Source of the DNA: Rhodothermales bacterium
GTDB taxonomy: Bacteria > Bacteroidota > Rhodothermia > Rhodothermales > Bin80
DNA: 64,000 nt
Assembly: GCA_958296045.1 (NCBI GenBank)
Contig: CATQHT010000002.1
Location: forward strand, 496,001 to 560,000
Direction of reading: 5' to 3'
Position 1 is the stretch's first letter; each line of letters starts with the position of its first letter. A program made the position numbers and the translations under genes. Positions 1-64,000 of this stretch are shown here, piece by piece. The notes under the pieces were generated by a model. That model was not told the DNA's origin and did no database searches. It saw only the letters and a program-made list of their open reading frames with translations.

Positions 1-173
1 GCATCTGGCACGATATGGTAAGACACTACCTGATGACCAGCCTCTTGCACCAAAGAACGCATAACGCTACCGCTGCGATCGGTTCGCTCCGTCCTGGTAT
101 CACTCACGGTAAGGATCGCACAGCGCAGAGCGCTCAAAGCCGCCGCATTCTCCTTATGTTCGCGGACGCTCAT
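1..173 (-). CDS. moaB: MoaB/Mog-type molybdenum cofactor biosynthesis protein, N-terminal part only
   Basis: This gene is absent from the ORF track because it runs off the left edge. Read on the minus strand from the ATG at 173 it gives about 57 residues beginning MSVREHKENAAAL, then the strand CAILTVSDTRTERTDRSG and a helix ending GHQVVSYHIVPD. The TVSDTRTxxTDxSG stretch and the GHxVxxYxIVPD stretch are hallmarks of MoaB/MogA molybdopterin adenylyltransferase-fold proteins, which act in molybdenum cofactor assembly in the cytoplasm. Its ATG overlaps the yidD stop as ATGA, so the two are probably translationally coupled. MoaB, Mog or a CinA-like N-terminus cannot be separated from this fragment; MoaB is the best fit. 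Confidence 0.82.
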   Translation of the reverse strand, partial: MSVREHKENAAALSALRCAILTVSDTRTERTDRSGSVMRSLVQEAGHQVVSYHIVPD

Positions 174-445
174 GACGTGGCTGAATTGTCAGCCTCACGC
201 GGCTCGGAAAACCATCGTGGAGGGTCGTAGCCAACGCCGCCCCACGGGTTGCAGCGAATAAGGCGCCACCCTGCAAGGATGCACCCTCTGATCGCACCAT
301 AGCGTTTGCATGCCTCAACGGCATATTCGGAGCATGAGGGGAAGTAGCGGCAGGTCCCGGGCACGAGCGGCGACAAAAGCAGCTGATACGTGCGAATCAG
401 GACAATACAGACGCGCCGCGGGGCGCTTTTAATCCACGACACCAT
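170..445 (-). CDS. yidD: YidD-type membrane protein insertion efficiency factor
   Basis: Small protein of about 91 residues from the ATG at 445; the ORF-track start at 517 would run into hisI and adds an unrelated leader. It contains the YidD signature: an N-terminal amphipathic/hydrophobic segment (IRTYQLLLSPLVPGTCRYFP), then CSEYAVEA, then a helix leading to RCNPWGGVGYDPP. YidD proteins lie at the inner face of the membrane and assist YidC/Sec insertion of membrane proteins. The three family cysteines (TCR, SCS, RCN) are present. The gene is divergent from hisI and overlaps the downstream moaB start by four bases. Length and motifs are normal for the family. Confidence 0.93.
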   Translation of the reverse strand: MVSWIKSAPRRVCIVLIRTYQLLLSPLVPGTCRYFPSCSEYAVEACKRYGAIRGCILAGWRLIRCNPWGGVGYDPPRWFSEPREADNSATS

Positions 446-489
446 GCTGTTCTTACCGAGGCAGCGGCGCTTTGTTACGGAGGACGTCC

Positions 490-852
490 TTGCAATCACG
501 TAGCACACCCCATCCAATGGAGACCATCTTGGATCAGGTGACGTTTGACGGCAAAGGTCTGGTAGTAGCCGTTGTGCAGGACTTTCAGTCCCAGGAAGTG
601 CTCATGGTCGCCTACATGAATGCAGCCACGCTGCGCCAGACGCTGGAAACAGGCCTGATGACCTTCTGGAGCCGGCGCCGCCGGTGCGTCTGGATGAAGG
701 GTGCCACGAGCGGCAATCTGCAGCAGGTACAGAGCGTTCGCGTCGACTGTGACGGCGACGCGTTGCTTTTCGCTGTGAAGCAGTCGGGTGGGGCAGCCTG
801 TCACACCGGTGCGCGCTCCTGCTTTTTTCGCCAGCTCGACATCCAGCCATGA
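490..852 (+). CDS. hisI: Phosphoribosyl-AMP cyclohydrolase
   Basis: HisI opens the purine ring of phosphoribosyl-AMP in histidine biosynthesis, using zinc. Family motifs visible are WMKGATSGN, then DCDGDALLF, then ACHTGARSCFF, which carry the zinc/magnesium-binding Asp and Cys residues. The protein is monofunctional, with no HisE domain. The start is uncertain. A TTG at 490 has GGAGG six bases upstream, while the TTG at 472 and the ATG at 517 have no such site, so I prefer 490; the conserved core begins around METILDQVTF. The stop overlaps the start of the next gene as ATGA, suggesting a hisI-TPM-MATE transcript. No other his gene is nearby, so histidine genes are probably scattered. Confidence 0.92.
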   Translation: MQSRSTPHPMETILDQVTFDGKGLVVAVVQDFQSQEVLMVAYMNAATLRQTLETGLMTFWSRRRRCVWMKGATSGNLQQVQSVRVDCDGDALLFAVKQSGGAACHTGARSCFFRQLDIQP

Positions 853-1595
853 CACGCCTATTGGTTTTCGTACTTGGTGTAGCTGCCTGCCAAGCGCCAG
901 CGCTGCCATTTCCTGAGCCCGATTGGGTCGCAGATGGGGCCGACGTGCTCTCGAGCAATGAAGAGGCAGCACTGGTGGGCATGCTGATGGACCTGAATGA
1001 AGGGACCTTGGTGGAGATGGCCTGCGTCACCACCGACGATACCGGGGACCTGCTAACCTCCGCTTATGCGGAACAGCTGCTGTGGAGGTGGGAGGTCGGC
1101 ATGCCTGGAGTGTACAACGGCGTCGTAGTGGTGATTAATACGCGCGAAAGGGAAGTGCACTTGGCCGCAGGAGACGGCATGCGCTGGATCCTTACAGGAG
1201 AGGCAGAGGCTGCCGTGCTGGACAGCATGACGACGTACTTAGCAAATGCCCTTTACCGTCAGGGGCTGCAAGCGGGAATAGAGGGCATTGGCCGCCTCGT
1301 GGCAGATGTGGCTTGGGATGTGACCCACTTTAGTCTGGCCAGAATCCCTACAATCGGCGCTGAAGGCAGCATCGTGTCGTTTGATGCTGTCGTACAGAGG
1401 GTAAGCGGAGACACGGTGGTCGTCATGGATGACGACAGCGTCCATGCCAGTGTACTGCTGCTGCCGGGCACCACGCCCGCAGTGCTTGACGACCGGTGGG
1501 TGATCCACGGACGCGTGCAGCAACGTGATCCCCTGGAGTTGCAGCTGATGGGCCTCGAAGCAGAATCACTGGAATCTGCTCCAGGCCTCTTCTGA
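849..1595 (+). CDS. TPM-domain (YgcG-like) exported or lipoprotein
   Basis: Protein of 248 residues. The N-terminus MTRLLVFVLGVAACQ is a short signal with a lipobox-like VAAC, so it may be a lipoprotein. Residues about 25-155 match the TPM/YgcG domain: a start like PEPDWVADGADVLSSNEEAAL, a central VYNGVVVVINTREREVHLAAGDGMRWIL, and a closing helix with LANALYRQGLQAGIEGI. TPM domains are periplasmic or membrane-exposed modules whose function is poorly defined in bacteria, and some have phosphatase activity. The last 90 residues (beta-rich, with VVQRVSGDTVVVMDDDSV) are not recognised. It overlaps hisI by four bases and lies seven bases before the MATE gene. Confidence 0.75.
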   Translation: MTRLLVFVLGVAACQAPALPFPEPDWVADGADVLSSNEEAALVGMLMDLNEGTLVEMACVTTDDTGDLLTSAYAEQLLWRWEVGMPGVYNGVVVVINTREREVHLAAGDGMRWILTGEAEAAVLDSMTTYLANALYRQGLQAGIEGIGRLVADVAWDVTHFSLARIPTIGAEGSIVSFDAVVQRVSGDTVVVMDDDSVHASVLLLPGTTPAVLDDRWVIHGRVQQRDPLELQLMGLEAESLESAPGLF

Positions 1596-1602
1596 CAGGA
1601 TT

Positions 1603-3012
1603 ATGCCTGCGATGCCAGAGCCGGAGCAGGACGGACTGTGGGCCGAATTGGTGGCCGTGGTGCGCGGCGAGATGCGCGACTACACGCGTGGCAGCATGGC
1701 ACGCAACATCGTGCTGCTCGCGATCCCAATGGTGCTCGAGATGCTCATGCAGAGCGTCTTTGAGCTTGCCGATGCTTACTTCGTCGGGCAGCTGGGGCCA
1801 GCCGCACTGGGTGCCGTAGGGGCGGGCGCCTCGCTGATCATTATAGTCTTTGCCATCGGTTTCGGGCTCGCTATGAGCGTGACGGCGATGGTGGCGCGGC
1901 GCATCGGGGAAGGCAACAGCGAGGGGGCCTCGCAGGTAGCGATGCAGTCCATCATCGCAGTTGTGGCTGTCTCGATCCCGTTCGCGGTGCTGGGGGCGCT
2001 GTATGCGCCAGAGCTGTTGCGCCTGATCCAGGCACCGGAATCAGTGGTGGCCGCGGGTGCAGACTATACCGCTATCCTCTTCGGGACGAATATCGTCATC
2101 CTGCTGCTGTTTCTGATCAATGGCATCTTTCGCGGCGCTGGCGATGCAATGCTTGCGCTAAAGGCGCTGGCCCTGGCGAACATGCTGAACATTGCGCTGG
2201 ATCCGCTGCTCATATTCGGGTGGGGTCCGGTACCGGCTATGGGCGTGACGGGCGCTGCTATCGCGACATCGGTGGGACGCGGTATCGGCGTGACTTTTCA
2301 GCTGTACCTGCTCTTTGGCGGCAGCGGGCGCATTCGTCTCCATATGCGTCGCATGCGCGTGCTATGGCAGCTGATGCGTCGCTTTATCTCGCTTTCAGCC
2401 CCGGCGATGCTCCAGATGTTCATCGGCACAGCAAGTTGGATGTTGGTCTTTGCGTTTGTCGGCGTTTTCGGGGAGGCTGCAACGGCTGGCTATACCGTAG
2501 CTGTGCGCGTCGTGGTATTTGCCCTTCTGCCAGCCTGGGGCATGGGCAACGCGGCCGCTACGATGGTGGGCCAGAATCTGGGTGCCCAACAGCCGGCGCA
2601 GGCGGAGCGGGCGGTATGGGTCACCAGCTTCGCCAACATGGTATTTCTAGGCTCCGTGGCCCTGGTGATGCTCTTCTATTCGGAGCCGCTGGTGCTGGTG
2701 TTTTCCAGTGATCCTGCCGTGGTGGCGGTCGGCGCCTCGTGTCTCCGAATCGTTGCCTACTCGTACCCGCTCCTGGCCTTCGGAATGGTCATCACGCAGG
2801 CGTTCAATGGAGCGGGCGACATGTGGACCCCCACGTGGATAAACCTCATCTGCAGCTGGCTATTCCAGCTTCCGCTCGCCTGGGCACTGGCTTTTGCTGC
2901 GGATTGGGGAGTGGACGGTGTATTTGCTGCGATCACTGCAGGGCAGGCGATGCTGGCCGGAGCGGGGGTTCTGATCTTCAGGCGTGGCACCTGGAAGTCC
3001 AAAGTGGTGTAG
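1603..3012 (+). CDS. MATE family efflux transporter
   Basis: A 469-residue integral membrane protein with about twelve hydrophobic segments in two homologous halves. The first half shows LLAIPMVLEMLMQSVFELADAYFVGQLG followed by ALGAVGAGASL, and the second half starts LSAPAMLQMFIGTASWMLVF; both are characteristic of MATE exporters of the NorM/DinF type. These expel cationic drugs or metabolites in exchange for Na+ or H+. The stretch NGIFRGAGDA in half one is echoed by QAFNGAGDMWTP in half two, the usual internal symmetry. It follows the TPM gene with a seven-base gap, consistent with one operon. Substrate cannot be inferred from the sequence. Confidence 0.93.
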   Translation: MPAMPEPEQDGLWAELVAVVRGEMRDYTRGSMARNIVLLAIPMVLEMLMQSVFELADAYFVGQLGPAALGAVGAGASLIIIVFAIGFGLAMSVTAMVARRIGEGNSEGASQVAMQSIIAVVAVSIPFAVLGALYAPELLRLIQAPESVVAAGADYTAILFGTNIVILLLFLINGIFRGAGDAMLALKALALANMLNIALDPLLIFGWGPVPAMGVTGAAIATSVGRGIGVTFQLYLLFGGSGRIRLHMRRMRVLWQLMRRFISLSAPAMLQMFIGTASWMLVFAFVGVFGEAATAGYTVAVRVVVFALLPAWGMGNAAATMVGQNLGAQQPAQAERAVWVTSFANMVFLGSVALVMLFYSEPLVLVFSSDPAVVAVGASCLRIVAYSYPLLAFGMVITQAFNGAGDMWTPTWINLICSWLFQLPLAWALAFAADWGVDGVFAAITAGQAMLAGAGVLIFRRGTWKSKVV

Positions 3013-3087
3013 GCAGACCATTGCGACCGGTAGCACAAGTCCACGGTCCTGAGCACGGGCCCAGGTTGTGCGCTTCCCTTAAGAATT

Positions 3088-3104
3088 GTACCTTTCAAAG
3101 GTAC
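3088..3104. promoter_or_regulatory. Perfect 17-bp palindrome upstream of the GH5 gene
   Basis: GTACCTTTCAAAGGTAC is a perfect inverted repeat around a central C, ending 23 bases before the ATG of the secreted glycoside hydrolase. Its size and position fit a dimeric repressor operator, but it could also be a small hairpin in the 5' leader. No regulator gene lies next to it, so the operator reading is inference. Confidence 0.35.
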
Positions 3105-3127
3105 CGTAACCTTACCTGTGGGACCTC

Positions 3128-5764
3128 ATGAAGAAACTTGGCTCCAGAACCTCGACATTGTTTTTGATGGTTGCGACCTTGGTGGGCAGTCAGGCGGCCC
3201 ATGCCCAAGGTGTAGCAACGTACCGCGTGATTTTTGATGCTACCTGGAGCTCACAGACGCATCCGCAGGATTTTCCGCCCAACCCACACTTTTCCGGGCT
3301 CATCGGGGCCGTACATAACACCCAAGTAACGTTCTGGGAAACGGGTAGTCTTGCTTCGCAGGGGATTAAGAATATGGCAGAGCTTGGCAGCAAGACCGCG
3401 CTTAGGTCGGAAGTAAACCAAGCGATTTCGGACGGCCACGCCTACAAAATCGTCGACGAGGGTGGGATCGGCAACTCGCCCGGCGTCCGGTCCTTTGAGA
3501 TTGAGCTCGACCCCTTCTGGCCGCTTGTCACGGTAACGAGTATGCTCGCGCCAAGCCCTGACTGGTTTGTCGGTACGCGCGGTCTGGCACTCCTGCAGGA
3601 CGGTTACTGGCTAGATACGCTGGAGGTGGAAGCGTTTGTCTACGATGCAGGAACGGACAGCGGCACCTCGTACACATCCCCAAATGATCCGACCAACCCG
3701 CCGGAAAACATCAGCCGCATAGAGATCGAGCCCTTTCTGGTGAGCGGCGCGGTAAGGCCTGTAGGTACATTCCGGTTCGAGCTGGTGCGCGTGGAACTCT
3801 CGAGTCGCGGATATTTCGGCTCGGACGGCGAAGAGATTCTGAATTCGTCCGGTGTGCCAACCCTGATCAAGGGGATTGGGCTCGGTGGCTGGTTCGTGCC
3901 CGAGGGCTACATGTTTCACATATCGACGCCGGGGCGCCCGGACGGGCCGACCGCGATTCGCGAGCAGATTGTGGACCTTATCGGCCAGACTGATGCGGAA
4001 GAGTTTTATCGCCTGTTTCGCGAGAACTTTGTTAACGAGAAAGATATCGAGGCCATCAGGGGATGGGGCTTCGATCACTTGCGGCTGCCGTTTCATTACC
4101 GCGACTATTACGATCCCGACTCCGACTCATTCGTGGAGGAAGGGTTTGACTTCCTGGATACTTTTCTGGACTGGTGCCGTACCCATGACATGCGCGTAAT
4201 TCTGGATATGCATGCGGCGCCCGGGGCGCAAAGTGACGGCGGTATCGCCGACAGCGATGGCGAGGCACGCCTATGGACGGAAAAGGAGAAGTATTGGCCG
4301 CAGGCGATCAAGATCTGGCGGGAGATTGCACGCCGTTACGCCCAGGATTCCCTCATCATCGGTTACGACTTCATCAATGAGCCGGTAACGCCGGACTCGG
4401 ATCCCAGGGTTGAGTCGTCCGACCTGCGTAAGCTGTACGAACAGATCATTGCGGCGGTGCGCCCCATTGATCCGAACCATCTGTTCTTTATCGAAGGCAA
4501 CTATTTCGCTACTACGTTCGGCGACCTGGAGCCCCACCTGGGCGAAAAGACGGTCTATACCTTCCACAAGTACTGGAACGGGATAGGGCAGAACTCCATC
4601 CAGTATCTCCTCGACCTGCGTGACCGGCAGGATACACCGCTCTGGTTGGGCGAGACTGGAGAGAATTCCAATCCGTGGTTTCACGCGGTGACGAAGCTTA
4701 TGGAGGACAATCAGATCGGCGTAAACTGGTGGACCCACAAGAAGCTTGAGACGACCACCAGTCCATTGTCAGCGCCGTTTGCGCCCGGATATGAGGACGT
4801 CATCCGATTCTGGAGGGGTGAAGGTGCCCGTCCCACGCAGGAGTATGCGCGGAATGCACTGTTCGCTATGGTGCGCTCTTTGCATATTGACTCATGCAGA
4901 GTAAACCGGGGGCTCCTTGAGTCTCTGACCAATCCCAGCTTCAGCACGGAGCGCATCCCGATGAAGCACCACATGATACCGGGTATTATTAGCGCCAGCG
5001 ATTACGACATTGGCGATCAGGGTGTCACCTATAACGACACGGACGTGATGGCGACTACCGGTTCTCCTGGTGGCGGCAACTCGGGCACCAAGTATCGCAA
5101 CGACGGCGTGGATATTGAGGTGGTAGCTGATACGGCAGGCAATGGGTACAGCGTTGGATGGACGAAGCGCTTGGAGTGGATGACGTACACGGTGGATGTG
5201 GCCGACTCTGCCGAATACGATATTGCCGTCCGGGTGGCCAGTGCCGTGGATGGCGGTGAATTCCGGTTGTTATTTGACGATCAGGTGCTGCCTCCAGGCG
5301 ACGTTGAGGTGGGCAACACTGGCGGCTGGCAGACCTGGGAGACCCGGATGCTTTCGGGAGTTATGCTGCCAAAGGGTGCACACATACTCAAAGTGCTGAT
5401 AACCGAGGGCGACATCAACATCAACACCATGCATTTTCGCAAGACCGGTACCACCGGCGTTGCAGAAGATGTCGCTTTGCCGAGAGCGCCGGAGCTGCGC
5501 GCGGTATACCCGAACCCGGTTCGTGACGTGATGCAGATCGAACTGTTCTCGACCTCGCTCACGCACTATGACATCACGTTATATGATGTGCTTGGGCGTC
5601 GTGTGCTAGAGCGCAGTCTGGAGGCGGCTGCTAAGGGCAGTCACACGTTTGAAGTGCAGCTCAATGGCATGGCGCCTGGCATGTACATGCTCCAGGTCGT
5701 GACGGAGTCGCCGCGCACGCGCGTACTTCACCAATTTTCGCGAGCGGTCATGGTGATGCGCTAA
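3128..5764 (+). CDS. Secreted Spondin_N-GH5-CBM6 protein with T9SS C-terminal sorting domain
   Basis: Protein of 878 residues with a signal peptide ending near SQAAHAQG. Residues about 28-225 match Spondin_N: a TWSSQTHPQDFPP start, HFSGLIGAVHN, then MLAPSPDWFVGT and YDAGTDSGTSY. Residues about 240-590 are a GH5 barrel, with LPFHYRDYYD, the general-acid motif YDFINEP near 412, HKYWNG, and the nucleophile motif WLGETGEN near 508. Residues about 640-785 resemble CBM6 (ISASDYD, VGWTKRLEWMTYTV, TGGWQTWET). The last 85 residues are a Por/T9SS sorting tail (VYPNPVRDVMQIEL, LYDVLGRRV, GMYMLQVV). It is therefore likely exported and anchored or released by the type IX system, where it hydrolyses a beta-glucan. 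The exact substrate is unknown. Confidence 0.93.
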   Translation: MKKLGSRTSTLFLMVATLVGSQAAHAQGVATYRVIFDATWSSQTHPQDFPPNPHFSGLIGAVHNTQVTFWETGSLASQGIKNMAELGSKTALRSEVNQAISDGHAYKIVDEGGIGNSPGVRSFEIELDPFWPLVTVTSMLAPSPDWFVGTRGLALLQDGYWLDTLEVEAFVYDAGTDSGTSYTSPNDPTNPPENISRIEIEPFLVSGAVRPVGTFRFELVRVELSSRGYFGSDGEEILNSSGVPTLIKGIGLGGWFVPEGYMFHISTPGRPDGPTAIREQIVDLIGQTDAEEFYRLFRENFVNEKDIEAIRGWGFDHLRLPFHYRDYYDPDSDSFVEEGFDFLDTFLDWCRTHDMRVILDMHAAPGAQSDGGIADSDGEARLWTEKEKYWPQAIKIWREIARRYAQDSLIIGYDFINEPVTPDSDPRVESSDLRKLYEQIIAAVRPIDPNHLFFIEGNYFATTFGDLEPHLGEKTVYTFHKYWNGIGQNSIQYLLDLRDRQDTPLWLGETGENSNPWFHAVTKLMEDNQIGVNWWTHKKLETTTSPLSAPFAPGYEDVIRFWRGEGARPTQEYARNALFAMVRSLHIDSCRVNRGLLESLTNPSFSTERIPMKHHMIPGIISASDYDIGDQGVTYNDTDVMATTGSPGGGNSGTKYRNDGVDIEVVADTAGNGYSVGWTKRLEWMTYTVDVADSAEYDIAVRVASAVDGGEFRLLFDDQVLPPGDVEVGNTGGWQTWETRMLSGVMLPKGAHILKVLITEGDININTMHFRKTGTTGVAEDVALPRAPELRAVYPNPVRDVMQIELFSTSLTHYDITLYDVLGRRVLERSLEAAAKGSHTFEVQLNGMAPGMYMLQVVTESPRTRVLHQFSRAVMVMR

Positions 5765-6764
5765 CGTGATGCCCGCAGGCGTCCGTCTGCAGGCGCGTGC
5801 GTATCCCGCTTCACCAACGGCACCTTTGATGCTGAATGCTTGTGGCTTGGCCAGCCGCTTTTCAGGCTGGCTGGAAAGTTCGCGGCGCCAGTGTAGGCGT
5901 ACGGTTGCTGCTTATCAGCTGCGGCGTTGTCTGCTGGTCTTAGCCAGATTGCTCACGAGGCGTTAGAAGCCTCCAGTATTCCACGGGCCTTATCGGTCAG
6001 TTACCAACAAGTGAGGACGATCTTTTCTAGAGCCCAATCGCTGCGGCTGGTGCGCAGGACATACCCTCCGAACGCCTGATCGGCCTATTCCCTTGCTTTT
6101 TCGTTTAAAGCGAGTTACCGCCGCCGACTCCGTTGGCAATGATTCGCCCCGGTGACCCGCCTGTGCCATTCGATGAGCGGCGGATTCAAGTAGCCTTTCA
6201 GCCAAGATTGTTGGCATCGTCCGCTCGCAGTGGCCGCGCTGATGTTGGAACGCCTCCTAGGGCTTCAGCTGCAGTCAGGCTTCGAATATCGACGCTCCGT
6301 GCGCGCTGCCTGTGTGTGCACGCCCTCCTTGTCGTTAGGTCATGACACGAATAGAGAAGGAACTGGTGCTGTCCTGTGCGCTCGAGACTTCGTGCTGAAC
6401 CAGGGCACGGACACCCAAGTGCGTGCTATGGCGGAACCGCCGCGTGCTTTAAAATGTCTAATTTCTAGAAGCGCTCCAGTGGGCAAGCAAAACGCCCAAT
6501 CAGAGTCCGCTGTCCGTCACTAGCAACGTTGCTCGAATTGTTGTGATCGTAACCCTTCTGGTCTTCGCAGCCGTGGGTCGAGTCTGTACGGCGACAGGGT
6601 TAAGGTAGCCTGGAACACTATGTTGTGCTGTTTCAACAAGGGCGACAACAGCCCCATCCGCCCCTTGCGAAGCCTAGTTTCAACCGTATGTTGACTCGCT
6701 TGCGCAGGAGGCCGACAAGAGCCACGCTGTCTCCTCTCTCTCCGCCATGTGTACCGTCTCCAGC
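5765..6764. other. About 1 kb with no supportable gene
   Basis: Between the GH5 gene and the amt pseudogene no frame gives a family motif, a signal peptide or a conserved-looking ORF. The short ORFs in the track here have noncoding-type composition. It probably represents fully decayed sequence. Confidence 0.5.
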
Positions 6765-7750
6765 AGGTAATCGCTCAAGCTGGCTTGGCTCTTATCACGG
6801 CGATGGCTGGCGCAGCCCGGGAACCCGTGGCACAGGATTGCGCATTTGTCGTCAACACCTTCTCGCTTCTGATTTAGGGCGCACTGGCCATGGGGATGTG
6901 AATCGGTCTCGCTGTGATGGAACCTGGATCAGTGCGCTACAAGATCAAAATGGTAATCTGCGTCAAGAGAATCGGATCTCACGCGATCGCGGGGCTCACC
7001 TACTATATCGTCAGCTGCAACTATGTGTACAACGATGTTGGCGGTGGTTTCATCGGGGCACTCGAATGCTTCTTCGGGCCCTGGGCCAACGAGGCAGCAC
7101 TGCTGAGCGGGACTGGGGACACTGCAGCGCTCGTTTTTGCAAACAACTACGCCGCTACGTAGGACGGGTTTTTTCCGATTGTGGTCGGAGCGACGACAGC
7201 CTCGCTTGTCTCCAGTGCGCTAGTCGAACGGATCTACCTCTGAGCCTTCACCGCTCCTCGCACGACCATCATATTCCCCATCGTGGGTGCCTGGAAAAGG
7301 GGCTGGGCCGCTCCCGCAGGAGCAAACGCGGTGGACTCCCGTTAGCGCAAGTTACGCAAGGGTGGTTCGGTGAAAATTATCGCGCCCTCCAACATCCCTG
7401 CGGTCACGGTTGCGGTGTTCGTCCCTTAGCTAGGGTAGTTCGGCTTCAACGGCGCTCTCGGCTGACCCTTTCCAGTGCCGCCGACGCGGTGGGGATGAGC
7501 AGGGTGAACCTCGATGTCAATCTGGCGGCCGTGGCCGGGATGGTCACCGTGATCTCCGTGTTGGGATCGATCCTGGAGCGCACAGATCTCTTTGCCATAC
7601 TGAATGGGGCCATCGCTGGGCTGGGGGTGATTACGGCTGGTCCGAGCATTGTCGGCGGTAAGTGGGCCATAGTGATCGGCGCGGTTAGTATGCTGATTTG
7701 TACAGTGGGACTAAAGATTCTGGAGCGCGCGCACATAGACGACGGACTTG
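6765..7750 (+). pseudogene. amt: Decayed ammonium transporter (Amt family)
   Basis: Reading across frames recovers an Amt protein: a signal-like LALITAMAGAA, then CAFVVNTFSLLI, a stop, GALAMGM, a stop, then IGLAVMEPGSVRYK, YNDVGGGFIGALECFF and EAALLSGTGDTAALVF. A stop follows, then FFPIVVGATTASLVSSALVERI, a stop, FPIVGAWKRG, SNIPAVTVAVF, FGFNGA, and after a frameshift LSSAADAVGMSRVNLDVNL, NGAIAGLGVITAG and LKILERAHIDD. Amt proteins are trimeric ammonium channels; TM order and loops match, but there are at least five in-frame stops and a frameshift near 7465. The C-terminal part stays open and runs in frame into the ATP-grasp gene, which produced the spurious 859-residue ORF at 6625-9204. Confidence 0.85.
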
Positions 7751-7773
7751 ATGCCAGCGTTGCCGCGTCGGGA

Positions 7774-9204
7774 ATGTTCACCCACTACCACCTGGACTCC
7801 CGTTTCTTCGACGAGCTATTCCGCGAGAACGGCATTCCGCGTGCAGTTTGTCGCTCCCTCAGCGAGGCGCTCGTCCGCATCCACGCGGACGAGCTTGTTC
7901 GGATCCAGGACAGTGTGCACCGACATTTCGTGCACGAGGGCATCACCTTCACGACTCTCGGCAAAAAGGAGGTGTCCGAACAAATAATCCCCATCGATTG
8001 CGTGCCGCGCATTCTCACGGCCGCGGAGTGGGCGCACATCGAGGCGGGAATCAAGCAGCGTCTGCGCGCCATAAACCTCTTCCTGCGCGACATCTACCAC
8101 GAGGGACATTCGCTGCGCGACGGCGTGGTGCCGCTCGATCTGGTGCTGGGCTGTCCACAATATCGGGTCGAGATGCGGGGAGTCCGGGTACCGCACGACA
8201 TTTATGTAGCAATCGGAGGCACCGATGTGGTGCGCACTGACGAGGGCTTCATGGTGCTCGAAGACAACATGCGCGTCCCGTCTGGCGTCTCCTACATGCT
8301 GGCATGCCGCGCGGCAATCAAGAGAGTGCTTCCCACCCTGTACCGTGAACACCGGGTGCACGAGGTGTCCTCCTACCCCGAACGCCTGTACTCGACCCTC
8401 GTTTCTTTGAGTTCGGCAGTGGGAACGCCGCGCGTGGCAGTGCTGACGCCGGGCCGGTACAACTCGGCGTACTACGAGCACGCCTTTCTCGCTGGCGAGA
8501 TGGGAGTTGACCTCGTAGAGGGGCGAGACCTGGTGGTGCACAACGCCGCCGTCTACGCTCGCACCGCCTCGGGACTACGCCGCATCGATGTCATCTACCG
8601 CCGGAAAGACGACGATTTCACCGACCCCGTCATTTTCCGCGAGGATTCGATGCTGGGGGCGGCCGGTCTCTTCCACGCCTACCGTGCTGGCAACGTGGTG
8701 ATGGCCAATGCTCCCGGCACGGGGGTGGCGGACGACAAGGCGGTGTATGCCTTCATTCCCGACATCATCCGCTACTTCTTAGGCGAAGAGCCCATATTAG
8801 CAAACGTGGACACTCACCTGTGTCGCACGCCCGATGGACTTGCCTTTACGCTGGACAACCTGCAGGACCTTGTAGTCAAGGAGGTGGGAGGCTCGGGCGG
8901 CTACGGGATGCTGGTGGGCCCCCAGTCCACTGCACCAGAGCGGGAAGCCTATGCGGCCCGTTTGCGCGCGGACCCGGATAACTTCATTTCCCAGCCCGTT
9001 CTTCCCCTTTCGCGGGCCGCATGCTTCGTGGACGGTAGCCTCCAGCCCCGTCATGTCGATGTGCGCCCCTTCACCTTGTGCGGTGGCAGTGGCCAGGAAG
9101 TGGTACCAGGCGGGCTCTGCCGTGTGGCCCTGCAAAAGGGGAGCCTCGTGGTGAACTCCAGCCAGGGCGGGGGATGCAAGGACCTCTGGGTCCTGAAGGC
9201 CTGA
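7774..9204 (+). CDS. Circularly permuted ATP-grasp family protein
   Basis: About 476 residues from the ATG at 7774 (MFTHYHLDSRFFDELF), the normal size for the family; upstream codons belong to the amt remnant. Motifs seen are RIQDSVHRHFVHEGITFTT, NLFLRDIYHEG, IGGTDVVRTDEGFMVLEDNMRVPSGVSY, YRRKDDDF, ANAPGTGVADDKAVY and VVKEVGGSGGYGM, all typical of the CP_ATPgrasp proteins (DUF404/DUF407) found with alpha-E and transglutaminase partners. Such proteins are thought to form peptide or amide bonds using ATP, but their substrate is not established. The alpha-E gene starts 26 bases downstream. The in-frame fusion to amt suggests the native upstream region was lost by deletion, so expression may now depend on another promoter. 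Confidence 0.92.
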   Translation: MFTHYHLDSRFFDELFRENGIPRAVCRSLSEALVRIHADELVRIQDSVHRHFVHEGITFTTLGKKEVSEQIIPIDCVPRILTAAEWAHIEAGIKQRLRAINLFLRDIYHEGHSLRDGVVPLDLVLGCPQYRVEMRGVRVPHDIYVAIGGTDVVRTDEGFMVLEDNMRVPSGVSYMLACRAAIKRVLPTLYREHRVHEVSSYPERLYSTLVSLSSAVGTPRVAVLTPGRYNSAYYEHAFLAGEMGVDLVEGRDLVVHNAAVYARTASGLRRIDVIYRRKDDDFTDPVIFREDSMLGAAGLFHAYRAGNVVMANAPGTGVADDKAVYAFIPDIIRYFLGEEPILANVDTHLCRTPDGLAFTLDNLQDLVVKEVGGSGGYGMLVGPQSTAPEREAYAARLRADPDNFISQPVLPLSRAACFVDGSLQPRHVDVRPFTLCGGSGQEVVPGGLCRVALQKGSLVVNSSQGGGCKDLWVLKA

Positions 9205-9230
9205 CCAATTATATACAGGATAGCGCGACG

Positions 9231-10232
9231 ATGCTGGCTCGAGTGGCAGCTAATTTCTACTGGATGGGCCGATACCTGGAGCGGACCGAACACACCGCGC
9301 GCCTGCTCCGCTACCAGTTGTCGGGACTAGTGGACGCGCCAGCTGACGAAATAGCGCTGGGCTGGCGGGTCGTGTACCGGACGCTGGACCAGCCCGCGCC
9401 GAGTGCGCCGGCGGATGCAGACGAGGCGGAAGTCTTCCTTATTGCCGACGCCTACACACTGGCCGGGAGCCTAGTAGAGGACTACACCAATCCAGATTCG
9501 ATGATTTCCTGTTGGGGGAAGGCGCGTGAAAACGCCAAGCAACTTCGCCCCCAGCTTCCCCTGCAGGTCTGGACCTGTCTCAACCAAGGGTTTCTGTGGC
9601 TCCGCGACTGCGAATTTCCCGCAGCGTGGCGGGTCGCGCCAGCGCAACTTGTCTCAGAGGGGATCGATCGGTTGCACCTGCTGGCGGGGGTGATTCACGT
9701 GATCATGCCTCGTGACGACGCTTGGCAGTTTCTGGAGTTGGGCCGGTTCGTGGAGCGATTTCAGCACCAGGCGGCTCTTTTGGACAACTGGGATCGGATC
9801 GGATGTCTTACAGACCACAAACCCAGGCTATCTTGGGCCGATCTCCTGCGCGTGTGCAGTGCCTACGAGCTCTACTGCCGCCGCCACACAATGACCGTCC
9901 GTCGCGCAGAGGTGCTCGATTTCATGATCCGTGACCCGGAAGTACCCCGTTCGCTGCGTTTCGCGGTGCACCGTATCGAGAACTTGCTCCAGGGTATCGA
10001 CCCGCTGGGCAATCGCCACCCGATGGCGCCGCCGCACCGAATGGCGCTGCGGCTGGCAGCACTGGTGGAGGCCAATGTGGGAGGTCTGGTGCCAGTGGGT
10101 GCTGGTGGCCCAGAACGGGGGCAGCTGGAGGAGGGGATATTTGACCAACTTGCAGGCGACGCAAATACCTTTCACGACCTTGTCATATCTGCCTATGTAG
10201 ACTACCCTGTAGCCGAGGGCCTGCCCCAGTGA
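9231..10232 (+). CDS. Alpha-E domain protein
   Basis: 333 residues from the ATG at 9231; the ORF-track start at 9078 lies inside the ATP-grasp gene. The N-terminus MLARVAANFYWMGRYLERTEHTARLL is the classic alpha-E start, followed by a largely helical protein with ENAKQLRPQLPLQVWTCLNQ and FLELGRFVERFQHQAALL. Alpha-E (DUF403) proteins are always found with circularly permuted ATP-grasp and transglutaminase-like genes and are believed to form part of the same peptide-modifying complex; no enzymatic role is proven. Its stop overlaps the GTG of the next gene by four bases, so the two are translationally coupled. Confidence 0.92.
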   Translation: MLARVAANFYWMGRYLERTEHTARLLRYQLSGLVDAPADEIALGWRVVYRTLDQPAPSAPADADEAEVFLIADAYTLAGSLVEDYTNPDSMISCWGKARENAKQLRPQLPLQVWTCLNQGFLWLRDCEFPAAWRVAPAQLVSEGIDRLHLLAGVIHVIMPRDDAWQFLELGRFVERFQHQAALLDNWDRIGCLTDHKPRLSWADLLRVCSAYELYCRRHTMTVRRAEVLDFMIRDPEVPRSLRFAVHRIENLLQGIDPLGNRHPMAPPHRMALRLAALVEANVGGLVPVGAGGPERGQLEEGIFDQLAGDANTFHDLVISAYVDYPVAEGLPQ

Positions 10233-11083
10233 TCGTACGTCACCAGATCGAGCACACGCTGTACTTTCGGTACAATGCGCCGGTGCACTCGTCCGTCATG
10301 ACCCTCTACCTGTGTCCCCTCCAGGACCGCAACCAGGTACTGCTGGATTTCGCTCTTGTGAGTGACCCCAGTGGATCGGTTTTTACCTTTCGCGGTCCGT
10401 TCAACAATTGGGGTCATTTTCTGAACCGCCCAGGTCCGTACGATAGCCTCGTGATTGGTGCCCGAAGTCGCGTGGAGGTGGGCCCTGCCCAGAGCCTGCC
10501 CAACCGGCTGGGAGCAAGCGCGTGGTCGAGACTGGAAGGAAGCACAAGAGACCCGGAATTGTGGCTCATGTTGCAACCTAGCCGATTTGCTCGCTCTTCC
10601 CCAGCCTTGGAGCATTTCATGCAAATCAATGGCCTGGAGACGGGAGAAGACCCCCTCACAACCGTCTTGCAGCTGAGGGATATCCTTCACCGCATCTTCG
10701 AGTATGCTCCAGGCAGCACGGCAGCCGATTCGCCCATCGAGCGCATCCTGGAGAGCGGGCGAGGTGTGTGTCAGGACTATGCTCATGTTATGACATCTAT
10801 TCTGCGCATCTGGGGCATCCCATGCCGCTATGTATCGGGGTATCTCGGGCCTGATGCGCCGGGATCCGTTACTGGAGAGAGTCACGCGTGGGTGGAGTGT
10901 TGGCTTCCTGGCTTGGGATGGGTCGGATTGGATCCGACGAATAACAGCGAAGGCGATGAGCGTCACGTTCGCGTAGCGGTCGGCCGCGACTACGCAGACG
11001 TACCACCGACACGGGGCGTATATCGGGGATGGGCGGAGTCGGTGCTGACGCCCACAGTGACCGTTACGCGCGAAGACCCGTGA
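10229..11083 (+). CDS. Transglutaminase-like cysteine protease family protein
   Basis: 284 residues from a GTG start. N-terminal beta domain of the bacterial transglutaminase N type (IVRHQIEHTLYFRYNAPVHSS, VMTLYLCP), then the transglutaminase/protease core: the catalytic Cys in GRGVCQDYAHVM, the His in GESHAWVECW, and the Asp in GLDPTNN. All three catalytic residues are therefore present. Proteins of this type accompany alpha-E and ATP-grasp partners and probably cleave or transfer peptide or isopeptide bonds. It is coupled to the alpha-E gene by a four-base overlap and is the last gene of the three-gene operon; downstream is decayed sequence. Confidence 0.93.
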   Translation: MIVRHQIEHTLYFRYNAPVHSSVMTLYLCPLQDRNQVLLDFALVSDPSGSVFTFRGPFNNWGHFLNRPGPYDSLVIGARSRVEVGPAQSLPNRLGASAWSRLEGSTRDPELWLMLQPSRFARSSPALEHFMQINGLETGEDPLTTVLQLRDILHRIFEYAPGSTAADSPIERILESGRGVCQDYAHVMTSILRIWGIPCRYVSGYLGPDAPGSVTGESHAWVECWLPGLGWVGLDPTNNSEGDERHVRVAVGRDYADVPPTRGVYRGWAESVLTPTVTVTREDP

Positions 11084-11676
11084 CAGGAACGCTCGCTGAG
11101 GGAGTAGCGGGCAGGTAAGGAATCGATCATTACCCCATAAGTGCCAACCTGCCTGACGCCAACAAGAGTTCGGAGTGCTACACCTGCAGGCTGGTCAGTG
11201 TGTTGGTAAGTGTAGACAGACGATTGCGAAGAATAGGGAGTTCAGCTCTATGTGCCGCTGCTCGAGCAGTTCTCCCGTAACCGTCCCGTAGAGAGCATTT
11301 AAGCCAGGAGGTTTGCCCTGCATATATTTGGGTGCGGTCTTCTATGGCTATGCGGTAACCTCGGCTTCGGGCAGGTTGAGGTATCCTCAACTCGGCAGAG
11401 CAGCCATGACTGGTAGCTCTGACAGGTATCGCTATTCGCCGATGTTCTTTGGGAGTCTGGTAGCGGGTACGGGTGATCTTCTATTGAGGGCGCACCGAGT
11501 CAATGATCGAGCGGCTATGTGGCTGCAGTGCGGACTGGGATTGAAGTGCTTTTTTGGCATGTAGGCGGCGTAGTCACGCAGGTGTGGCCGCGTATAGAAG
11601 GGCGGATCGTAGGTGCAGTATTACGTACGGATGGAGGCAGCAGAGCATGGTTCATGGTCTTGCTCCGCGCATCCTT
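11084..11676. other. Intergenic tract before the IS66 element
   Basis: No gene or recognisable remnant was found. The left end of the IS66 element should lie in its right part. The string TATTACGT near 11629-11636 recurs in inverted orientation beyond tnpA near 14095-14102 and is a possible but weak pair of ends. Confidence 0.4.
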
Positions 11677-13329
11677 CTATGGAGGTGCCGGGGGATGGAG
11701 TGGCTGCCACTGGTGGGGTAGTAGCAGGTGGATCTTTTTGGCTGGATGGCCCGCAGCAATGCGTGGCAGCACATCTTCGAGCCATTTTACGGGATTAACG
11801 CCGTGCAACCGGCACGTTGCCAGGAGCGTGTAGAAGGTGGCCATCTGCTTAGCTGCGTGGTGGGATCCGCAGAAGAGGTAGTTTTTGCGGCCGATCGCAA
11901 CCGTGCGCATGGCCCTTTCGACGGCGTTGGTATCAATTTCCAGGCGTCCGTCGTCGATGTATCGGCACAGCCGGTCCCACCGCGCCAGCGTGTAGTGCTT
12001 GGCCTTGCCCAGTAATCCCTTTGGGAGCGTATTCTGCTGCTGGAGCCACGTTTTAAGGTGGCGCAATACGGGTTTGGCCTTTTGCTGCCGCGCGATGCGT
12101 CGTTGTTCTGCAGAGGCATGGTTCTCGCGCAGCTGCGCTTCTATCCGGTAGAGCGTTCCTATTTGCTTCAGCACGAAGGCGGCTCTGTCGGGATCGGTAC
12201 GGAGGGCTTGGTAAAATTTGCGTCGCGTATGGGCCCAGCAGTTGGCCAGTATGATGCCGACATCCCGAATGAAGGTCTCGTAGGCGACATATCCGTCGGT
12301 ATGCAGCACGCCCTGGAACCCATGCAGGAATCCTCGTGGCACCTTGCTTCCGCGTCCGGGTGCGTATTGGTAGACCAGCAGCTTCTGTTTAGGGCAATGG
12401 TAGACCCAGAAGTATCCGCGATGAGTGGACCCTTTCTTCTTGCGATCCTGCACGCGGATCGTGGTCTCGTCCACCTGCAGGTATCCGCTCTTGCGTACCT
12501 GATCGGCCACGGCAAGCGCGAGCTGTTCCAGGTCAAAGCCTACCTTATCCATCCAGTTTCCCATGGTGGACGATGGGATCTTATAGCCCGAGCCGCGCTC
12601 TATTATCTTGGCTAGGCGGTGAAGCGGTAGACCATCCTCGACTTTGGACGTAACAAGGTGCGCCAGCAACGATTCATGTACTCGCCCGCTGGGAATAGTG
12701 CGCGCAGGGAGTGGAGCGATACGCAGCCCCTTCGAAGGATCGGTGCTATGCGCAAATACGCGGCGCCTATAGTGGATCTCCTTCAGGTACCCTGGCACCC
12801 ACGCTACCACCTTGGTACTCTCAATTCGAATCGGTTTCCAGCCTTCCAGGTCCCCTTCGGGGTTAAGAAAGATCTCTTCACTTGGCAGGTCGTCTGGCAG
12901 TTTGCTACGCTGCCCTTTGCGCCGCGTCTTGGGTTTGGCGTTCGCGCGATGGTCCTTAGTCGGTGTGCCCTGTACACCCGGGCGCGAGGCCGACGTATCT
13001 GCGGTCGCTGATGGTGGCGGCTTCTGATCCGCTGTCGCGCGGATGTCGTCGCTCACAGGCGCCTTTGGCTTCACAGGCGCCTTTAAGCGCTCGCTTGTGC
13101 TGCCGAAGAGCTTTTGGGAGAGCTCACTGAGCTGGTCTTTGAGCTTGGCCATATCCTCGGCCAGACCTGCGGTCGTTGCCTCCGACCGCTGCCGTTGCGT
13201 ACGCTCCTCGCTATGCAGGCGCCGCCAATGGTCACGCTCCGAACGAAGCCGCTCGACCACCGCGCGATGGTCCAGCTCGAGCCTCGCGCAACGCGGACAG
13301 GGGCGCTCCTGGGCAGGGATACTTGGCAC
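11677..13329 (-). CDS. tnpC: IS66 family transposase TnpC
   Basis: 550 residues from a GTG start. The N-terminus has a long charged helix (likely coiled coil or leucine zipper, LAEDMAKLKDQLSELSQKLFGSTSERL, the usual IS66 helical start). Then come the DDE core residues: Asp in YLQVDETTIRV, Asp in GVLHTDGYVAY, and Glu in NAVERAMRTVAIGRKNYLFCGS. The C-terminal YTLLATCRLHGVNP and WLEDVLPRI are typical for the family. It catalyses strand transfer of the element. The length is normal and there are no stops, so this copy was inserted or preserved recently compared with the neighbouring IS remnants. Confidence 0.95.
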   Translation of the reverse strand: MPSIPAQERPCPRCARLELDHRAVVERLRSERDHWRRLHSEERTQRQRSEATTAGLAEDMAKLKDQLSELSQKLFGSTSERLKAPVKPKAPVSDDIRATADQKPPPSATADTSASRPGVQGTPTKDHRANAKPKTRRKGQRSKLPDDLPSEEIFLNPEGDLEGWKPIRIESTKVVAWVPGYLKEIHYRRRVFAHSTDPSKGLRIAPLPARTIPSGRVHESLLAHLVTSKVEDGLPLHRLAKIIERGSGYKIPSSTMGNWMDKVGFDLEQLALAVADQVRKSGYLQVDETTIRVQDRKKKGSTHRGYFWVYHCPKQKLLVYQYAPGRGSKVPRGFLHGFQGVLHTDGYVAYETFIRDVGIILANCWAHTRRKFYQALRTDPDRAAFVLKQIGTLYRIEAQLRENHASAEQRRIARQQKAKPVLRHLKTWLQQQNTLPKGLLGKAKHYTLARWDRLCRYIDDGRLEIDTNAVERAMRTVAIGRKNYLFCGSHHAAKQMATFYTLLATCRLHGVNPVKWLEDVLPRIAAGHPAKKIHLLLPHQWQPLHPPAPP

Positions 13330-13384
13330 GCCCTATTAACTCATGGCATTTGCAAGCAGTTTCGAGAAGTTTATGTGAAGATAG

Positions 13385-13714
13385 TTATGAATCGGAACCC
13401 CGCAATCGGCATCGATAGCGTACCGTCGAAAGCCGTACCCCGTCCAAGGGCATCATGGGCTCCGTCCATAAAGGCGTCGCGGTCTCTGGCAGCTCAAACG
13501 TCCGCGACTCGAGACGCTTGTTGTACAAAACCCATCCGCTGCGATCCCAAACCAGAAATGTGATATGTGTCCGACGGCAGTTGATGAAAACGAACACATC
13601 GCCCAAGAGAGGATCTCGCTTCATGCCCGAGCACACCAGACCGCACAACCCGTCAAAGCCTTTGCGCATGTCCGTAGGCTCCCGGCAAAAATGAAACACG
13701 TGCGACGGCCCCAA
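13385..13714 (-). CDS. tnpB: IS66 accessory protein TnpB (IS66 Orf2)
   Basis: 109 residues from a TTG start. The family signature FCREPTDMRKGFDGLCGLV is at the N-terminus, followed by DVFVFINCRRTHITFLVWDRSGWVLYNKRLE, a near-perfect IS66 Orf2 pattern. TnpB is required for IS66 transposition, but its molecular role is unknown. The start lies three bases after the tnpA stop, and tnpC follows 55 bases downstream, as usual. Confidence 0.94.
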   Translation of the reverse strand: MGPSHVFHFCREPTDMRKGFDGLCGLVCSGMKRDPLLGDVFVFINCRRTHITFLVWDRSGWVLYNKRLESRTFELPETATPLWTEPMMPLDGVRLSTVRYRCRLRGSDS

Positions 13715-13716
13715 TG

Positions 13717-14030
13717 CTAATATGACTGGCTCCGCTCACGCTGTAACGCAGACCCGAGAAAGTCCGCCGATACCGGCGTGTACCCGCGCAGACGCGCGCC
13801 GCCTGGAAACTCGACCTCCATCAACGCCCGCTCATGTACCTCCGGTGACGATACATCCACAAACGCGCCCGAAGCCCGAGACACAGATGCCGCGTACTTC
13901 TTGCGCCAGTAGTAAAAACCACGCTCCGACAGGCCGTGCTCAAGGCCAAACGCCTTCAGGCTCTGCGCACAACCAAAAAACGCTCCACCAGCGGAAACAT
14001 GTCGTCCAAACTACGACGTAACGATGCCAT
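13717..14030 (-). pseudogene. tnpA: IS66 TnpA split by a T-run (candidate -1 programmed frameshift)
   Basis: The ATG at 14030, with a G-run upstream, starts MASLRRSLDDMFPLVERF, after which frame 0 ends at a TGA within seven codons. Moving back one base at T TTT TTG (13974-13980) gives GCAQSLKAFGLEHGLSERGFYYWRKKY and stays open for about 80 codons to a TAG at 13717. Joined, this is a normal IS66 TnpA with its helix-turn-helix region. The site has the X XXY YYZ form of a -1 slippery heptamer in the correct frame, so this is either regulated frameshifting or a one-base deletion in a homopolymer. Confidence 0.8.
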
Positions 14031-14439
14031 TGCACCCCCCAGTTAAGTTGCTCACTGACCGACGCAACAATATCGGCAGCTCAAGCCCCTCAACGTAATA
14101 TGTACACTACGGGACACTTCTTCCCCGCCGGTGACGACCACTACATGCCTGGAGCAATCCCATAGACACCTGCTCGGTATCGCAAATCCAAGCCGTCAGG
14201 TCACGACTGAGAATGCTCCCAACCTGCCTGGAGCAGAGGCTACGGCATAACCACATAGAATCCCATCAAAACATAAGATGGCCACATGGCCTGCATTCAA
14301 TGTAGTCTACGGGACGGTTACGTTCTCCCCACGCCTCACCCGCGGAGAATAGCGCTTGGCAGATACTTAGACGTATCCGGTAACAGGCGGTAGTAATCTA
14401 TCCCCACGCTTTAGGGCACCGGTTCCCTGAGGTAAAGGC
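14031..14439. other. Intergenic tract between IS66 and the Fic cassette
   Basis: No gene was found. The right end of IS66 should lie in the first 80 bases. The motif GCCTGGAGCA occurs twice (near 14148 and 14226), too little to define an element. Confidence 0.4.
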
Positions 14440-14851
14440 CTATATACCCTCACCCCATATGCTGAGACCGCTCTCAATCACCTGATCTAACCAAGCCCGA
14501 AAACGCTCTTCCGCCGCTTCCCCCTAAAGGCCAAGTAAGGAATGCAGCTGTTGCGTAGAGGTCTGCAGCTCGGCTCACCGCATGCAGTGAGATAACGAAC
14601 TGGGTGGCCCCTACTTGGAACTCGAGGATTCTGAGGGACAGCGAAATCCAACGGTGTGACCTATTGAGTTCAGCGTAGTAGGCCTGTTTCTTTGCGGCTT
14701 CGATAATCTGCCAGGCCCACCAGTCTTGCTTATCTGGCTCATCTGGCTGAACGCGAGCCTCCAACTGAACATCTTTGTTGCGGAAGGCACGCTCACGCTC
14801 GCCTGCCACTTCCTTTAGTCGATCGTGGGCCACGGCAAGTAGATGTTCCAT
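14440..14851 (-). pseudogene. Fic-associated small protein with a C-terminal frameshift
   Basis: The ATG at 14851 overlaps the TAA of the fic gene by one base. The track ORF (125 residues, ending 14474) has a basic helical middle (WWAWQIIEAAKKQAYYAELNRSHRWISLSLRI) and a beta-rich VGATQFVISLHAVSR, but its tail WPLGGSGGRAFSGLVRSGD looks out of frame. Shifting frame at the G5 run near 14520 gives GEAAEERFRAWLDQVIESGLSIWGEGI and a TAG at 14440, a far more protein-like end. I infer a one-base indel in the C-terminus. The family is not recognised; the overlap suggests it works with Fic. Confidence 0.6.
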
Positions 14852-15837
14852 TACCTTCCTGGATTGCTCTGTGACTGGATCTTGTGGTGCATTGCCCGCT
14901 CCGCCATCGTTTCCGACATGCGGATTATCGATTCGCCTCGAAGTTCTCTGATGGAGCGGATCGCTTCGTTCAGGTCGCCGATCTGGATGTCGGCGAAAAG
15001 GTCCACCAGGGGCTTCAGGTCGCCACGGTCACCAGCCTCCAAGGCGTCTAGGTAACGTTCCTTGTGCTCTTCGTTACGAACGACCAGAGCGAGACAATTG
15101 GCCCTCAGGAAGACGGCTGTGATGAGCGCGCGTGCGACGCGGCCGTTGCCGTCTTGGAATGGATGAATCTGCGTGAACCGGTGATGGAGCCACGCGGCTT
15201 CGACTTCGGGACAAACTCCAGCGTGCCTCAAATGTAACTCAAGCAGCTTCTCTATTTCGTCCTGGACGAATCTAGGTGGACAGTACTCGTGTATTGATCC
15301 GTCTGGGCGCATCGGGTTGTTCGAATGCTGCTTCCACTGTCCCTTTCGGAGCTTTACCTGGATACGGTTCCCATACGGATCCACGGCATCACATGTCTCT
15401 TGACTCAGGGTAAGGCGATGATGGAGTTCCTTGATGTAGGAGTCGGATAGGTCACGAGCACTGCCCACAAAATCCAGAACCATCTCCAGGGCTTCACGCT
15501 GGTCGGCGATTAATGCACGGGCTTCCCTGGAGATGGCACCCCGCGCGTGGAAACGGCCCAGTGCATCCATTCCGGCGTCGAGGATTTGAATGGTGATGCG
15601 GCGATCGACGGTGTATAGACGCTCGATAATCCCTGTCTCGATGGCCCAGCGGAGTGCGATCTCCTCACGGATCTTCTGGATCTTGGTGCCATCCCGAATG
15701 AGAGCACGATCGTGTTTCCACTGTCTTTGGATCGCGCTGAGGTCTTCACGGCACAGGTCCCGCCAGTTCGTTGGCAGATCTTCAAGTGATTGCCACTTGT
15801 GAGACAATGCCGGCGCCATCGTGTTAGTCTGGTTCAA
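14851..15837 (-). CDS. Fic family protein (AMP transferase type)
   Basis: 328 residues; ATGs at 15837 and 15819 are both possible starts. The catalytic loop HPFQDGNGRVARAL matches HPFxxGNGRxxR exactly, including the catalytic His and the phosphate-binding residues, and lies at about residue 235. Upstream are the Fic-core helices and EAAWLHHRFTQIHPF. The N-terminal helical part carries RWAIETGIIERLYTVDRR, comparable to the region where class II Fic proteins hold an inhibitory glutamate. Fic enzymes transfer AMP or related groups from nucleotides to target proteins. The downstream partner starts at its stop codon. Its target and any toxin-antitoxin role are unknown. Confidence 0.93.
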   Translation of the reverse strand: MNQTNTMAPALSHKWQSLEDLPTNWRDLCREDLSAIQRQWKHDRALIRDGTKIQKIREEIALRWAIETGIIERLYTVDRRITIQILDAGMDALGRFHARGAISREARALIADQREALEMVLDFVGSARDLSDSYIKELHHRLTLSQETCDAVDPYGNRIQVKLRKGQWKQHSNNPMRPDGSIHEYCPPRFVQDEIEKLLELHLRHAGVCPEVEAAWLHHRFTQIHPFQDGNGRVARALITAVFLRANCLALVVRNEEHKERYLDALEAGDRGDLKPLVDLFADIQIGDLNEAIRSIRELRGESIIRMSETMAERAMHHKIQSQSNPGR

Positions 15838-15890
15838 AAGGGCAATGGAAGGTATAAGACTACAACTCGGCGTTAAATCGACGAAAGTTC

Positions 15891-16080
15891 CTAGTGTTCT
15901 GTCCCGTTAATGCGAGACGCTAAATGCTGAACCCTGCTAAAGACCGAGTCCGCCGTCGCTACCCACGCAAACAGCTTCTTCTCCGCATTGTACACCGCGA
16001 TGTACCACGCTATGGTTGCGAAGCGCGGCATCGAATCCGGTGCAAGCGCGCCACTTACATACTCGTATGTGCATGATTGG
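15891..16080 (-). pseudogene. IS630 family transposase, C-terminal remnant
   Basis: The last 50 or so residues of the minus ORF, ATIAWYIAVYNAEKKLFAW followed by VATADSVFSRVQHLASRINGTEH, match the end of IS630/Tc1-type transposases, where a YIxxYNAxPKPFVWTxTADSILxKV pattern precedes the stop. The DDE core is missing. It is one of several IS scraps between 15.9 and 20.4 kb. Confidence 0.65.
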
Positions 16081-16210
16081 CTTCGGGGCATTTGGAGCTG
16101 ATGTGTTCGGGGGGCATAGCGTCGCGTAGTAGGTCTCTTAGTCATCGTTTATCCGGGTCTTTGTGTGATCAGGCAAGCGTCCCAGAGCCATGGTAGCTTG
16201 CCGTACTCCC

Positions 16211-16675
16211 ATGAAGAGAGTAGGGCACATTTTGGCGCTCTGCTCTGAGCGGTCTTATTCTGAGCGCCGTTGAAGTAAGCATGCGGAAGTCAGTCGTCGC
16301 ACGGTATCTCGCGCGCTCTCGCGGTTGAAGCAGGCGGGATCGACCTGGGCGTAGTGCAAGGAGTTGAGCGATTTCGACCTGAAAAAGAAGCTTCACTGCT
16401 CGTCTGGACCGCAGCGCGACACGAATCATCCATTACCGGACTGGGGTAGGGTCCAAGGGCAGCGGCTGATGTATTCGTATGTGACGCGGCAAATGCTGTG
16501 ACTCGAGTACAACGAAGACTATCCGAATCGCTTGGAATACCGTCAGTTCTGCAAGCGGTACGGAGACTGGCGCCGGAGCGATCCGAGCGTGGACATGCGC
16601 GTGGAGCATCGTGCGGGCGACAAGCTATTCATTGACTACGAATTGCTGCGTGAACCAGGGTGGCCGGTGAGCACC
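16211..16675 (+). pseudogene. istA: IS21 family IstA transposase, N-terminal remnant
   Basis: The plus-strand reading MKRVGHILALCSERSYSERR, a stop, then VSRRTVSRALSRLKQAGSTW corresponds to the IstA helix-turn-helix, and PLPDWG, LEYNEDYPNRLEYRQFCKRY, DWRRSDPSVDMRVEHRAGDK and LFIDY to the following conserved block. At least three in-frame stops interrupt it and the catalytic core is absent. The remnant ends just upstream of the cca gene. Its istB counterpart at 19.9-20.4 kb is on the opposite strand, so they are separate insertions or have been rearranged. Confidence 0.8.
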
Positions 16676-16730
16676 ACCCCCTGAACGAGGGCTCTGGCAA
16701 AGGCGTACCAGAGGTTTCACAGGTCGAGCG

Positions 16731-18407
16731 ATGAACGAAGAGCAAGTTGGACATCTCCTGAACTCGCTGCCGCAGGCGCCGCTGCTCAGGGCCGTGGGGG
16801 AAGAAGCCGCACGCCTTGGCATCGAAGCCTATGCGGTGGGCGGGGTAGTGCGCGACATGCTGCGGCAAGCGCCAACCCAGGATGTGGACCTTGTGACCTT
16901 GGGCATTGGCAGTGGCATACGCCTGGCACGAGCCGTAGGCAAGCACTTGGGCGGGCTGACGGCCCATGTGTACGACCAGTTCGGTACCGCGGCATTACGC
17001 ATTCGGCAGGATGATGGAGACGTGGCCGAACTGGAGTTTGTGGCGGCGCGCAAAGAAAGCTATCGCGCTTCCTCGCGAAAGCCGAGTGTTCAGGCGGCCA
17101 CACTATACGAGGACCTCCTACGGCGTGATTTCACGGTTAACGCTATGGCCGTGAGTGTAATGCCAGACCGGTATGGGGTCTTACTCGACCCCTTTGGGGG
17201 GCGGCGGCACCTGGAAAAGCAGTGGCTGATTACGCCCCGCCCGCCGCGGCGCACGTTTGCGGATGATCCGCTCCGAATGATTCGTGCGGCCCGCTTTGCT
17301 GCACAGCTGAACTTTACGATTGACGAGCGTCTGATGCATGCCATGCGCCAGGAGGCGCACCGGCTATCGATCCTGAGCCAGGAACGGATCACCGAGGAGC
17401 TGGAGAAAATTATGGCCAGCCGGCTTGCTTCTTATGGGTTTGAGCTCATCGACCAGGGCGGCATGCTGAGCAGGATACTGCCCGAGGTGACGGCGCTAAA
17501 GGGTGCGCAGACCATTGCTGGGCAGCGTCATAAAGACAATTTCCATCATACGCTGAAGGTGCTGGACAACCTTGTTCTGGCCACTGGCGACGAAGAGAAT
17601 CCGCCTGCCCGTTCTTACTGGCTGCGCTGGGCGGCGCTGCTCCATGACGTGGGCAAGCCGGCGGCAAAACGATTCGTTCCTGGAACGGGATGGACCTTCC
17701 ACGGGCACGAAGATCGGGGTGCCCGCATGGTGCCAGGGATCTTCCAGAGGCTTAAGCTCCCGCTTGACGACCGCATGCAGTATGTGCGGCGGTTGGTGGC
17801 GCTCCACCACCGGCCGGTGGCGCTCGTCGATGACATGGTCACGGACTCCGCGGTGCGCCGCCTCCTATTTGACGCGGGGCCCGATATTGATGAGCTGATG
17901 ATGCTGGTACGCGCGGACATCACTTCGCGCAATCCACGCAGGGTGGCCCGATATCTGCGGGCCTTTGACCGTGTGGAGGACAAGTTTGCCGAGGTGGAAG
18001 CGAAGGATCACCTGAGAAACTTCCGCCCGCCGATAGATGGCAAAGAGATTATGGAGCGCGTGGGCATCCGGGAAGGCGTGGCGGTTGGCCTAATCAAGGA
18101 TGCTATACAGGAAGCGATCCTGGACGGCGACATACCCAATGAGCGCGAGGCAGCGCTCGCATTGCTCACGGAGGTGAAAGGCGATGCTGTAAGGCGCGCG
18201 GCGCTGTACGAAGAGACGGTACTGACGCTGCCGCGCAGCGAGAGACAAACGTCGCTGGCTGTTAAACAGGCAGTGCTCTACGGGCCGCTACCGCCCGGCC
18301 GCGAGGCCGCACTGACGTATGTGCATGCTGTCCGCAACAAGGCCGAGCAGGAGGCACAGAACCGCCTACCTGCATCGGAGGTTACGTCGGCCGCACATCC
18401 CAGGTAA
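16731..18407 (+). CDS. cca: CCA tRNA nucleotidyltransferase with HD domain
   Basis: 558 residues. The nucleotidyltransferase head shows AYAVGGVVRDMLRQ, then the metal-binding DVDLVT, then RRDFTVNAMAV and DDPLRMIRAARFAAQL, which reads bases for CTP/ATP. The middle is an HD domain (DNFHHTLKVLDNL, LLHDVGKPAAKRF). The class II enzyme adds or repairs the CCA end of tRNAs, which agrees with the tRNA-Leu in this window lacking an encoded CCA. The protein has about 80 residues more at the C-terminus than the commonest 470-480 residue homologues, helical and of unclear role. Its last 26 bases overlap the convergent hypothetical gene. Confidence 0.93.
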   Translation: MNEEQVGHLLNSLPQAPLLRAVGEEAARLGIEAYAVGGVVRDMLRQAPTQDVDLVTLGIGSGIRLARAVGKHLGGLTAHVYDQFGTAALRIRQDDGDVAELEFVAARKESYRASSRKPSVQAATLYEDLLRRDFTVNAMAVSVMPDRYGVLLDPFGGRRHLEKQWLITPRPPRRTFADDPLRMIRAARFAAQLNFTIDERLMHAMRQEAHRLSILSQERITEELEKIMASRLASYGFELIDQGGMLSRILPEVTALKGAQTIAGQRHKDNFHHTLKVLDNLVLATGDEENPPARSYWLRWAALLHDVGKPAAKRFVPGTGWTFHGHEDRGARMVPGIFQRLKLPLDDRMQYVRRLVALHHRPVALVDDMVTDSAVRRLLFDAGPDIDELMMLVRADITSRNPRRVARYLRAFDRVEDKFAEVEAKDHLRNFRPPIDGKEIMERVGIREGVAVGLIKDAIQEAILDGDIPNEREAALALLTEVKGDAVRRAALYEETVLTLPRSERQTSLAVKQAVLYGPLPPGREAALTYVHAVRNKAEQEAQNRLPASEVTSAAHPR

Positions 18408-18768
18408 GCATCTGCTCTATGGACGCGTAGTCGTATTCTCCGTCCAGGTCCGTAAACCTGTAGTCACCGGTAGTGGCACGCATGATGGTGCTCATCCGCT
18501 TCCACGAGACGTCCTCTTGGTCTGCGAATTCATCGGGAAAAGGGCAGGGCACTCGATAGGAAGGGTTATAGTGCTTATACGTCTGATGGGCCTGGTAGAC
18601 CGCCGCGCGACGCGCACCGGGCCGAGTCAGGCTCTGGCCGACAACGCGGTAGGGTGCGACAAAGATCGATGCTTCCACGCGCCCTCCGTCCAAGTCAACA
18701 TAGTCGGGTCGCATAACTTCGAAGGCGCTGGGAGGCGGATAGGCGCTGCGTTCTGAGGGACGGTGCAT
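18382..18768 (-). CDS. Hypothetical protein, convergent with cca
   Basis: 128 residues, not recognised. It has protein-like composition and even spacing of charged and aromatic residues (RPDYVDLDGGRVEASIFVAPYRVVG, YKHYNPSYRVPCPF, GDYRFTDLDGEYDY). No signal peptide or membrane segment is obvious. It is convergent with cca and overlaps its 3' end by 26 bases. It could be a small conserved protein of the lineage or a truncated remnant; the start could lie at 18768 or at the internal ATG at 18714. Confidence 0.55.
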   Translation of the reverse strand: MHRPSERSAYPPPSAFEVMRPDYVDLDGGRVEASIFVAPYRVVGQSLTRPGARRAAVYQAHQTYKHYNPSYRVPCPFPDEFADQEDVSWKRMSTIMRATTGDYRFTDLDGEYDYASIEQMLTWDVRPT

Positions 18769-19100
18769 CAGGGTGTAAGGTGACAGGTTCAGCCGGTGAA
18801 ACGACGAATCGGGCCGATGGATTCCAAGGTTCGCCGCATTCGTAGGGCTGGTATGCTAGTGCTTGCCAGAAAAAAGGGCCTACCTTGCGTAGACGGCTAC
18901 ATGGGATTCAGCAGGAGGCAAGATACGCCAGAAATAGGCGTGTTTGCTTGCTAACGGTCCTTCGAACCCACGTTGAACCTAGGCTGTGCCCATTCCGGCC
19001 AAGAGCTTGAATCCGCAAATGTTGGCTCAGATCTGGCTTTTCTCTGCGATAAGCATGATGTTGAGCTCTGAACCTGCCCACATTCGCCCGATTCATACAC
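18769..19100. other. Intergenic tract without recognisable genes
   Basis: No coding signal was found on either strand between the hypothetical gene and the transposase remnant; probably decayed. Confidence 0.4.
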
Positions 19101-19740
19101 ATGAGAGCGGTCCTTAAGTCCCAGTCGGATCTGTGGGTCACGCTGATTAAGCAGATTGAGCTGAATCCCAAGTCTAGGGACGATATTCCCCCGGTATTGC
19201 GCGGCCTGCAGTCCCTGTTTGCGGATAAGGATGTGCGCGACGAGGTGCTAGGCGTCCTCTCGCGCAGGATTCTTCCCGGTGTAGATCGGACTCAGGGTCG
19301 CCCTGGCATAGATTTCTGGCAGAGAATCGTGTTGGGTGTAGTGAAGTTCGCACTCAACTGCGACTATTATCGTCTGGAGAATCTGGCCAACCACCATATT
19401 GCGGTGTACCAGATGCTCATGATCAGCGACGTCAGTAAGAAGCGGTTTTCTGTGCAAACACTGGTCGACAATGTGTCCCTGCTGACGAGGGAGGCGCTCG
19501 ACGAGATTTACTAGGTGGTTGGTCGCTAAGGGTCATAAGGAGCTCAAGCATGGCGCCAAAGATGCCTTGCGCAGCCGCGCGGACTCGGCCGTTGCGCGTA
19601 CTAACGTGGAGTGGCCCACGTACGTACGGCTTCTCTGTGATGCGTTGCGCAGTCTGGTTAACGAGTTGTACGCACACTGCAAGGCGATAGGAATGAAGGG
19701 CTGGCGCAAGGCCCGCTGGTGGGTGAAGTCAATAACGACG
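19101..19740 (+). pseudogene. ISNCY-like transposase remnant
   Basis: The first ORF (137 residues) contains IELNPKSRDDIPPVLRGLQSLF, GVDRTQGRPGIDFWQRIVLG and YRLENLANHHIAVYQML, then FSVQTLVDNVSLLTREALDEI, resembling the N-terminal half of ISNCY/ISDol1-type transposases. A stop and a frameshift at about 19512 separate it from GHKELKHGAKDALRSRADSAVARTNVEWPTYV and ALRSLVNELY, the next block of the same family, where an Asp of the active site (ETDVHWPTD in relatives) is Asn here. The rest is lost. It abuts the istB remnant. Confidence 0.7.
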
Positions 19741-19867
19741 ATCTATCGCCGTTGCTGGCCCGTAAGAATGGCTTTCTCGGCCGCGTACATTACTTCCTTA
19801 CGATTGCGCGCCACCCTACGCTTTGCGTCAGGGGCACGAAATTGGCCTTTGCGCACATGTGTATGTG

Positions 19868-20392
19868 TCATGCCTGGTCGTAGGGTTTGATGCTTCGCAG
19901 GGCGTGTGTTTTGTGCATGGACTCACCCTTGAGTAAGATGTGGTGCGCATTGTGAATCAGTCGGTCAAGGATGGCATGGGCCAAGGTAGGATCTTCCATG
20001 GTGTCGTGCCATTGTTCCACGGGGAGTTAGCTGGTCGCGATGGTGGACCGACTCTGGTATCGGTCGTCGAACAGCTCCAGGAGGTAGCGTTGTTGCGTGA
20101 CGTTCACTTCGCTGGTGCCCCAGTCGTCGGTGATCAGGACGTCGATTTTTGACATCTTGCTCAGGAGTTTCCGATAGGTGTCATCGGCGCGCCCTAGGTG
20201 CCTATCCTGCAAGAGTCGCGGAACACGTTGGTATTGTGCCCGGTAGTTTTCCAGGCATGCCTTATGCGCCAGTGCACAGGCCGAGTAGATCTTGCCCGTG
20301 CCTGTTGCGCCGGTGATGATGACATTGTTATGCCGCTGAATCCACTGACAGCTGGTCAGATGCAGCATGAGTCGTTTGCTGAGGCCATGTCC
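19868..20392 (-). pseudogene. istB: IS21 family IstB helper ATPase remnant
   Basis: The minus reading GHGLSKRLMLHLTSCQWI, NVIITGATGTGKIYSACALAHKAC (Walker A), RADDTYRKLLSKMSKIDVLITDDWG (Walker B) and LLELFDDRYQSRSTIATS is a clear IstB. An in-frame TAA at 20027-20029 replaces the usual Gln; after it the same frame continues [37 protein letters not shown] to a TGA at 19868. The N-terminal DNA-binding part is missing: the remnant ends exactly at the hairpin repeat at 20393. IstB is an ATPase helper of IS21 transposition. Confidence 0.87.
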
Positions 20393-20500
20393 CTTCCTAA
20401 CGTCATGCGCGACAGCGCGACCTGCGGGAGGAGGCGTGTGCGTTTACGCGCACGCACAGATCTGTGCGGGGCCCCAGGGGAAACCCTGGGGCTACCGCGA
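20393..20500. repeat. Hairpin-rich repeat, copy A
   Basis: A 108-bp sequence from CTTCCTAACG to GCTACCGCGA that recurs at 23703-23808 with only a few differences. It holds nested inverted repeats: GCGCGACAGCGCG, GTGTGCG-TTTA-CGCGCAC, the palindrome GCACAGATCTGTGC, and GCCCCAGGG-GAAA-CCCTGGGGC. It sits directly between the istB remnant and the nrdJ fragment. It could be a REP/BIME- or MITE-like element. Confidence 0.8.
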
Positions 20501-20765
20501 CGAAAGCGCGCGCCTGTTCAAGTACGGGTTGGGCGTCGGCGCGGACTGGTCTACCCTCTGGTTTACATGCGATAAACTATCGGGTGGCGGGCAGCCTAGC
20601 AGTCCGGCTAGCTTCATGTGCGTGCAGGATGCGACCGGTGGCACAATCAAGAGCGGTGGCACGACGCGGCGGGTGGCGGTCATGCAAACGCTCAAGGTGT
20701 GGCACCCCGGCATCGCAGAGTTTATCTGCGCTAAACGGGATAAGGAGCGAAAAGCGAGGGCATAA
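20501..20765 (+). pseudogene. nrdJ: Partial duplicate of nrdJ (active-site proximal segment)
   Basis: The plus frame DESARLFKYGLGVGADWSTL, TCDKLSGGGQPSSPASF, VQDATGGTIKSGGTTRRVAVMQTLKVWHPGIAEFICAKRDKERKARA is a diverged copy of residues about 228-313 of the intact nrdJ at 24331. DNA similarity is high, but substitutions such as an added W, CD for CE and G for D have accumulated. It has no start, begins directly after the hairpin repeat and ends at a TAA. It is non-functional by any reading. Confidence 0.9.
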
Positions 20766-20886
20766 CGGGCTATTTGCCAGCAAAAACCCTGCATTTTAGC
20801 GTAGTCTGCCCCGCAGCGAGTGGGATATTCACACTAACCCCCTATAAGTCCGAGTTTTCTGACAAGCACTACGTAGTCCGCACGGC

Positions 20887-22047
20887 TCATAACGGGCGGA
20901 CCACTAGCTCGGCAACACTGAGCACATAGAAGTCACTTTCATTTTTCCGCCGAAGGTAGATGCGGCCTGCCGCATCCTGCCACAGGATGGACATGGAGGT
21001 CTTGACCCTCTTGTCGCCATCCAACCCGGGATCATTTAACTGTAGCGGCCCATACCCCACAAGGGTGCCGTCTCGGCTGAACATTTCCGCGCTGGTATAT
21101 CCAGTGTCACCGAGCGGGGTCTGCATCGTAAAGTTGACAATATCGCCATTGGCCAGAATTATGAGGCCTATACTCCAGTTTAAGATTTTCGCACGGAAGA
21201 TCCCCTCCGATGTTGAGCTCAATATAGCCGCTTTTCGATAATCCAGGTTCGCCTCCATGTCGCGCTCGCTTACGAGGATATATGGGGTTTCGGGAGCTGG
21301 CCCGCCTTTCAGCTTGCCCATTACCCAGGTGTCATTCGACCTTGTGTATCGGTAGACGTATCCATCGTAAACCTGTGGGGCTAAGACTATCGTATCCGAC
21401 CCGTCCGTTGCGACCCTTAATCCATCTCGGCTACGGGACCGTGACCTCTGGAAAGGTATATCAAGGTTAAACAGGTTCCCCAGCTGCGCAAACGACCCGA
21501 GCCGGTCCAACTCGGTGGCGTGCAGGTGCAGCACCGAGCGTTGCCCAGCAGGATCGCCTCTAAAGTTCACGTACTTGAGTACAAATGAATCTCCAAGTGA
21601 TAGGATTGGACTTGGATAGATGGTCCCCTCCACCTCGAAGGCTTTTGTTTCGTGGCTATTGCCAAGATCTGTGAAGATCGTGAACCGTGCGAGCATGGCA
21701 TCGGATACGATCAGCCGATCTTGGCCATCAACGTGTATGCCGTCGATGCGCTGCATTTCCCCCGGACCTTCGCCTCTGCTTCCGATCGTGGTGACGTACT
21801 GCCCCCTAGCGTCGAACACGCGAACGTCCGCCCGCCTTCGATCCTTCACATAGATTCGGCCTTTCGAGTCCGTCCGGACCCGCTCGGGAAAAGTGAAGAG
21901 GTATTCGGCGGCCGCCTCCTCGTCATTCCCTAAGACCAACTGCTCTACGAGCGTGAAGGATAGCTCCTGGGCCGAGACTGGGGCCAGGATGCAAGGCACT
22001 ATGGCCAGGGCGACAAGGAATCGCCGCAAAGCAACATGACCGTTCAT
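20887..22047 (-). CDS. Exported 6-bladed beta-propeller protein
   Basis: 386 residues from the ATG at 22047, chosen because it begins a good signal peptide (MNGHVALRRFLVALAIVPCILAPVSAQ); the ORF-track start at 22137 puts a hydrophilic leader in front. The body has NHL/6-bladed features: VRTDSKGRIYVKDRRRADVRVFDARGQYV, TTIGSRGEGPGEMQRIDGIHVDGQDRLIV and a C-terminal MSILWQDAAGRIYLRR. Such propellers in Bacteroidota are periplasmic or surface proteins of unknown role, often next to small exported peptides. Here it is the third gene of a minus-strand cassette with a Cys-rich peptide and a membrane-anchored thioredoxin-like protein. Confidence 0.85.
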   Translation of the reverse strand: MNGHVALRRFLVALAIVPCILAPVSAQELSFTLVEQLVLGNDEEAAAEYLFTFPERVRTDSKGRIYVKDRRRADVRVFDARGQYVTTIGSRGEGPGEMQRIDGIHVDGQDRLIVSDAMLARFTIFTDLGNSHETKAFEVEGTIYPSPILSLGDSFVLKYVNFRGDPAGQRSVLHLHATELDRLGSFAQLGNLFNLDIPFQRSRSRSRDGLRVATDGSDTIVLAPQVYDGYVYRYTRSNDTWVMGKLKGGPAPETPYILVSERDMEANLDYRKAAILSSTSEGIFRAKILNWSIGLIILANGDIVNFTMQTPLGDTGYTSAEMFSRDGTLVGYGPLQLNDPGLDGDKRVKTSMSILWQDAAGRIYLRRKNESDFYVLSVAELVVRPL

Positions 22048-22237
22048 AATCCGTCTTTGTGGACCGAAGAGCTGCATCAGATGCCGGCCGCGAAAAAGCC
22101 AGCGCTGAGTCCAGGCATTATCCAGTGACTGCTCCATATCAACGACTTAAGTAGTTAACTGACCGACTCAGCTGCTTGACCGCAACGGACGTGGGACCAT
22201 CTAGGGTCGGCCGGAAGAGATGACCATCCGTCTTAGG

Positions 22238-22546
22238 CTACTCGTCGCCGCTGCAACCGCAAAACTCCCCGCTCACCTCGCAGCCAATAACATCGCCAGT
22301 ATCGGGGTGAAGGATTAAATCGCAATCCTCGAAACCCATGCTATAGTCAGCGTTAAAATAGTCTGTGCCGAGTAGGCAGTAACCCACCGAACCGCAGTTC
22401 TTGCAACACTTGTCTGGCGCCACGACCTGAACGGTGTCGCTCCCCAAGACCGAAGTCTGCTCGCTGTACACAAAGACGCACAGGCAGCAGAACGCGAATG
22501 CAAGCACCCGCTGCTTGAGATTGGCCGTCCTTCCTTTCTGTTTCAT
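22238..22546 (-). CDS. Small exported cysteine-rich protein
   Basis: 102 residues. The N-terminus has a basic start and a hydrophobic core (RVLAFAFCCLCVFVYS), a signal peptide. The mature part of about 70 residues is acidic and carries eight cysteines in CC, NC, YC, DC, GC, FC and GC settings (DKCCKNCGSVGYC at the front, EVSGEFCGCSGDE at the end), suggesting disulphide bonds, metal binding or peptide processing. No family is recognised, though its size and position recall the small NVEALA-like exported peptides that accompany 6-bladed propellers in Bacteroidota. It starts three bases after the stop of the upstream thioredoxin-like gene. Confidence 0.75.
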   Translation of the reverse strand: MKQKGRTANLKQRVLAFAFCCLCVFVYSEQTSVLGSDTVQVVAPDKCCKNCGSVGYCLLGTDYFNADYSMGFEDCDLILHPDTGDVIGCEVSGEFCGCSGDE

Positions 22547-22549
22547 GAT

Positions 22550-23173
22550 CTAGCCTCCTGAGTTGGTTTGAGTTGTTTCGCTGATAAGTGCCTCATATGC
22601 GTTGTGGGCTTCCCATAGAATCTCCTCCCTGACCTCCGGCGGAGACCTTAGGCCCACAGCAAGGCGTGCCCGAAAAAATATGCGCCCTTCACCTGGATCA
22701 ACCAGCATCATCTGGTGTGTTACAACGATCTTTCCAAACGAGTGAAGCAGCCGATTGTAGGCCTGATCCGAGCCGTATAGGACCTCCTGCTCGAAATCGT
22801 TGGTCTTAGCGAAACGCTTAGCTGCCATCAGATCATCACCTACCACGACGATTTCGGCCTGCACCGGCTTGCCACTAAAACCGCGTTGCTGGAATAGCGC
22901 ACGCAAGGCATGCACTTCATTCATGCTGTCAAGGCACGGATCAGCAGGCACGGTGAAAACAGCCAGAATATGACCCGGCTCCCGAAGGGCTGGCGGTCCG
23001 TAAGATCGGAACCCCTCCGAGGCTCGAAGCGCATCGAAGTCGAAGGCATCACTGGTCGCAAGATAGCGGGTTGGTACATCGGCACTCTTCGTCGTACCGT
23101 ACCAAGCCTTGCCCGCGAGGAGAAGAAATCCTACACCAACAACGTAAAAGCCAACTGCAAACCTGTCTGTCAT
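22550..23173 (-). CDS. Membrane-anchored thioredoxin-fold-like protein
   Basis: 207 residues from the ATG at 23173; the ORF-track start is a TTG at 23221. One N-terminal membrane helix (FAVGFYVVGVGFLLLAGKAWYG) anchors a periplasmic domain. The region GHILAVFTVPADPCLDSMNEVHAL, then QAEIVVVGDD and a later strand-helix set ending HQMMLVDPGEGRIFFRARLAVG resembles the AhpC/TSA-thioredoxin layout, but only one Cys sits at the active-site position, with no CxxC. A redox, chaperone or scaffold role for the neighbouring Cys-rich peptide is plausible but is inference. It is the first gene of the three-gene cassette. Confidence 0.65.
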   Translation of the reverse strand: MTDRFAVGFYVVGVGFLLLAGKAWYGTTKSADVPTRYLATSDAFDFDALRASEGFRSYGPPALREPGHILAVFTVPADPCLDSMNEVHALRALFQQRGFSGKPVQAEIVVVGDDLMAAKRFAKTNDFEQEVLYGSDQAYNRLLHSFGKIVVTHQMMLVDPGEGRIFFRARLAVGLRSPPEVREEILWEAHNAYEALISETTQTNSGG

Positions 23174-23702
23174 TCTGCCGGATGGATCGGTACGACCACG
23201 CTGGTCTGCCAGGTTAAGCAATACAGTGTCCCTTAATCAAGTGCTCAAAAAAGTTGACCCTACCCTGTGACCCACGGTCCGTGTTAGCACGCAGCGCAAT
23301 CGGCTCTCTAAGCAGTTGGTTGGCCGCGTAAAGATGTGAACTAGGGCGTATTCCGCTGATTCAGATGCATGTCGTCCCTCCGACTGGGTCTTGGTCACCT
23401 AGCACGGGCCTGCATGCTGTGGGATTGCCAACCTGCACCGCACGCCAAAACCTTAAGAGGGCTAGTCCCAGAACGATAATGTACCTGTGCGCAGCACGCG
23501 CGAACCTTGTTGCCTGGGGGAATTGATACGTCTGAGCGATCTCTTCCTCAGCCCTGAAATCCTCTTCGCGTATGTCCAACATTGACAGGAAACGTAGGGT
23601 CGGGGTCTGGGCCGGATTTCGTGAATCTGTGCAATGGCTGTGGACTCAGAGCCACAGTCGGGGCGCAGGTGTACCGCTTATGGCTGGAGGTGGGTATCCC
23701 CA
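23174..23702. other. Intergenic tract upstream of the thioredoxin-like cassette
   Basis: It should hold the promoter of the minus-strand cassette. A 73-residue minus ORF (23361-23582, MLDIREEDFRAEEEIAQTYQ) has no recognisable family and no support. Confidence 0.4.
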
Positions 23703-23808
23703 CTTCCTAACGCCATGCGCGACAGCGCGACCTGCGAGGAGCCGTGTGCGCTAACGCGCACGCACGGATCTGTGCGGGGCCCCAGGGTTTCCCCTGGGGC
23801 TACCGCGA
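23703..23808. repeat. Hairpin-rich repeat, copy B
   Basis: A 106-bp match to copy A at 20393-20500 in the same orientation. The stem GCCCCAGGG/CCCTGGGGC is identical, but its four-base loop reads TTTC here and GAAA in copy A, exact reverse complements. GTGTGCG-CTAA-CGCGCAC and GCACGGATCTGTGC are the counterparts of the other hairpins. It lies about 520 bases upstream of nrdJ. Confidence 0.8.
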
Positions 23809-24182
23809 TGCCGTCAATTGTTGCAGCATGTCGGTGCAGAGCTTCATCAGAAGCCGACGCGAGTCATCGGGATGAGTCATCTGGGCATCTGTAGGAACCT
23901 CCGTGCTCCCCAAGACATGCTGGGACGGGTTCATATGAACGCAAAGTAAGGGTGGAGAATAGGGGTCACTCCCACAACAACTCACCGAGAGCCAACTGGA
24001 TATGGTGCAATGCCTAGCCGGGGATCGACGCGCCCAGAGGGGCGTACTCAGAACGCCGAGAATCGCAAGACATGCGTGGACTATTAACGGACATACAGGA
24101 CAGCAATGACGATCAGGCGGGCTACAAAGGGCGAGTATGCTACCAAATACATGCAAAATCGGACCAGACAGCCCCTTTTTAG

Positions 24183-24203
24183 GTTATCCACACTGTGGAT
24201 AAC
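24183..24203. promoter_or_regulatory. Inverted pair of consensus DnaA boxes upstream of nrdJ
   Basis: GTTATCCACACTGTGGATAAC contains TTATCCACA on both strands around a central C, giving two perfect DnaA boxes in a 21-bp palindrome, 128 bases before the nrdJ GTG. DnaA regulates ribonucleotide reductase genes in some bacteria, so a replication-linked control of nrdJ is plausible. No further perfect box was seen nearby, which argues against a replication origin. Confidence 0.6.
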
Positions 24204-24330
24204 TTGTGTACGAATAACGGACATTCCTTAGCCGCAGGCCCGGGCTTGAGGTGTATCTTACCGTGCCTTAGCGTCGCTTTGGCAGTGGGATTGACGAGTT
24301 GCTGCTAAGGCGCGGCGCAGTCGCCCGCCC

Positions 24331-27330
24331 GTGAAAGCCGATCAGAAACTGATCACGACAGTAATACGAATGACGAACGAGAGCAGCCAAACGGGTGATA
24401 AGAGGTTAGGGGGGGGGGACACTGCACTACCCCATGCGGATGGCCTGGTCGTTGAGCGGGTGTTTTCCGCCCAAGGGGCGAACCCGCTCGACTCCGTCGA
24501 GTGGGAAACCCGGGACGCGGTAATCCGCAATCAGGCTGGCGAGGCGATCTTTGAACAACGAGGCGTAGAATTCCCCAAGAGCTGGAGCACACTGGCTTCC
24601 AACGTCGTGGCCTCTAAGTACTTTTACGGGGAAAATGGGTCGCTCCACCTGGAACCCGACGAAGGAGGACGCGAGCATTCGCTCCGGCAGCTTATCCACC
24701 GGGTGACGCGGACTATTGCCGACTGGGGTCTTGCGCAAGGCTACTTCGCCTCCGAAGCAGATGGTGAACGCTTCTATGACGAGCTGACCTGGCTGTGCGT
24801 CAACCAGTACGGCGCGTTTAACAGCCCGGTATGGTTCAACGTCGGCCTGCACCATCGCTACGGAGTGACGGATACGGGCAATAAGACCATCTCTGGATGG
24901 GATCGTCTGCGCCGCCAGGTGACAGACGTAGACCCGTACATCCGTCCGCAGGCATCCGCGTGCTTCATCATCTCCATCGATGACTCCATCGACGACATCT
25001 GGCAGCTAATGGGCGAAAGCGCACGCCTTTTCAAGTACGGGTCGGGCGTGGGCGCGGACTGGTCTACCCTGCGCTCTACATGCGAGAAACTCTCGGGCGG
25101 CGGGCAGCCCAGCGGTCCGGTCAGCTTTATGCGCGTGCAGGATGCCACCGGAGGCACGATCAAGAGCGGTGGCAAGACGCGGCGGGCGGCAATCATGCAG
25201 ACGCTCAAAGTGTGGCACCCAGACATCGTGGAGTTTGTCTCCGCCAAGAAAGACGAGGAGCGCAAAGCCTGGGCGCTAATTGAGCAGGGATACGATGGCT
25301 CATTCAACGGACCAGCCTACGGATCAGTAGCTTTCCAGAATGTGAACCAGTCCGTCCGCGTGACGGACGAATTCATGCTCTGCCTAAAGACCGGACGTCC
25401 GTTTCCACTGCGTGCGGTCACCACGGGCGACACGGTCACCCGCATTGACGCGAAAGGGCTCTTACGCGAGGTGGCTGACGGCACGCATGTCTGTGGCGAT
25501 CCAGGTCTGCAGTATGAGGATACGATCCAGAAGTGGCACACGTGCAAGACCAGCGGGCCGATCAACTCGAGCAATCCCTGCTCCGAGTACATGTTCCTCG
25601 ACAACTCGGCGTGCAACTTAGCTAGCCTCAACTTGTGCAAATTTCAGAGGGAGGATGGCAGCTTTGATGTGGGGCGTTTTCGGGCCGCCACGCGCTTGTA
25701 TCTGACGGCTATGGAGATTCTGGTGGACAACGCCGGATATCCGAGTTCTCGTATTGCAAAAAACAGCCACGACTATCGCCCCCTGGGCCTCGGCTTCGCT
25801 AACCTGGGCGCCTTGCTCATGGCCATGGGGTTGCCCTATGACAGCGACGAGGGACGTGCCGTTGCCGGTGCCGTCATGGCTATTGAGCATACAGAAGCGT
25901 ACGCGCGCAGCGCGGAAATCGCCGCCAACCAGCGGCTGGGGCCCTTTAACGGGTTTAAGGAGAACAGGGAATCCATGCTGCACGTGATCGGCCTGCATCA
26001 GGCGGCTACGCGCGAGATCGGGGATGCCTGTCCAGAGTACCTGGCGCAGGCCGCGCGGGAATCCGCTGATCGGATGCTGGCGCTGGGCACGAAGCACGGA
26101 TTCCGCAATTCGCAGGTCACTGTTCTGGCGCCTACCGGGACTATCGCTTTCATGATGGACTGCGACACCACCGGCATTGAGCCTGATATCGCGCTGGTGA
26201 AGTACAAGCTCCTAGCAGGCAAAGGGGAGGGCACCCTCAAGATTGTTAACAAGACGGTTCCTAAGGCGCTGACAAGGTTGGGATACAAGGCAGACCAAGT
26301 ACACGACATCCTGGACTATGTCTATGAGAACGACATGATCGAGGATGCGCCGCATTTGCGCCCGGAACACCTGCCGGTGTTCGACTGCGCCTTCAAGCCA
26401 TTTAACGGCAAGCGGAGTGTGGCTCCGTCCGGTCATGTCAAAATGATGGCAGCCTGCCAGCCCTTTGTGTCTGGAGCGATCTCCAAGACGGTCAACATGC
26501 CGGAAGAGTCCACCGTAGACGAGATCGCCGACACATATGTCAGCGGGTGGAATATGGGCCTGAAGGCGCTGGCCATTTACCGCGAAAACTCCAAGCGCAG
26601 CCAGCCGCTGGCTACCTCAAAGGGCGGCAACACCCAGCCGCAGGTCAGTGAGCCCGCAAGCTCCGGCGATGGACTACCAAACGGATACGAGCCGGAAATA
26701 GCCGAGCGGATCGTCGAGCGCGTCAAGTACCGGCCGGTGCGCCGGCGCCTGCCGGATGAGCGCCCTGCGGTGACCCACAAGTTCACGCTGGCGGGGCATA
26801 AAGGCTATCTGACGGTTGGGCTGTATCCCGATACACGGTTGCCAGGCGAAATCTTCATACGCATGGCGAAGGAGGGGTCCACCATTTCGGGCCTCATGGA
26901 TGCGATAGCCACCTGCACCTCTATCGCGTTGCAGTATGGTGTACCGCTGGGCGATCTGTGCGAGAAGTTTAGCTACATGCACTTTGAGCCGAGCGGCTTC
27001 ACCAACAATGAGCGGATCCCGATGGCAAGGTCCATCATGGACTACATCTTCCGCTATCTGAAGCTGAAGTTTCTACCAGATGTGGCAGACGACGATGAGG
27101 GCGATGCGTCAGAGTTTGAATCAGTCGTCCAGCGCGACGGACCTGCGGAGGATCAGACTCAGTTGTCTTTGCCGTTTAAGCAGCGGGCTGCTGCTATGCA
27201 GACCGCCACGGTTGCCGCACACGGAACGCAGGCGGATGCACCGCCTTGTTCTCGGTGTGGGGCGATGACCATCAGGAGTGGGGCCTGTTACACCTGCATC
27301 CAGTGCGGCACATCCAGCGGGTGCGGATAA
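24331..27330 (+). CDS. nrdJ: Vitamin B12-dependent class II ribonucleoside-diphosphate reductase
   Basis: 999 residues from a GTG; the ATG at 24370 is an alternative start. It makes deoxyribonucleotides using adenosylcobalamin. Visible are SACFIISIDDSIDDIW, FKYGSGVGADWSTLRS, the active-site NSSNPCSEYMFLDNSACNLASLN (Asn, Cys and Glu of the radical site), then APTGTIAFMMDCDTTGIEPD. A TSCPD domain follows near 820-915 (GLYPDTRLPGEIFIRMAKEG, EPSGFTNNERIPMARSI) and a C-terminal zinc ribbon, CSRCGAMTIRSGACYTCIQCG, which can carry the redox cysteines. A run of ten G at 24409-24418 lies within the first 30 codons, before the conserved region. The upstream DnaA-box palindrome suggests replication-linked control. 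Confidence 0.95.
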   Translation: MKADQKLITTVIRMTNESSQTGDKRLGGGDTALPHADGLVVERVFSAQGANPLDSVEWETRDAVIRNQAGEAIFEQRGVEFPKSWSTLASNVVASKYFYGENGSLHLEPDEGGREHSLRQLIHRVTRTIADWGLAQGYFASEADGERFYDELTWLCVNQYGAFNSPVWFNVGLHHRYGVTDTGNKTISGWDRLRRQVTDVDPYIRPQASACFIISIDDSIDDIWQLMGESARLFKYGSGVGADWSTLRSTCEKLSGGGQPSGPVSFMRVQDATGGTIKSGGKTRRAAIMQTLKVWHPDIVEFVSAKKDEERKAWALIEQGYDGSFNGPAYGSVAFQNVNQSVRVTDEFMLCLKTGRPFPLRAVTTGDTVTRIDAKGLLREVADGTHVCGDPGLQYEDTIQKWHTCKTSGPINSSNPCSEYMFLDNSACNLASLNLCKFQREDGSFDVGRFRAATRLYLTAMEILVDNAGYPSSRIAKNSHDYRPLGLGFANLGALLMAMGLPYDSDEGRAVAGAVMAIEHTEAYARSAEIAANQRLGPFNGFKENRESMLHVIGLHQAATREIGDACPEYLAQAARESADRMLALGTKHGFRNSQVTVLAPTGTIAFMMDCDTTGIEPDIALVKYKLLAGKGEGTLKIVNKTVPKALTRLGYKADQVHDILDYVYENDMIEDAPHLRPEHLPVFDCAFKPFNGKRSVAPSGHVKMMAACQPFVSGAISKTVNMPEESTVDEIADTYVSGWNMGLKALAIYRENSKRSQPLATSKGGNTQPQVSEPASSGDGLPNGYEPEIAERIVERVKYRPVRRRLPDERPAVTHKFTLAGHKGYLTVGLYPDTRLPGEIFIRMAKEGSTISGLMDAIATCTSIALQYGVPLGDLCEKFSYMHFEPSGFTNNERIPMARSIMDYIFRYLKLKFLPDVADDDEGDASEFESVVQRDGPAEDQTQLSLPFKQRAAAMQTATVAAHGTQADAPPCSRCGAMTIRSGACYTCIQCGTSSGCG

Positions 27331-27434
27331 GCCTCCAGCAGGCACAGGTCACCTGGCTCTTGCGTTCGTGCCAGTAACGCGGTCGCACAAAATCTGACGC
27401 GTCACGTGTCACCTTGATACCGTGCTGCCGCGCG

Positions 27435-29288
27435 CTAGGGCATGCGCTGGAAATACATCAGACCACCGCCCATGCCGCCGCTGAAAAGGTCTGCCAAGCC
27501 ATCCTGATCCAGATCCGCAAAGGCTGGCGCGGAATAAAAAGGCAGCACCACATCCAGCGTGCCAAAGGCTTCGAAACGGAAAGAGGTGGTATCTCCGCGG
27601 TTTAGGTACACCAATGCCTCGCCAGCTTCGCAACCGATGACAAGGTCCCAATCCTGATCTCCATCTAGATCCGTGAATGACGGTGCGCTCATGCGCCCAG
27701 CATCGATGTCGTCGAAGTTGTCGCTGATAAGCACGAATCGCGGCTCGATAGCGGTGCCGTCATTGCGGTAAAAGTTGAGCTCCCCGGAAGCCTCTCCCAC
27801 AAATAGATCGTAATCCCCGTCGGCATCAATATCCACCAGCGCAGGCCTGGCATAGCTGCCGCGCGTCAACTTGAATGACTGTGCTTCCACCTCCGTGAAG
27901 CGGTAGGTGCGTCTATCTCCGTCATTGCGAAAGTAGCGGAGCCCGTCATTCCAGGTCCCCGCCACCATGTCCAAGTCGCCGTCGCCGTCCAGATCCTGGA
28001 GCGCTGGAGCAAAGCTGTGGTAGCCCTCCAAGGGCAGCCGACCCTTCAGATGCAATGCCACCTGACCCGCCTCGGACCGGTTCTCAAAATGATAGATGTG
28101 CCCGGTACCGGCATCCTCCTGGTCAATCTTGTTGGAAAGGAGCAGGTCCTGGTCCCCGTCGCCATCCAGATCCGCAAAGGTCGGGTACGAATCCGCACCG
28201 ACATCAATCTGCGCGACGAACTGGCGCGTCCGAAGCTCGTATCCGCCATCGGCGGACTCCAGAAAATAAAAGTTGTGGACCGCAGTGCGCGCCGGCCGAA
28301 ATGCGCCGCCTAAGACACCTACAAAAAAGTCATGGTCGCCATCCGCATCCACATCTGCAAAATACGTGGCATTGTAGCCGCTGGTCAGAACCGGGTTGGC
28401 TTCGGGAAACACCTCTGGCTCGTTACGCAAGTTGGGCGCAGCGCACGTGCCGGTGTTGCGAATCAGCAAGACGCCTGCCTCAAAAAAGTCGCCCCAGAAT
28501 AGATCTGGATCGCCGTCGTTGTCCACATCGTGGAAGGTGAGCGCGTTGGCGCCATGCAAGGACCCGAACTGGGCCACTATCTCGATGTCTTCGAAGCGCT
28601 CTGTGATAAGCTGCATTCGCGGAATGCCCTGTGCATCGTCTCCAACGGACTCGTAATGGTGTACGGTACCATCGAGCCTCCCGACAAACAGGTCCAAAAG
28701 CCCGTCGCAGTCGACATCAATCAGGCTGGGGATGTTCTGGCGATCCGCAAAAAGTGGTTCGCCGGATGCGTCCCGCAATGAGTCGATGACCGTCCCGAAA
28801 TCGGGTACCTCTGGCGTGCCGTCGTTGCGAAACAGCCGGACATACGCGTAGGGTAACTCACCCAACAGGTCTAGATCGCCATCCTGGTCCAGATCCACGA
28901 AGCGATACCACTCTCCGACATCTAGGCCACTGTACCGATTCGTGCGCCACACAAAGGCGGGCTCCTTAGCGCTGCCGATATTTTCAAAATGCATGAGCTG
29001 GCCCGTTAACTCCTGCAGAAACAGGTCCAGATCCCCGTCGCCGTCAATATCGACCAGCTGCGGACGCGGCAGGTTAAGACCACCCAGGAACGGATGATCT
29101 ACAAGCGCACCCTCCGCATCGTGCACTTCAAAAGGATAGATCTGGTGCTGGTAGACGGGTGGAAACGTTGTCGTAGCGGGAGCCGCGGTCTGAACCTGCG
29201 ACTGATGGACGCCGGAGCAGCCAGCAATAGTAACGAGAATGACTAGACAGCCCCCAATCCCCCAGGGCACACACTTAAACGTCGTCAT
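27435..29288 (-). CDS. FG-GAP/VCBS repeat lipoprotein
   Basis: 617 residues. The N-terminus MTTFKCVPWGIGGCLVILVTIAGCSG is a lipoprotein signal (lipobox IAGC). The body is a series of about eight to ten FG-GAP/VCBS repeats of roughly 60 residues with DxDGDGDLDLF calcium-binding loops (VDIDGDGDLDLFLQELTG, DLDGDGDLDMVAGTWNDGL, DIDADGDYDLFVGEAS), forming a beta-propeller on the cell surface or in the periplasm. Such proteins bind or display extracellular ligands; no enzyme domain is seen. It is four bases from the stop of the upstream YncE-like gene and probably cotranscribed with it. Confidence 0.9.
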   Translation of the reverse strand: MTTFKCVPWGIGGCLVILVTIAGCSGVHQSQVQTAAPATTTFPPVYQHQIYPFEVHDAEGALVDHPFLGGLNLPRPQLVDIDGDGDLDLFLQELTGQLMHFENIGSAKEPAFVWRTNRYSGLDVGEWYRFVDLDQDGDLDLLGELPYAYVRLFRNDGTPEVPDFGTVIDSLRDASGEPLFADRQNIPSLIDVDCDGLLDLFVGRLDGTVHHYESVGDDAQGIPRMQLITERFEDIEIVAQFGSLHGANALTFHDVDNDGDPDLFWGDFFEAGVLLIRNTGTCAAPNLRNEPEVFPEANPVLTSGYNATYFADVDADGDHDFFVGVLGGAFRPARTAVHNFYFLESADGGYELRTRQFVAQIDVGADSYPTFADLDGDGDQDLLLSNKIDQEDAGTGHIYHFENRSEAGQVALHLKGRLPLEGYHSFAPALQDLDGDGDLDMVAGTWNDGLRYFRNDGDRRTYRFTEVEAQSFKLTRGSYARPALVDIDADGDYDLFVGEASGELNFYRNDGTAIEPRFVLISDNFDDIDAGRMSAPSFTDLDGDQDWDLVIGCEAGEALVYLNRGDTTSFRFEAFGTLDVVLPFYSAPAFADLDQDGLADLFSGGMGGGLMYFQRMP

Positions 29289-29292
29289 GACA

Positions 29293-30660
29293 CTACCTTA
29301 GCGCGGTCCCGAGGCCCGTAGCATTGGGTCCGACCTCAAGCATTCGCTCCACTGTACGCGTCTTACGGTCGATGACGGCTACCACGCCGGGATGATATCC
29401 AAAGTTGTAGCGCGACGTATACTGCCCACCCAAGTTGTTGTTGGAGATGTAAACATAAAGTCCGTCTGTGCGCATCGCGGAGCCGTGCGGCTGCGCCATT
29501 CCTTCGATCACGGCCGCCACTTTCCGTTTTTCCATATTCACCACCGTGACGGTCCCGGCCATCTTATTGCCGAACCAAACCTCCTGGCCGTCAGGGCTGA
29601 ATACGGGATGCCAGGGGGCCGCACCTACATCGATAGACTCTTCAAGTACCGGCTGCGAAGGATCCGACGTGTCAAAAAAGAACAACTTGCCAGTGAGCTG
29701 CCCGCCTGCTACCATGGTTTGGGCGTCTGGCGTTACCGCAAACTGCACAAGCGTGTGAATCGGCCCTGCAATAGGTAGCAACGAAATGTCACCAGTGACA
29801 TGATTGATCGCAGCTATCTGGTTTTCGGCTAGGCTTCCCACAAACACATCTTTGCCAGCTGGGTGGATAGCTAGGGCGTGAGGTCGAGGAAAAAATACAT
29901 CGATCTCTTCGACCTCCATGCTCGTGCGCCCGACCATGCCGATGCGCTGTGGCGGGTTGACGGCCTTCATTGAGCGGCCCACGAAGAGTATATCCTCGTC
30001 TGGATGCAGCGCCAGCATCCCTGGGCGCTCAAATGCCACCTGTCCGACGAGCTCATGATTGCGGTCAAACTTGAGGACCACATCATCGCCGATCAACGAA
30101 ACGTACCATGCTGAGCCGTCCGGCTCCACAGCTACATGGTGTGGCTTGGCGTCTGCAGAGAAGCCGAGAGACTCCAGCCGGATCGTACGAACCACGAGTT
30201 GGGCATCCATGTCAATGACAGAAATCGCCGCTGCGCCCTCGTTGGCCGCAAATAGCAGGTTGCGGCTGTCCGCGTACGCCACATCGCCGTCGTCATTGCG
30301 GGCCCCGTGCTCTATCCAGCTCCGAACTGTAGCAAGGTCCTCAGGGGTGAGGCCATCGGCATAGGTGCGCAGCGAATCGGTGCTGTCAAGCTGGGTCGCC
30401 AGCCTGATGAGCAGGCTGGCTGCTGCGTCAAACGGGATTACTAATTCCCCAAAGTCGGATCCCGCCATCAGGGATTCCCATGATTTCAGGCTCAGGCCCG
30501 ATTCACGCTGTAAGAGCGGCGCGAACTTGTCCTGCAACAGCGGCAGCACCTCGGTGGAGAATTTCGGTGCGCTCTGGGCATGGCTCTCGTAAAGCCCAAG
30601 AGCAGGAAGGCTGATGAATGCAGATAGCAGCAGCGCACGTGTAACCATAGAAGAGGGCAT
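29293..30660 (-). CDS. Exported YncE-like beta-propeller with degenerate cytochrome-c-like N-domain
   Basis: 455 residues from the ATG at 30660, with a signal ending near YESHAQS; upstream residues in the track ORF lack support. After the signal is a domain resembling planctomycete-type (PSD1) cytochrome c: FSTEVLPLLQDKFAPLLQRE, then SGLSLKSWESLMAGSDFGELVIPFDAAASLLIRL and ATVRSWIEHGAR. The heme motif CxxCH is gone, with F, L and L where the two Cys and the His should be. The remainder is a YVTN/YncE-type seven-bladed propeller (LLFAANEGAAAISVIDMDAQLVVRTI, VEPDGSAWYVSLIGDDVVLKFD). A periplasmic binding or scaffold protein is likely. It is followed four bases later by the FG-GAP lipoprotein. 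Confidence 0.85.
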   Translation of the reverse strand: MPSSMVTRALLLSAFISLPALGLYESHAQSAPKFSTEVLPLLQDKFAPLLQRESGLSLKSWESLMAGSDFGELVIPFDAAASLLIRLATQLDSTDSLRTYADGLTPEDLATVRSWIEHGARNDDGDVAYADSRNLLFAANEGAAAISVIDMDAQLVVRTIRLESLGFSADAKPHHVAVEPDGSAWYVSLIGDDVVLKFDRNHELVGQVAFERPGMLALHPDEDILFVGRSMKAVNPPQRIGMVGRTSMEVEEIDVFFPRPHALAIHPAGKDVFVGSLAENQIAAINHVTGDISLLPIAGPIHTLVQFAVTPDAQTMVAGGQLTGKLFFFDTSDPSQPVLEESIDVGAAPWHPVFSPDGQEVWFGNKMAGTVTVVNMEKRKVAAVIEGMAQPHGSAMRTDGLYVYISNNNLGGQYTSRYNFGYHPGVVAVIDRKTRTVERMLEVGPNATGLGTALR

Positions 30661-30844
30661 TTGAGTATGCAGTACTGAGTCTAGGCGTCGGACGTTGGTG
30701 CGGCGCGTGCCAGACTGATGGCCAGCCAGCGCCACTTTGGCAGACGGAGCGCTGCTGGCGATCGGCCTGGAATCGTTCCGCTGGACGCAGGCCATATAAT
30801 TGAAACGCAGCCGCCTAGGCAGGTTTCCCGGGCCCGTCATCACA

Positions 30845-30882
30845 GCGCGCGCCAGACGGATCCTCACCCGACCGGCGCGCGC
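30845..30882. repeat. GC-rich inverted repeat between two propeller genes
   Basis: GCGCGCGCC at 30845-30853 pairs with GGCGCGCGC at 30874-30882 around a 20-base loop. It lies on the minus-strand transcript between the anchor-B gene and the YncE-like gene. There is no T-run after it, so it is not a canonical terminator; it may be a leader hairpin or a stabilising element. Confidence 0.4.
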
Positions 30883-30982
30883 CAAACTTCATATAAGTAC
30901 GGGTGCAGCCGGGGCGCCTCGGATAGCACCGCACAAGAGTGCTGATTCGGCCAAGCCGCCTTAGTCGCCTATTCGGGCACGG

Positions 30983-33352
30983 TCAGATGTCCAGAGCTTG
31001 CCGCTTCAGGATAAACAGGCCTTCGCCCATGCTGGAAACGATGATGGTTCCGCTATCGAAGTAGGGATAGTTGCTCCAGGAGCCTGCAAACCCTGGATCG
31101 TCGTCACCGGCCGGGAAGGTGTCGAAGAAGCCCACCACCGTCGGGTTCGCACGGTCGGTGATGTCAAAGATGCGCAGCCCGCTCTTGTAGTTGGACTGGT
31201 ACATGACGTCGCCCCGGATGTAAAGGTTGTGGTCGCTGGACAGGTTTTCCGACTTATATTCGGTCACCAGCGTGGGGTCGTCCAGATCCATGAGGTCCCA
31301 TATCAGCGTACGTGTACCGACTACCTCGCCTCCGAGCTCATCCAGCTCATCATTCATATAGAAATACCGATGGTCGTCTGTAAGCCATCCCTGGTGGGCA
31401 TAGCTCACGTTGGGGTAGTCGGCCGAGCTGAGCGCTACAGGATTCTCTTTGTCGGTCACATCCGCGATGCTGAGCGCCGTTTCGTTCGATCCAAGGCATA
31501 TCTCCTTGCCCAGATAATCCTCATCGGGACCGTGGTAGATGACGCATTGCGCGTCGTGAGAGTAACCGGTACCTGAACGGCCTGTCCCCTCGTGCGCAAA
31601 GCATCCCGCGAATGTCGGATTTAGGGGGTCTTGGATGTTGATCATATGGAGGCCGCCGCCACAGCCCTCGCCGCCGCCCCTGGCGCCTACCGCATAGGCA
31701 AACCCCGTGTCTTCGTTGATGACGATGTTATGGGCGCTAGCGATGCCTGCGTAATGCGCGGTGGCCTCATACGCCACTGGAGGAGATTCAACGTCGCGAA
31801 GCTGCATGAGGTCAAATACCTGCATGCCATGCTCACCTGCGCCGTCGGCGACGATAAACGCGTGATTGTTGAACACCTTGATGTCACGCCAGACGGCGGC
31901 GCGGGCACCCTCAGTCATGGCCAGACTGCCCAGGTAAACCGGGTTTGTGGGGTCACCGATGTCGATAAAGGCTGTACCGTCACTACGTCCTAATAGCGCG
32001 TACTCGATGCCCGAATCCGGGTCTGTCCAGCCCCAGATATCCGAGGCGGTCACGCCTTCGCCGCCGCCAATCGCCGAGATCGGCAGGAATGCCAAGAGAT
32101 CGACGTTACTGCAGCCGAACTGCCAGGCCAGACTGTCCGCACACTCCGAAGGGCCATCGCTGGGGACCATGTCAATGCCGGCTGTTTCTGGCTCCGGCGG
32201 CTCTGCGCCGGAATCCACCGAGCCCTCCTGCTGCCAGCCGTCATCAGAAGCCCGAAACACATATGCGGCTCCTATCCCGCTTCTTGCCGCAGGCGCCGTG
32301 ATGACAAGTACATCGCCTTCTAGTGCCATCGCCAGCCCGAAAGTGACCGTGCCTTCGGCCGAGATGGTGTCGGTGCCATGCCACTGGTCGTCATCATTTT
32401 GCGAATACCGTATCACGCGTCCCTGGAACTCTTCGGCCAACGGCGCGCTGATCAGGACATCGGATTCATATGACAGTATGGCACGACCGAAGAAGTCATA
32501 CCGTTCGGTTGGTCTCAGTGACAGAGTTTGTGATTCAGTCCAGCTGCCTTCCTCACCTGGAGTGAAGACGATGACAGCGCCTGGTGGTGGCGGAGCTGTC
32601 GGCTGACTGTTGGGCCCGATGCCTGGTGCGCCGACCAGTAGCATGCCAGAGTCAAGAAAGTGAAGGGATCCACCAAAACCTATCAGTGTAGTGTCGGATG
32701 CGCTGAGCATCGCCTGATAGGAACCGTCCTCGCGACTGAAGATGTGAACAACACCGGCGCCGTCTAAAGCACCGGGAGCTCCCACAAACAGAGACGCGTT
32801 GCTCATAGCTAAGGACGTACCGAACGCGTCACCTTCGCCAATCCCGTCCATGGTGACGATGCCCGTCCGCTCCCAAGCATCCTCACCCCGCGTGAAGACC
32901 GTGACATGGCTCCCGTCACTGACGCCTCCCGAGTATACCTCCGCTCCGAAAAAGTGCACCGATGCACCAATCCTATCTTCCTCGGAACCCACTATGGATT
33001 CCACGTGAATTATGTCTCCAGTGTCCGCTGCGCGCTCTAAGACATGGATGACCCCTTGGCTGGTGTCTTGCGATGGTGCACCGACGAAGAGCTGGCCAGC
33101 GTGCACTTTCATGAAGTAACCGAAGAAATCTTCATCCGCCGGTTCCGCCGCCATTATGGTGTCGGTGCGCTGCCATACGCCGTCGTCATCCTGATTAAAT
33201 ACGAAAATCATTCCCGGGCCTTCCCCGATGGGCCGGCTGACTAGCACCTCATTGCCGTAGACCGAGGCGCTGATGCCAAAGGAGCCAAATTGCGCGACGG
33301 CTGGCGCCGCGGTTAACACCACGAGCAGTGTCGTAGAAAAAAGTCGTTGCAT
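30983..33352 (-). CDS. Exported FG-GAP plus choice-of-anchor B family protein
   Basis: 789 residues from the ATG at 33352, which starts a signal peptide (MQRLFSTTLLVVLTAAPAVAQ); the first 121 residues of the track ORF lack support. The N-terminal half has integrin-like FG-GAP blades (FGISASVYGNEVLVSRPIGEGP, FFGYFMKVHAGQLFVGAPSQD, FGTSLAMSNASLFVGAPGALD). The C-terminal 380 residues match choice-of-anchor B proteins with LVIVD-type repeats (GWTDPDSGIEYALLGRSDGTAFIDI, VIYHGPDEDYLGKEICLGSNE, LWDLMDLDDPTLV). These are surface or periplasmic proteins of unknown ligand. Unlike the GH5 protein it has no recognisable T9SS tail. It is the first of three co-oriented propeller-type genes. Confidence 0.88.
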   Translation of the reverse strand: MQRLFSTTLLVVLTAAPAVAQFGSFGISASVYGNEVLVSRPIGEGPGMIFVFNQDDDGVWQRTDTIMAAEPADEDFFGYFMKVHAGQLFVGAPSQDTSQGVIHVLERAADTGDIIHVESIVGSEEDRIGASVHFFGAEVYSGGVSDGSHVTVFTRGEDAWERTGIVTMDGIGEGDAFGTSLAMSNASLFVGAPGALDGAGVVHIFSREDGSYQAMLSASDTTLIGFGGSLHFLDSGMLLVGAPGIGPNSQPTAPPPPGAVIVFTPGEEGSWTESQTLSLRPTERYDFFGRAILSYESDVLISAPLAEEFQGRVIRYSQNDDDQWHGTDTISAEGTVTFGLAMALEGDVLVITAPAARSGIGAAYVFRASDDGWQQEGSVDSGAEPPEPETAGIDMVPSDGPSECADSLAWQFGCSNVDLLAFLPISAIGGGEGVTASDIWGWTDPDSGIEYALLGRSDGTAFIDIGDPTNPVYLGSLAMTEGARAAVWRDIKVFNNHAFIVADGAGEHGMQVFDLMQLRDVESPPVAYEATAHYAGIASAHNIVINEDTGFAYAVGARGGGEGCGGGLHMINIQDPLNPTFAGCFAHEGTGRSGTGYSHDAQCVIYHGPDEDYLGKEICLGSNETALSIADVTDKENPVALSSADYPNVSYAHQGWLTDDHRYFYMNDELDELGGEVVGTRTLIWDLMDLDDPTLVTEYKSENLSSDHNLYIRGDVMYQSNYKSGLRIFDITDRANPTVVGFFDTFPAGDDDPGFAGSWSNYPYFDSGTIIVSSMGEGLFILKRQALDI

Positions 33353-33576
33353 GCAAAAACGTGCCCAGGGAGGGCGTTGTGGAACCGTAACCCAATTATA
33401 CGGATCTCCCCAAGAGAAGGGTTCAAGGTACAGACCGGGGCTCGCATGTACGCGGAGGGCGCCACAGGTTCGAGGGATTGCATGGCGGATCGGAATTGCG
33501 CGATCCTGCCTGATCTCGGCCGTTGTAGCGATGCCGACCTGGTGTGCTCCAGCATCAGCACGGCCAGAGGCTAGTA

Positions 33577-33893
33577 CATGACCAGAACGCCAGGCTCCTG
33601 GTCGCCGGCTGGCACCGTATTGCTTGTCCACGCCGCAGATAGCGGCATGCCGCTGCCGCCGGCATCGCTGTTCACCCACACGGTACAGCTGCTTAGCTGC
33701 GGCACGCTGAGGCACCCGTCATGGCGGGGCAGGGACGTGCAATCCAGCACAACCACCAGCGACTGCCCAGCGCTCGCGCGCGCTGGATAGGCCAACAGGT
33801 TGTGAATCGCATGCTCGGTGGCCGCATCCCTCTTCAGCTCTCGTCATGCCATAGGGTGGAGCGCTGCCTGTGCAAGGTATTCAGGTCCGTGGA
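33577..33893 (-). pseudogene. glgB: Partial duplicate of glgB (C-terminal segment)
   Basis: The minus reading RASAGQSLVVVLDCTSLPRH, SDAGGSGMPLSAAWTSNTVP and AGDQEPGVLV is a diverged copy of the C-terminus of the intact glgB; the DNA matches 40311-40627 with scattered substitutions and small indels. It lacks the catalytic barrel and has no start. It lies 6.5 kb from the parent, in the same orientation. Confidence 0.85.
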
Positions 33894-34568
33894 CCGCGCA
33901 TTTAGTGGGTCGTCTTCCGCGGCCTCCTTAGTCTCCCGGTCAAAGTTCTTCTGCAGAAAGGAGGGCCAGCGCTGGTAGATTGCCTCGCCCACCGCGGTTA
34001 ATTGCCACTACTCCATGAGATCGGCATTCTTCGCGTCCTCCCGCTGATGGAGCTGCTTCTCCCCGTTATCTTCTATATCTTGCCTCCACACAGCAATTCT
34101 AGATTTAGATACCCGTTAAGGGTTTGGTCGTATCGTCATCCGCCTCCGCTGGATCCTTCCGGGGCCAGAGCCTCAACGATCTGTATGCTAAACAGGATCA
34201 CCGGGTCTTCCAGATACCTGGAAGACCGTCGTATCTCTCGGGAGGATGGATGGCGCCCAAATGTGGCTTCTCATTACTCGTTCCAGCCCTTTCAACAGCT
34301 TCCTCTGCAACTCGCGTGCGTGTATCTCGCAAAATGATCCGTTCCTCCACCGAAAACCTCAAATTCAGAATTGCTGGCCTCCACATAGGAACAAACTGAT
34401 TTGTCCGTAGATGTTGTACTTTGGGTTGTCATTGGCATAGGGAAATCGCCTACCTGCTTTACGACTTGTTCAGGAGACTCAATGCGACCACCGGCTACCA
34501 ATACAGGTTTTGAGGGCGGGATTCGGCCATCTCGCGTCACATCGATTTCCAGAGTGCGCCGAGCTCCG
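33894..34568. other. Intergenic tract upstream of the GPP34-P450 gene
   Basis: No gene was recognised. It should hold the promoter of the plus-strand fusion gene. Short ORFs on both strands (for example 34002-34337) show no family motif. Confidence 0.4.
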
Positions 34569-36587
34569 ATGTTCGCTGAGGAGCTTCTTGTATTCCTGCT
34601 CAACAAGCGGAGTGGCCATTTGCTACACATGCCGGACCGGACCCTTCATTACGCACTGGCAGGAGCAGTTCTGATGGATCTGGCACTCGAAGAACGCATC
34701 GATACCGACCTAGAGCGCCTGTGGGTGGTAGATTCGACACCGGTGGGCGAGGACCTCCTCGACCTGGCGCTCGCATTGATCGCCAAAGACGCTGGCAGCC
34801 ACGACGCGGCCCACTGGATCGAGTGTCTCGCCGTGACGGAGATTGCTGGGCAGATTCGGGAAGCGGCGATCACACGATTGATCGAGCGAGGCATCATGGA
34901 GCGAGATGCGGGCGGCTTTCTGTCTGTGACCCGTCTGGTGAGGAGAGCCCAACGATACCCCACAGTTGATGGTCTTGCGGGCCGAGAGGTCGAAGCGCGC
35001 ATCATGCGGATCCTCTTTACCGACGATATCCCTGACCCCCGTGATGCCATGCTCATCGCCCTTGTCGATGCCTGTGGCATTTTCGAGCGCGTGCTAACCC
35101 TGGAAGAGCGGGCAGAGGTTGCGGACCGCATTGATCTGTTGCGACGTCTCGATCTGATCGGTCGGACGGTAGGCGAGACGATTCGCTGTTTGGGGGCTCT
35201 CGAGCCCGAGGGTGCGCCCGAGTCTGGGAGCATCATCTTAGACGGCGAAGAGTGCGCCCAAGTGCTTGCCAGGCAGCCGATGGTCCCCGGCGGTCTGCCG
35301 ATTCTCGGGCACGGGCTCAGCCTCGCGACCGATCCGATGGCGTTTCTCACCAAGCAGTACCTTACCCACGGTCCCGTCTTCCGTGTCCGTGTGCCCGGCA
35401 ACAACATCACGGTTCTTGCTGGTCCAGAGGCAAACATCTTCATGCAGCGCCAAGGCCGCCTGTACCTGCGCTCGTACAAGGCCATGGGGCCCTTGGTGCG
35501 GCATTTGGGCGCCCACAGGGCGATACTCAACATGGATGGTGACGAGCATTTCCGGTTGCGTAAAGTCATGAACAAGAGCTTTTCGCCCAAAGTCATCTTT
35601 ACGCACCTCGACACAACGTGCGATGTTGCCGCCGAGGAGCTCGCCACCTGGCCCGAGGGGAAGCCTCTGGCGGTGCTTCCGGCGTTGCGGCGCATCTTCA
35701 TTGAGCAGACCTCACAGGTATGCACCGGAACGTCCGCGCTCGAATGGGTCGATGATCTCACGTATTACATTGAAACGATCATTACGTGCTTTGCTCGGCG
35801 TTCCCCCCAATGGAAGCTGCGGTCGCGGCGCATGCGGCGCGCGCGTGCTAGCGCGACTCGGCTGGCGGAGGTTGTGCTGAATGCTCACGACCCAGAGCTT
35901 CGTGCAGGCACGACGCCCGACATGATCGACGACTTGATCGAGCTGCACCGCGCCGACCCCCAGTTCTTGCCGCAGAACGAGTTGCGTGCGACCACCCTAG
36001 CCCCCTTCTTAGCAGGTCTCCACACCACCACTGCTTCGGCTGCCTTCATGCTCTACCAGGTGCTCAGACACCCCGAGATTTACGCCGCCATGCAGCGCGA
36101 AGCGGACGCGCTGTTTGCAGGCGAGGGCCTGACACCGGCCAAATTGCGTAAGATGGACGTAACGCACCGAGCCCTGATGGAGACCCTGCGCCTGTATCCG
36201 GTCGGGGGGGTGTTGCTGAGGGATGTCGTCAACACCTTCGAGCTTGCAGGCCACACGATTCCGTTTGGCGAGCTAGTCATGGTCCCCGTTACCGTACCCC
36301 ACTTCTGCGAGGAGTATTTTCCCGATCCCCTGCGGTTCGATATCGACCGCTACCTTCCCGAAAGGAACGAGCATCGGCAAAAAGGAGTGTATGCGCCGTT
36401 CGGTATCGGGACGCATCGTTGCATCGGTGCCCGCTTTACGGACGTGCAGGTCGCGCTGACCTGCGCGACGCTGCTGCGCCGTGCTGACCTTGCGCTCCAT
36501 CCACCGAACTTCAAGCTGAAGCCCAAGTACGCTCCGGTCCTCACGCCAGGCAAAGCGTTCAAGATTACGGTTGCGCCCAGGCACTGA
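34569..36587 (+). CDS. GPP34-cytochrome P450 fusion protein
   Basis: 672 residues from the ATG at 34569, where the GPP34 homology begins; the track start adds 56 unsupported residues. Residues 1 to about 215 resemble GPP34/GOLPH3: MFAEELLVFLLNKRSGHLL, LHYALAGAVLMDLALEERI, then helices with RLIERGIMERDAGGFLSV. GPP34 proteins bind phosphoinositides in eukaryotes; the bacterial role is unclear. Residues about 235-672 are a P450: PGGLPILGHGLSLATDPMAF, I-helix LAGLHTTTASA, ExxR in METLRLYP, and heme loop FGIGTHRCIGARF with Cys near 618. It probably oxidises a lipophilic substrate. It is convergent with the phosphotransferase and exporter genes. Confidence 0.92.
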   Translation: MFAEELLVFLLNKRSGHLLHMPDRTLHYALAGAVLMDLALEERIDTDLERLWVVDSTPVGEDLLDLALALIAKDAGSHDAAHWIECLAVTEIAGQIREAAITRLIERGIMERDAGGFLSVTRLVRRAQRYPTVDGLAGREVEARIMRILFTDDIPDPRDAMLIALVDACGIFERVLTLEERAEVADRIDLLRRLDLIGRTVGETIRCLGALEPEGAPESGSIILDGEECAQVLARQPMVPGGLPILGHGLSLATDPMAFLTKQYLTHGPVFRVRVPGNNITVLAGPEANIFMQRQGRLYLRSYKAMGPLVRHLGAHRAILNMDGDEHFRLRKVMNKSFSPKVIFTHLDTTCDVAAEELATWPEGKPLAVLPALRRIFIEQTSQVCTGTSALEWVDDLTYYIETIITCFARRSPQWKLRSRRMRRARASATRLAEVVLNAHDPELRAGTTPDMIDDLIELHRADPQFLPQNELRATTLAPFLAGLHTTTASAAFMLYQVLRHPEIYAAMQREADALFAGEGLTPAKLRKMDVTHRALMETLRLYPVGGVLLRDVVNTFELAGHTIPFGELVMVPVTVPHFCEEYFPDPLRFDIDRYLPERNEHRQKGVYAPFGIGTHRCIGARFTDVQVALTCATLLRRADLALHPPNFKLKPKYAPVLTPGKAFKITVAPRH

Positions 36588-36686
36588 GCGCGCGGCATCG
36601 CCGACCCCTTTTGTGCTCACAGACGTATCTGCGGGTAGCCGACACCGTCGGCGCGACACTTGGAGGGAAGGAGCGAGATCGCGCTG

Positions 36687-37889
36687 CTACCGCCGTTTGA
36701 GCTTCCCTGCGGCGCGGCGCACCCGATAGCCCCAGGCGGATAACAGTGAGAACATTCTTGCGGGGCTTAGCAACGGGCGGGGACTAGGAAGCAGCTTACC
36801 GGCGTCCAGATCCTTGATCGCGATAGCGAGTCGCTTCAGTAGCAAATCCATCCCCTCCGCCATGCGGCGGTCAGAAATGTCCACCACACCGCATCCTACG
36901 ATTAAGGGCATCAGCACCGCTAGTATGTTGCTGCGATAAGCGCGCCAGCACTCCTCGAAAGAGATATCGGCAGCGCCCTCGGCGCAGATGATACGATGGT
37001 ATTCCTCGAGTGCCGGCCGTTCAATCTCACGGCGAATCTCGGACGTCACGCTGTTGATGAAGAAGAAGGCGATATCGTACAGTCCGCAGTGCATCGATGC
37101 CATCTGCCAATCGATCACCGTCACCTCGCTGGAGCTGGGCTCTGCGAAGAACATATTGGTTGTGCGATAGTCTCCGTGTACGAGTGTGCGGGGCATCGTG
37201 GCGGCTAGGTCCGCGAAATGGTCGGCGAGTCTGGGGCCATAGGCTTCTGCGAGCCAGCTCATGTCGCCGCGCAATATGTCCCCGAATCTGTCCAACGCAT
37301 GGCCCAACATGGCCAGATAGTAGAGCTGGAGCAGCACACGACGCCATAGGCTCGCGAATTTGGGAATCCGCGCCAGCACCAACGATCCTTCGCGATCCCA
37401 GAACGCCGCGTGCAACCGCGCCGCTGCCCGGATGGCCGTCATCACCTGATCGGGATTGGCTCCGTCCCTGAACTGGACCGACTCCATGCCAGCCAGATCC
37501 GCAAGCAAGAGAACGAAGCTGTGGTCTTTCGGGTTGAAGTCCCCGTACAGGAGGGCCGGGGTGGCGACTGGGGCGTTCACTGCAATGCGCAGGTAGAACT
37601 CACACTCGACCTTATAGACGGACATCAGCCAGCTCGTCCTTCTGACGCTGCGTTTTGCTGTGGGAAGCTTCACGATCACTGTCTCAGGACCCGGTCGGCC
37701 ACCGCCTTTGCGATAGGCTATCTCGGCGCGGAAGGTGTCGCTGACCGCACCTTGGTCAATGGCATCCATGTCCTCGAAGACTAGCTTTTCCACTGGTGCG
37801 CAGTCGGCCAGTCCTCCTGCGACCAGAGCCCTGCGCATCCAAGAGGCCGTGATGTCGTCCCGCGAGGCGGGCAATGGTGGTTTTATCAT
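36687..37889 (-). CDS. Phosphotransferase of the APH/EcdE-like kinase family
   Basis: 400 residues from the ATG at 37889, which overlaps the MFS stop as ATGA; the track start at 38240 lies inside the MFS gene in another frame. Motifs: KLPTAKRSVRRTSWLMSVYKVECEFY (N-lobe), then the catalytic loop RTLVHGDYRTTNMFF (HGDxxxxN) and VIDWQMAS (DxD-like metal site), as in aminoglycoside phosphotransferases and ecdysteroid kinases. It probably phosphorylates a small hydroxylated compound. Translational coupling to a Bcr/CflA drug exporter and convergence with a P450 suggest a detoxification or secondary-metabolite tailoring group; the substrate is unknown. Confidence 0.9.
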   Translation of the reverse strand: MIKPPLPASRDDITASWMRRALVAGGLADCAPVEKLVFEDMDAIDQGAVSDTFRAEIAYRKGGGRPGPETVIVKLPTAKRSVRRTSWLMSVYKVECEFYLRIAVNAPVATPALLYGDFNPKDHSFVLLLADLAGMESVQFRDGANPDQVMTAIRAAARLHAAFWDREGSLVLARIPKFASLWRRVLLQLYYLAMLGHALDRFGDILRGDMSWLAEAYGPRLADHFADLAATMPRTLVHGDYRTTNMFFAEPSSSEVTVIDWQMASMHCGLYDIAFFFINSVTSEIRREIERPALEEYHRIICAEGAADISFEECWRAYRSNILAVLMPLIVGCGVVDISDRRMAEGMDLLLKRLAIAIKDLDAGKLLPSPRPLLSPARMFSLLSAWGYRVRRAAGKLKRR

Positions 37890-39118
37890 TGGGCCGCCTC
37901 CGAGGTTGGTTCCACTGGTCTCGCAAACGCGAATGCTAGTATTGCGATGAGCGCGCACCCTGCGATGCCGATGGCGGTGGTGGCCAGCGTGCCACCGTGG
38001 AATGCGTCCAGCCCCGCCCCGGCCAAGCCCCCCACCACGTTGGGCAGGGAGCCCACGATGCCAGACGCGATGGCACGCGAGCCGGGAAAATGCGCCAAAA
38101 AGCATGCGATAGCGTTCCCGGCGATAATGCCCAGCGTGCCCGAAACCACCGTCGTTAATGCGATGACGACGGGAAGGGAGGGTGGCATGAGCATAACATG
38201 CGCCAGTAGCAGCAGAGCGGCAAGGAACTGGGCGCCGCATGCCATGGGGACGAGCTGCTCGGCGTGGTGCTTAACGATGAGGCGAAGATTTAGTATGGCG
38301 CCACCCATGTACGCCACCGTGCTTAAGGCCAGCAGCAGGCCGAAGGGTCTCGGACCGACGCCGAACCACTCCATGTAGACGAATGTTGCGTCGGTAAAGT
38401 AGACGAAGCTACAGCCCGCCGCGAAGCTCAAACCGATGGCATATGCCATTGCGCGAGGCTTGCCGAGCACCTCCTGGTAACCGCGGATCGCCTGGCGAAC
38501 GATCGCAGGATGCGGCTCTGTGGACCCAGAGACTGTCTCGGGAAGCTGGATCCATAGGAGCCATCCGAGGAGGCCGCAGCACACTAGCAAAATCACGAAC
38601 GAGGACTGCCACACGAACACGCCCACTAGTAGCGCGCCGACGATGGGGGTTAGGATGTATCCGATGGCCTGGGCAATCTGGATCAGGCTAAGCGAACGCG
38701 CTGTGTTTTTGGTGGTGCCCAAGTCCGCGATTACGGCGGCGATGTTGACCGCGGCCATGCCCAGGACAGCGCCTTGGACGAATCGAAACACTACAAACAG
38801 GTCCGCGGTAGCGGAGAATAGGATACCGATCGTCGAAGCCGCGAAAAGCCCCAGCCCCAGCTGGGTCGATGATCTTCGGCCGAACCGGTCGGAGATGGGG
38901 GCACCCACGATCTGCCCGATGCCAAGCCCGACAAGGAACATGCTCACGGAAAGCTCGATCCGCTGAATGTCGACCCCGAACCACTCGCCAATGTCAGGCA
39001 GGGCTGGCATGTAGAGGTGCATCGCCAGTGCCGGCATAATGGCCAACGCCGCGAGGGCCAATATGGGGATCTCCCCAGACCGTCGATCGTTAGAGGCTGC
39101 GATCTCGACTTGGGTCAT
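37886..39118 (-). CDS. Bcr/CflA-type MFS drug exporter
   Basis: 410 residues with about twelve membrane helices. The N-terminus AMHLYMPALPDIGEWFGVDI is the Bcr/CflA TM1 signature, followed by GLGIGQIVGAPISDRFGRRSS (MFS motif A in loop 2-3) and RFVQGAVLGMAAVNIAAVIADL. Bcr/CflA transporters export bicyclomycin, sulphonamides and other small molecules by proton antiport. Its TGA overlaps the ATG of the phosphotransferase gene. Nothing in the sequence identifies the substrate. Confidence 0.92.
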   Translation of the reverse strand: MTQVEIAASNDRRSGEIPILALAALAIMPALAMHLYMPALPDIGEWFGVDIQRIELSVSMFLVGLGIGQIVGAPISDRFGRRSSTQLGLGLFAASTIGILFSATADLFVVFRFVQGAVLGMAAVNIAAVIADLGTTKNTARSLSLIQIAQAIGYILTPIVGALLVGVFVWQSSFVILLVCCGLLGWLLWIQLPETVSGSTEPHPAIVRQAIRGYQEVLGKPRAMAYAIGLSFAAGCSFVYFTDATFVYMEWFGVGPRPFGLLLALSTVAYMGGAILNLRLIVKHHAEQLVPMACGAQFLAALLLLAHVMLMPPSLPVVIALTTVVSGTLGIIAGNAIACFLAHFPGSRAIASGIVGSLPNVVGGLAGAGLDAFHGGTLATTAIGIAGCALIAILAFAFARPVEPTSEAAQ

Positions 39119-40248
39119 CTAAATCTCTCATAAGAACCGCGCCACAGGTAGTTTGTCTTCTGTAGGCGAGGAAAATAAGGGACTGGAACTTCCGCTATTG
39201 GAATTTTCAAAGGTATCCAACCGAAGCCTCCAAGAAAACGGAGGCACCCATGTTCTGTGGAAGAAAGATTCTGTGTTCCTAGACAGTGCTTGTCACAAAA
39301 TCAGGACTTACGTTGCGTTAGTGTGCACGTGTCACTCAAGAAGGGACATTGTACAGTAACCAGCAGGGGTCTTGGTGTTTCATGGCTCTGAAGGTCAAGG
39401 CATGGCCCACGTCTGTCCTACGCTTGGTACCGCGAATGTTAATGCATGACTAGCTTTGCTGCGCGAAAAGCGCAACCATTGCTCCCAGATCTACAAGACG
39501 AACGCACTCCCGCTCTTCCTGCCTGATCAACGAAGCACTATCAAACGCACTGGTGCTTGACAGACCTTTACCACCTGTGCTAGCCTGAATGAGCTCACAC
39601 GAGGAGACGTACGATTTGTAACCGAGCATCGCCGGGCACCAAGCGACACCAAAGCCGTGACCGAAGTCCTTACTGCGGCTGGGTGCCCGCTGGGCTAATT
39701 TTACGTCAGCCGAAAATTCCAAGCCGCGCGACTCCACAGTACATAGACAACCGTCTGCGGCCACCAAGGCCCTCTGAGACATTTATGGGGACACGGATCT
39801 GGATCATAACAACGCCACATTGCGCCTAACCCAAGTACATGAAGGTAGTGCCTGCCAAACTCATTAACTTCTATGCGCGATGCATGCAAATCGAAAACAC
39901 ATTGGCGGACGCCATTGAGTTCTTCCATCTGGACATCCACAGCAGTGCGGGGCCTTGGAAGATCGAAGTCAATCTGCAACTCACGCTCATGGCCAGCAGA
40001 GCAAGGACTCGAAACAGCGAAGCGCGCACCATCTCTAGAAGCTGGCACGAAGCCGAGCCAAAGTAGAAATCCTACCTGACGACGTCATCGTCACACGGGC
40101 GAATCGCGCCAGCTCTCCACACTTGATGGCCCCTGGATACACTGGCGCCGACGAACGTATTCTATGGCTGAAAAACAAGAATCTCTGCATCTGATTCCAA
40201 TGAGTGCCGAGCCAGAAATGTCATGTTTGAACTTGAATTAGGTCACAA
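39119..40248. other. 1.1 kb with no supportable gene
   Basis: Several overlapping ORFs of 60-115 codons on both strands have no family motif. It separates the exporter from the glycogen cluster and is probably decayed sequence; the exporter promoter should lie near 39120-39200. Confidence 0.45.
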
Positions 40249-42126
40249 TCACCATGGGTATGCAGGGAACCTGGAGTGCTCCAAGTACAGCACGGCTAGA
40301 GGTGGGAGCGTGACCAGAATGCTGTGCTCGTGGTCGCCGGCGGGCACTGGATCGCTCGTCCACGCCGCAGGCAGTGACATGCCGCTGCCGCCGTAGACGC
40401 CGGCATCGCTGTTTAAGCGCACAGCATAGGTGCCTGGCTGCGGCACGCCAAGGCGCCAGGCGTGGCGGGGCAGGGGCGCGAAATTGAGCACAATAGCTAG
40501 CGACTGCTCAGCGCTCGCGCGCTGGTAGGCCAACAGGTTGTGATCCGCATGCTCCGCGAGCCACAGCCATCCAGAGCTCTCGTCATGCCACAGGGCGGGG
40601 GAGCGCCTGTACAAGGTGTTCAGATCCGTAATCCACCGCATCAGGCTGGCGCGCAGCGGGTCCTGTACCAACTCCCAATCCAGAGCGCGGTCGTGATTCC
40701 ATTCGGAAGTCTGACCGAACTCGCTGCCCATAAACAGCATGTTCTTGCCCGGATGGCCCCACTGGTGGCCGTAAAGTATGCGCAGGCTGGCAGCCTTCTG
40801 CCAAGCGTCTCCTGGCATCTTGTTCCAGAGCGAACCCTTACCATGCACTACCTCGTCATGCGAAAGCGGCAACAGATAATGCTCCGTAAAGGTGTACATG
40901 AATGAAAACGTAAGCCGCCCGTGATGGTACCTGCGATATGCCGGGTCCTGCTGCAGGTACGCCAGGATATCATGCATCCACCCCATGTTCCATTTGTACA
41001 GGAATCCCAGCCCGTCATCATAGGTGGGGGCGGTCACGCGAGGGAATGCCGTGGACTCCTCGGCCAGCGTGAAGGCGGTGGGGAATCTCCGGTAGATGGC
41101 TTCATTGGCTTTCTTGAGAAAATGTATCGCCTCCAGGTTCGTGTTGCCTCCGAACTCGTTGGGAGTCCAATCGGAGCGCGAATAGTCGCGGTACAGCATG
41201 GAAGCGACCGCGTCAACGCGCAGTGCGTCGACGTGGTACTTGTCGAGCCAGAAAAGCGCGTTGGAAACAAGAAAGTTGCGTACTTGGGGCTTCGAATAGT
41301 CAAAGATGCATGTGCCCCAATCCGGGTGCGTGCGCATCTTCTCGTCTTCATACTCATAGAGCGCCGACCCATCAAACCATACCAGCCCCTGAGGATCTAC
41401 TGCAAAGTGGGCTGGCACCCAGTCCAGGATAACCCCGATCCCGCGCTGGTGCAGCGTATCAATCAGATACATCAGGTCGGACGGCGAGCCATGCCGAAAC
41501 GTCGGAGCATAATAGCCGACGACCTGGTACCCCCAGGAGCCGTAGTATGGGTGTTCGGCCACCGGCAGCAGCTCCACATGCGTGAACCCGAGCGCGCTCA
41601 CATGGTCGGCCAGTGGCACGGCAATGGCGCGGTAAGAGAGTGATTCGCTGGGTGCGCCGTGCCTCCACGAGCCCAGATGCACCTCATAGACCGATATCGG
41701 TCCGTGTAGGGTTGCAGGACCCTGCCGACGCTGCATCCAATCCTCGTCGCCCCACTGGTACGTGAGCGGGTCAATGATTGCCGCGAGCCCATGCGTGTTG
41801 CTGCCCTGGGGAGGCTCAAGGGCAAACGCGTAGGGGTCAGCCTTGTCGGTCGCGTAGCCGCCCCTCCAGATACGAAACTTGTACCGGTGCCCGGGCTCGG
41901 CTCCATGGGCAAAGCCTTCCCACAGACCGGCGCCGGTGTGCTGCAGGACGCACTTGTCCACCTGCCAGCCATTGAAGTCTCCGATAACCGAGACGGCATC
42001 CGCATTGGGAGCCCAGACAGCCATCCAGGCGCCACCGGGAGCCAGATGCGCGCCAAGGCGCTCATAGCTGTCCTCAAACTCGCCCTGATCCCAGTAGTAG
42101 CGATCCTCTGTACTCAGCCACCCCAT
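40249..42126 (-). CDS. glgB: 1,4-alpha-glucan branching enzyme
   Basis: 625 residues. The N-terminal CBM48 ([19 protein letters not shown]) is followed by the GH13 barrel with [36 protein letters not shown] (nucleophile Asp), [15 protein letters not shown] (acid Glu), [15 protein letters not shown] and a C-terminal beta domain. It introduces alpha-1,6 branches in glycogen-like glucan. The length is typical of the short bacterial type with one CBM48. It lies 23 bases downstream of glgE, so the two are likely cotranscribed; branching is the partner step of GlgE. A decayed copy of its C-terminus lies at 33.6 kb. Confidence 0.96.
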
Positions 42127-42149
42127 ACGCGCTCTGCTATGTTACGTTA

Positions 42150-44069
42150 TCAGACCCGATAGATGGCTGCGGGCATCACATGCGGGTTCAGCCGGATATG
42201 CTGCCAAACGCCCTGCCAGGTAAAGCTGCCCCCGCCCAAGAGGTCTTCCACCGTGAAGGGCTCATGGCCAGACAGACCCAGATAGTCCAGCGGCAGGACT
42301 ACATCTGCTGCCTGCTCATGGAATGGATCCAGGTTCACAAAGCAGACGATGCGGCTGTCGCCACTTACCTTGCAGTAGCCGAGGATGTGCTTATTGCGTA
42401 CGTCGAAAAACCGGATGGAACGAAGCTGCTGCAGCGCAGGGTGGGCCCGGCGGAGCTGATTGATTCTTTGAAAAAGTGGCTGCAAGGATTCCTCGTCGTG
42501 CCAGTTCCAGTGCCGGACCTCATACTTCTCATTGTTCGCATATTCCTCCCGCTCTGGATGCTGCCGGCAGTCCACATGTTCGAACGGGGGCCCGTAGACG
42601 CCGTAGGTCGCAGATAGCGTGGCTGCTAGGATGAACCGGATCACGTGGGCAGGGCGCCCGCCCTGGACCAAAAACTCGTGCAGGATGTCTGGGGTGTTAG
42701 GCCAGAAATTCGGCCGAAAGTACTCCGCCACATCCGAATGCGCAAGCTCCGTCATGTACGACGTAAGCTCCTCCTTCGTGTTCCGCCACGTGAAATAAGT
42801 GTAGGAGTTGTTAAAGCCCAGTTTGGCCAACGTATACATCGTTCGCGGCTGGGTGAAGGCTTCGGCCAGAAATATGAGGTCGGGATCCTTGGCGCGCAGC
42901 TCCCCCAGGCACCATTCCCAGAAGGTAAACGCCTTCGTATGGGGGTTATCTACGCGAAAAATCCTGACGCCGCGCTCGATCCAGAACTCAAAGGCCCGTT
43001 TTAGCTCTATCCACAGCGAGGGCGCTTCTTCGCTGGTAAAGTCGAGAGGATAGACATCCTGGTACTTTTTAGGCGGGTTTTCCGCATATCGGATAGTGCC
43101 GTCGGCGCGGCGCTGAAACCATTCGGGATGCTTGCGAACGTACGGGTGGTCAGGCGAGCATTGAAATGCTATATCCAGTGCCACATGCAGGCCCAGCGAC
43201 TTTGCGCGCCCCACAAATCGGTCAAAGGCCGCCAGCCCTCCGAGTTCTGGATGCACGGCGGTATGGCCGCCTTCCCGGCTGCCGATAGCCCAGGGGCTGC
43301 CGGGCTCGCCTGGCGCGGCAGCAGGGCTATTGTCTTTACCTTTGCGAAAGGTCGTCCCAATGGGATGCACCGGCGGGAGGTAGACCACGTCGAACCCCAT
43401 GGCCCGGATACGGTCCAGCCGGTCGGCCGCGTCGTCTAGCGTGCCGTGGCGGCCAGGCACCGCAGATGCGGAGCGTGGGAAGAATTCGTACCAGGCTGCG
43501 AAGCCAGCAAGCGGCGGATCTACTTCGAGCACGTACCACCTGGATGTGGTGGCGCCGCGCTTACGGTCGTGGCGGCGCATCAGCTGTGACAGCTCCTCGT
43601 CGAGCGCGGCCGATGCTTCGCAGCGTTCCATGGCTTCTGCGAAGCGCTCCAGCGCCTGGGGGTGAGCGATGCGTCTTGCTGCTTCGCGGACAAGCGCGGC
43701 GCCCGTTAGGAGCTCCACTGTGACCTCCTGAGCGTCGGCATGGTGCTCGACCCTGCGCCGGAACTCGTCCTGCCACGTGGCAAACTCGTCAACCCAGGCG
43801 CTAATTCTGAACCGATAACGGCCAGGTGTCGGGCAAGCGAAGGAGCCGACATATTCGTCGTTCCATCGCAGCTTCAGGCGCTGGGTTGTGGGCTCACCGG
43901 CTGGCGGTCTGACCTCGATCAGGACCGCGAGCTTGTTGTGACCATCGGCAATCACTCCAGCCATCACTGAGACTGTTTCTCCAGCAGCGCGGCGGGCTGG
44001 CCATTGTCCGCCGTCGACCGAGGGTGCAACGTCGGTGATGATGGTTCGGTGATGGCGTGCGACCTGCAT
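42150..44069 (-). CDS. glgE: Alpha-1,4-glucan:maltose-1-phosphate maltosyltransferase
   Basis: 639 residues. The N-terminal domain (VSVMAGVIADGHNKLAVLIEVR, RFRISAWVDEFATWQDEFRRRV) is followed by the GH13_3 barrel: FDVVYLPPVHPIGTTFRKGKDN, GLHVALDIAFQCSPDHPYVRKHPEWF, the nucleophile in RIFRVDNPHTK, the acid in FLAEAFTQP, then TPDILHEFLVQGG. GlgE extends alpha-1,4 chains from maltose-1-phosphate, which TreS and maltokinase or GlgC-GlgM make in other species; none of these is in the window. It is upstream of glgB and divergent from glgX with an 81-base intergenic region that should hold both promoters. Confidence 0.96.
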   Translation of the reverse strand: MQVARHHRTIITDVAPSVDGGQWPARRAAGETVSVMAGVIADGHNKLAVLIEVRPPAGEPTTQRLKLRWNDEYVGSFACPTPGRYRFRISAWVDEFATWQDEFRRRVEHHADAQEVTVELLTGAALVREAARRIAHPQALERFAEAMERCEASAALDEELSQLMRRHDRKRGATTSRWYVLEVDPPLAGFAAWYEFFPRSASAVPGRHGTLDDAADRLDRIRAMGFDVVYLPPVHPIGTTFRKGKDNSPAAAPGEPGSPWAIGSREGGHTAVHPELGGLAAFDRFVGRAKSLGLHVALDIAFQCSPDHPYVRKHPEWFQRRADGTIRYAENPPKKYQDVYPLDFTSEEAPSLWIELKRAFEFWIERGVRIFRVDNPHTKAFTFWEWCLGELRAKDPDLIFLAEAFTQPRTMYTLAKLGFNNSYTYFTWRNTKEELTSYMTELAHSDVAEYFRPNFWPNTPDILHEFLVQGGRPAHVIRFILAATLSATYGVYGPPFEHVDCRQHPEREEYANNEKYEVRHWNWHDEESLQPLFQRINQLRRAHPALQQLRSIRFFDVRNKHILGYCKVSGDSRIVCFVNLDPFHEQAADVVLPLDYLGLSGHEPFTVEDLLGGGSFTWQGVWQHIRLNPHVMPAAIYRV

Positions 44070-44150
44070 TCGATCCTCGATTCCTTATTCTTCGACGCTT
44101 ACGGATGCAGCATTGCTGCCAGAGGGTGAAGGTACGGATTTGGGCATCGT

Positions 44151-46232
44151 ATGAACCTTGCGAAAAAGAACGAGAAGGGCAACGTTGTGAAGAGCGGCCA
44201 GCCTATGCCTCTGGGCGCACGCTGGGATGGCCAGGGGGTCAACTTTGCATTGTACAGTCGCCATGCACGGCGTGTTACGCTCTGTCTGTTTAACAGTCCA
44301 TCTAGCACGGCGCCAGCGCGCGTCGTTCCAATGAAGGATCGTCACGGGCCGGTCTGGCATGCCTATGTGGCGGGCCTGGGGCCCGGGCAGCTGTACGGGT
44401 ACCGAGTAGATGGGCCCTTCGCACCCAGGTCCGGCCATCGTTACAATCCGAACAAGGTGCTTCTTGATCCTTATGCACGGGCCATCGGCCGCATGCCGAG
44501 ATGGGATGCCAGCCTGTATGGTCAAGACAGGGACGACTTGTCGATGTCAACTCTAGACAGTGCTCCGCACGCGCCGCTGGGGGTGGTTACCGATGCGGTG
44601 CCACTGCACACGGAGCGCCCCCATATCCCCTGGGAGGACACCATCATTTACGAGACCCATGTAAAGGGGATTTCCCGGTGCCACCCCGAGGTGCCGCCAG
44701 AAGTGCGCGGGACGTTTTTGGGCCTTATCAGCTCGCCGGTGCTTGGGCATCTCAAGCGGCTGGGCGTCACTGCAGTGGAGCTTCTGCCCGTGCATGCGGC
44801 AGTGCAGGATGAGCGCCTGATCAAACAGCGGCTGGCGCAATACTGGGGGTACAACACCCTGTCGTTTTTTGCGCTGGACCCGCGGCTGGCCGCCGGTGAC
44901 GGCGTGCGGGCTATCGCGGAATTCCAGGAGATGGTGCGCAGCCTGCATGCGGAAGGCATTGAGGTGATATTAGATGTGGTGTACAACCACACTGGAGAGG
45001 GGGAACACCTGGGCCCGACGCTGTCATTCAGGGGTCTGGATAACTACGGGTACTACAAGCAGCGCCCCGACAATAGCCGTTTCGTGATGGACTATACCGG
45101 GTGCGGAAACACTTTGGATACCGGTAATGCGGCGGTGAGGCAGCTCATTATGGACAGCCTGCGCTACTGGGTTCAGGTGATGGGGGTGGACGGGTTTCGT
45201 TTTGATTTGGCTTCCGTCCTTGCCAGGGAGCGCTACGAAGTCAATATGCAGGCCTCTATGCTGCACATGATCCATCAGGATCCGGTGTTAAGGAATACAA
45301 AGCTTATTGCCGAGCCTTGGGATGCGGGACGCGACGGGTATCAGTTGGGGGCATTCCCGTGGCGATGGAGCGAGTGGAATGACCGGTATCGCGACACTCT
45401 TCGCCGCTTTTGGCGAGGCGATCCGGGCATGGCTGGCGAATGTGCCACGCGTCTGGCAGGTTCGAGCGATCGCTTTGCGCGCAGGCACCGGCGGCCGTGC
45501 GCCTCGGTCAACTTCGTTACTAGCCACGACGGGTTCACACTGGAGGATCTGGTGAGCTATTCCCGCAAGTACAATGAAGCCAATAAGGAAGGCAACCGTG
45601 ACGGCAGCAGCCAGAACTACAGCACAAACTGCGGAGTCGAGGGGAGCACCCAGGAGGTTGCGGTGCTTGCGCGGCGTGATCGTCTAAAGCGAAGCATGTT
45701 TGCCAGCCTTCTGGTATCGCAGGGGGTACCGATGATTCTGGGCGGCGACGAGCTTTCTAGGACGCAGCGGGGCAACAACAACCCTTACTGCCAGGACAAT
45801 GTCATCAGCTGGTATGACTGGACGCTGGATGCACGTCAGGAGCGTTTCTTGGACTTTGCCAGGAAGGTGGTGGCCTTGCGCCGGGCACATCCGAATCTAC
45901 GTCGGACTCATTATCTGACCGGACAACCCAACGAAGAAGGCAGGCGCGACGTCACTTGGTGGCATCCTGCTGGCCGCGAAATGAAACCGGGTGACTGGTC
46001 GCGCGCCCGCTGTTTCGCGATGCAGATTGACGCAGGGCCTGTAGACGCCACTGCCCTACTGTTGGTGTTCAACGCCGCCTCAGAAGAGGCGAACGTTGTG
46101 TTGCCCGCTGGGCGCTGGCGCGTAGTGCTGCACGAGGGATCAGACGAAGTCTTTGACGCTGACGATGCGTTGCGGATGCTGCCGTCGGCGTTTGCAGCGC
46201 TGGAAGCCGTGCGGGCTGCGCCGTCCCGGTGA
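44151..46232 (+). CDS. glgX: Glycogen debranching enzyme GlgX
   Basis: 693 residues. The N-terminal CBM48-like domain ([57 protein letters not shown]) is followed by the GH13_11 barrel with [44 protein letters not shown] and [17 protein letters not shown], then [21 protein letters not shown]. It hydrolyses alpha-1,6 branch points, normally on limit dextrins. It is divergent from glgE and convergent with malQ, completing a build-and-rearrange glucan set. Confidence 0.95.
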
Positions 46233-46405
46233 GGGCTACCAGCATATCACTGGTGGAGAAAGGATTCGGCCAGCTCAATGCCATCACATGGCGTAGCAGG
46301 CCGGTGCCGCACCCTGTATGGCTTGAGCGATGTTAAGGGCCCAGAGCGGATGTGCGTGATTACCATTTAGGTCAGGAATCGGGCACCAAGTGGGTGGGTC
46401 GGCCC

Positions 46406-47896
46406 TCAGCTGCCGCGCCGATGGGTCCGGGTGAGGCTGCGCAGGTGGCTGGTTACCTCGCCCACCATCGCGGCCATATCGTTATGGCGTAAGCGCCAGG
46501 CCCAGTTGCCAAACGCGGTGCCAGGCGTGTTCATGCGCGCTTCGCCTCCTAAGCCGAGCACATCCTGGACAGGAAGGATCACCACAGCGGCGTCGGATGC
46601 CATGAGCACATGCGCGGACTGCCAGTGCCCTTCTGTTGCCGTAAGGCCAAGGTAGCGCTGGGCAAAAGCCCGGACGTCAGCAGGAGCCCGGGCCACCCAG
46701 CCACACCACGTATCGTTATCGTGCGTACCGGTAAAGGCAACTAGGTTGGGGCCGTAGTTGTGCGGCAGGTACGGGTTCGCTTCGTCGCTGTCGAAGGCAA
46801 ACTGCAACACGGCCATCCCTGCGAACCCGAACTGATCTTTGAGGGCCAAGACATCCTCAGTTATCACCCCTAGGTCCTCGGCGATGACCGGCAAGGGGCC
46901 GAACGCATCGGTCAGCCGGTTAAACAGCGCTGGACCCGGTCCGACAACCCATCGGCCGTTTACCGCCGTCGGCTCCGAGACTGGGATTTCCCAGTACCCG
47001 GCGAACCCGCGAAAATGATCCAAGCGCACCACATCGAACAGGTCAAGGGCCCGTCGGAACCGGCTGCGCCACCAGGCGAAGCCGCGGTGTTGCATCGTGT
47101 CCCAGCGGTATAAGGGGTTGCCCCAGCGCTGGCCGGTATCACTGAAAAAGTCAGGAGGCACCCCACCGACGGCCAACGGGTCGCCCTGGTCATCTAGCTG
47201 AAACAGCTCCTGCGCGGCCCAGACATCTGCGCTGTCGTGAGACACGTAGATGGGCAGGTCTCCGATGATCTGGATTCCGCGCTCGCGACAGAACGCTCGC
47301 AGGCGTTGCCACTGCAGCTGAAAGACGAACTGCCCAAAGCGCGCGTGCGCCCAATGGTGGGAGAGCCGCTCTTGGGCATAGGTGACTGCGCGTGCCACAT
47401 CCTTACACAGGAGCTCGGGCCATCGGGTCCATGGCTTGCCAAAGTGTTCCCCAAGTGCCACAAATGCAGCATAGTGATCCAGCCAGTAGGCTTCCTTCTG
47501 ACAGAAGCGCGCAAAACCCGATGACGCCCGCTGTGCAGCGAATCGCTTATATGCCTTGGTGAACAGAGCAGACTTGGAGACGACGACGCGGGCATAATCC
47601 ACAGCGGCACTTCCGGCCACATGGTGCCTTTCTAGGTCGGCTGCGCTCAAGAATCCGTCGGATACCAGATCCTGGGGGCTCACCAATAGTGGTTCCCCGG
47701 CGAAGCAGGAGGTCCCGGCATACGGCGAGTTGCCCAAACCGACGGGTCCTACCGGCAGTACCTGCCACCAGCACTGCTCTGCTTTTGCCAGGGCGCGGAC
47801 AAACTGGCGGGCCCCCGGCCCCATGTCGCCAATCCCAAAACGCGAGGGGAGGGAAGTGATGTGCAGCAGCAGTCCGCTGCTACGTGCGAAATTCAT
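46406..47896 (-). CDS. malQ: 4-alpha-glucanotransferase (amylomaltase)
   Basis: 496 residues from the ATG at 47896 (MNFARSSGLLLHITSLPSRFG); the track start at 47908 is a TTG. Conserved GH77 features: GDMGPGARQFVRALAKAEQCWWQVLPVGP, NSPYAGTSCFAGEPLLVSP, GDLPIYVSHDSADVWA, VRLDHFRGFAGYWEIP, VIAEDLGVITEDV and FTGTHDNDTW. It transfers alpha-1,4-glucan segments between chains. It is convergent with glgX and closely divergent from the GNAT gene (47 bases between the two ATGs), so its promoter overlaps that of GNAT. Confidence 0.95.
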   Translation of the reverse strand: MNFARSSGLLLHITSLPSRFGIGDMGPGARQFVRALAKAEQCWWQVLPVGPVGLGNSPYAGTSCFAGEPLLVSPQDLVSDGFLSAADLERHHVAGSAAVDYARVVVSKSALFTKAYKRFAAQRASSGFARFCQKEAYWLDHYAAFVALGEHFGKPWTRWPELLCKDVARAVTYAQERLSHHWAHARFGQFVFQLQWQRLRAFCRERGIQIIGDLPIYVSHDSADVWAAQELFQLDDQGDPLAVGGVPPDFFSDTGQRWGNPLYRWDTMQHRGFAWWRSRFRRALDLFDVVRLDHFRGFAGYWEIPVSEPTAVNGRWVVGPGPALFNRLTDAFGPLPVIAEDLGVITEDVLALKDQFGFAGMAVLQFAFDSDEANPYLPHNYGPNLVAFTGTHDNDTWCGWVARAPADVRAFAQRYLGLTATEGHWQSAHVLMASDAAVVILPVQDVLGLGGEARMNTPGTAFGNWAWRLRHNDMAAMVGEVTSHLRSLTRTHRRGS

Positions 47897-47943
47897 AGAT
47901 GAGGGCAAAATGATATCTTGCGGTGCAAAGGTACCGTGCGGAC

Positions 47944-48393
47944 ATGAACTGCAGCATCAGGCTTTGTGGCGAGCGGCATGTGGGCCTGGCCGTAGAGCTA
48001 TTTGAGCAGTATCGGCAATTCTATGGCATGCCGCCAAACAAAGATGGCGCGCATGCTTTCTTGACGCGGCGTCTGAAGCAGAAGGATTCAATCTTTCTAA
48101 TGGCAGAGAGCGAGCGGGGAGTGCCGCTGGGATTTGTTCAACTCTATCCCATGTTTTCTTCGACGCGGATGGTACGGCTTTGGGTGCTCAACGACCTCTT
48201 TGTGGTCCCTGATGCCCGCCGCAAGGGTGTTGGGATGCGCCTGATGGAGGCTGCTCGGTCTCATGCAGAGCGGCACGGCGTAAGGGCCATAGCGCTGGCC
48301 ACGCAGAAGCACAACGCTGCAGCCAGGAAACTCTACGAGGGCCTCGGCTACCGGCTGGACACGGAGTTCGATCACTTCGAACTGACATTGTAA
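47944..48393 (+). CDS. GNAT family N-acetyltransferase
   Basis: 149 residues from the ATG at 47944; the track begins at an upstream GTG. The acetyl-CoA fold is clear: SIFLMAESERGVPLGFVQLYPMF, then LNDLFVVPDARRKGVGMRLMEAA (motif A with RxxGxG pyrophosphate loop), and ALATQKHNAAARKLYEGLGYRLD (motif B). It acetylates an amine of unknown identity. The YaaW-like gene follows 30 bases downstream on the same strand. Confidence 0.93.
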   Translation: MNCSIRLCGERHVGLAVELFEQYRQFYGMPPNKDGAHAFLTRRLKQKDSIFLMAESERGVPLGFVQLYPMFSSTRMVRLWVLNDLFVVPDARRKGVGMRLMEAARSHAERHGVRAIALATQKHNAAARKLYEGLGYRLDTEFDHFELTL

Positions 48394-48423
48394 CCTAGCG
48401 CATCTGCTTACGTCTGAAGGAAC

Positions 48424-49155
48424 ATGAGAGATATTCTCCATCCGCTTAATGCGGCGGATTACCACTTCATTGTTAGCATCATCAAAGGACCCAGACAGCG
48501 GACCATGGAGTCGCTGGTGGATTCTGTCGGAGCGGGAGATGAGGATGCGCGTGAAGAGCTGTGCGTCATACTCGAGCACGAAATCCGCTATCTGGGAAGC
48601 GGAGACATACCATACCAGGCGCGCAAGCTTTTGGGTATGGTGCCTGGAGTGCCGCTGCGTGTCATCATTCGTGATACCGGGAAGGTGCTGAAGGTCCCGG
48701 TGCGGCGTCTGACCACCGACCGCGAACTGCTTCTAGGTCTTGCAGAAGACTATGCTACCGCGGAGTTTGCACGACTGGATCCGGCAGAGCAGCAGTCCAT
48801 GCTCGAAAACCTGGGCATTGACCGGCAGCGGGCGGCAGCCTTTCTCAAGCAGGGCGCCGGCGTGTTTGCGGTGCCTGTCATGATCGAGGCCTTCGGTCTG
48901 ATAGTGGTTCAGGGTCTGATTAAGACGGTGATATTCGGGATTATCGCTAAAGTGATCGGTCAGCAGCTCGCCAGTCGATTGTTGGCCTTCCTGTTTTCGA
49001 GGGTGCCGTGGTGGGCGGGGTGGATTTCGCCGATGGCCTGGGCACTTTCTGCTGGGTGGACGGCCATCAGTCTTCAGGGACCAGCGCGCCGCAAGACGGT
49101 GCCCGTACTGCTCTATCTGGGGCTTTGCGCAATGCGCGAAAACGAAACCGCATAG
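48424..49155 (+). CDS. YaaW-like (UPF0174) membrane-associated protein
   Basis: 243 residues. The N-terminal half is acidic and helical, with a block (LEHEIRYLGSGDIPYQARKL, VPLRVIIRDTGKVLKVPVRRL, then TDRELLLGLAEDY) whose order resembles the UPF0174/YaaW family, and a hydrophobic C-terminus (VMIEAFGLIVVQGLIKTVIFGIIAKVIG) ending PARRKTVPVLLYLGLCAMRE, the family's VPAVLQIACLR-type end. The function of the family is not known. It is co-oriented with the GNAT gene; the region beyond is decayed. Confidence 0.6.
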   Translation: MRDILHPLNAADYHFIVSIIKGPRQRTMESLVDSVGAGDEDAREELCVILEHEIRYLGSGDIPYQARKLLGMVPGVPLRVIIRDTGKVLKVPVRRLTTDRELLLGLAEDYATAEFARLDPAEQQSMLENLGIDRQRAAAFLKQGAGVFAVPVMIEAFGLIVVQGLIKTVIFGIIAKVIGQQLASRLLAFLFSRVPWWAGWISPMAWALSAGWTAISLQGPARRKTVPVLLYLGLCAMRENETA

Positions 49156-49312
49156 CCGGACTGGAATCTGCCGCAAAAAGCTCGACCAGGCGGCAGGCGG
49201 CAGGTGGCAGGCCTGGCAGCTGCATCAGGCGCGCCAGGCTGGCCAGCTGACAACAGCGGCCACCTCACTCGTTACGAATCCTGAGCCCAGCGCAGGTCTT
49301 TTCGACCTTCGG

Positions 49313-49943
49313 ATGGTGACTCGTGAGCCTGGCGGCGCAGCCACATGTGCAGTGCGTGTGGACGAGGTAACAGCCTACCTTCCGCGCGACTGTGGCTCTC
49401 CCTATGCCGGTGCCACTGTCTATGCTGTGCAGCAAGCGCTGACGATAGCCGGGAGCGGATCCGGCGTGGCCAGCGCCGAAGACTTCGTCCCCGTAAACGA
49501 CTTTACGCTAATCATTGGCGCCGAAGCCGCCGAAGCCGCCGCACCCTTCACGCGTACGCCCGTAGACTACCAGCACAGCAAATCCGACGAAACCATCATT
49601 CTGCGCAGCGACTACTCGATCGTGCTCACGAATAACGACGGACCCACCAGCACGGACTAGGCGAAGGTGGCCGCTGGGATCAGCTTCATCCCACCTTACT
49701 CGAACCCCAGCACGGGCTCCATCACATTCACGATCACCGTACACGAATACCTGGGACCGGTCAGTTTGTGACTCTTCAAAATCCTGGGTAAGCGGGTCGC
49801 CACCTCCTCGATGCCACTCTGCGGCTAGGCGAATACACGGTACGCTGAAGTAGCCACCGCGTGCCCGCTGGGGGGTACGCCTATGTGCTGGTTTCCAACG
49901 GGCACCAGCAAAGCGGGAGCCTAGTGGTGACTCGTAAGAAAGG
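49313..49943 (+). pseudogene. Decayed Calx-beta plus T9SS-tail surface protein
   Basis: The open part (49313-49660) reads SGSGVASAEDFVPVNDFTLII, then DETIILRSDYSIVLTNNDGP, a Calx-beta repeat. After a stop at 49658 the next codons give ISFIPPYSNPSTGSITFTITV, then VSL, a stop, LFKILGKRVAT, and further on RLGEYTVR and GGYAYVLVSNGHQQSGSLVVTR, which is a Por/T9SS sorting tail (YPNPSTG...VLGRRVA...GxYxVR) with stops and a frameshift. It is the remnant of a secreted adhesin-like protein. Confidence 0.75.
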
Positions 49944-50294
49944 TGCCGCCAACGGTACCGATCCTGAATCAACGAATCTGTTTCCAAAGGTACCTCCAAA
50001 CCAATAGATTGAAGGGATCACCCTGCGAGTGCCCAGATCCCGCCCCCAGCCTCGCTTCACCGTCCACCCAATAAGCACCTCGCGGTACGATGCGGGCCCT
50101 GTATTAACTGGTTGCGGCGGTAAGGAAATGGCTTTATCCTTCGAGACTGATCCGATGGGACGATGCGCACCTGATAGCGGTGAGCAGCATCACCGACACG
50201 CCGAAACAAGACTATTGCACTACTGCGGCTCTTGGCCAGTGTCTTTCCAGCAAGTAAGGCAGACCAAGGGACAGCGTCAAGATGCGTGCCGCCT
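49944..50294. other. Intergenic tract
   Basis: No gene was recognised between the decayed Calx-beta protein and the Sel1 gene; short ORFs on both strands lack motifs. Confidence 0.4.
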
Positions 50295-52973
50295 CTAGGC
50301 CTCGCGCTTCTCCCTCGAGCGGCGAAACCACATCGCCGCCTTCACAAAGTCTCGCGGCACACCCCTTCCTAGACGATAGGCCGCAGACAGCCTTTCCTGG
50401 CTGTCTACATGCCCCTGCTCGGCCGCCAGCTCGAACCATTTCGCCGCCTCCACGTCGTCTTGAGCCACCCCACGCCCCTCAGCATATAGCGTACCGAGCT
50501 TGAACTGGCTCTCTGCATAGGCCCGCTTCGCAGCCAAACGAAACCATTGAATCGCTGCTTCCTGGTCCTGAGGCACTCCGATTCCGGCCTCATAATAGCA
50601 GCCAAGCTTGTATTGACTTTTCCGGTATCCCTTATCGGCCGACAACCTGTACCACGAAATCGCCTGCGTCTCGTCCTGGGGCACGCCCCTGCCAGCCTCA
50701 TAGTAACAGCCAAGCTTGTACTGACTCTTCCTGTTCCCCTGGTTGGCCGACAACCTGAACCAAGAAAACGCCTGAGTGTCATCTTGGGGCACGCCCCTGC
50801 CGGCTTCATAACAGCAGCCAAGCCTGCATTGACTTTTCCGGTATCCCTTATCGGCCGACAATCTGTACCACGAAATCGCCTGCGTCTCGTCCTGGGGCAC
50901 GCCCCTGCCAGCCTCATAGTAACAGCCAAGCTTGTACTGACTCTTCCTGTTCCCCTGGTTGGCCGACAACCTGAACCAAGAAAACGCCTGAGCGTCATCC
51001 TGGGGCACGCCTCTGCCAGCTTCATAACAGCAGCCGAGCTTGTGCTGACCCTTCGCGTACCCGTGGTTTGCCGCCCGTTTGTACCACGCTGCCGCCTGAG
51101 CGTCATCCTGCGTCACACCATTGCCCGTTGCGTAAATGATGCCCAGTTTGAGCTGGCCTCTCGGATAGTCCAGCTCCGCCGCCATACGGTACCACCTGTG
51201 AGCCTCTGCCAGATCTTGGGCTACGCCCTGGCCGTGCTCATACATCAGACCCAGATTGACCTGGCTGGCGCTATAGCTTTGGTCTGCCGCCCGGCGATAC
51301 CATTTTACGGCCTCTTCTTCATCTTTGGCTACCCCGCGGCCACTCGCATACATGTTGCCCAGGTTGCACTGGCCTCTCGGATAGCCCTGGTCTGCCGCCC
51401 GGCGATACCACTTTACGGCCTCTTTTTCATCTTTAGCCACCCCGTGGCCACTCGCATACATGTTGCCAATATTGCATTGGCTTGACAAATATCCCTGCTT
51501 CGCCGCCAGCATATACCACTCTGCTGCCTCAACTTCGTCTTTTTCGACCCCCCGGCCATTAAGAAGCATCTTTGCCAGATTGGATTGGCCTCGCGCGTAT
51601 CCCTGCCGCGCGGAGCGGCGGTACCACTTGACCGCCTTTCCCTCGTTCTTGGTCACCCCCTCGCCCAAGGCGTACAAGTTGCCCAGATTGCACTGAGCCG
51701 GCGCGTATCCACGCTTGGCCGACTGCTTGTACAGCTCCGCTGCCCGAGTTTTGTCTTGAGCTACGCCCCTACCATCCGCGTACATCCTGCCAAGCTTGCA
51801 CTGGCCACGGGCGTACCCCTTAGAAGCCGCCAGACGGTACCACTTCACGGCCTTGGCCTCGTCCCGAGCTACCCCTTTGCCCCTAGCATACATGGTACCC
51901 AGATTGCACTGGCCCGGCGCATAGCGCCGCTCAGCCGAGAGGCGATACCAGTAAAAGGCCTCGTCCTTATCCTTCGGAACGCCTTTGCCATGTTCATATA
52001 GATGGCCAAGGGCACACTGAGCGCGCGGGTACCCCTTGTTAGCTGCCTCCCGAAACCACCTGACTGCCTCATCCTGATTTTTTTCCACGCCTTTGCCTGC
52101 GGAATACATGTTCGCCAGATTGCACTGAGCAGGCAAAAACCCCTGCTCCGCCGATCGGCGATACCATTTAACCGCCTCCTGAGCGTCCTTGCGAACGCCT
52201 CTGCCTAATGCATACATGTACGCCAAGTTGAACTGGCCCCATGGATTCTCCTGGTCGGCAGCCCGCCGGTACCACTTCACGGCCTTGTCCCAATCCCTGG
52301 GCACGCCCCAGCCTCTGTCATAAATCCTGCCCAGTTGCCCCTGACTCTTTGCACATCCCTGCTGGGCAGCTAATCGTATCCACTTGGTTCCTTCAACCGC
52401 GTCTTTGGGCACCTCTCGGCCAAACAGGTATGTCTCACCCAGTCGGGTCTGACTGCGCAGATGGCCCTGCTGAGCAGCCAGCCGCCACCACTTTATTGCC
52501 TCACTTCGGTCTACGAGCGCGTCCCGGTCGGACACCAACAGTTGCCCGTAGTGATACTGCGCTTTAGCGTAGCCATTTTCAGCTGACCGCCTAAACCACG
52601 CGGCTGCTTCGACCTCGTCGCTTCGAACGCCTCTGCCGACTTCATAACAACGGCCCAGCCTGTACTGGGCGGGTGCGTACTGCTGCCGTGCCGCCCGGTG
52701 GTACCACCTTAATGCCTCCACGGTGTCTCTAGCCACGCCACTGCCCGACTCATACATGGAACCCAGCCTGTACTGGGCGGGCGCGTGACCCTGTATTGCC
52801 GACTTCTTGTACCAGCGGGCGGCTTCCTTACTATTCAGCGGAACGCCGTTGCCGCCCTCGTACTTCAGGCCGGTATCGTATTGCCGAAAGGCATCTGCCA
52901 GCTGATCCGAAGCCGCTCGGCGCTGGTTAGCTTCGAGATCCGCTAGATGATTCTTGTCGTGACTTAGCGACAT
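50295..52973 (-). CDS. Giant Sel1-repeat protein
   Basis: 892 residues from the ATG at 52973 (MSLSHDKNHLADLEANQRR); the longer track ORF lacks support in its first 92 codons. From about residue 35 it is almost entirely Sel1 repeats of 36 residues (AxxWYRxAAxQGxAxxQxxLGxxYxxGxGVxxD), about 23-24 copies, forming a helical solenoid for protein-protein binding. There is no signal peptide, so it is probably cytoplasmic or exported by an unrecognised route. Sel1 proteins often act as scaffolds and, in host-associated bacteria, in host interaction. Repeats near the C-terminus are nearly identical, pointing to recent expansion. Confidence 0.93.
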   Translation of the reverse strand: MSLSHDKNHLADLEANQRRAASDQLADAFRQYDTGLKYEGGNGVPLNSKEAARWYKKSAIQGHAPAQYRLGSMYESGSGVARDTVEALRWYHRAARQQYAPAQYRLGRCYEVGRGVRSDEVEAAAWFRRSAENGYAKAQYHYGQLLVSDRDALVDRSEAIKWWRLAAQQGHLRSQTRLGETYLFGREVPKDAVEGTKWIRLAAQQGCAKSQGQLGRIYDRGWGVPRDWDKAVKWYRRAADQENPWGQFNLAYMYALGRGVRKDAQEAVKWYRRSAEQGFLPAQCNLANMYSAGKGVEKNQDEAVRWFREAANKGYPRAQCALGHLYEHGKGVPKDKDEAFYWYRLSAERRYAPGQCNLGTMYARGKGVARDEAKAVKWYRLAASKGYARGQCKLGRMYADGRGVAQDKTRAAELYKQSAKRGYAPAQCNLGNLYALGEGVTKNEGKAVKWYRRSARQGYARGQSNLAKMLLNGRGVEKDEVEAAEWYMLAAKQGYLSSQCNIGNMYASGHGVAKDEKEAVKWYRRAADQGYPRGQCNLGNMYASGRGVAKDEEEAVKWYRRAADQSYSASQVNLGLMYEHGQGVAQDLAEAHRWYRMAAELDYPRGQLKLGIIYATGNGVTQDDAQAAAWYKRAANHGYAKGQHKLGCCYEAGRGVPQDDAQAFSWFRLSANQGNRKSQYKLGCYYEAGRGVPQDETQAISWYRLSADKGYRKSQCRLGCCYEAGRGVPQDDTQAFSWFRLSANQGNRKSQYKLGCYYEAGRGVPQDETQAISWYRLSADKGYRKSQYKLGCYYEAGIGVPQDQEAAIQWFRLAAKRAYAESQFKLGTLYAEGRGVAQDDVEAAKWFELAAEQGHVDSQERLSAAYRLGRGVPRDFVKAAMWFRRSREKREA
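50622..51053. repeat. 216-bp tandem duplication inside the Sel1 gene
   Basis: Positions 50622-50837 and 50838-51053 are two copies of a 216-bp unit equal to two Sel1 repeats (72 residues). They share long identical stretches, including CGGTATCCCTTATCGGCCG and CCTGTTCCCCTGGTTGG, whereas other repeats in the gene are much more diverged. It keeps the reading frame. Confidence 0.8.
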
Positions 52974-53133
52974 GCTGTATCTGACTTGGAATTGTCTGTA
53001 CGTGTGCCTTATAAATATAACCGACAAAGTCGCCCGGAACAGAGTCGTCGACTGCGAAACGGCATCACCGAGCTTTGTCGCCTGCTGGCAGTGCCTTATG
53101 GCTGCACGCGAAACGTGTCCAAGTAGCGAAACA

Positions 53134-54630
53134 TCACGTGCCCGAGCCCGCGATGCTGGCACGCAGCCCAGCATAAAGCGCCTCCAACAACGTATCCGCA
53201 GCCTTTGTAGGAAGATCCACCACGCGCGGATAACGGAGGACTCCAGCACCCGCCGTGTCAGGCGTCACCGTACACAGCCCCAATCGCCGCTGAAACCATG
53301 TGCCATTGACACGAAACGTCTGCAGACGCTCAAAAGGTACAACCCAGATCTTCTGCTTAAAGACGCCGTGTCGGATATACACGGTGTCCGCACCCACCAC
53401 GTATCCGTGATTGCGGTACTGAAGCCATGCCATAACACCCAAGAGTGGCAGAGTGCTGAGTCCCCACAGTGCTGCACTCCCCAGCCAGAGCCCCAACGGC
53501 AATAGCACCACGATAAGTGCCCGAACGTACCGAAGAAACGTGCGCCTGATGGCCAAAGGTGAGACATGCTCATAGGACTCCGGTAGTTCAAAAGGCCGGA
53601 TGCGCGGTCCTACCTGCGCAATCTCGTCAAGGCGCGCCAGGGGTATCGCCATGTTGCCGCCGCGGCGTGACACGTCATATCCGATAGTCTGCAGCTCGAT
53701 CCTGAACCACCCGAAGGCACGCATCAGGGGGTTGGACCGTACGATAAGCGCTTGGATGCGCTTCAGCGGGATGGTGGCCTCCTGTAACGTGAGAAGTCCG
53801 TGGCTGCGCACGAGCTTGTCCTCCATGCGCCGCAATCGGTACCTGTAAAAGCGTACCACCGTCGCGACTATCCCGCTGATCCACGCCAGCACAATGGCTA
53901 GCACAACGGCGAAAACAGCAATGCCCCACATTTTGGGAACATCCATCACCAGGTTTGTGCCCCCGTTACTGAGCAACCAATCCATCACTGCCTGTTCTAC
54001 GGTGCTGTTGAACTGTTGCGCGTACGCTACTGCGGAAAAGATGATGGCGATATACACCAGCGAAAACCGAAAGGCCCCGGCCAGGAATACGCGTCGCAGC
54101 GGCATATCAACCAGCAGCTGTCCAGTCGCGGGCTCAGTGTCCGAAAAAGCCACGTCCGGCTGTATGACCTGAGACCCCTTGCGGACCAAATCACGTATAT
54201 CCAGTGCAACGCTCTGGCTGGTGTATTCCAGCACACCCTCTGCCTCTGCACTGCCAGCCGTCATAATCTTTACACTTGACAAACCCGCCAGACGGGGGAG
54301 CAGGCTGCGCTCAATAGCTACGTTCTGGATGCGCTCTAGCGGAATGTTGCGCTTGCGGCGCCGAAAAACGCCGCTGCGGATAATGATTTCGCGCGGTGTG
54401 ATGCGATAACTGAATTTCAGAAAGTGCGCAATGATCAACGGTACCGCCACAAATGCATACGCGGCGGACAATCCCAACATGATGAAGTTCTGAAACCGCT
54501 GTTGCCCATCCGGGACTGCAGCCGTGGAGGACAGTATGGCTATCGCAAGCGCGGGGATGCTCTTAGCGAAGCGTAGCAGCAACGTCAGCGGATGCAGGCG
54601 CCGCAAGACGCCCTCAGACGGCATACTCAT
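53134..54630 (-). CDS. Bacterial PH-domain protein, YdbT-like
   Basis: 498 residues. Several membrane segments alternate with three bacterial PH-like (bPH2/DUF304) modules: SYRITPREIIIRSGVFRRRKRNIPLERIQNVAIE near 75-110, a second near 265-330 (EDKLVRSHGLLTLQEATIPLKRIQALIVR) and a third near 405-440 (YVVGADTVYIRHGVFKQKIWVVPFERLQTFRV). The SGVxxRKxxxIPLxRIQNV pattern is the family signature. Function is unknown; proteins of the YdbS/YdbT pair are membrane-associated. It overlaps the 3' end of the smaller PH gene by 17 bases, so they form a YdbS-YdbT pair. Confidence 0.9.
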   Translation of the reverse strand: MSMPSEGVLRRLHPLTLLLRFAKSIPALAIAILSSTAAVPDGQQRFQNFIMLGLSAAYAFVAVPLIIAHFLKFSYRITPREIIIRSGVFRRRKRNIPLERIQNVAIERSLLPRLAGLSSVKIMTAGSAEAEGVLEYTSQSVALDIRDLVRKGSQVIQPDVAFSDTEPATGQLLVDMPLRRVFLAGAFRFSLVYIAIIFSAVAYAQQFNSTVEQAVMDWLLSNGGTNLVMDVPKMWGIAVFAVVLAIVLAWISGIVATVVRFYRYRLRRMEDKLVRSHGLLTLQEATIPLKRIQALIVRSNPLMRAFGWFRIELQTIGYDVSRRGGNMAIPLARLDEIAQVGPRIRPFELPESYEHVSPLAIRRTFLRYVRALIVVLLPLGLWLGSAALWGLSTLPLLGVMAWLQYRNHGYVVGADTVYIRHGVFKQKIWVVPFERLQTFRVNGTWFQRRLGLCTVTPDTAGAGVLRYPRVVDLPTKAADTLLEALYAGLRASIAGSGT

Positions 54631-55081
54631 TGATGGCGTGCTTTACCTCGCTGCGCAGCCGCTCTGCCTCTTCAAATTCAAGTCCTGGCACCACAACACT
54701 GCTGCCCTGGGTACCGGCCGTGTGGACTATGAGGCGACCCAAGCTGAAGTTGCGCTCGATGACATCCTGCGAAACATCAAGGTGTTGTATACGACGTAGC
54801 GGAACGACCGTGTGCACCCGATTCCATATGCCACGCGTCAAGGCCAGCTCTTCTGTGCGCAGCTCGTAGCGCCAGAAACGGTGACGCAGGACCGGCAATA
54901 ACGTAGCGAGCAATCCGCCAATCAGCACCGTGGTGCCAGAAATGACTCCCAGAGGAATGGCGCGGTCGGCCTTGGCTATCCCAGCAATATCTATCACCAA
55001 GGCCACCATCAGCAGGAAGCACCAGAAAAGAACGATCTTAATGCGCCAGACAGTTTTTATGGCCGGAGCCAGGGGTCGCAT
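54614..55081 (-). CDS. Bacterial PH-domain protein, YdbS-like
   Basis: 155 residues from the ATG at 55081; the track ORF to 55492 runs antisense to the SDR gene and is not supported. Two membrane helices (IKIVLFWCFLLMVALVIDIA, GTTVLIGGLLATLLPVL) precede one bPH2 domain: YELRTEELALTRGIWNRVHTVVPLRRIQHLDVSQDVIERNF. This is the usual small partner of the YdbT-like protein downstream, which it overlaps by 17 bases. The gene is divergent from the epimerase gene. Confidence 0.88.
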   Translation of the reverse strand: MRPLAPAIKTVWRIKIVLFWCFLLMVALVIDIAGIAKADRAIPLGVISGTTVLIGGLLATLLPVLRHRFWRYELRTEELALTRGIWNRVHTVVPLRRIQHLDVSQDVIERNFSLGRLIVHTAGTQGSSVVVPGLEFEEAERLRSEVKHAINEYAV

Positions 55082-55157
55082 GCGCAGCACGGTGGTGGAG
55101 CACGAAGAAGGGACTGCTGTAACACTGCGCCATCTAGCCTGTTTCACAGACATCCTC

Positions 55158-55964
55158 ATGGCACAGAAGACCATCAGCATATTGGGATGCGGGTATCTGG
55201 GGCTGCCCGTGGCCCGCGCCCTTCTTGCAAAGGGGTGGCGGGTGCGTGGCTCAACCACTCGTGTGCAAAGGCTGCGCGTGCTGCTTGACGCTGGTATAGA
55301 TCCTTTTCTTCTGGAGCTGACGCCGACGCTGCAGGGCCGGGCACTAGTAGACTTCTTCAGCTCTCCCACCATCCTGGTCAACTTTCCTCCAGGCAGGCGA
55401 CGCTCTGATGTCGAGACGTTTCTGCCAGCAGCCATGCGTGAGATCCTGGTCCGGATGGCCAACACGTCCCACCTGATCTTTGCCAGCTCCACCAGCGTCT
55501 ATGGGGAAGGGGTGGTTGATGAAAAGAGCCTAGCGCCGCCACGAACACCTTCCGGGCGTGCTCTCAGGCACGCGGAATCGTTGCTCACCGCGCGCGGTGA
55601 CTTCACGACAACCGTGCTCCGCTTTGGCGGTCTTTACGGCTATGCGCGCACCCCGGGCAGGTTCATGCGCTGCATCGCCAATGGCGCAGCACACGTCAAT
55701 CTCGTACACCGTGACGATGCTGTCGCGGTAACCGTACTGGTGGCCGAGAACCTGGAAGCAGCAGCAGGCACCTATAACGTGGTTGCCGACAGCCACCCGA
55801 CCAAAGCGGCCTTCTATACGCAGGCCGCGCGCTGGCTTGGCAATCCGCCGCCAGCGATTGAATTTGATTCCGCCATCCCGGACAAATATGTAAGGAATGA
55901 CTGGCTTCGGCAGCGGCTGGGCTACCGGTTCAAGGTTCCCGATCCCATGGTGCGCGCGCCATAG
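55158..55964 (+). CDS. SDR-type NAD(P)-dependent epimerase/dehydratase family protein
   Basis: 268 residues from the ATG at 55158; the longer track ORF is antisense to the PH gene. The N-terminus ISILGCGYLGLPVARALLAKGWRVRGSTT has the GxGxxG nucleotide-binding loop. SSTSVYGEGVVDE is the Ser and Tyr active-site strand. FGGLYGYARTPGRFM follows, with TYNVVADSHPTKAAFYTQ near the end. It resembles YeeZ-type extended SDR proteins; the substrate is not known. The intergenic region to the divergent PH genes is 76 bases. Confidence 0.85.
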   Translation: MAQKTISILGCGYLGLPVARALLAKGWRVRGSTTRVQRLRVLLDAGIDPFLLELTPTLQGRALVDFFSSPTILVNFPPGRRRSDVETFLPAAMREILVRMANTSHLIFASSTSVYGEGVVDEKSLAPPRTPSGRALRHAESLLTARGDFTTTVLRFGGLYGYARTPGRFMRCIANGAAHVNLVHRDDAVAVTVLVAENLEAAAGTYNVVADSHPTKAAFYTQAARWLGNPPPAIEFDSAIPDKYVRNDWLRQRLGYRFKVPDPMVRAP

Positions 55965-56023
55965 CGGTGGCAACCTGAACGCCATTTTCCGGTACCACGA
56001 CTTAGACGATGCCATATTGGGCC

Positions 56024-56401
56024 ATGGCGACACGCAATCTGCTGACGAGACAGGAGCAGTACATCCTGCTCCACAAGGGTACAGAGCGTCCGTTCACCGG
56101 CAAGTACAATGACCACTACGAGTCGGGCACGTACCTGTGCAGGGCGTGCAATGCGCCACTGTACCGCTCAGAAGCCAAATTCAAGTCTGGATGCGGATGG
56201 CCCAGCTTCGATGAGGAGATCGCAGGCGCGGTAACCCGGAAGCCCGATGCCGATCAGCGCCGCACTGAGATTATCTGTACACGGTGCGACGGCCACCTAG
56301 GACATGTGTTTGTCGGCGAGCGGTTCACCAACAAGAATACACGCCACTGCGTCAATTCACTTTCGATGAAGTTTGTCGCGGACCCCTGCCCCGATACCTA
56401 G
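56024..56401 (+). CDS. msrB: Peptide-methionine (R)-S-oxide reductase MsrB
   Basis: 125 residues from the ATG at 56024; the track start at 56009 adds five residues. It reduces methionine-R-sulfoxide in proteins. Family features are [30 protein letters not shown] (first zinc CxxC), [30 protein letters not shown] (second CxxC), and the catalytic Cys in [12 protein letters not shown]. Both zinc pairs and the catalytic Cys are intact, and the length is normal for the single-domain form. The tRNA-Leu follows on the other strand. Confidence 0.95.
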
Positions 56402-56435
56402 CGGGTATGATTCATTCGCTGACAGGAGCAGCCGG

Positions 56436-56518
56436 TGCCGGAGGTGGGATTCGAACCCACACGCCATGCAAGGCACAGGTTCCTAAGACCTGCGCGTCTA
56501 CCATTCCGCCACTCCGGC
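56436..56518 (-). tRNA. tRNA-Leu (anticodon UAG)
   Basis: The minus strand reads GCCGGAG...CTCCGGC with discriminator A: a seven-base acceptor stem, D-arm, anticodon arm CAGGT-CTTAGGA-ACCTG with anticodon TAG, a long variable arm, and a TpsiC arm GTGGGTTCGAATCCCAC. This is a class II tRNA-Leu reading CUA. The CCA end is not fully encoded (the next bases are CCG), in line with the CCA-adding enzyme at 16.7 kb. Confidence 0.95.
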
Positions 56519-56520
56519 TC

Positions 56521-57666
56521 GTGCCGCTCTATTCCCTTGCCTTACCTTTTGTTCCACTCTATCGCGGGCATGTCGCCCGCTACGGCGCTGGGCCAGTCCT
56601 GCTTATGGTGTCCATGCTGCTGTTCCTAGTGCCAGCGTCCGCGCAGCAGGAGCCTGCCCGATGGCAGCTGGGACTGGAATCCCCGGTACGTCTGGACAGC
56701 ATCTGGGTGGAACACCTTCAGCAGGGAGCTGTGCGCCTGGGAGGCTGTACGGCGACATTTGTGTCCTCCACCGGATTGCTGGTTACCAGTTACGCATGTG
56801 CTCGGCGCAATGTGCGCAGTGCTTGGCGCGTGGAGCATGTGCCGATGGAAGCGGGCTTTTATGCACCGGACCTGATGGATGAGCGGCGTGTACCATTGCT
56901 GGTGGCGGATCGGCTGCTGCAGGTGCGGCGTGCCAATGGGTCGATGCCAGCAGACTCAGTATGGAGATCGAACGACGGTCTGATGGTGACGGAGGTGCGC
57001 CTAGCCGCAGACAGCACAACCTACCTGACGTACACGTTCCGCCGCTACGAAGATGTGCGTGTGGTGATGCTTCCAGAGCGAAGCGTTGCCTGGCTCGGAG
57101 GCGAGTCGGATAAAGGCACCTATCCGCGGTTCAGTTTGGGAGTCGGGTTTCTGCGCGTGTACGACTATGACGGTCACCCGGTGCTGACAGAGTCGTACCT
57201 TCCGCTAAGCGGCGCAGGCGTACTTCCGGGTGAGGCACTTTACAGCATTAGCTTAGATAGGCCCGGTCCACACATCGGGTTCGGGCATGCCCGTGGCATG
57301 CCCTACAACGGAACGTGGGCACCCCCCTATACGACGCTGTTTGGGTTGTTCGATCTGCACTATGCACATGGGTCCGGAACCGCATGGGAGGTGCCTGCAT
57401 CCTGGCATGCGCAGGTGGCGGTGATGGATCTGTCGGCGCAGCTAAACGTGGCTTCCACTACGCCATGTGTGGCGGACGGGGCTCCGCTGGTCAACACGGA
57501 CCTGGAGGTTCTGGCCGTGTCGTTCGATGTCACATCTGTTAAGAGCGACACCCGTTGTATCGGCGTTGTGGGGCCCGGCATCTTTGAGGTGTTGCGCTCG
57601 GTGTATCAGGCTGCCGCATTGGTGGCGGAGCTCGACCTGGAAGGGCTGGACGATTATGTCGAATAG
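56521..57666 (+). CDS. S46 peptidase-like protein lacking the catalytic triad
   Basis: 382 residues from a GTG at 56521; an ATG at 56605 would shorten the signal to MVSMLLFLVPASAQQ, so 56521 is preferred. It is a short paralogue of the next gene. Where S46 peptidases have TNHHCARE it has TSYACARR, where they have LDIAFFRVY it has LGVGFLRVY, and where they have GNSGSPLLN it has VADGAPLVN. His, Asp and Ser are thus all replaced and the roughly 300-residue helical domain is missing. It probably has no peptidase activity and may be a regulator or partner of the active enzyme, whose ATG it overlaps. Confidence 0.8.
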   Translation: MPLYSLALPFVPLYRGHVARYGAGPVLLMVSMLLFLVPASAQQEPARWQLGLESPVRLDSIWVEHLQQGAVRLGGCTATFVSSTGLLVTSYACARRNVRSAWRVEHVPMEAGFYAPDLMDERRVPLLVADRLLQVRRANGSMPADSVWRSNDGLMVTEVRLAADSTTYLTYTFRRYEDVRVVMLPERSVAWLGGESDKGTYPRFSLGVGFLRVYDYDGHPVLTESYLPLSGAGVLPGEALYSISLDRPGPHIGFGHARGMPYNGTWAPPYTTLFGLFDLHYAHGSGTAWEVPASWHAQVAVMDLSAQLNVASTTPCVADGAPLVNTDLEVLAVSFDVTSVKSDTRCIGVVGPGIFEVLRSVYQAAALVAELDLEGLDDYVE

Positions 57667-59845
57667 TTGGCTTTTGGTGCTTGCGCTTCTGCTCTTAGCG
57701 GGCTGCGGAGCCGCTCAGGAGGTGGCCGTGGTAACCCAGCGCGCCGAACGCACCGACCTTCCCGAAGCCGCTCCAGTAGCCGAGCGTGGCGGCCAGGCCA
57801 TACCCATCGATACCACTGCGCTTGCTGCGATGCGCGGCCGTTTTGACGGCGGCAAGATGTGGACCTTTGATGACCCGCCGCTGGCATACCTGGCCGAGCA
57901 GTTTGGCTTCAGCCCGGACTCTGCGTGGCTGGCAGCGGCGATGCGGGGAGCGCTTCGCTTCGGGCGCAACTGTTCGGCATCCTTTGTGTCCCAGCGCGGA
58001 CTGGTGATGACCAATCACCACTGCGCACGCGAGAGTATCACAAGGGTGGACCAGGCCGAGGAAGGTCTGCTGCGTGATGGCTTCTATGCCGCCACCACGG
58101 AGGACGAGCGCCGGGTGCCGGACCTGTTTGTCGAACAGCTGATGGCCATCCAGGATGTGACTTCCAGCGTGCATGCCGCCAGTCGCAGGGTTCGCGGTGA
58201 CGACGAACGCTCCCGGGTGCGGGCGCAGCGCGCCGCGGAGATAAGCCGCAGAAGGACAGCGGCATTGGCCTTAGAGGATTCCACCCTGCGCGTTGAGGTG
58301 GTGGAGTTGTTCAGCGGAGGCAAGTACGCGGCATACACGCTGCGCCGGCTGCGGGATGTGCGCCTGGTGATGGCACCCGAAAAACGACTCGGCTACTTCG
58401 GCGGTGATGCGGACAACTTCACGTTTCCGCGCTATGCTTTGGATATCGCGTTTTTTCGTGTCTACGGTACCGATGGCCAGCCACTGGCTACCGACGACTA
58501 TTTCCGGTGGAGTGCGGGTGGCGCCGCGATCGGGGAGCTGGTCTTTGTGGTCGGCAATCCCGGTTCCACTAGCCGTCTGGGAGCTGTAGCCAGCCTGGAG
58601 CACGAGCGGGACTACGCGCTGCCGCTCCAGATCGAATGGCTGGAGGCACGCGCGGATGTGCTGGCACCGTTTAAGGAATATGATGTGGCTGGCAATGCGT
58701 ACTTCGCGCTCCTGAACAGCCTGAAAGCACTCAACGGGCAGCAGGCAGGCCTGTTGGATGGGGAGCTGATCCGACGCCGCGCCGCGGATCAGTTGCGCAT
58801 GCAGGCCGCCATCGCCGCGTCTGATTCCCTGACGGAGCTGTACGGAAGCCTGTTCCGGGACCTGGAGGAACTGCAGATTTCAAAGCGGTCAGAGATCGCC
58901 CGGGCCCGAGCCTTTGCCTTCTTTGGCACATCGCTAGGGTCACGCGTCCTGACACGCGCGCTGTACGCCTACTACTATGCGACGTTGAAACGCCGCGGCT
59001 ATACGCCCCCCGAAGAGCTCAGAGATATCCGCAAGGAAGCGATGTCTTTCGAAAGCCTGCCACCGGAGGCGGAAGAGGCCCTCATCGCGCTTCGCCTCGA
59101 TGACCTCAAGGAGGCGCTTGGCGAGGGGGATCCCTCTTTCCGCCGGATCACCGGAGGGTTGCCGACCGACAGTGTGGCGGGGAAGCTTGTCGACGCGACC
59201 GCTTTAGTGGATACCACCGGCCTTGACTCGCTTCTGGCGGGCAGCTATCTGAACAGTGGCGACGCTAGCGTTCCCGTGATTGAGGTGCTAGCGCCGCTGG
59301 TGCTGACCGCCCAGGGCCAGGCGCAGAGCTTCGAAAACCGAGAAGTGCTGCTGGAGTCTTCGCTGGCGCAACTTAAATTTATGCTCAACGGGTCCGATGT
59401 GGCGCCAGACGCGTCTGGATCGCTTCGTCTGGCCGACGGGGTCGTGCGAGGGTACGAATACAACGGCACACGGGCTCCGGCCTTCACCACGTTTTTCGGT
59501 CTGTACGACCATTACTACGCCTATCGTGCCATCAGCACTGAATGGGACCTGCCGGATCGTTGGCTCACACCACCAGACTCGTTTGATCTCTCTGTACCAG
59601 TCAACCTGGTCAGCACCAATGACATCACCGGAGGCAATTCGGGGTCGCCGCTCTTGAATCAGGAGCTGGAGGTGGTCGGGCTTATCTTCGATGGCAACAT
59701 CGAGTCTTTGCCCAACGTGTACATCTTCTCCGACAGGACCGCGCGCGCCGTCTCCGTTGACAGCCGCGGCATCCTAGAAGCGTTGGAGCACATCTATGAG
59801 GCCGACCGCCTCGTGGCGGAAATCCTCTCAGCGGCAGATAAGTAA
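57656..59845 (+). CDS. S46 family dipeptidyl-peptidase (DPP7/DPP11 type), lipoprotein
   Basis: 729 residues from the ATG at 57656 with lipobox LLLAGCG. The double-barrel S46 fold shows GLVMTNHHCARESI (catalytic His), YFGGDADNFTFPRYALDIAFFRVY (catalytic Asp) and DITGGNSGSPLLNQELEVVG (catalytic Ser). Eighteen residues after the Ser is a Gly (LIFDG), where DPP11-type enzymes have Arg and DPP7-type have Gly, which suggests preference for hydrophobic residues at P1 rather than acidic ones. It removes N-terminal dipeptides in the periplasm for peptide uptake. It overlaps the dead paralogue by 11 bases. Confidence 0.92.
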   Translation: MSNSWLLVLALLLLAGCGAAQEVAVVTQRAERTDLPEAAPVAERGGQAIPIDTTALAAMRGRFDGGKMWTFDDPPLAYLAEQFGFSPDSAWLAAAMRGALRFGRNCSASFVSQRGLVMTNHHCARESITRVDQAEEGLLRDGFYAATTEDERRVPDLFVEQLMAIQDVTSSVHAASRRVRGDDERSRVRAQRAAEISRRRTAALALEDSTLRVEVVELFSGGKYAAYTLRRLRDVRLVMAPEKRLGYFGGDADNFTFPRYALDIAFFRVYGTDGQPLATDDYFRWSAGGAAIGELVFVVGNPGSTSRLGAVASLEHERDYALPLQIEWLEARADVLAPFKEYDVAGNAYFALLNSLKALNGQQAGLLDGELIRRRAADQLRMQAAIAASDSLTELYGSLFRDLEELQISKRSEIARARAFAFFGTSLGSRVLTRALYAYYYATLKRRGYTPPEELRDIRKEAMSFESLPPEAEEALIALRLDDLKEALGEGDPSFRRITGGLPTDSVAGKLVDATALVDTTGLDSLLAGSYLNSGDASVPVIEVLAPLVLTAQGQAQSFENREVLLESSLAQLKFMLNGSDVAPDASGSLRLADGVVRGYEYNGTRAPAFTTFFGLYDHYYAYRAISTEWDLPDRWLTPPDSFDLSVPVNLVSTNDITGGNSGSPLLNQELEVVGLIFDGNIESLPNVYIFSDRTARAVSVDSRGILEALEHIYEADRLVAEILSAADK

Positions 59846-59932
59846 TTGCGGGGCCTACAAGTTCTGAACAGGAGCGAGGTCCCGCAAGATGCATGGCGCA
59901 CGCCCAATCAGATGATAGGCTTCTTAGGACAT

Positions 59933-61675
59933 ATGAGAAAATGCGCGCTATGGCTGGTCCCGTTGCTTCTTATAGTCCCGCAGTCCTTGGCGCAGGTATT
60001 CCGCGGTGCAGTGACGGACGCGGTAAGCGAAGAATCGCTACCCAGCGCGACTGTGCAGGTACTGGGCACGTATCGCGGCACGATCACGAGTGAAGAAGGT
60101 CTGTATGAGTTGAGGGTGGACGCGGTGCCGGTGACGCTCGTGGTGCGCTTTATCGGCTATGAGACGGCTACGCGGACGTTGACCGCTGTTGACCCTGTCC
60201 TGCAGAATTTCAGCCTGTTGCCGTTGCCTGTCGAGATGGCGGCGCTCACGGTAACCGGCGCAAACCCCGCTGTCAACATCATGCGCGAGGTGATTGCGCG
60301 AAAACGGGTGTGGCGCGGTGGGCTTCGCACCTATGAGGCCCAAGCATACAGCCGGTTCAGTCTGTCCGGTGATAGCAGCATCGTCTGGGTAAGCGAGTCG
60401 GCCTCCACGGCGTTCTGGGATCGCGACCGCGGCATGAAAGAGCGCATCACGGGCAACCGTTCCACTTCCAACCCATGGGCGTCCGATGCGGTGATGCCGG
60501 TGGCCCAGACGGTGGCCAACCTGTACGACGACAATATCTTTATCGCCGGTCACAACTTGGTTGGTGTAACACATCCAGATGCGCTAGGCACATACCGTTT
60601 TATGCTGGAAGGTACGCGCGTGTTGGACGGCCTTACGGTATACGATATCCAGGTGGCGCCACGCAACCGGCTTGCTAGCGCCTTTGAGGGCCGGGTGTCC
60701 GTGCTGGACAGCGCGTTTGCAATGATAAGCGCGGAGCTGACTCCCGGCGAGTCGTTTCTGTTTCCTCAGCCTATACAGGAGTATGATGTCACGTATCGCC
60801 AACAATTCTCTTCTTTTGGCGGCGAGTACTGGATGCCAGTGGACTTTCAGAGCGCTATCGTGGCAAAGGTGAGCATGCCAGGCATACTGACGTATCCCCG
60901 ATTCAACATCAGTCATGTGGCTCGTTTTTCTGACTACCGGATCAACACAACGATTCCAGAAGATCTCTTTGCAGACGATAAGCCTATAGTGGTCGACTCG
61001 GCTGCGGTGGAATCGGGCGAAGTTTTTGGCGAGCCTGGACTGGTGGTTCCGCTGACGTCTGAAGAGCAGGCTGCTTATGACAATCCAGATATTGGTGACG
61101 ACCTAGTGGAGACGTTCACGCCTGGGGGCTTGCTGGGTCGATTGATGCAACGGTACGGAGAAGGACCGGGGAGTGGTCGCGCTGAAACAGACAGTTCGGA
61201 CAATGGAAGGCGAGCCTTATTCTCGAATCTGTTACGTCCTGGCATCTGGTATAACAGGGTAGATGGAGCTCACCTGGGGTTAGGTCTGGCAGCGGACCTG
61301 GGGTCCCGCGTGACCGTCGGGGGAGGCGGAGGATGGGCGTCTGGTCTGACGGGGCAAGATCAATGGACCTGGCATGTTACCGCGGGGGTAGAGTCCGAGG
61401 GCACCAACTCGGTGTTCCTCAGGGGTCGTGCAGGAAGTCGTACCGCGCGCCGCTACGGAGAAAAAAGTAAGATTCCGCCACTGTATAACGGGCTGGTGAT
61501 GCTCTCTGGGCGCGAAGACCACTTCGACTATTACCACAATGAAGGGTGGGAGCTGACGGCTGGGCTCAATCTGTCCCGGCTGGACATGCGCCTTGAGGGC
61601 ACGTACAGGAGCGAAGACCATCGGGCGCTGCCCATGACTACAAGCTACGACCTGTTAGCTAGGCCTACCCGGTAA
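59933..61675 (+). CDS. DUF5686/carboxypeptidase-regulatory-like outer membrane protein, C-terminally truncated
   Basis: 580 residues from the ATG at 59933 (MRKCALWLVPLLLIVPQSLAQVFRG signal). Residues about 25-110 are a CarboxypepD_reg-like domain (GAVTDAVSEESLPSATVQVLGTYRGTITSEEGLYELRV, RFIGYETATRTL). The rest matches DUF5686 (MREVIARKRVWRGGLRTYEAQAYSRFSLSG, FSSFGGEYWMPVDFQSAIV). DUF5686 proteins are about 820-850 residues with a C-terminal beta barrel; here the barrel is cut after a few strands by a TAA and the following 310 bases carry no recognisable continuation. It may be non-functional. Confidence 0.75.
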   Translation: MRKCALWLVPLLLIVPQSLAQVFRGAVTDAVSEESLPSATVQVLGTYRGTITSEEGLYELRVDAVPVTLVVRFIGYETATRTLTAVDPVLQNFSLLPLPVEMAALTVTGANPAVNIMREVIARKRVWRGGLRTYEAQAYSRFSLSGDSSIVWVSESASTAFWDRDRGMKERITGNRSTSNPWASDAVMPVAQTVANLYDDNIFIAGHNLVGVTHPDALGTYRFMLEGTRVLDGLTVYDIQVAPRNRLASAFEGRVSVLDSAFAMISAELTPGESFLFPQPIQEYDVTYRQQFSSFGGEYWMPVDFQSAIVAKVSMPGILTYPRFNISHVARFSDYRINTTIPEDLFADDKPIVVDSAAVESGEVFGEPGLVVPLTSEEQAAYDNPDIGDDLVETFTPGGLLGRLMQRYGEGPGSGRAETDSSDNGRRALFSNLLRPGIWYNRVDGAHLGLGLAADLGSRVTVGGGGGWASGLTGQDQWTWHVTAGVESEGTNSVFLRGRAGSRTARRYGEKSKIPPLYNGLVMLSGREDHFDYYHNEGWELTAGLNLSRLDMRLEGTYRSEDHRALPMTTSYDLLARPTR

Positions 61676-61986
61676 TCACTCAAGCAGCTTGACAACGAGC
61701 CCTCAAGGTGCATAGGGCGGGCAGAGTTTGGCCCTTCACCACGCGGTTACCCGACAAGAATAGCATAGCCCTCGTAGCGGGAGGCCGGAGCTTCACGCTG
61801 GAGGTGAATGTTACGCTATTCTAAGTGGTAGATGCGAAGGGTCAAGGCTATTCGCGTAGCGAGCGTGAGTTAAGGGTGTATGCGCCGACCGCGACGGGCG
61901 CGTATATTCCCCTCGCTTTGCGGGCATGCACCTTGCGGAGCGTGCGGTGAGCGAAACCGTTGAGATTGCCGAGCCTACGCCATGCG
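61676..61986. other. Intergenic tract between the truncated gene and the IS4-type element
   Basis: No recognisable continuation of the DUF5686 barrel and no gene. One end of the transposase element should lie here. Confidence 0.4.
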
Positions 61987-64000
61987 CTATGGTGGCTGGC
62001 GCTCCACAAGGTCGTAAATCGCTCCGAGTTCTTCGTAGGCTATGGCGCGCATCTGCAGACTTGCGTACCCACGCCACATGATTTCGTGCCCCGGCGGCGG
62101 GTCGTGCTTTCGGTTCATGTAGCCGCCCATCATCGCCATCAACAAAATTCCCGAGGCGAGGTCCTTAAGTTCGGGAAGGTCGTAATTGCGGGCATAGACC
62201 CGCAACATATACATCTCCGCGTCCGTGAAAATCACTTCCGCGTCCATGCTGGCAGTTACACGCCCCAACAGCGTCATGAGCATGAGCCGCCAGGACGTGA
62301 CGATATACAGCGTTATTACCCGGTGCAGGTTCTCTGCCTGCTGCATACGCAGCTTTTCGACGCGGCAACCCGTCTTGAGTACCCGAAAGGTGTCCTCCAC
62401 GCGCCAGCGCAGGGTGTAGTATTCCAGTATCTGCTCTGCCTCCTGTAGTGAGGTAACCTCCACGGTGGTTAGCAGAAACCACTCAATCCGATCTGCACCT
62501 TTGGGCGGTGCTATCTCACGAACGTGGACCGCGGAGACCTTCACGGGATCTTCGGCAGACCCGCCTGTTGCTGGCAGCCTCACTTGGCGAAAACGCACCT
62601 CCATGCGTGCATTGCGCTTCGGACGGCCCTTGTGCGTGATCCGACCAGACTTCGCCCGAAGACTCAGACGCTCTACCAAGAGCTCCAGCACACCGGCAGC
62701 AGGTCCACGGCGCATGGCTTTAAACAGGCGATCATGGTTCTTACCCAGATTCCGATCGTGTTTGGCCCGAATCAGCACATCGGTCCGCTTCAAAGTGCGC
62801 TGCGCCGCAAAGATCTCGAATGCATCCGCTTCCCGGTCCATCACGCTAAGCACGCGCGTCTTGCGCGGCAGCGTCTGTGCAGCCTCATCTATGTCGCGAA
62901 GCCCGTCAATCCATTGATGCGTCGTGGTTTGCCCTTCCTCTTTTCTGTACGAACACCGTAATACTCCCAAGGGCAATCCCTCGTCGTTCAACGCCAGGGT
63001 CGCGTGCAGATGTACGCCGCGCGCCTGTGCCTTGGTCTGGTTACTACCGATTACTTCCAATCCGTCGCACTGCGGACGTGTGCTGTAACTAATGTCTGTA
63101 CCATCCTGCACGCACAGCACCGTTTTCTGGGTGCGCATCCGCTCAATGGTCCGCTGCCGGTGCGGCGCCAGTATCTTCGCAGGTGTGATGCCGAACCTAT
63201 CGGCCTTCTCGATGAATCGCCAATATCCCCTTACAGCAGCTAAGTCTCGGTTAGGAACCGTGGTTACGGGCTTTCCCATCGTCTTTGCTACTAGTGCCGC
63301 GCTCTTTACCAGACGGGCGGTGCGCCGAATATGGCCCAACGCTGCACCGCCGAATTCCTGTTCCGCCCAAGAGTCGCTCGCCAGCCCAGCGCCCACCTCC
63401 AGCCGGGGTCGCAATTCCACATGCGGTACGCCCAGACGATCGCGCCACGCAGGATCCAGTTCATAGGCGAATACCTTCTTCCGTGAACGCTTTCCCACGC
63501 CGCTCGGTGCATGCCGACCGCGCCCCTGGGTGAGACCTAAGTATTGGAAGCCTGCTGCCTTGAAACACGTACCCTCGTAACGTGGACACACGAAGGTCTC
63601 TACCACGTAAGGTACATACTTATACCGGGCCATGAAGTCGGAGGACAATCGCCGAAACACGCGACCCAGCACGAAGCTCGCCAGATTCTTGCACCGAACA
63701 CTTGGACGAATCAGAAAACGACTCAGGTTCACTACGCGCTTAAGATGGCCGCTGCGCTGCTCATGACTCCAGGCCATCCACCGGTCCCGCGCCTTGAGAT
63801 AAAGCGCAGCGGCAGAGAAACCGACCGCCCCCAGATAACCGTGGGCGCTCTTAATTAGGTAGCGCATTTGTGCTCCCGCAAAGGTGGTCACCCCCCGCGG
63901 ATGCTCTTCGTCCATGAGCGTATTCCAGATGGCGCGATCTTGTGCGCTGTCTACTCGGACGATCTCGAAATCCTCGATCTCGCGCACATCAGCCGGAACG
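61987..64000 (-). CDS. DruA (DUF4338)-IS4/Tn5-type transposase fusion, possibly partial at the window edge
   Basis: The frame is open to the window end; a GTG at 63987 gives 666 residues. Residues 1 to about 195 match DUF4338/DruA: RAIWNTLMDEEHPRGVTTFAG, QMRYLIKSAHGYLGAVGFS, ARDRWMAWSHEQR, FLIRPSVRCKNLASFVLG, YVVETFVCPRYEGTCFKAAGF and GLTQGRGRH. Then comes a Tn5-type DNA-binding domain (SDSWAEQEFGGAALGHIRRTARLV) and an IS4 DDE core: Asp in DGTDISYSTRP, Asp in VMDREADAFEIF, and the YREK motif Y(2)R(3)E(6)K in YYTLRWRVEDTFRVLK. All catalytic residues are intact. DruA is also a component of Druantia anti-phage systems; here it sits on a transposase. Confidence 0.88.
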   Translation of the reverse strand, partial: VPADVREIEDFEIVRVDSAQDRAIWNTLMDEEHPRGVTTFAGAQMRYLIKSAHGYLGAVGFSAAALYLKARDRWMAWSHEQRSGHLKRVVNLSRFLIRPSVRCKNLASFVLGRVFRRLSSDFMARYKYVPYVVETFVCPRYEGTCFKAAGFQYLGLTQGRGRHAPSGVGKRSRKKVFAYELDPAWRDRLGVPHVELRPRLEVGAGLASDSWAEQEFGGAALGHIRRTARLVKSAALVAKTMGKPVTTVPNRDLAAVRGYWRFIEKADRFGITPAKILAPHRQRTIERMRTQKTVLCVQDGTDISYSTRPQCDGLEVIGSNQTKAQARGVHLHATLALNDEGLPLGVLRCSYRKEEGQTTTHQWIDGLRDIDEAAQTLPRKTRVLSVMDREADAFEIFAAQRTLKRTDVLIRAKHDRNLGKNHDRLFKAMRRGPAAGVLELLVERLSLRAKSGRITHKGRPKRNARMEVRFRQVRLPATGGSAEDPVKVSAVHVREIAPPKGADRIEWFLLTTVEVTSLQEAEQILEYYTLRWRVEDTFRVLKTGCRVEKLRMQQAENLHRVITLYIVTSWRLMLMTLLGRVTASMDAEVIFTDAEMYMLRVYARNYDLPELKDLASGILLMAMMGGYMNRKHDPPPGHEIMWRGYASLQMRAIAYEELGAIYDLVERQPP

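Follow-up and report, generated by a model that had tools for sequence, protein, structure and literature searches.

A Mom-like DruA domain fused to a Tn5-type transposase in an insertion sequence of a Rhodothermales bacterium

The DNA analyzed here, a window of 64,000 nt from a Rhodothermales bacterium (assembly GCA_958296045.1, contig CATQHT010000002.1, positions 496,001-560,000 of the forward strand), runs at its right edge into a mobile insertion sequence (IS) of the IS4 family (Tn5-type), the sole gene of which encodes a DruA domain fused to a transposase. We lean towards regarding this domain as an accessory module of transposons, common to several families of DDE transposases, and no part of the Druantia defense system; at least four kinds of transposon, and probably five, carry the module. 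What is new is the GNAT fold predicted for the transposon DruA domain and its homology to the Mom protein of phage Mu, which emerge from profile comparisons and a structural model. The combination of DruA and transposase is itself already in databases, since the RefSeq entry for one DruA-bearing transposase is named "ISAs1 family transposase". Transposase fusions go undescribed in those parts of the literature on DUF4338 (PF14236) that fell within our search, most subscription journals and ISfinder lying outside its scope. Among bacterial transposons, chemical modification of DNA may extend more widely than the known case of the transposable phage Mu.

The insertion sequence, its ends and its targets

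The genome comprises 4.78 Mb in 4 contigs, and full-query copies of the element occur ten times at 97-100% identity (contigs C1, C2, and C3) and once at 88%, along with fragments. Comparison of the copies placed the ends at CTCCCC... and ...GGGTAG, which form an imperfect inverted repeat (IR). CTTGACAAC occupies positions 24-32 in the left and right ends alike, and the right-end repeat is unique within the window. An earlier reading of the letters alone (the sequence-only reading) had proposed that inverted repeats be sought beyond the window's edge; inverted repeats were found, together with an 8-bp target site duplication (TSD).

The window copy is 2915 bp long, compared to about 2675 bp for copies without a duplicated left end. 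Three copies (L001-L003) have that end in tandem duplicate (64339-64579, about 240 bp, 93% identical), and the presence of TSDs at the outer ends of all three indicates that the enlarged unit moved as one. The gene interrupted by the window copy has a large product, the start of which resembles, by eye, a carboxypeptidase-regulatory-like outer membrane protein.

Perfect 8-bp TSDs flank five of the eight copies for which both ends were located: GCCTAGCT (the window copy), CCCTAGCC, GGCTAGCC, GCCTAGGC, and TCCTAGCC. These sites are CTAG-like and centered on CTWR. The architecture of the window IS recurs in two other IS lineages of this genome, with lengths of 749 and 770 aa; copies of these lineages (B and C) with readable ends also show CTAG-like 8-bp TSDs (ACCTAGCC, GACTAGGT, and CGCTTGGT; GGCTTAGA).

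The genome contains 41 DruA matches, 40 of them above the Pfam cut-off. All intact DruA genes that were read are IS copies of these three lineages, with no Druantia gene among them, and the short matches examined as candidate stand-alone genes turned out to be decayed or split IS copies. A Druantia system, defined by DruA with a DruE helicase and DruB-D or other Druantia genes beside it, is not represented among the intact copies read. About 8 kb from one IS copy, L010, there is a frame of 1806 aa (G000:C2:318119, L405) that includes an MZB (PF09369) helicase domain; the region may be a defense island, and no non-IS DruA was found near this frame. Intact relatives from the same family whose transposases are at least 47% identical have frames long enough for DruA (763-773 aa), and the frames of distant Tn5-type copies elsewhere in the order (33% identity), at 481-507 aa, are too short for it.

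The fusion protein

The gene is a single open frame up to the edge of the window (Table 1) and continues past it to an ATG at 64281, for a full length of 764 aa, so that the extension proposed by the sequence-only reading yielded the true start. An assembly join or a pair of ORFs, either of which would have made the fusion spurious, is ruled out by the identical fused frame in about ten near-identical copies on three contigs.

Table 1. Features of the insertion sequence and its surroundings in the window
Feature	Position	Strand	Basis
Gene interrupted by the IS (5' part of a longer protein)	59846..about 61664	+	flanks joined with one TSD give a continuous frame
8-bp TSD AGCTAGGC (- strand: GCCTAGCT)	61657..61664		second copy just past 64579
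IS4/Tn5-type insertion sequence	61665..64000, on to 64579 beyond the window	-	10-copy comparison, TSD at both ends
Right-end imperfect IR (CTACCC...)	61665..61698	+	20/34 match to left end
3' part (670 aa) of the 764-aa DruA-transposase fusion ORF	61987..63999	-	ORF, copy comparison
Tn5 dimerization domain	62059..62301	-	Dimer_Tnp_Tn5
DDE catalytic domain	62311..63105	-	Pfam, conserved residues
E535	62395-62397	-	catalytic DDE
D388	62836-62838	-	catalytic DDE
D299	63103-63105	-	catalytic DDE
Tn5-type N-terminal DNA-binding domain	63208..63372	-	Tnp_DNA_bind, Tn5 chain 1muh, Foldseek
DruA (PF14236) domain, predicted GNAT fold, Mom homologue	63433..63999	-	Pfam, AlphaFold, Foldseek, hhalign
S108 (DruA)	63676-63678	-	residue counts
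R94 (DruA)	63718-63720	-	residue counts
H33 (DruA)	63901-63903	-	residue counts

The N-terminal DruA (DUF4338) domain recognized by the sequence-only reading was confirmed by Pfam, which matched PF14236 to residues 10-163 (E 1.6e-27, 96.9 bits against a cut-off of 27), a match that covers only positions 49-223 of the 297 in the profile. The transposase portion was matched by Tnp_DNA_bind (residues 210-264, E 9.5e-4, under its cut-off), DDE_Tnp_1 (residues 299-563, E 1.5e-11), and Dimer_Tnp_Tn5 (residues 567-647, E 1.4e-6), and NCBIfam NF033590 (IS4 family transposase) scored above its cut-off (E 3.3e-85). Residues 14-463 of Tn5 (PDB chain 1muh) align to fusion residues 209-651, and Foldseek matched the transposase part to Tn5 structures with an E-value of 6e-30 and a TMt of 0.86. 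The entire Tn5 transposase is thus present, including the domain that binds the transposon ends, and DruA is an addition to it. The catalytic residues D299, D388, and E535, along with Y528 and R531 of the YREK motif, are invariant in 23 of 23 fusion proteins, in keeping with the earlier claim that both motifs are intact.

The YREK DDE signature, the terminal IRs, and the short TSD place the element in the IS4 family. It shares with Tn5/IS50-type elements a complete transposase (N-terminal DNA-binding, DDE/YREK, and dimerization parts), IR ends, and a short TSD, and differs from them in its extra N-terminal part of about 300 aa, which includes the DruA/Mom-like GNAT domain, and in its 8-bp CTAG-like TSD.

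Distribution of DruA among transposons

A domain search over contigs of 84,980 genomes yielded 462 relatives, 80 of which were kept, and PF14236 was found in 5 of 248, 17 of 321, 35 of 247, 37 of 300, and 20 of 195 genomes in the sampled groups. For 265 distinct domains, the genomic context was assigned to a class by means of home-made profiles, with Pfam and NCBIfam checks on representatives; 73 of these domains lacked a neighbor that could be classed. In the resulting sample of 176 kept domains (at least 140 aa), which is skewed towards the window's DruA type, an IS4/Tn5 transposase is the fusion partner of 69 and the neighbor of 7; IS66 TnpC adjoins 35 and is fused to 2; and 26 occur with ISAs1-type transposases, 18 with another DDE_Tnp_1_assoc type, and 3 with ISKra4. 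The remainder comprise 11 with NurA/HerA, 3 in Druantia-like loci, and 2 others. The IS66 and ISKra4 partners were confirmed by NCBIfam and the ISAs1-type by Pfam. The search for DUF4338-DDE fusions that the sequence-only reading had called for was therefore successful, and the link between DruA and transposons is a general one. In this biased sample the DruA family is dominated by transposon-linked proteins, and a search for DruA by Pfam or by keyword will include transposases in the tally of defense genes. No relatives were found in the viral contigs searched for the domain; phages held a few, diverged ones.

The full extent of one IS66 unit was traced in Acididesulfobacillus acetoxydans, where TnpC and DruA form one 2714-bp element with matching ends and 8-bp TSDs at three loci (ggtaacgg, cctagaaa, and ttattact). 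Such elements resemble the window IS in joining a DDE transposase and a DruA-family protein in one mobile unit, but the transposase family is another, DruA mostly has an ORF of its own, and the Tyr discussed below is kept. Two loci (L119 and L137) have DruA on the C-terminus of IS66 TnpC (827-828 aa). At locus L200, DruA and a Tn5-type transposase are two ORFs with a 4-base overlap, the window's fusion in split form. In an Arenicellales genome (L078, around 4893), an IS66-type element seems to have its DruA gene interrupted by an IS4/Tn5-type DruA element. The Arenicellales record OY282380 is rich in copies, with about 52 matches.

A tree was built from 104 domains, 90 of them transposon copies and 14 defense, archaeal, or phage copies; support inside its groups is often low. 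Labels of transposase type required 17 changes on the tree, compared to 64.9 in shuffles, indicating that DruA has on the whole kept to one type of transposase, apart from a few exchanges.

Relationship to Mom

When the DruA profile was compared by hhalign with that of 14 diverse phage Mom proteins, the match extended over 155 columns (Prob 97.7, E 1.5e-12), and single transposon groups matched Mom with E-values of 1.3e-7 to 5.8e-11. In controls, seven unrelated families gave E-values of at least 0.017 and 20 column shuffles at least 0.063. Pfam Mom was matched weakly by two transposon DruA copies, under its cut-off, so the domain is best described as a distant relative and not a member of Pfam Mom. 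A phage Mom is also among the top viral matches.

The domain found nothing in the PDB by sequence. Its AlphaFold model (pLDDT 91) retrieved GNAT enzymes from the PDB by Foldseek, and Mom itself (8bv8) was second by E-value (1.7e-6) with the highest TMq of the top 50. Fold and profile together place the domain, as modeled, in a Mom-like GNAT superfamily. Like DruA, the Mom family (PF25680) has a GNAT fold with the motifs H-Y, NR-x-I, NxxS, (S/T)F(A/V)D, and G(T)xxYxA(S/A)N, and the likeness spans the whole Mom domain at about 14% identity. Unlike Mom, DruA has the extra conserved motifs RDxWIGW and GAQxRY and is located on a transposase.

Among the residues compared with Mom are its H48, R101, D139, and Y149, which we take to have catalytic roles. 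The serine replaced in 8bv8, termed an inactive mutant (S124A) in its PDB title, is the last S of Mom NSES when Mom is aligned with that chain, and it aligns with the S of the transposon NLAS stretch. This serine is present in all 90 transposon copies, and H and R are kept in 87 of 88 and 89 of 90, respectively. The D/E and Y positions are kept in most transposon copies; the window copy has C138 and F146 there. These positions are invariant D and Y in the 14 Mom proteins, which makes catalysis by the window element doubtful. The window's clade as a whole lacks the Y of Mom, and the window copy lacks the D as well. Y was replaced by F, L, or I in a set of 14 related copies of IS4/Tn5 type to which all three of this genome's lineages belong, and a single change on the tree accounts for the replacement. 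Despite loss of the Tyr, the DruA domain is under purifying selection, with dN/dS values for DruA and transposase of 0.25 vs 0.35 in one pair and 0.14 vs 0.15 in another in which dS is saturated.

Possible roles of the domain

The architecture, mobility, ends, and TSDs of the element are established by the analysis, as are the homology, residue conservation, distribution, and selection of its DruA domain; the mechanism is inferred. We consider it moderately probable that the added Mom-like accessory module of this mobile Tn5-type IS works as follows. The transposase would bind the IS ends via its own Tn5-type domain and then carry out cut-and-paste transposition, and fusion or co-expression would bring the Mom-like module to that DNA as well. 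Where a family keeps the Mom residues (H, R, S, D/E, and Y) intact, the module would modify bases, by analogy at N6 of adenine, and modified bases in the element or target DNA could serve as marking or protection, much as Mom serves Mu. In the window's clade, where the Tyr was lost and H, R, S, and purifying selection were kept, the module may have an altered chemistry or contribute to the transpososome chiefly by binding DNA; binding or an altered role there seems as likely as base modification. The sequence-only reading had suggested for DruA a role in recognizing DNA ends or targets. End recognition finds no support as stated, in that the Tn5 end-binding domain is retained and the nearest characterized relative, Mom, is a DNA-modifying enzyme and no known end-binding module. 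A part for DruA in target choice would be conceivable, and the element's preference for its targets is strong.

Tn5 and Tn10 are regulated by adenine (Dam) methylation. Mom, for its part, acts on Mu DNA by modifying adenine at N6 (PMC7824862). The two together make base modification the leading idea for the families with intact residues. The broadest form of this idea, which we put forward only tentatively and by analogy, is that Mom-like base-modifying enzymes riding on several unrelated DDE families mark transposon or target DNA and thereby control or protect transposition, and that Druantia DruA would be a diverged branch of them with its active site lost.

It is rather unlikely that transposon DruA is instead catalytically dead everywhere and only binds DNA, setting a CTWR-type target preference or stabilizing the transpososome. 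The CTAG-like target common to three lineages would fit such a role, as would the purifying selection that persists in the window's clade after its single loss of the Mom Tyr. However, outside that clade (IS66, ISAs1-type, and X-type elements) the H, R, S, and Y residues hardly vary and D/E is common, unlike what is expected of a dead fold, and the TSDs of IS66-DruA elements are unrelated. Narrow, palindrome-like targets are also known from members of the IS4 family that lack DruA, for example IS10.

An ordinary GNAT enzyme that acts on a protein (transposase or host) or a small molecule, for instance as a regulator of transposition, is improbable. The fold alone leaves room for a protein or small-molecule acyltransferase, since the acetyltransferases SpeG, PaiA, and RimI are among the top Foldseek matches at similar E-values, and a published note calls DUF4338 a GCN5-like acetyltransferase (GNAT-like) domain (PMC10853773). 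Against this reading, the profile similarity and key residues are shared specifically with Mom, and the conserved strand-helix stretch is NLAS, at the place of NSES in Mom.

Relationship to defense DruA

A canonical Druantia locus was included for comparison. DruA of Druantia type I and the window domain belong to the same Pfam family, with a profile match of about 170 columns (Prob 98.1); defense and transposon DruA profiles match with an E-value of 1.2e-13. Defense DruA is about 400 aa long, covers the whole profile (2-297), and has the motif GAxPPYxxLLGGK, whereas the window domain covers only 49-223; a second motif conserved in Druantia type I DruA is TTSAxGRSSxYNR. The Mom-like H, R, and S of the transposon copies are absent from defense DruA, which sits with DruB-E helicase genes or NurA-HerA, while the window copy sits on a transposase. 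The PADLOC DruA1 model barely reached the fusion protein (E 0.022). That the element captured a Druantia-like anti-phage gene as cargo for host protection is very improbable: the name of the Pfam family (Druantia DruA) and the profile match just cited suggest it, but the domain forms a single reading frame with the transposase and is inherited along with it, all transposon copies lie on one side of a branch from the Druantia and NurA-HerA copies, every DruA copy read in this genome lies in an IS, and the PADLOC score is marginal.

The sequence-only reading had also suggested that defense DruA may derive from transposons. As stated, this goes beyond the tree, which is unrooted and has the 14 defense, archaeal, and phage copies and the 90 transposon copies on the two sides of one branch (SH-aLRT 99); rooting with Mom separates three groups and does not resolve their attachment. 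A transposon origin is possible, though unproven, and the presence of H, R, and S in transposon copies but not defense copies is compatible with it without being a demonstration. Defense DruA gave no match to Mom in direct profile comparison, so the link to Mom runs via the transposon copies. Our literature search found no mechanism for Druantia type I DruA, and homology to Mom, with its solved structure and known chemistry, offers a concrete, testable hypothesis for it.

Full-length DruA proteins (about 400 aa) are often encoded in an operon with NurA-like and HerA-like ATPase genes (L195, L197-L199, L300, L302-L306, L308, and L309; Pfam check on L199). DruA-NurA-HerA is apparently a defense-type system distinct from Druantia. 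An ORF at L194, taken at one point for a full-length DruA, turned out to be a hemerythrin/PAS protein. At L303 (8257-11388), a 1043-aa protein with an N-terminus that looks, by eye, like a GHKL-type ATPase lies between DruA and NurA. Proteins of about 680-1240 aa at L209, L311, and L313 have the DruA domain in two pieces and are possibly part of another defense system; two of them adjoin very large genes.
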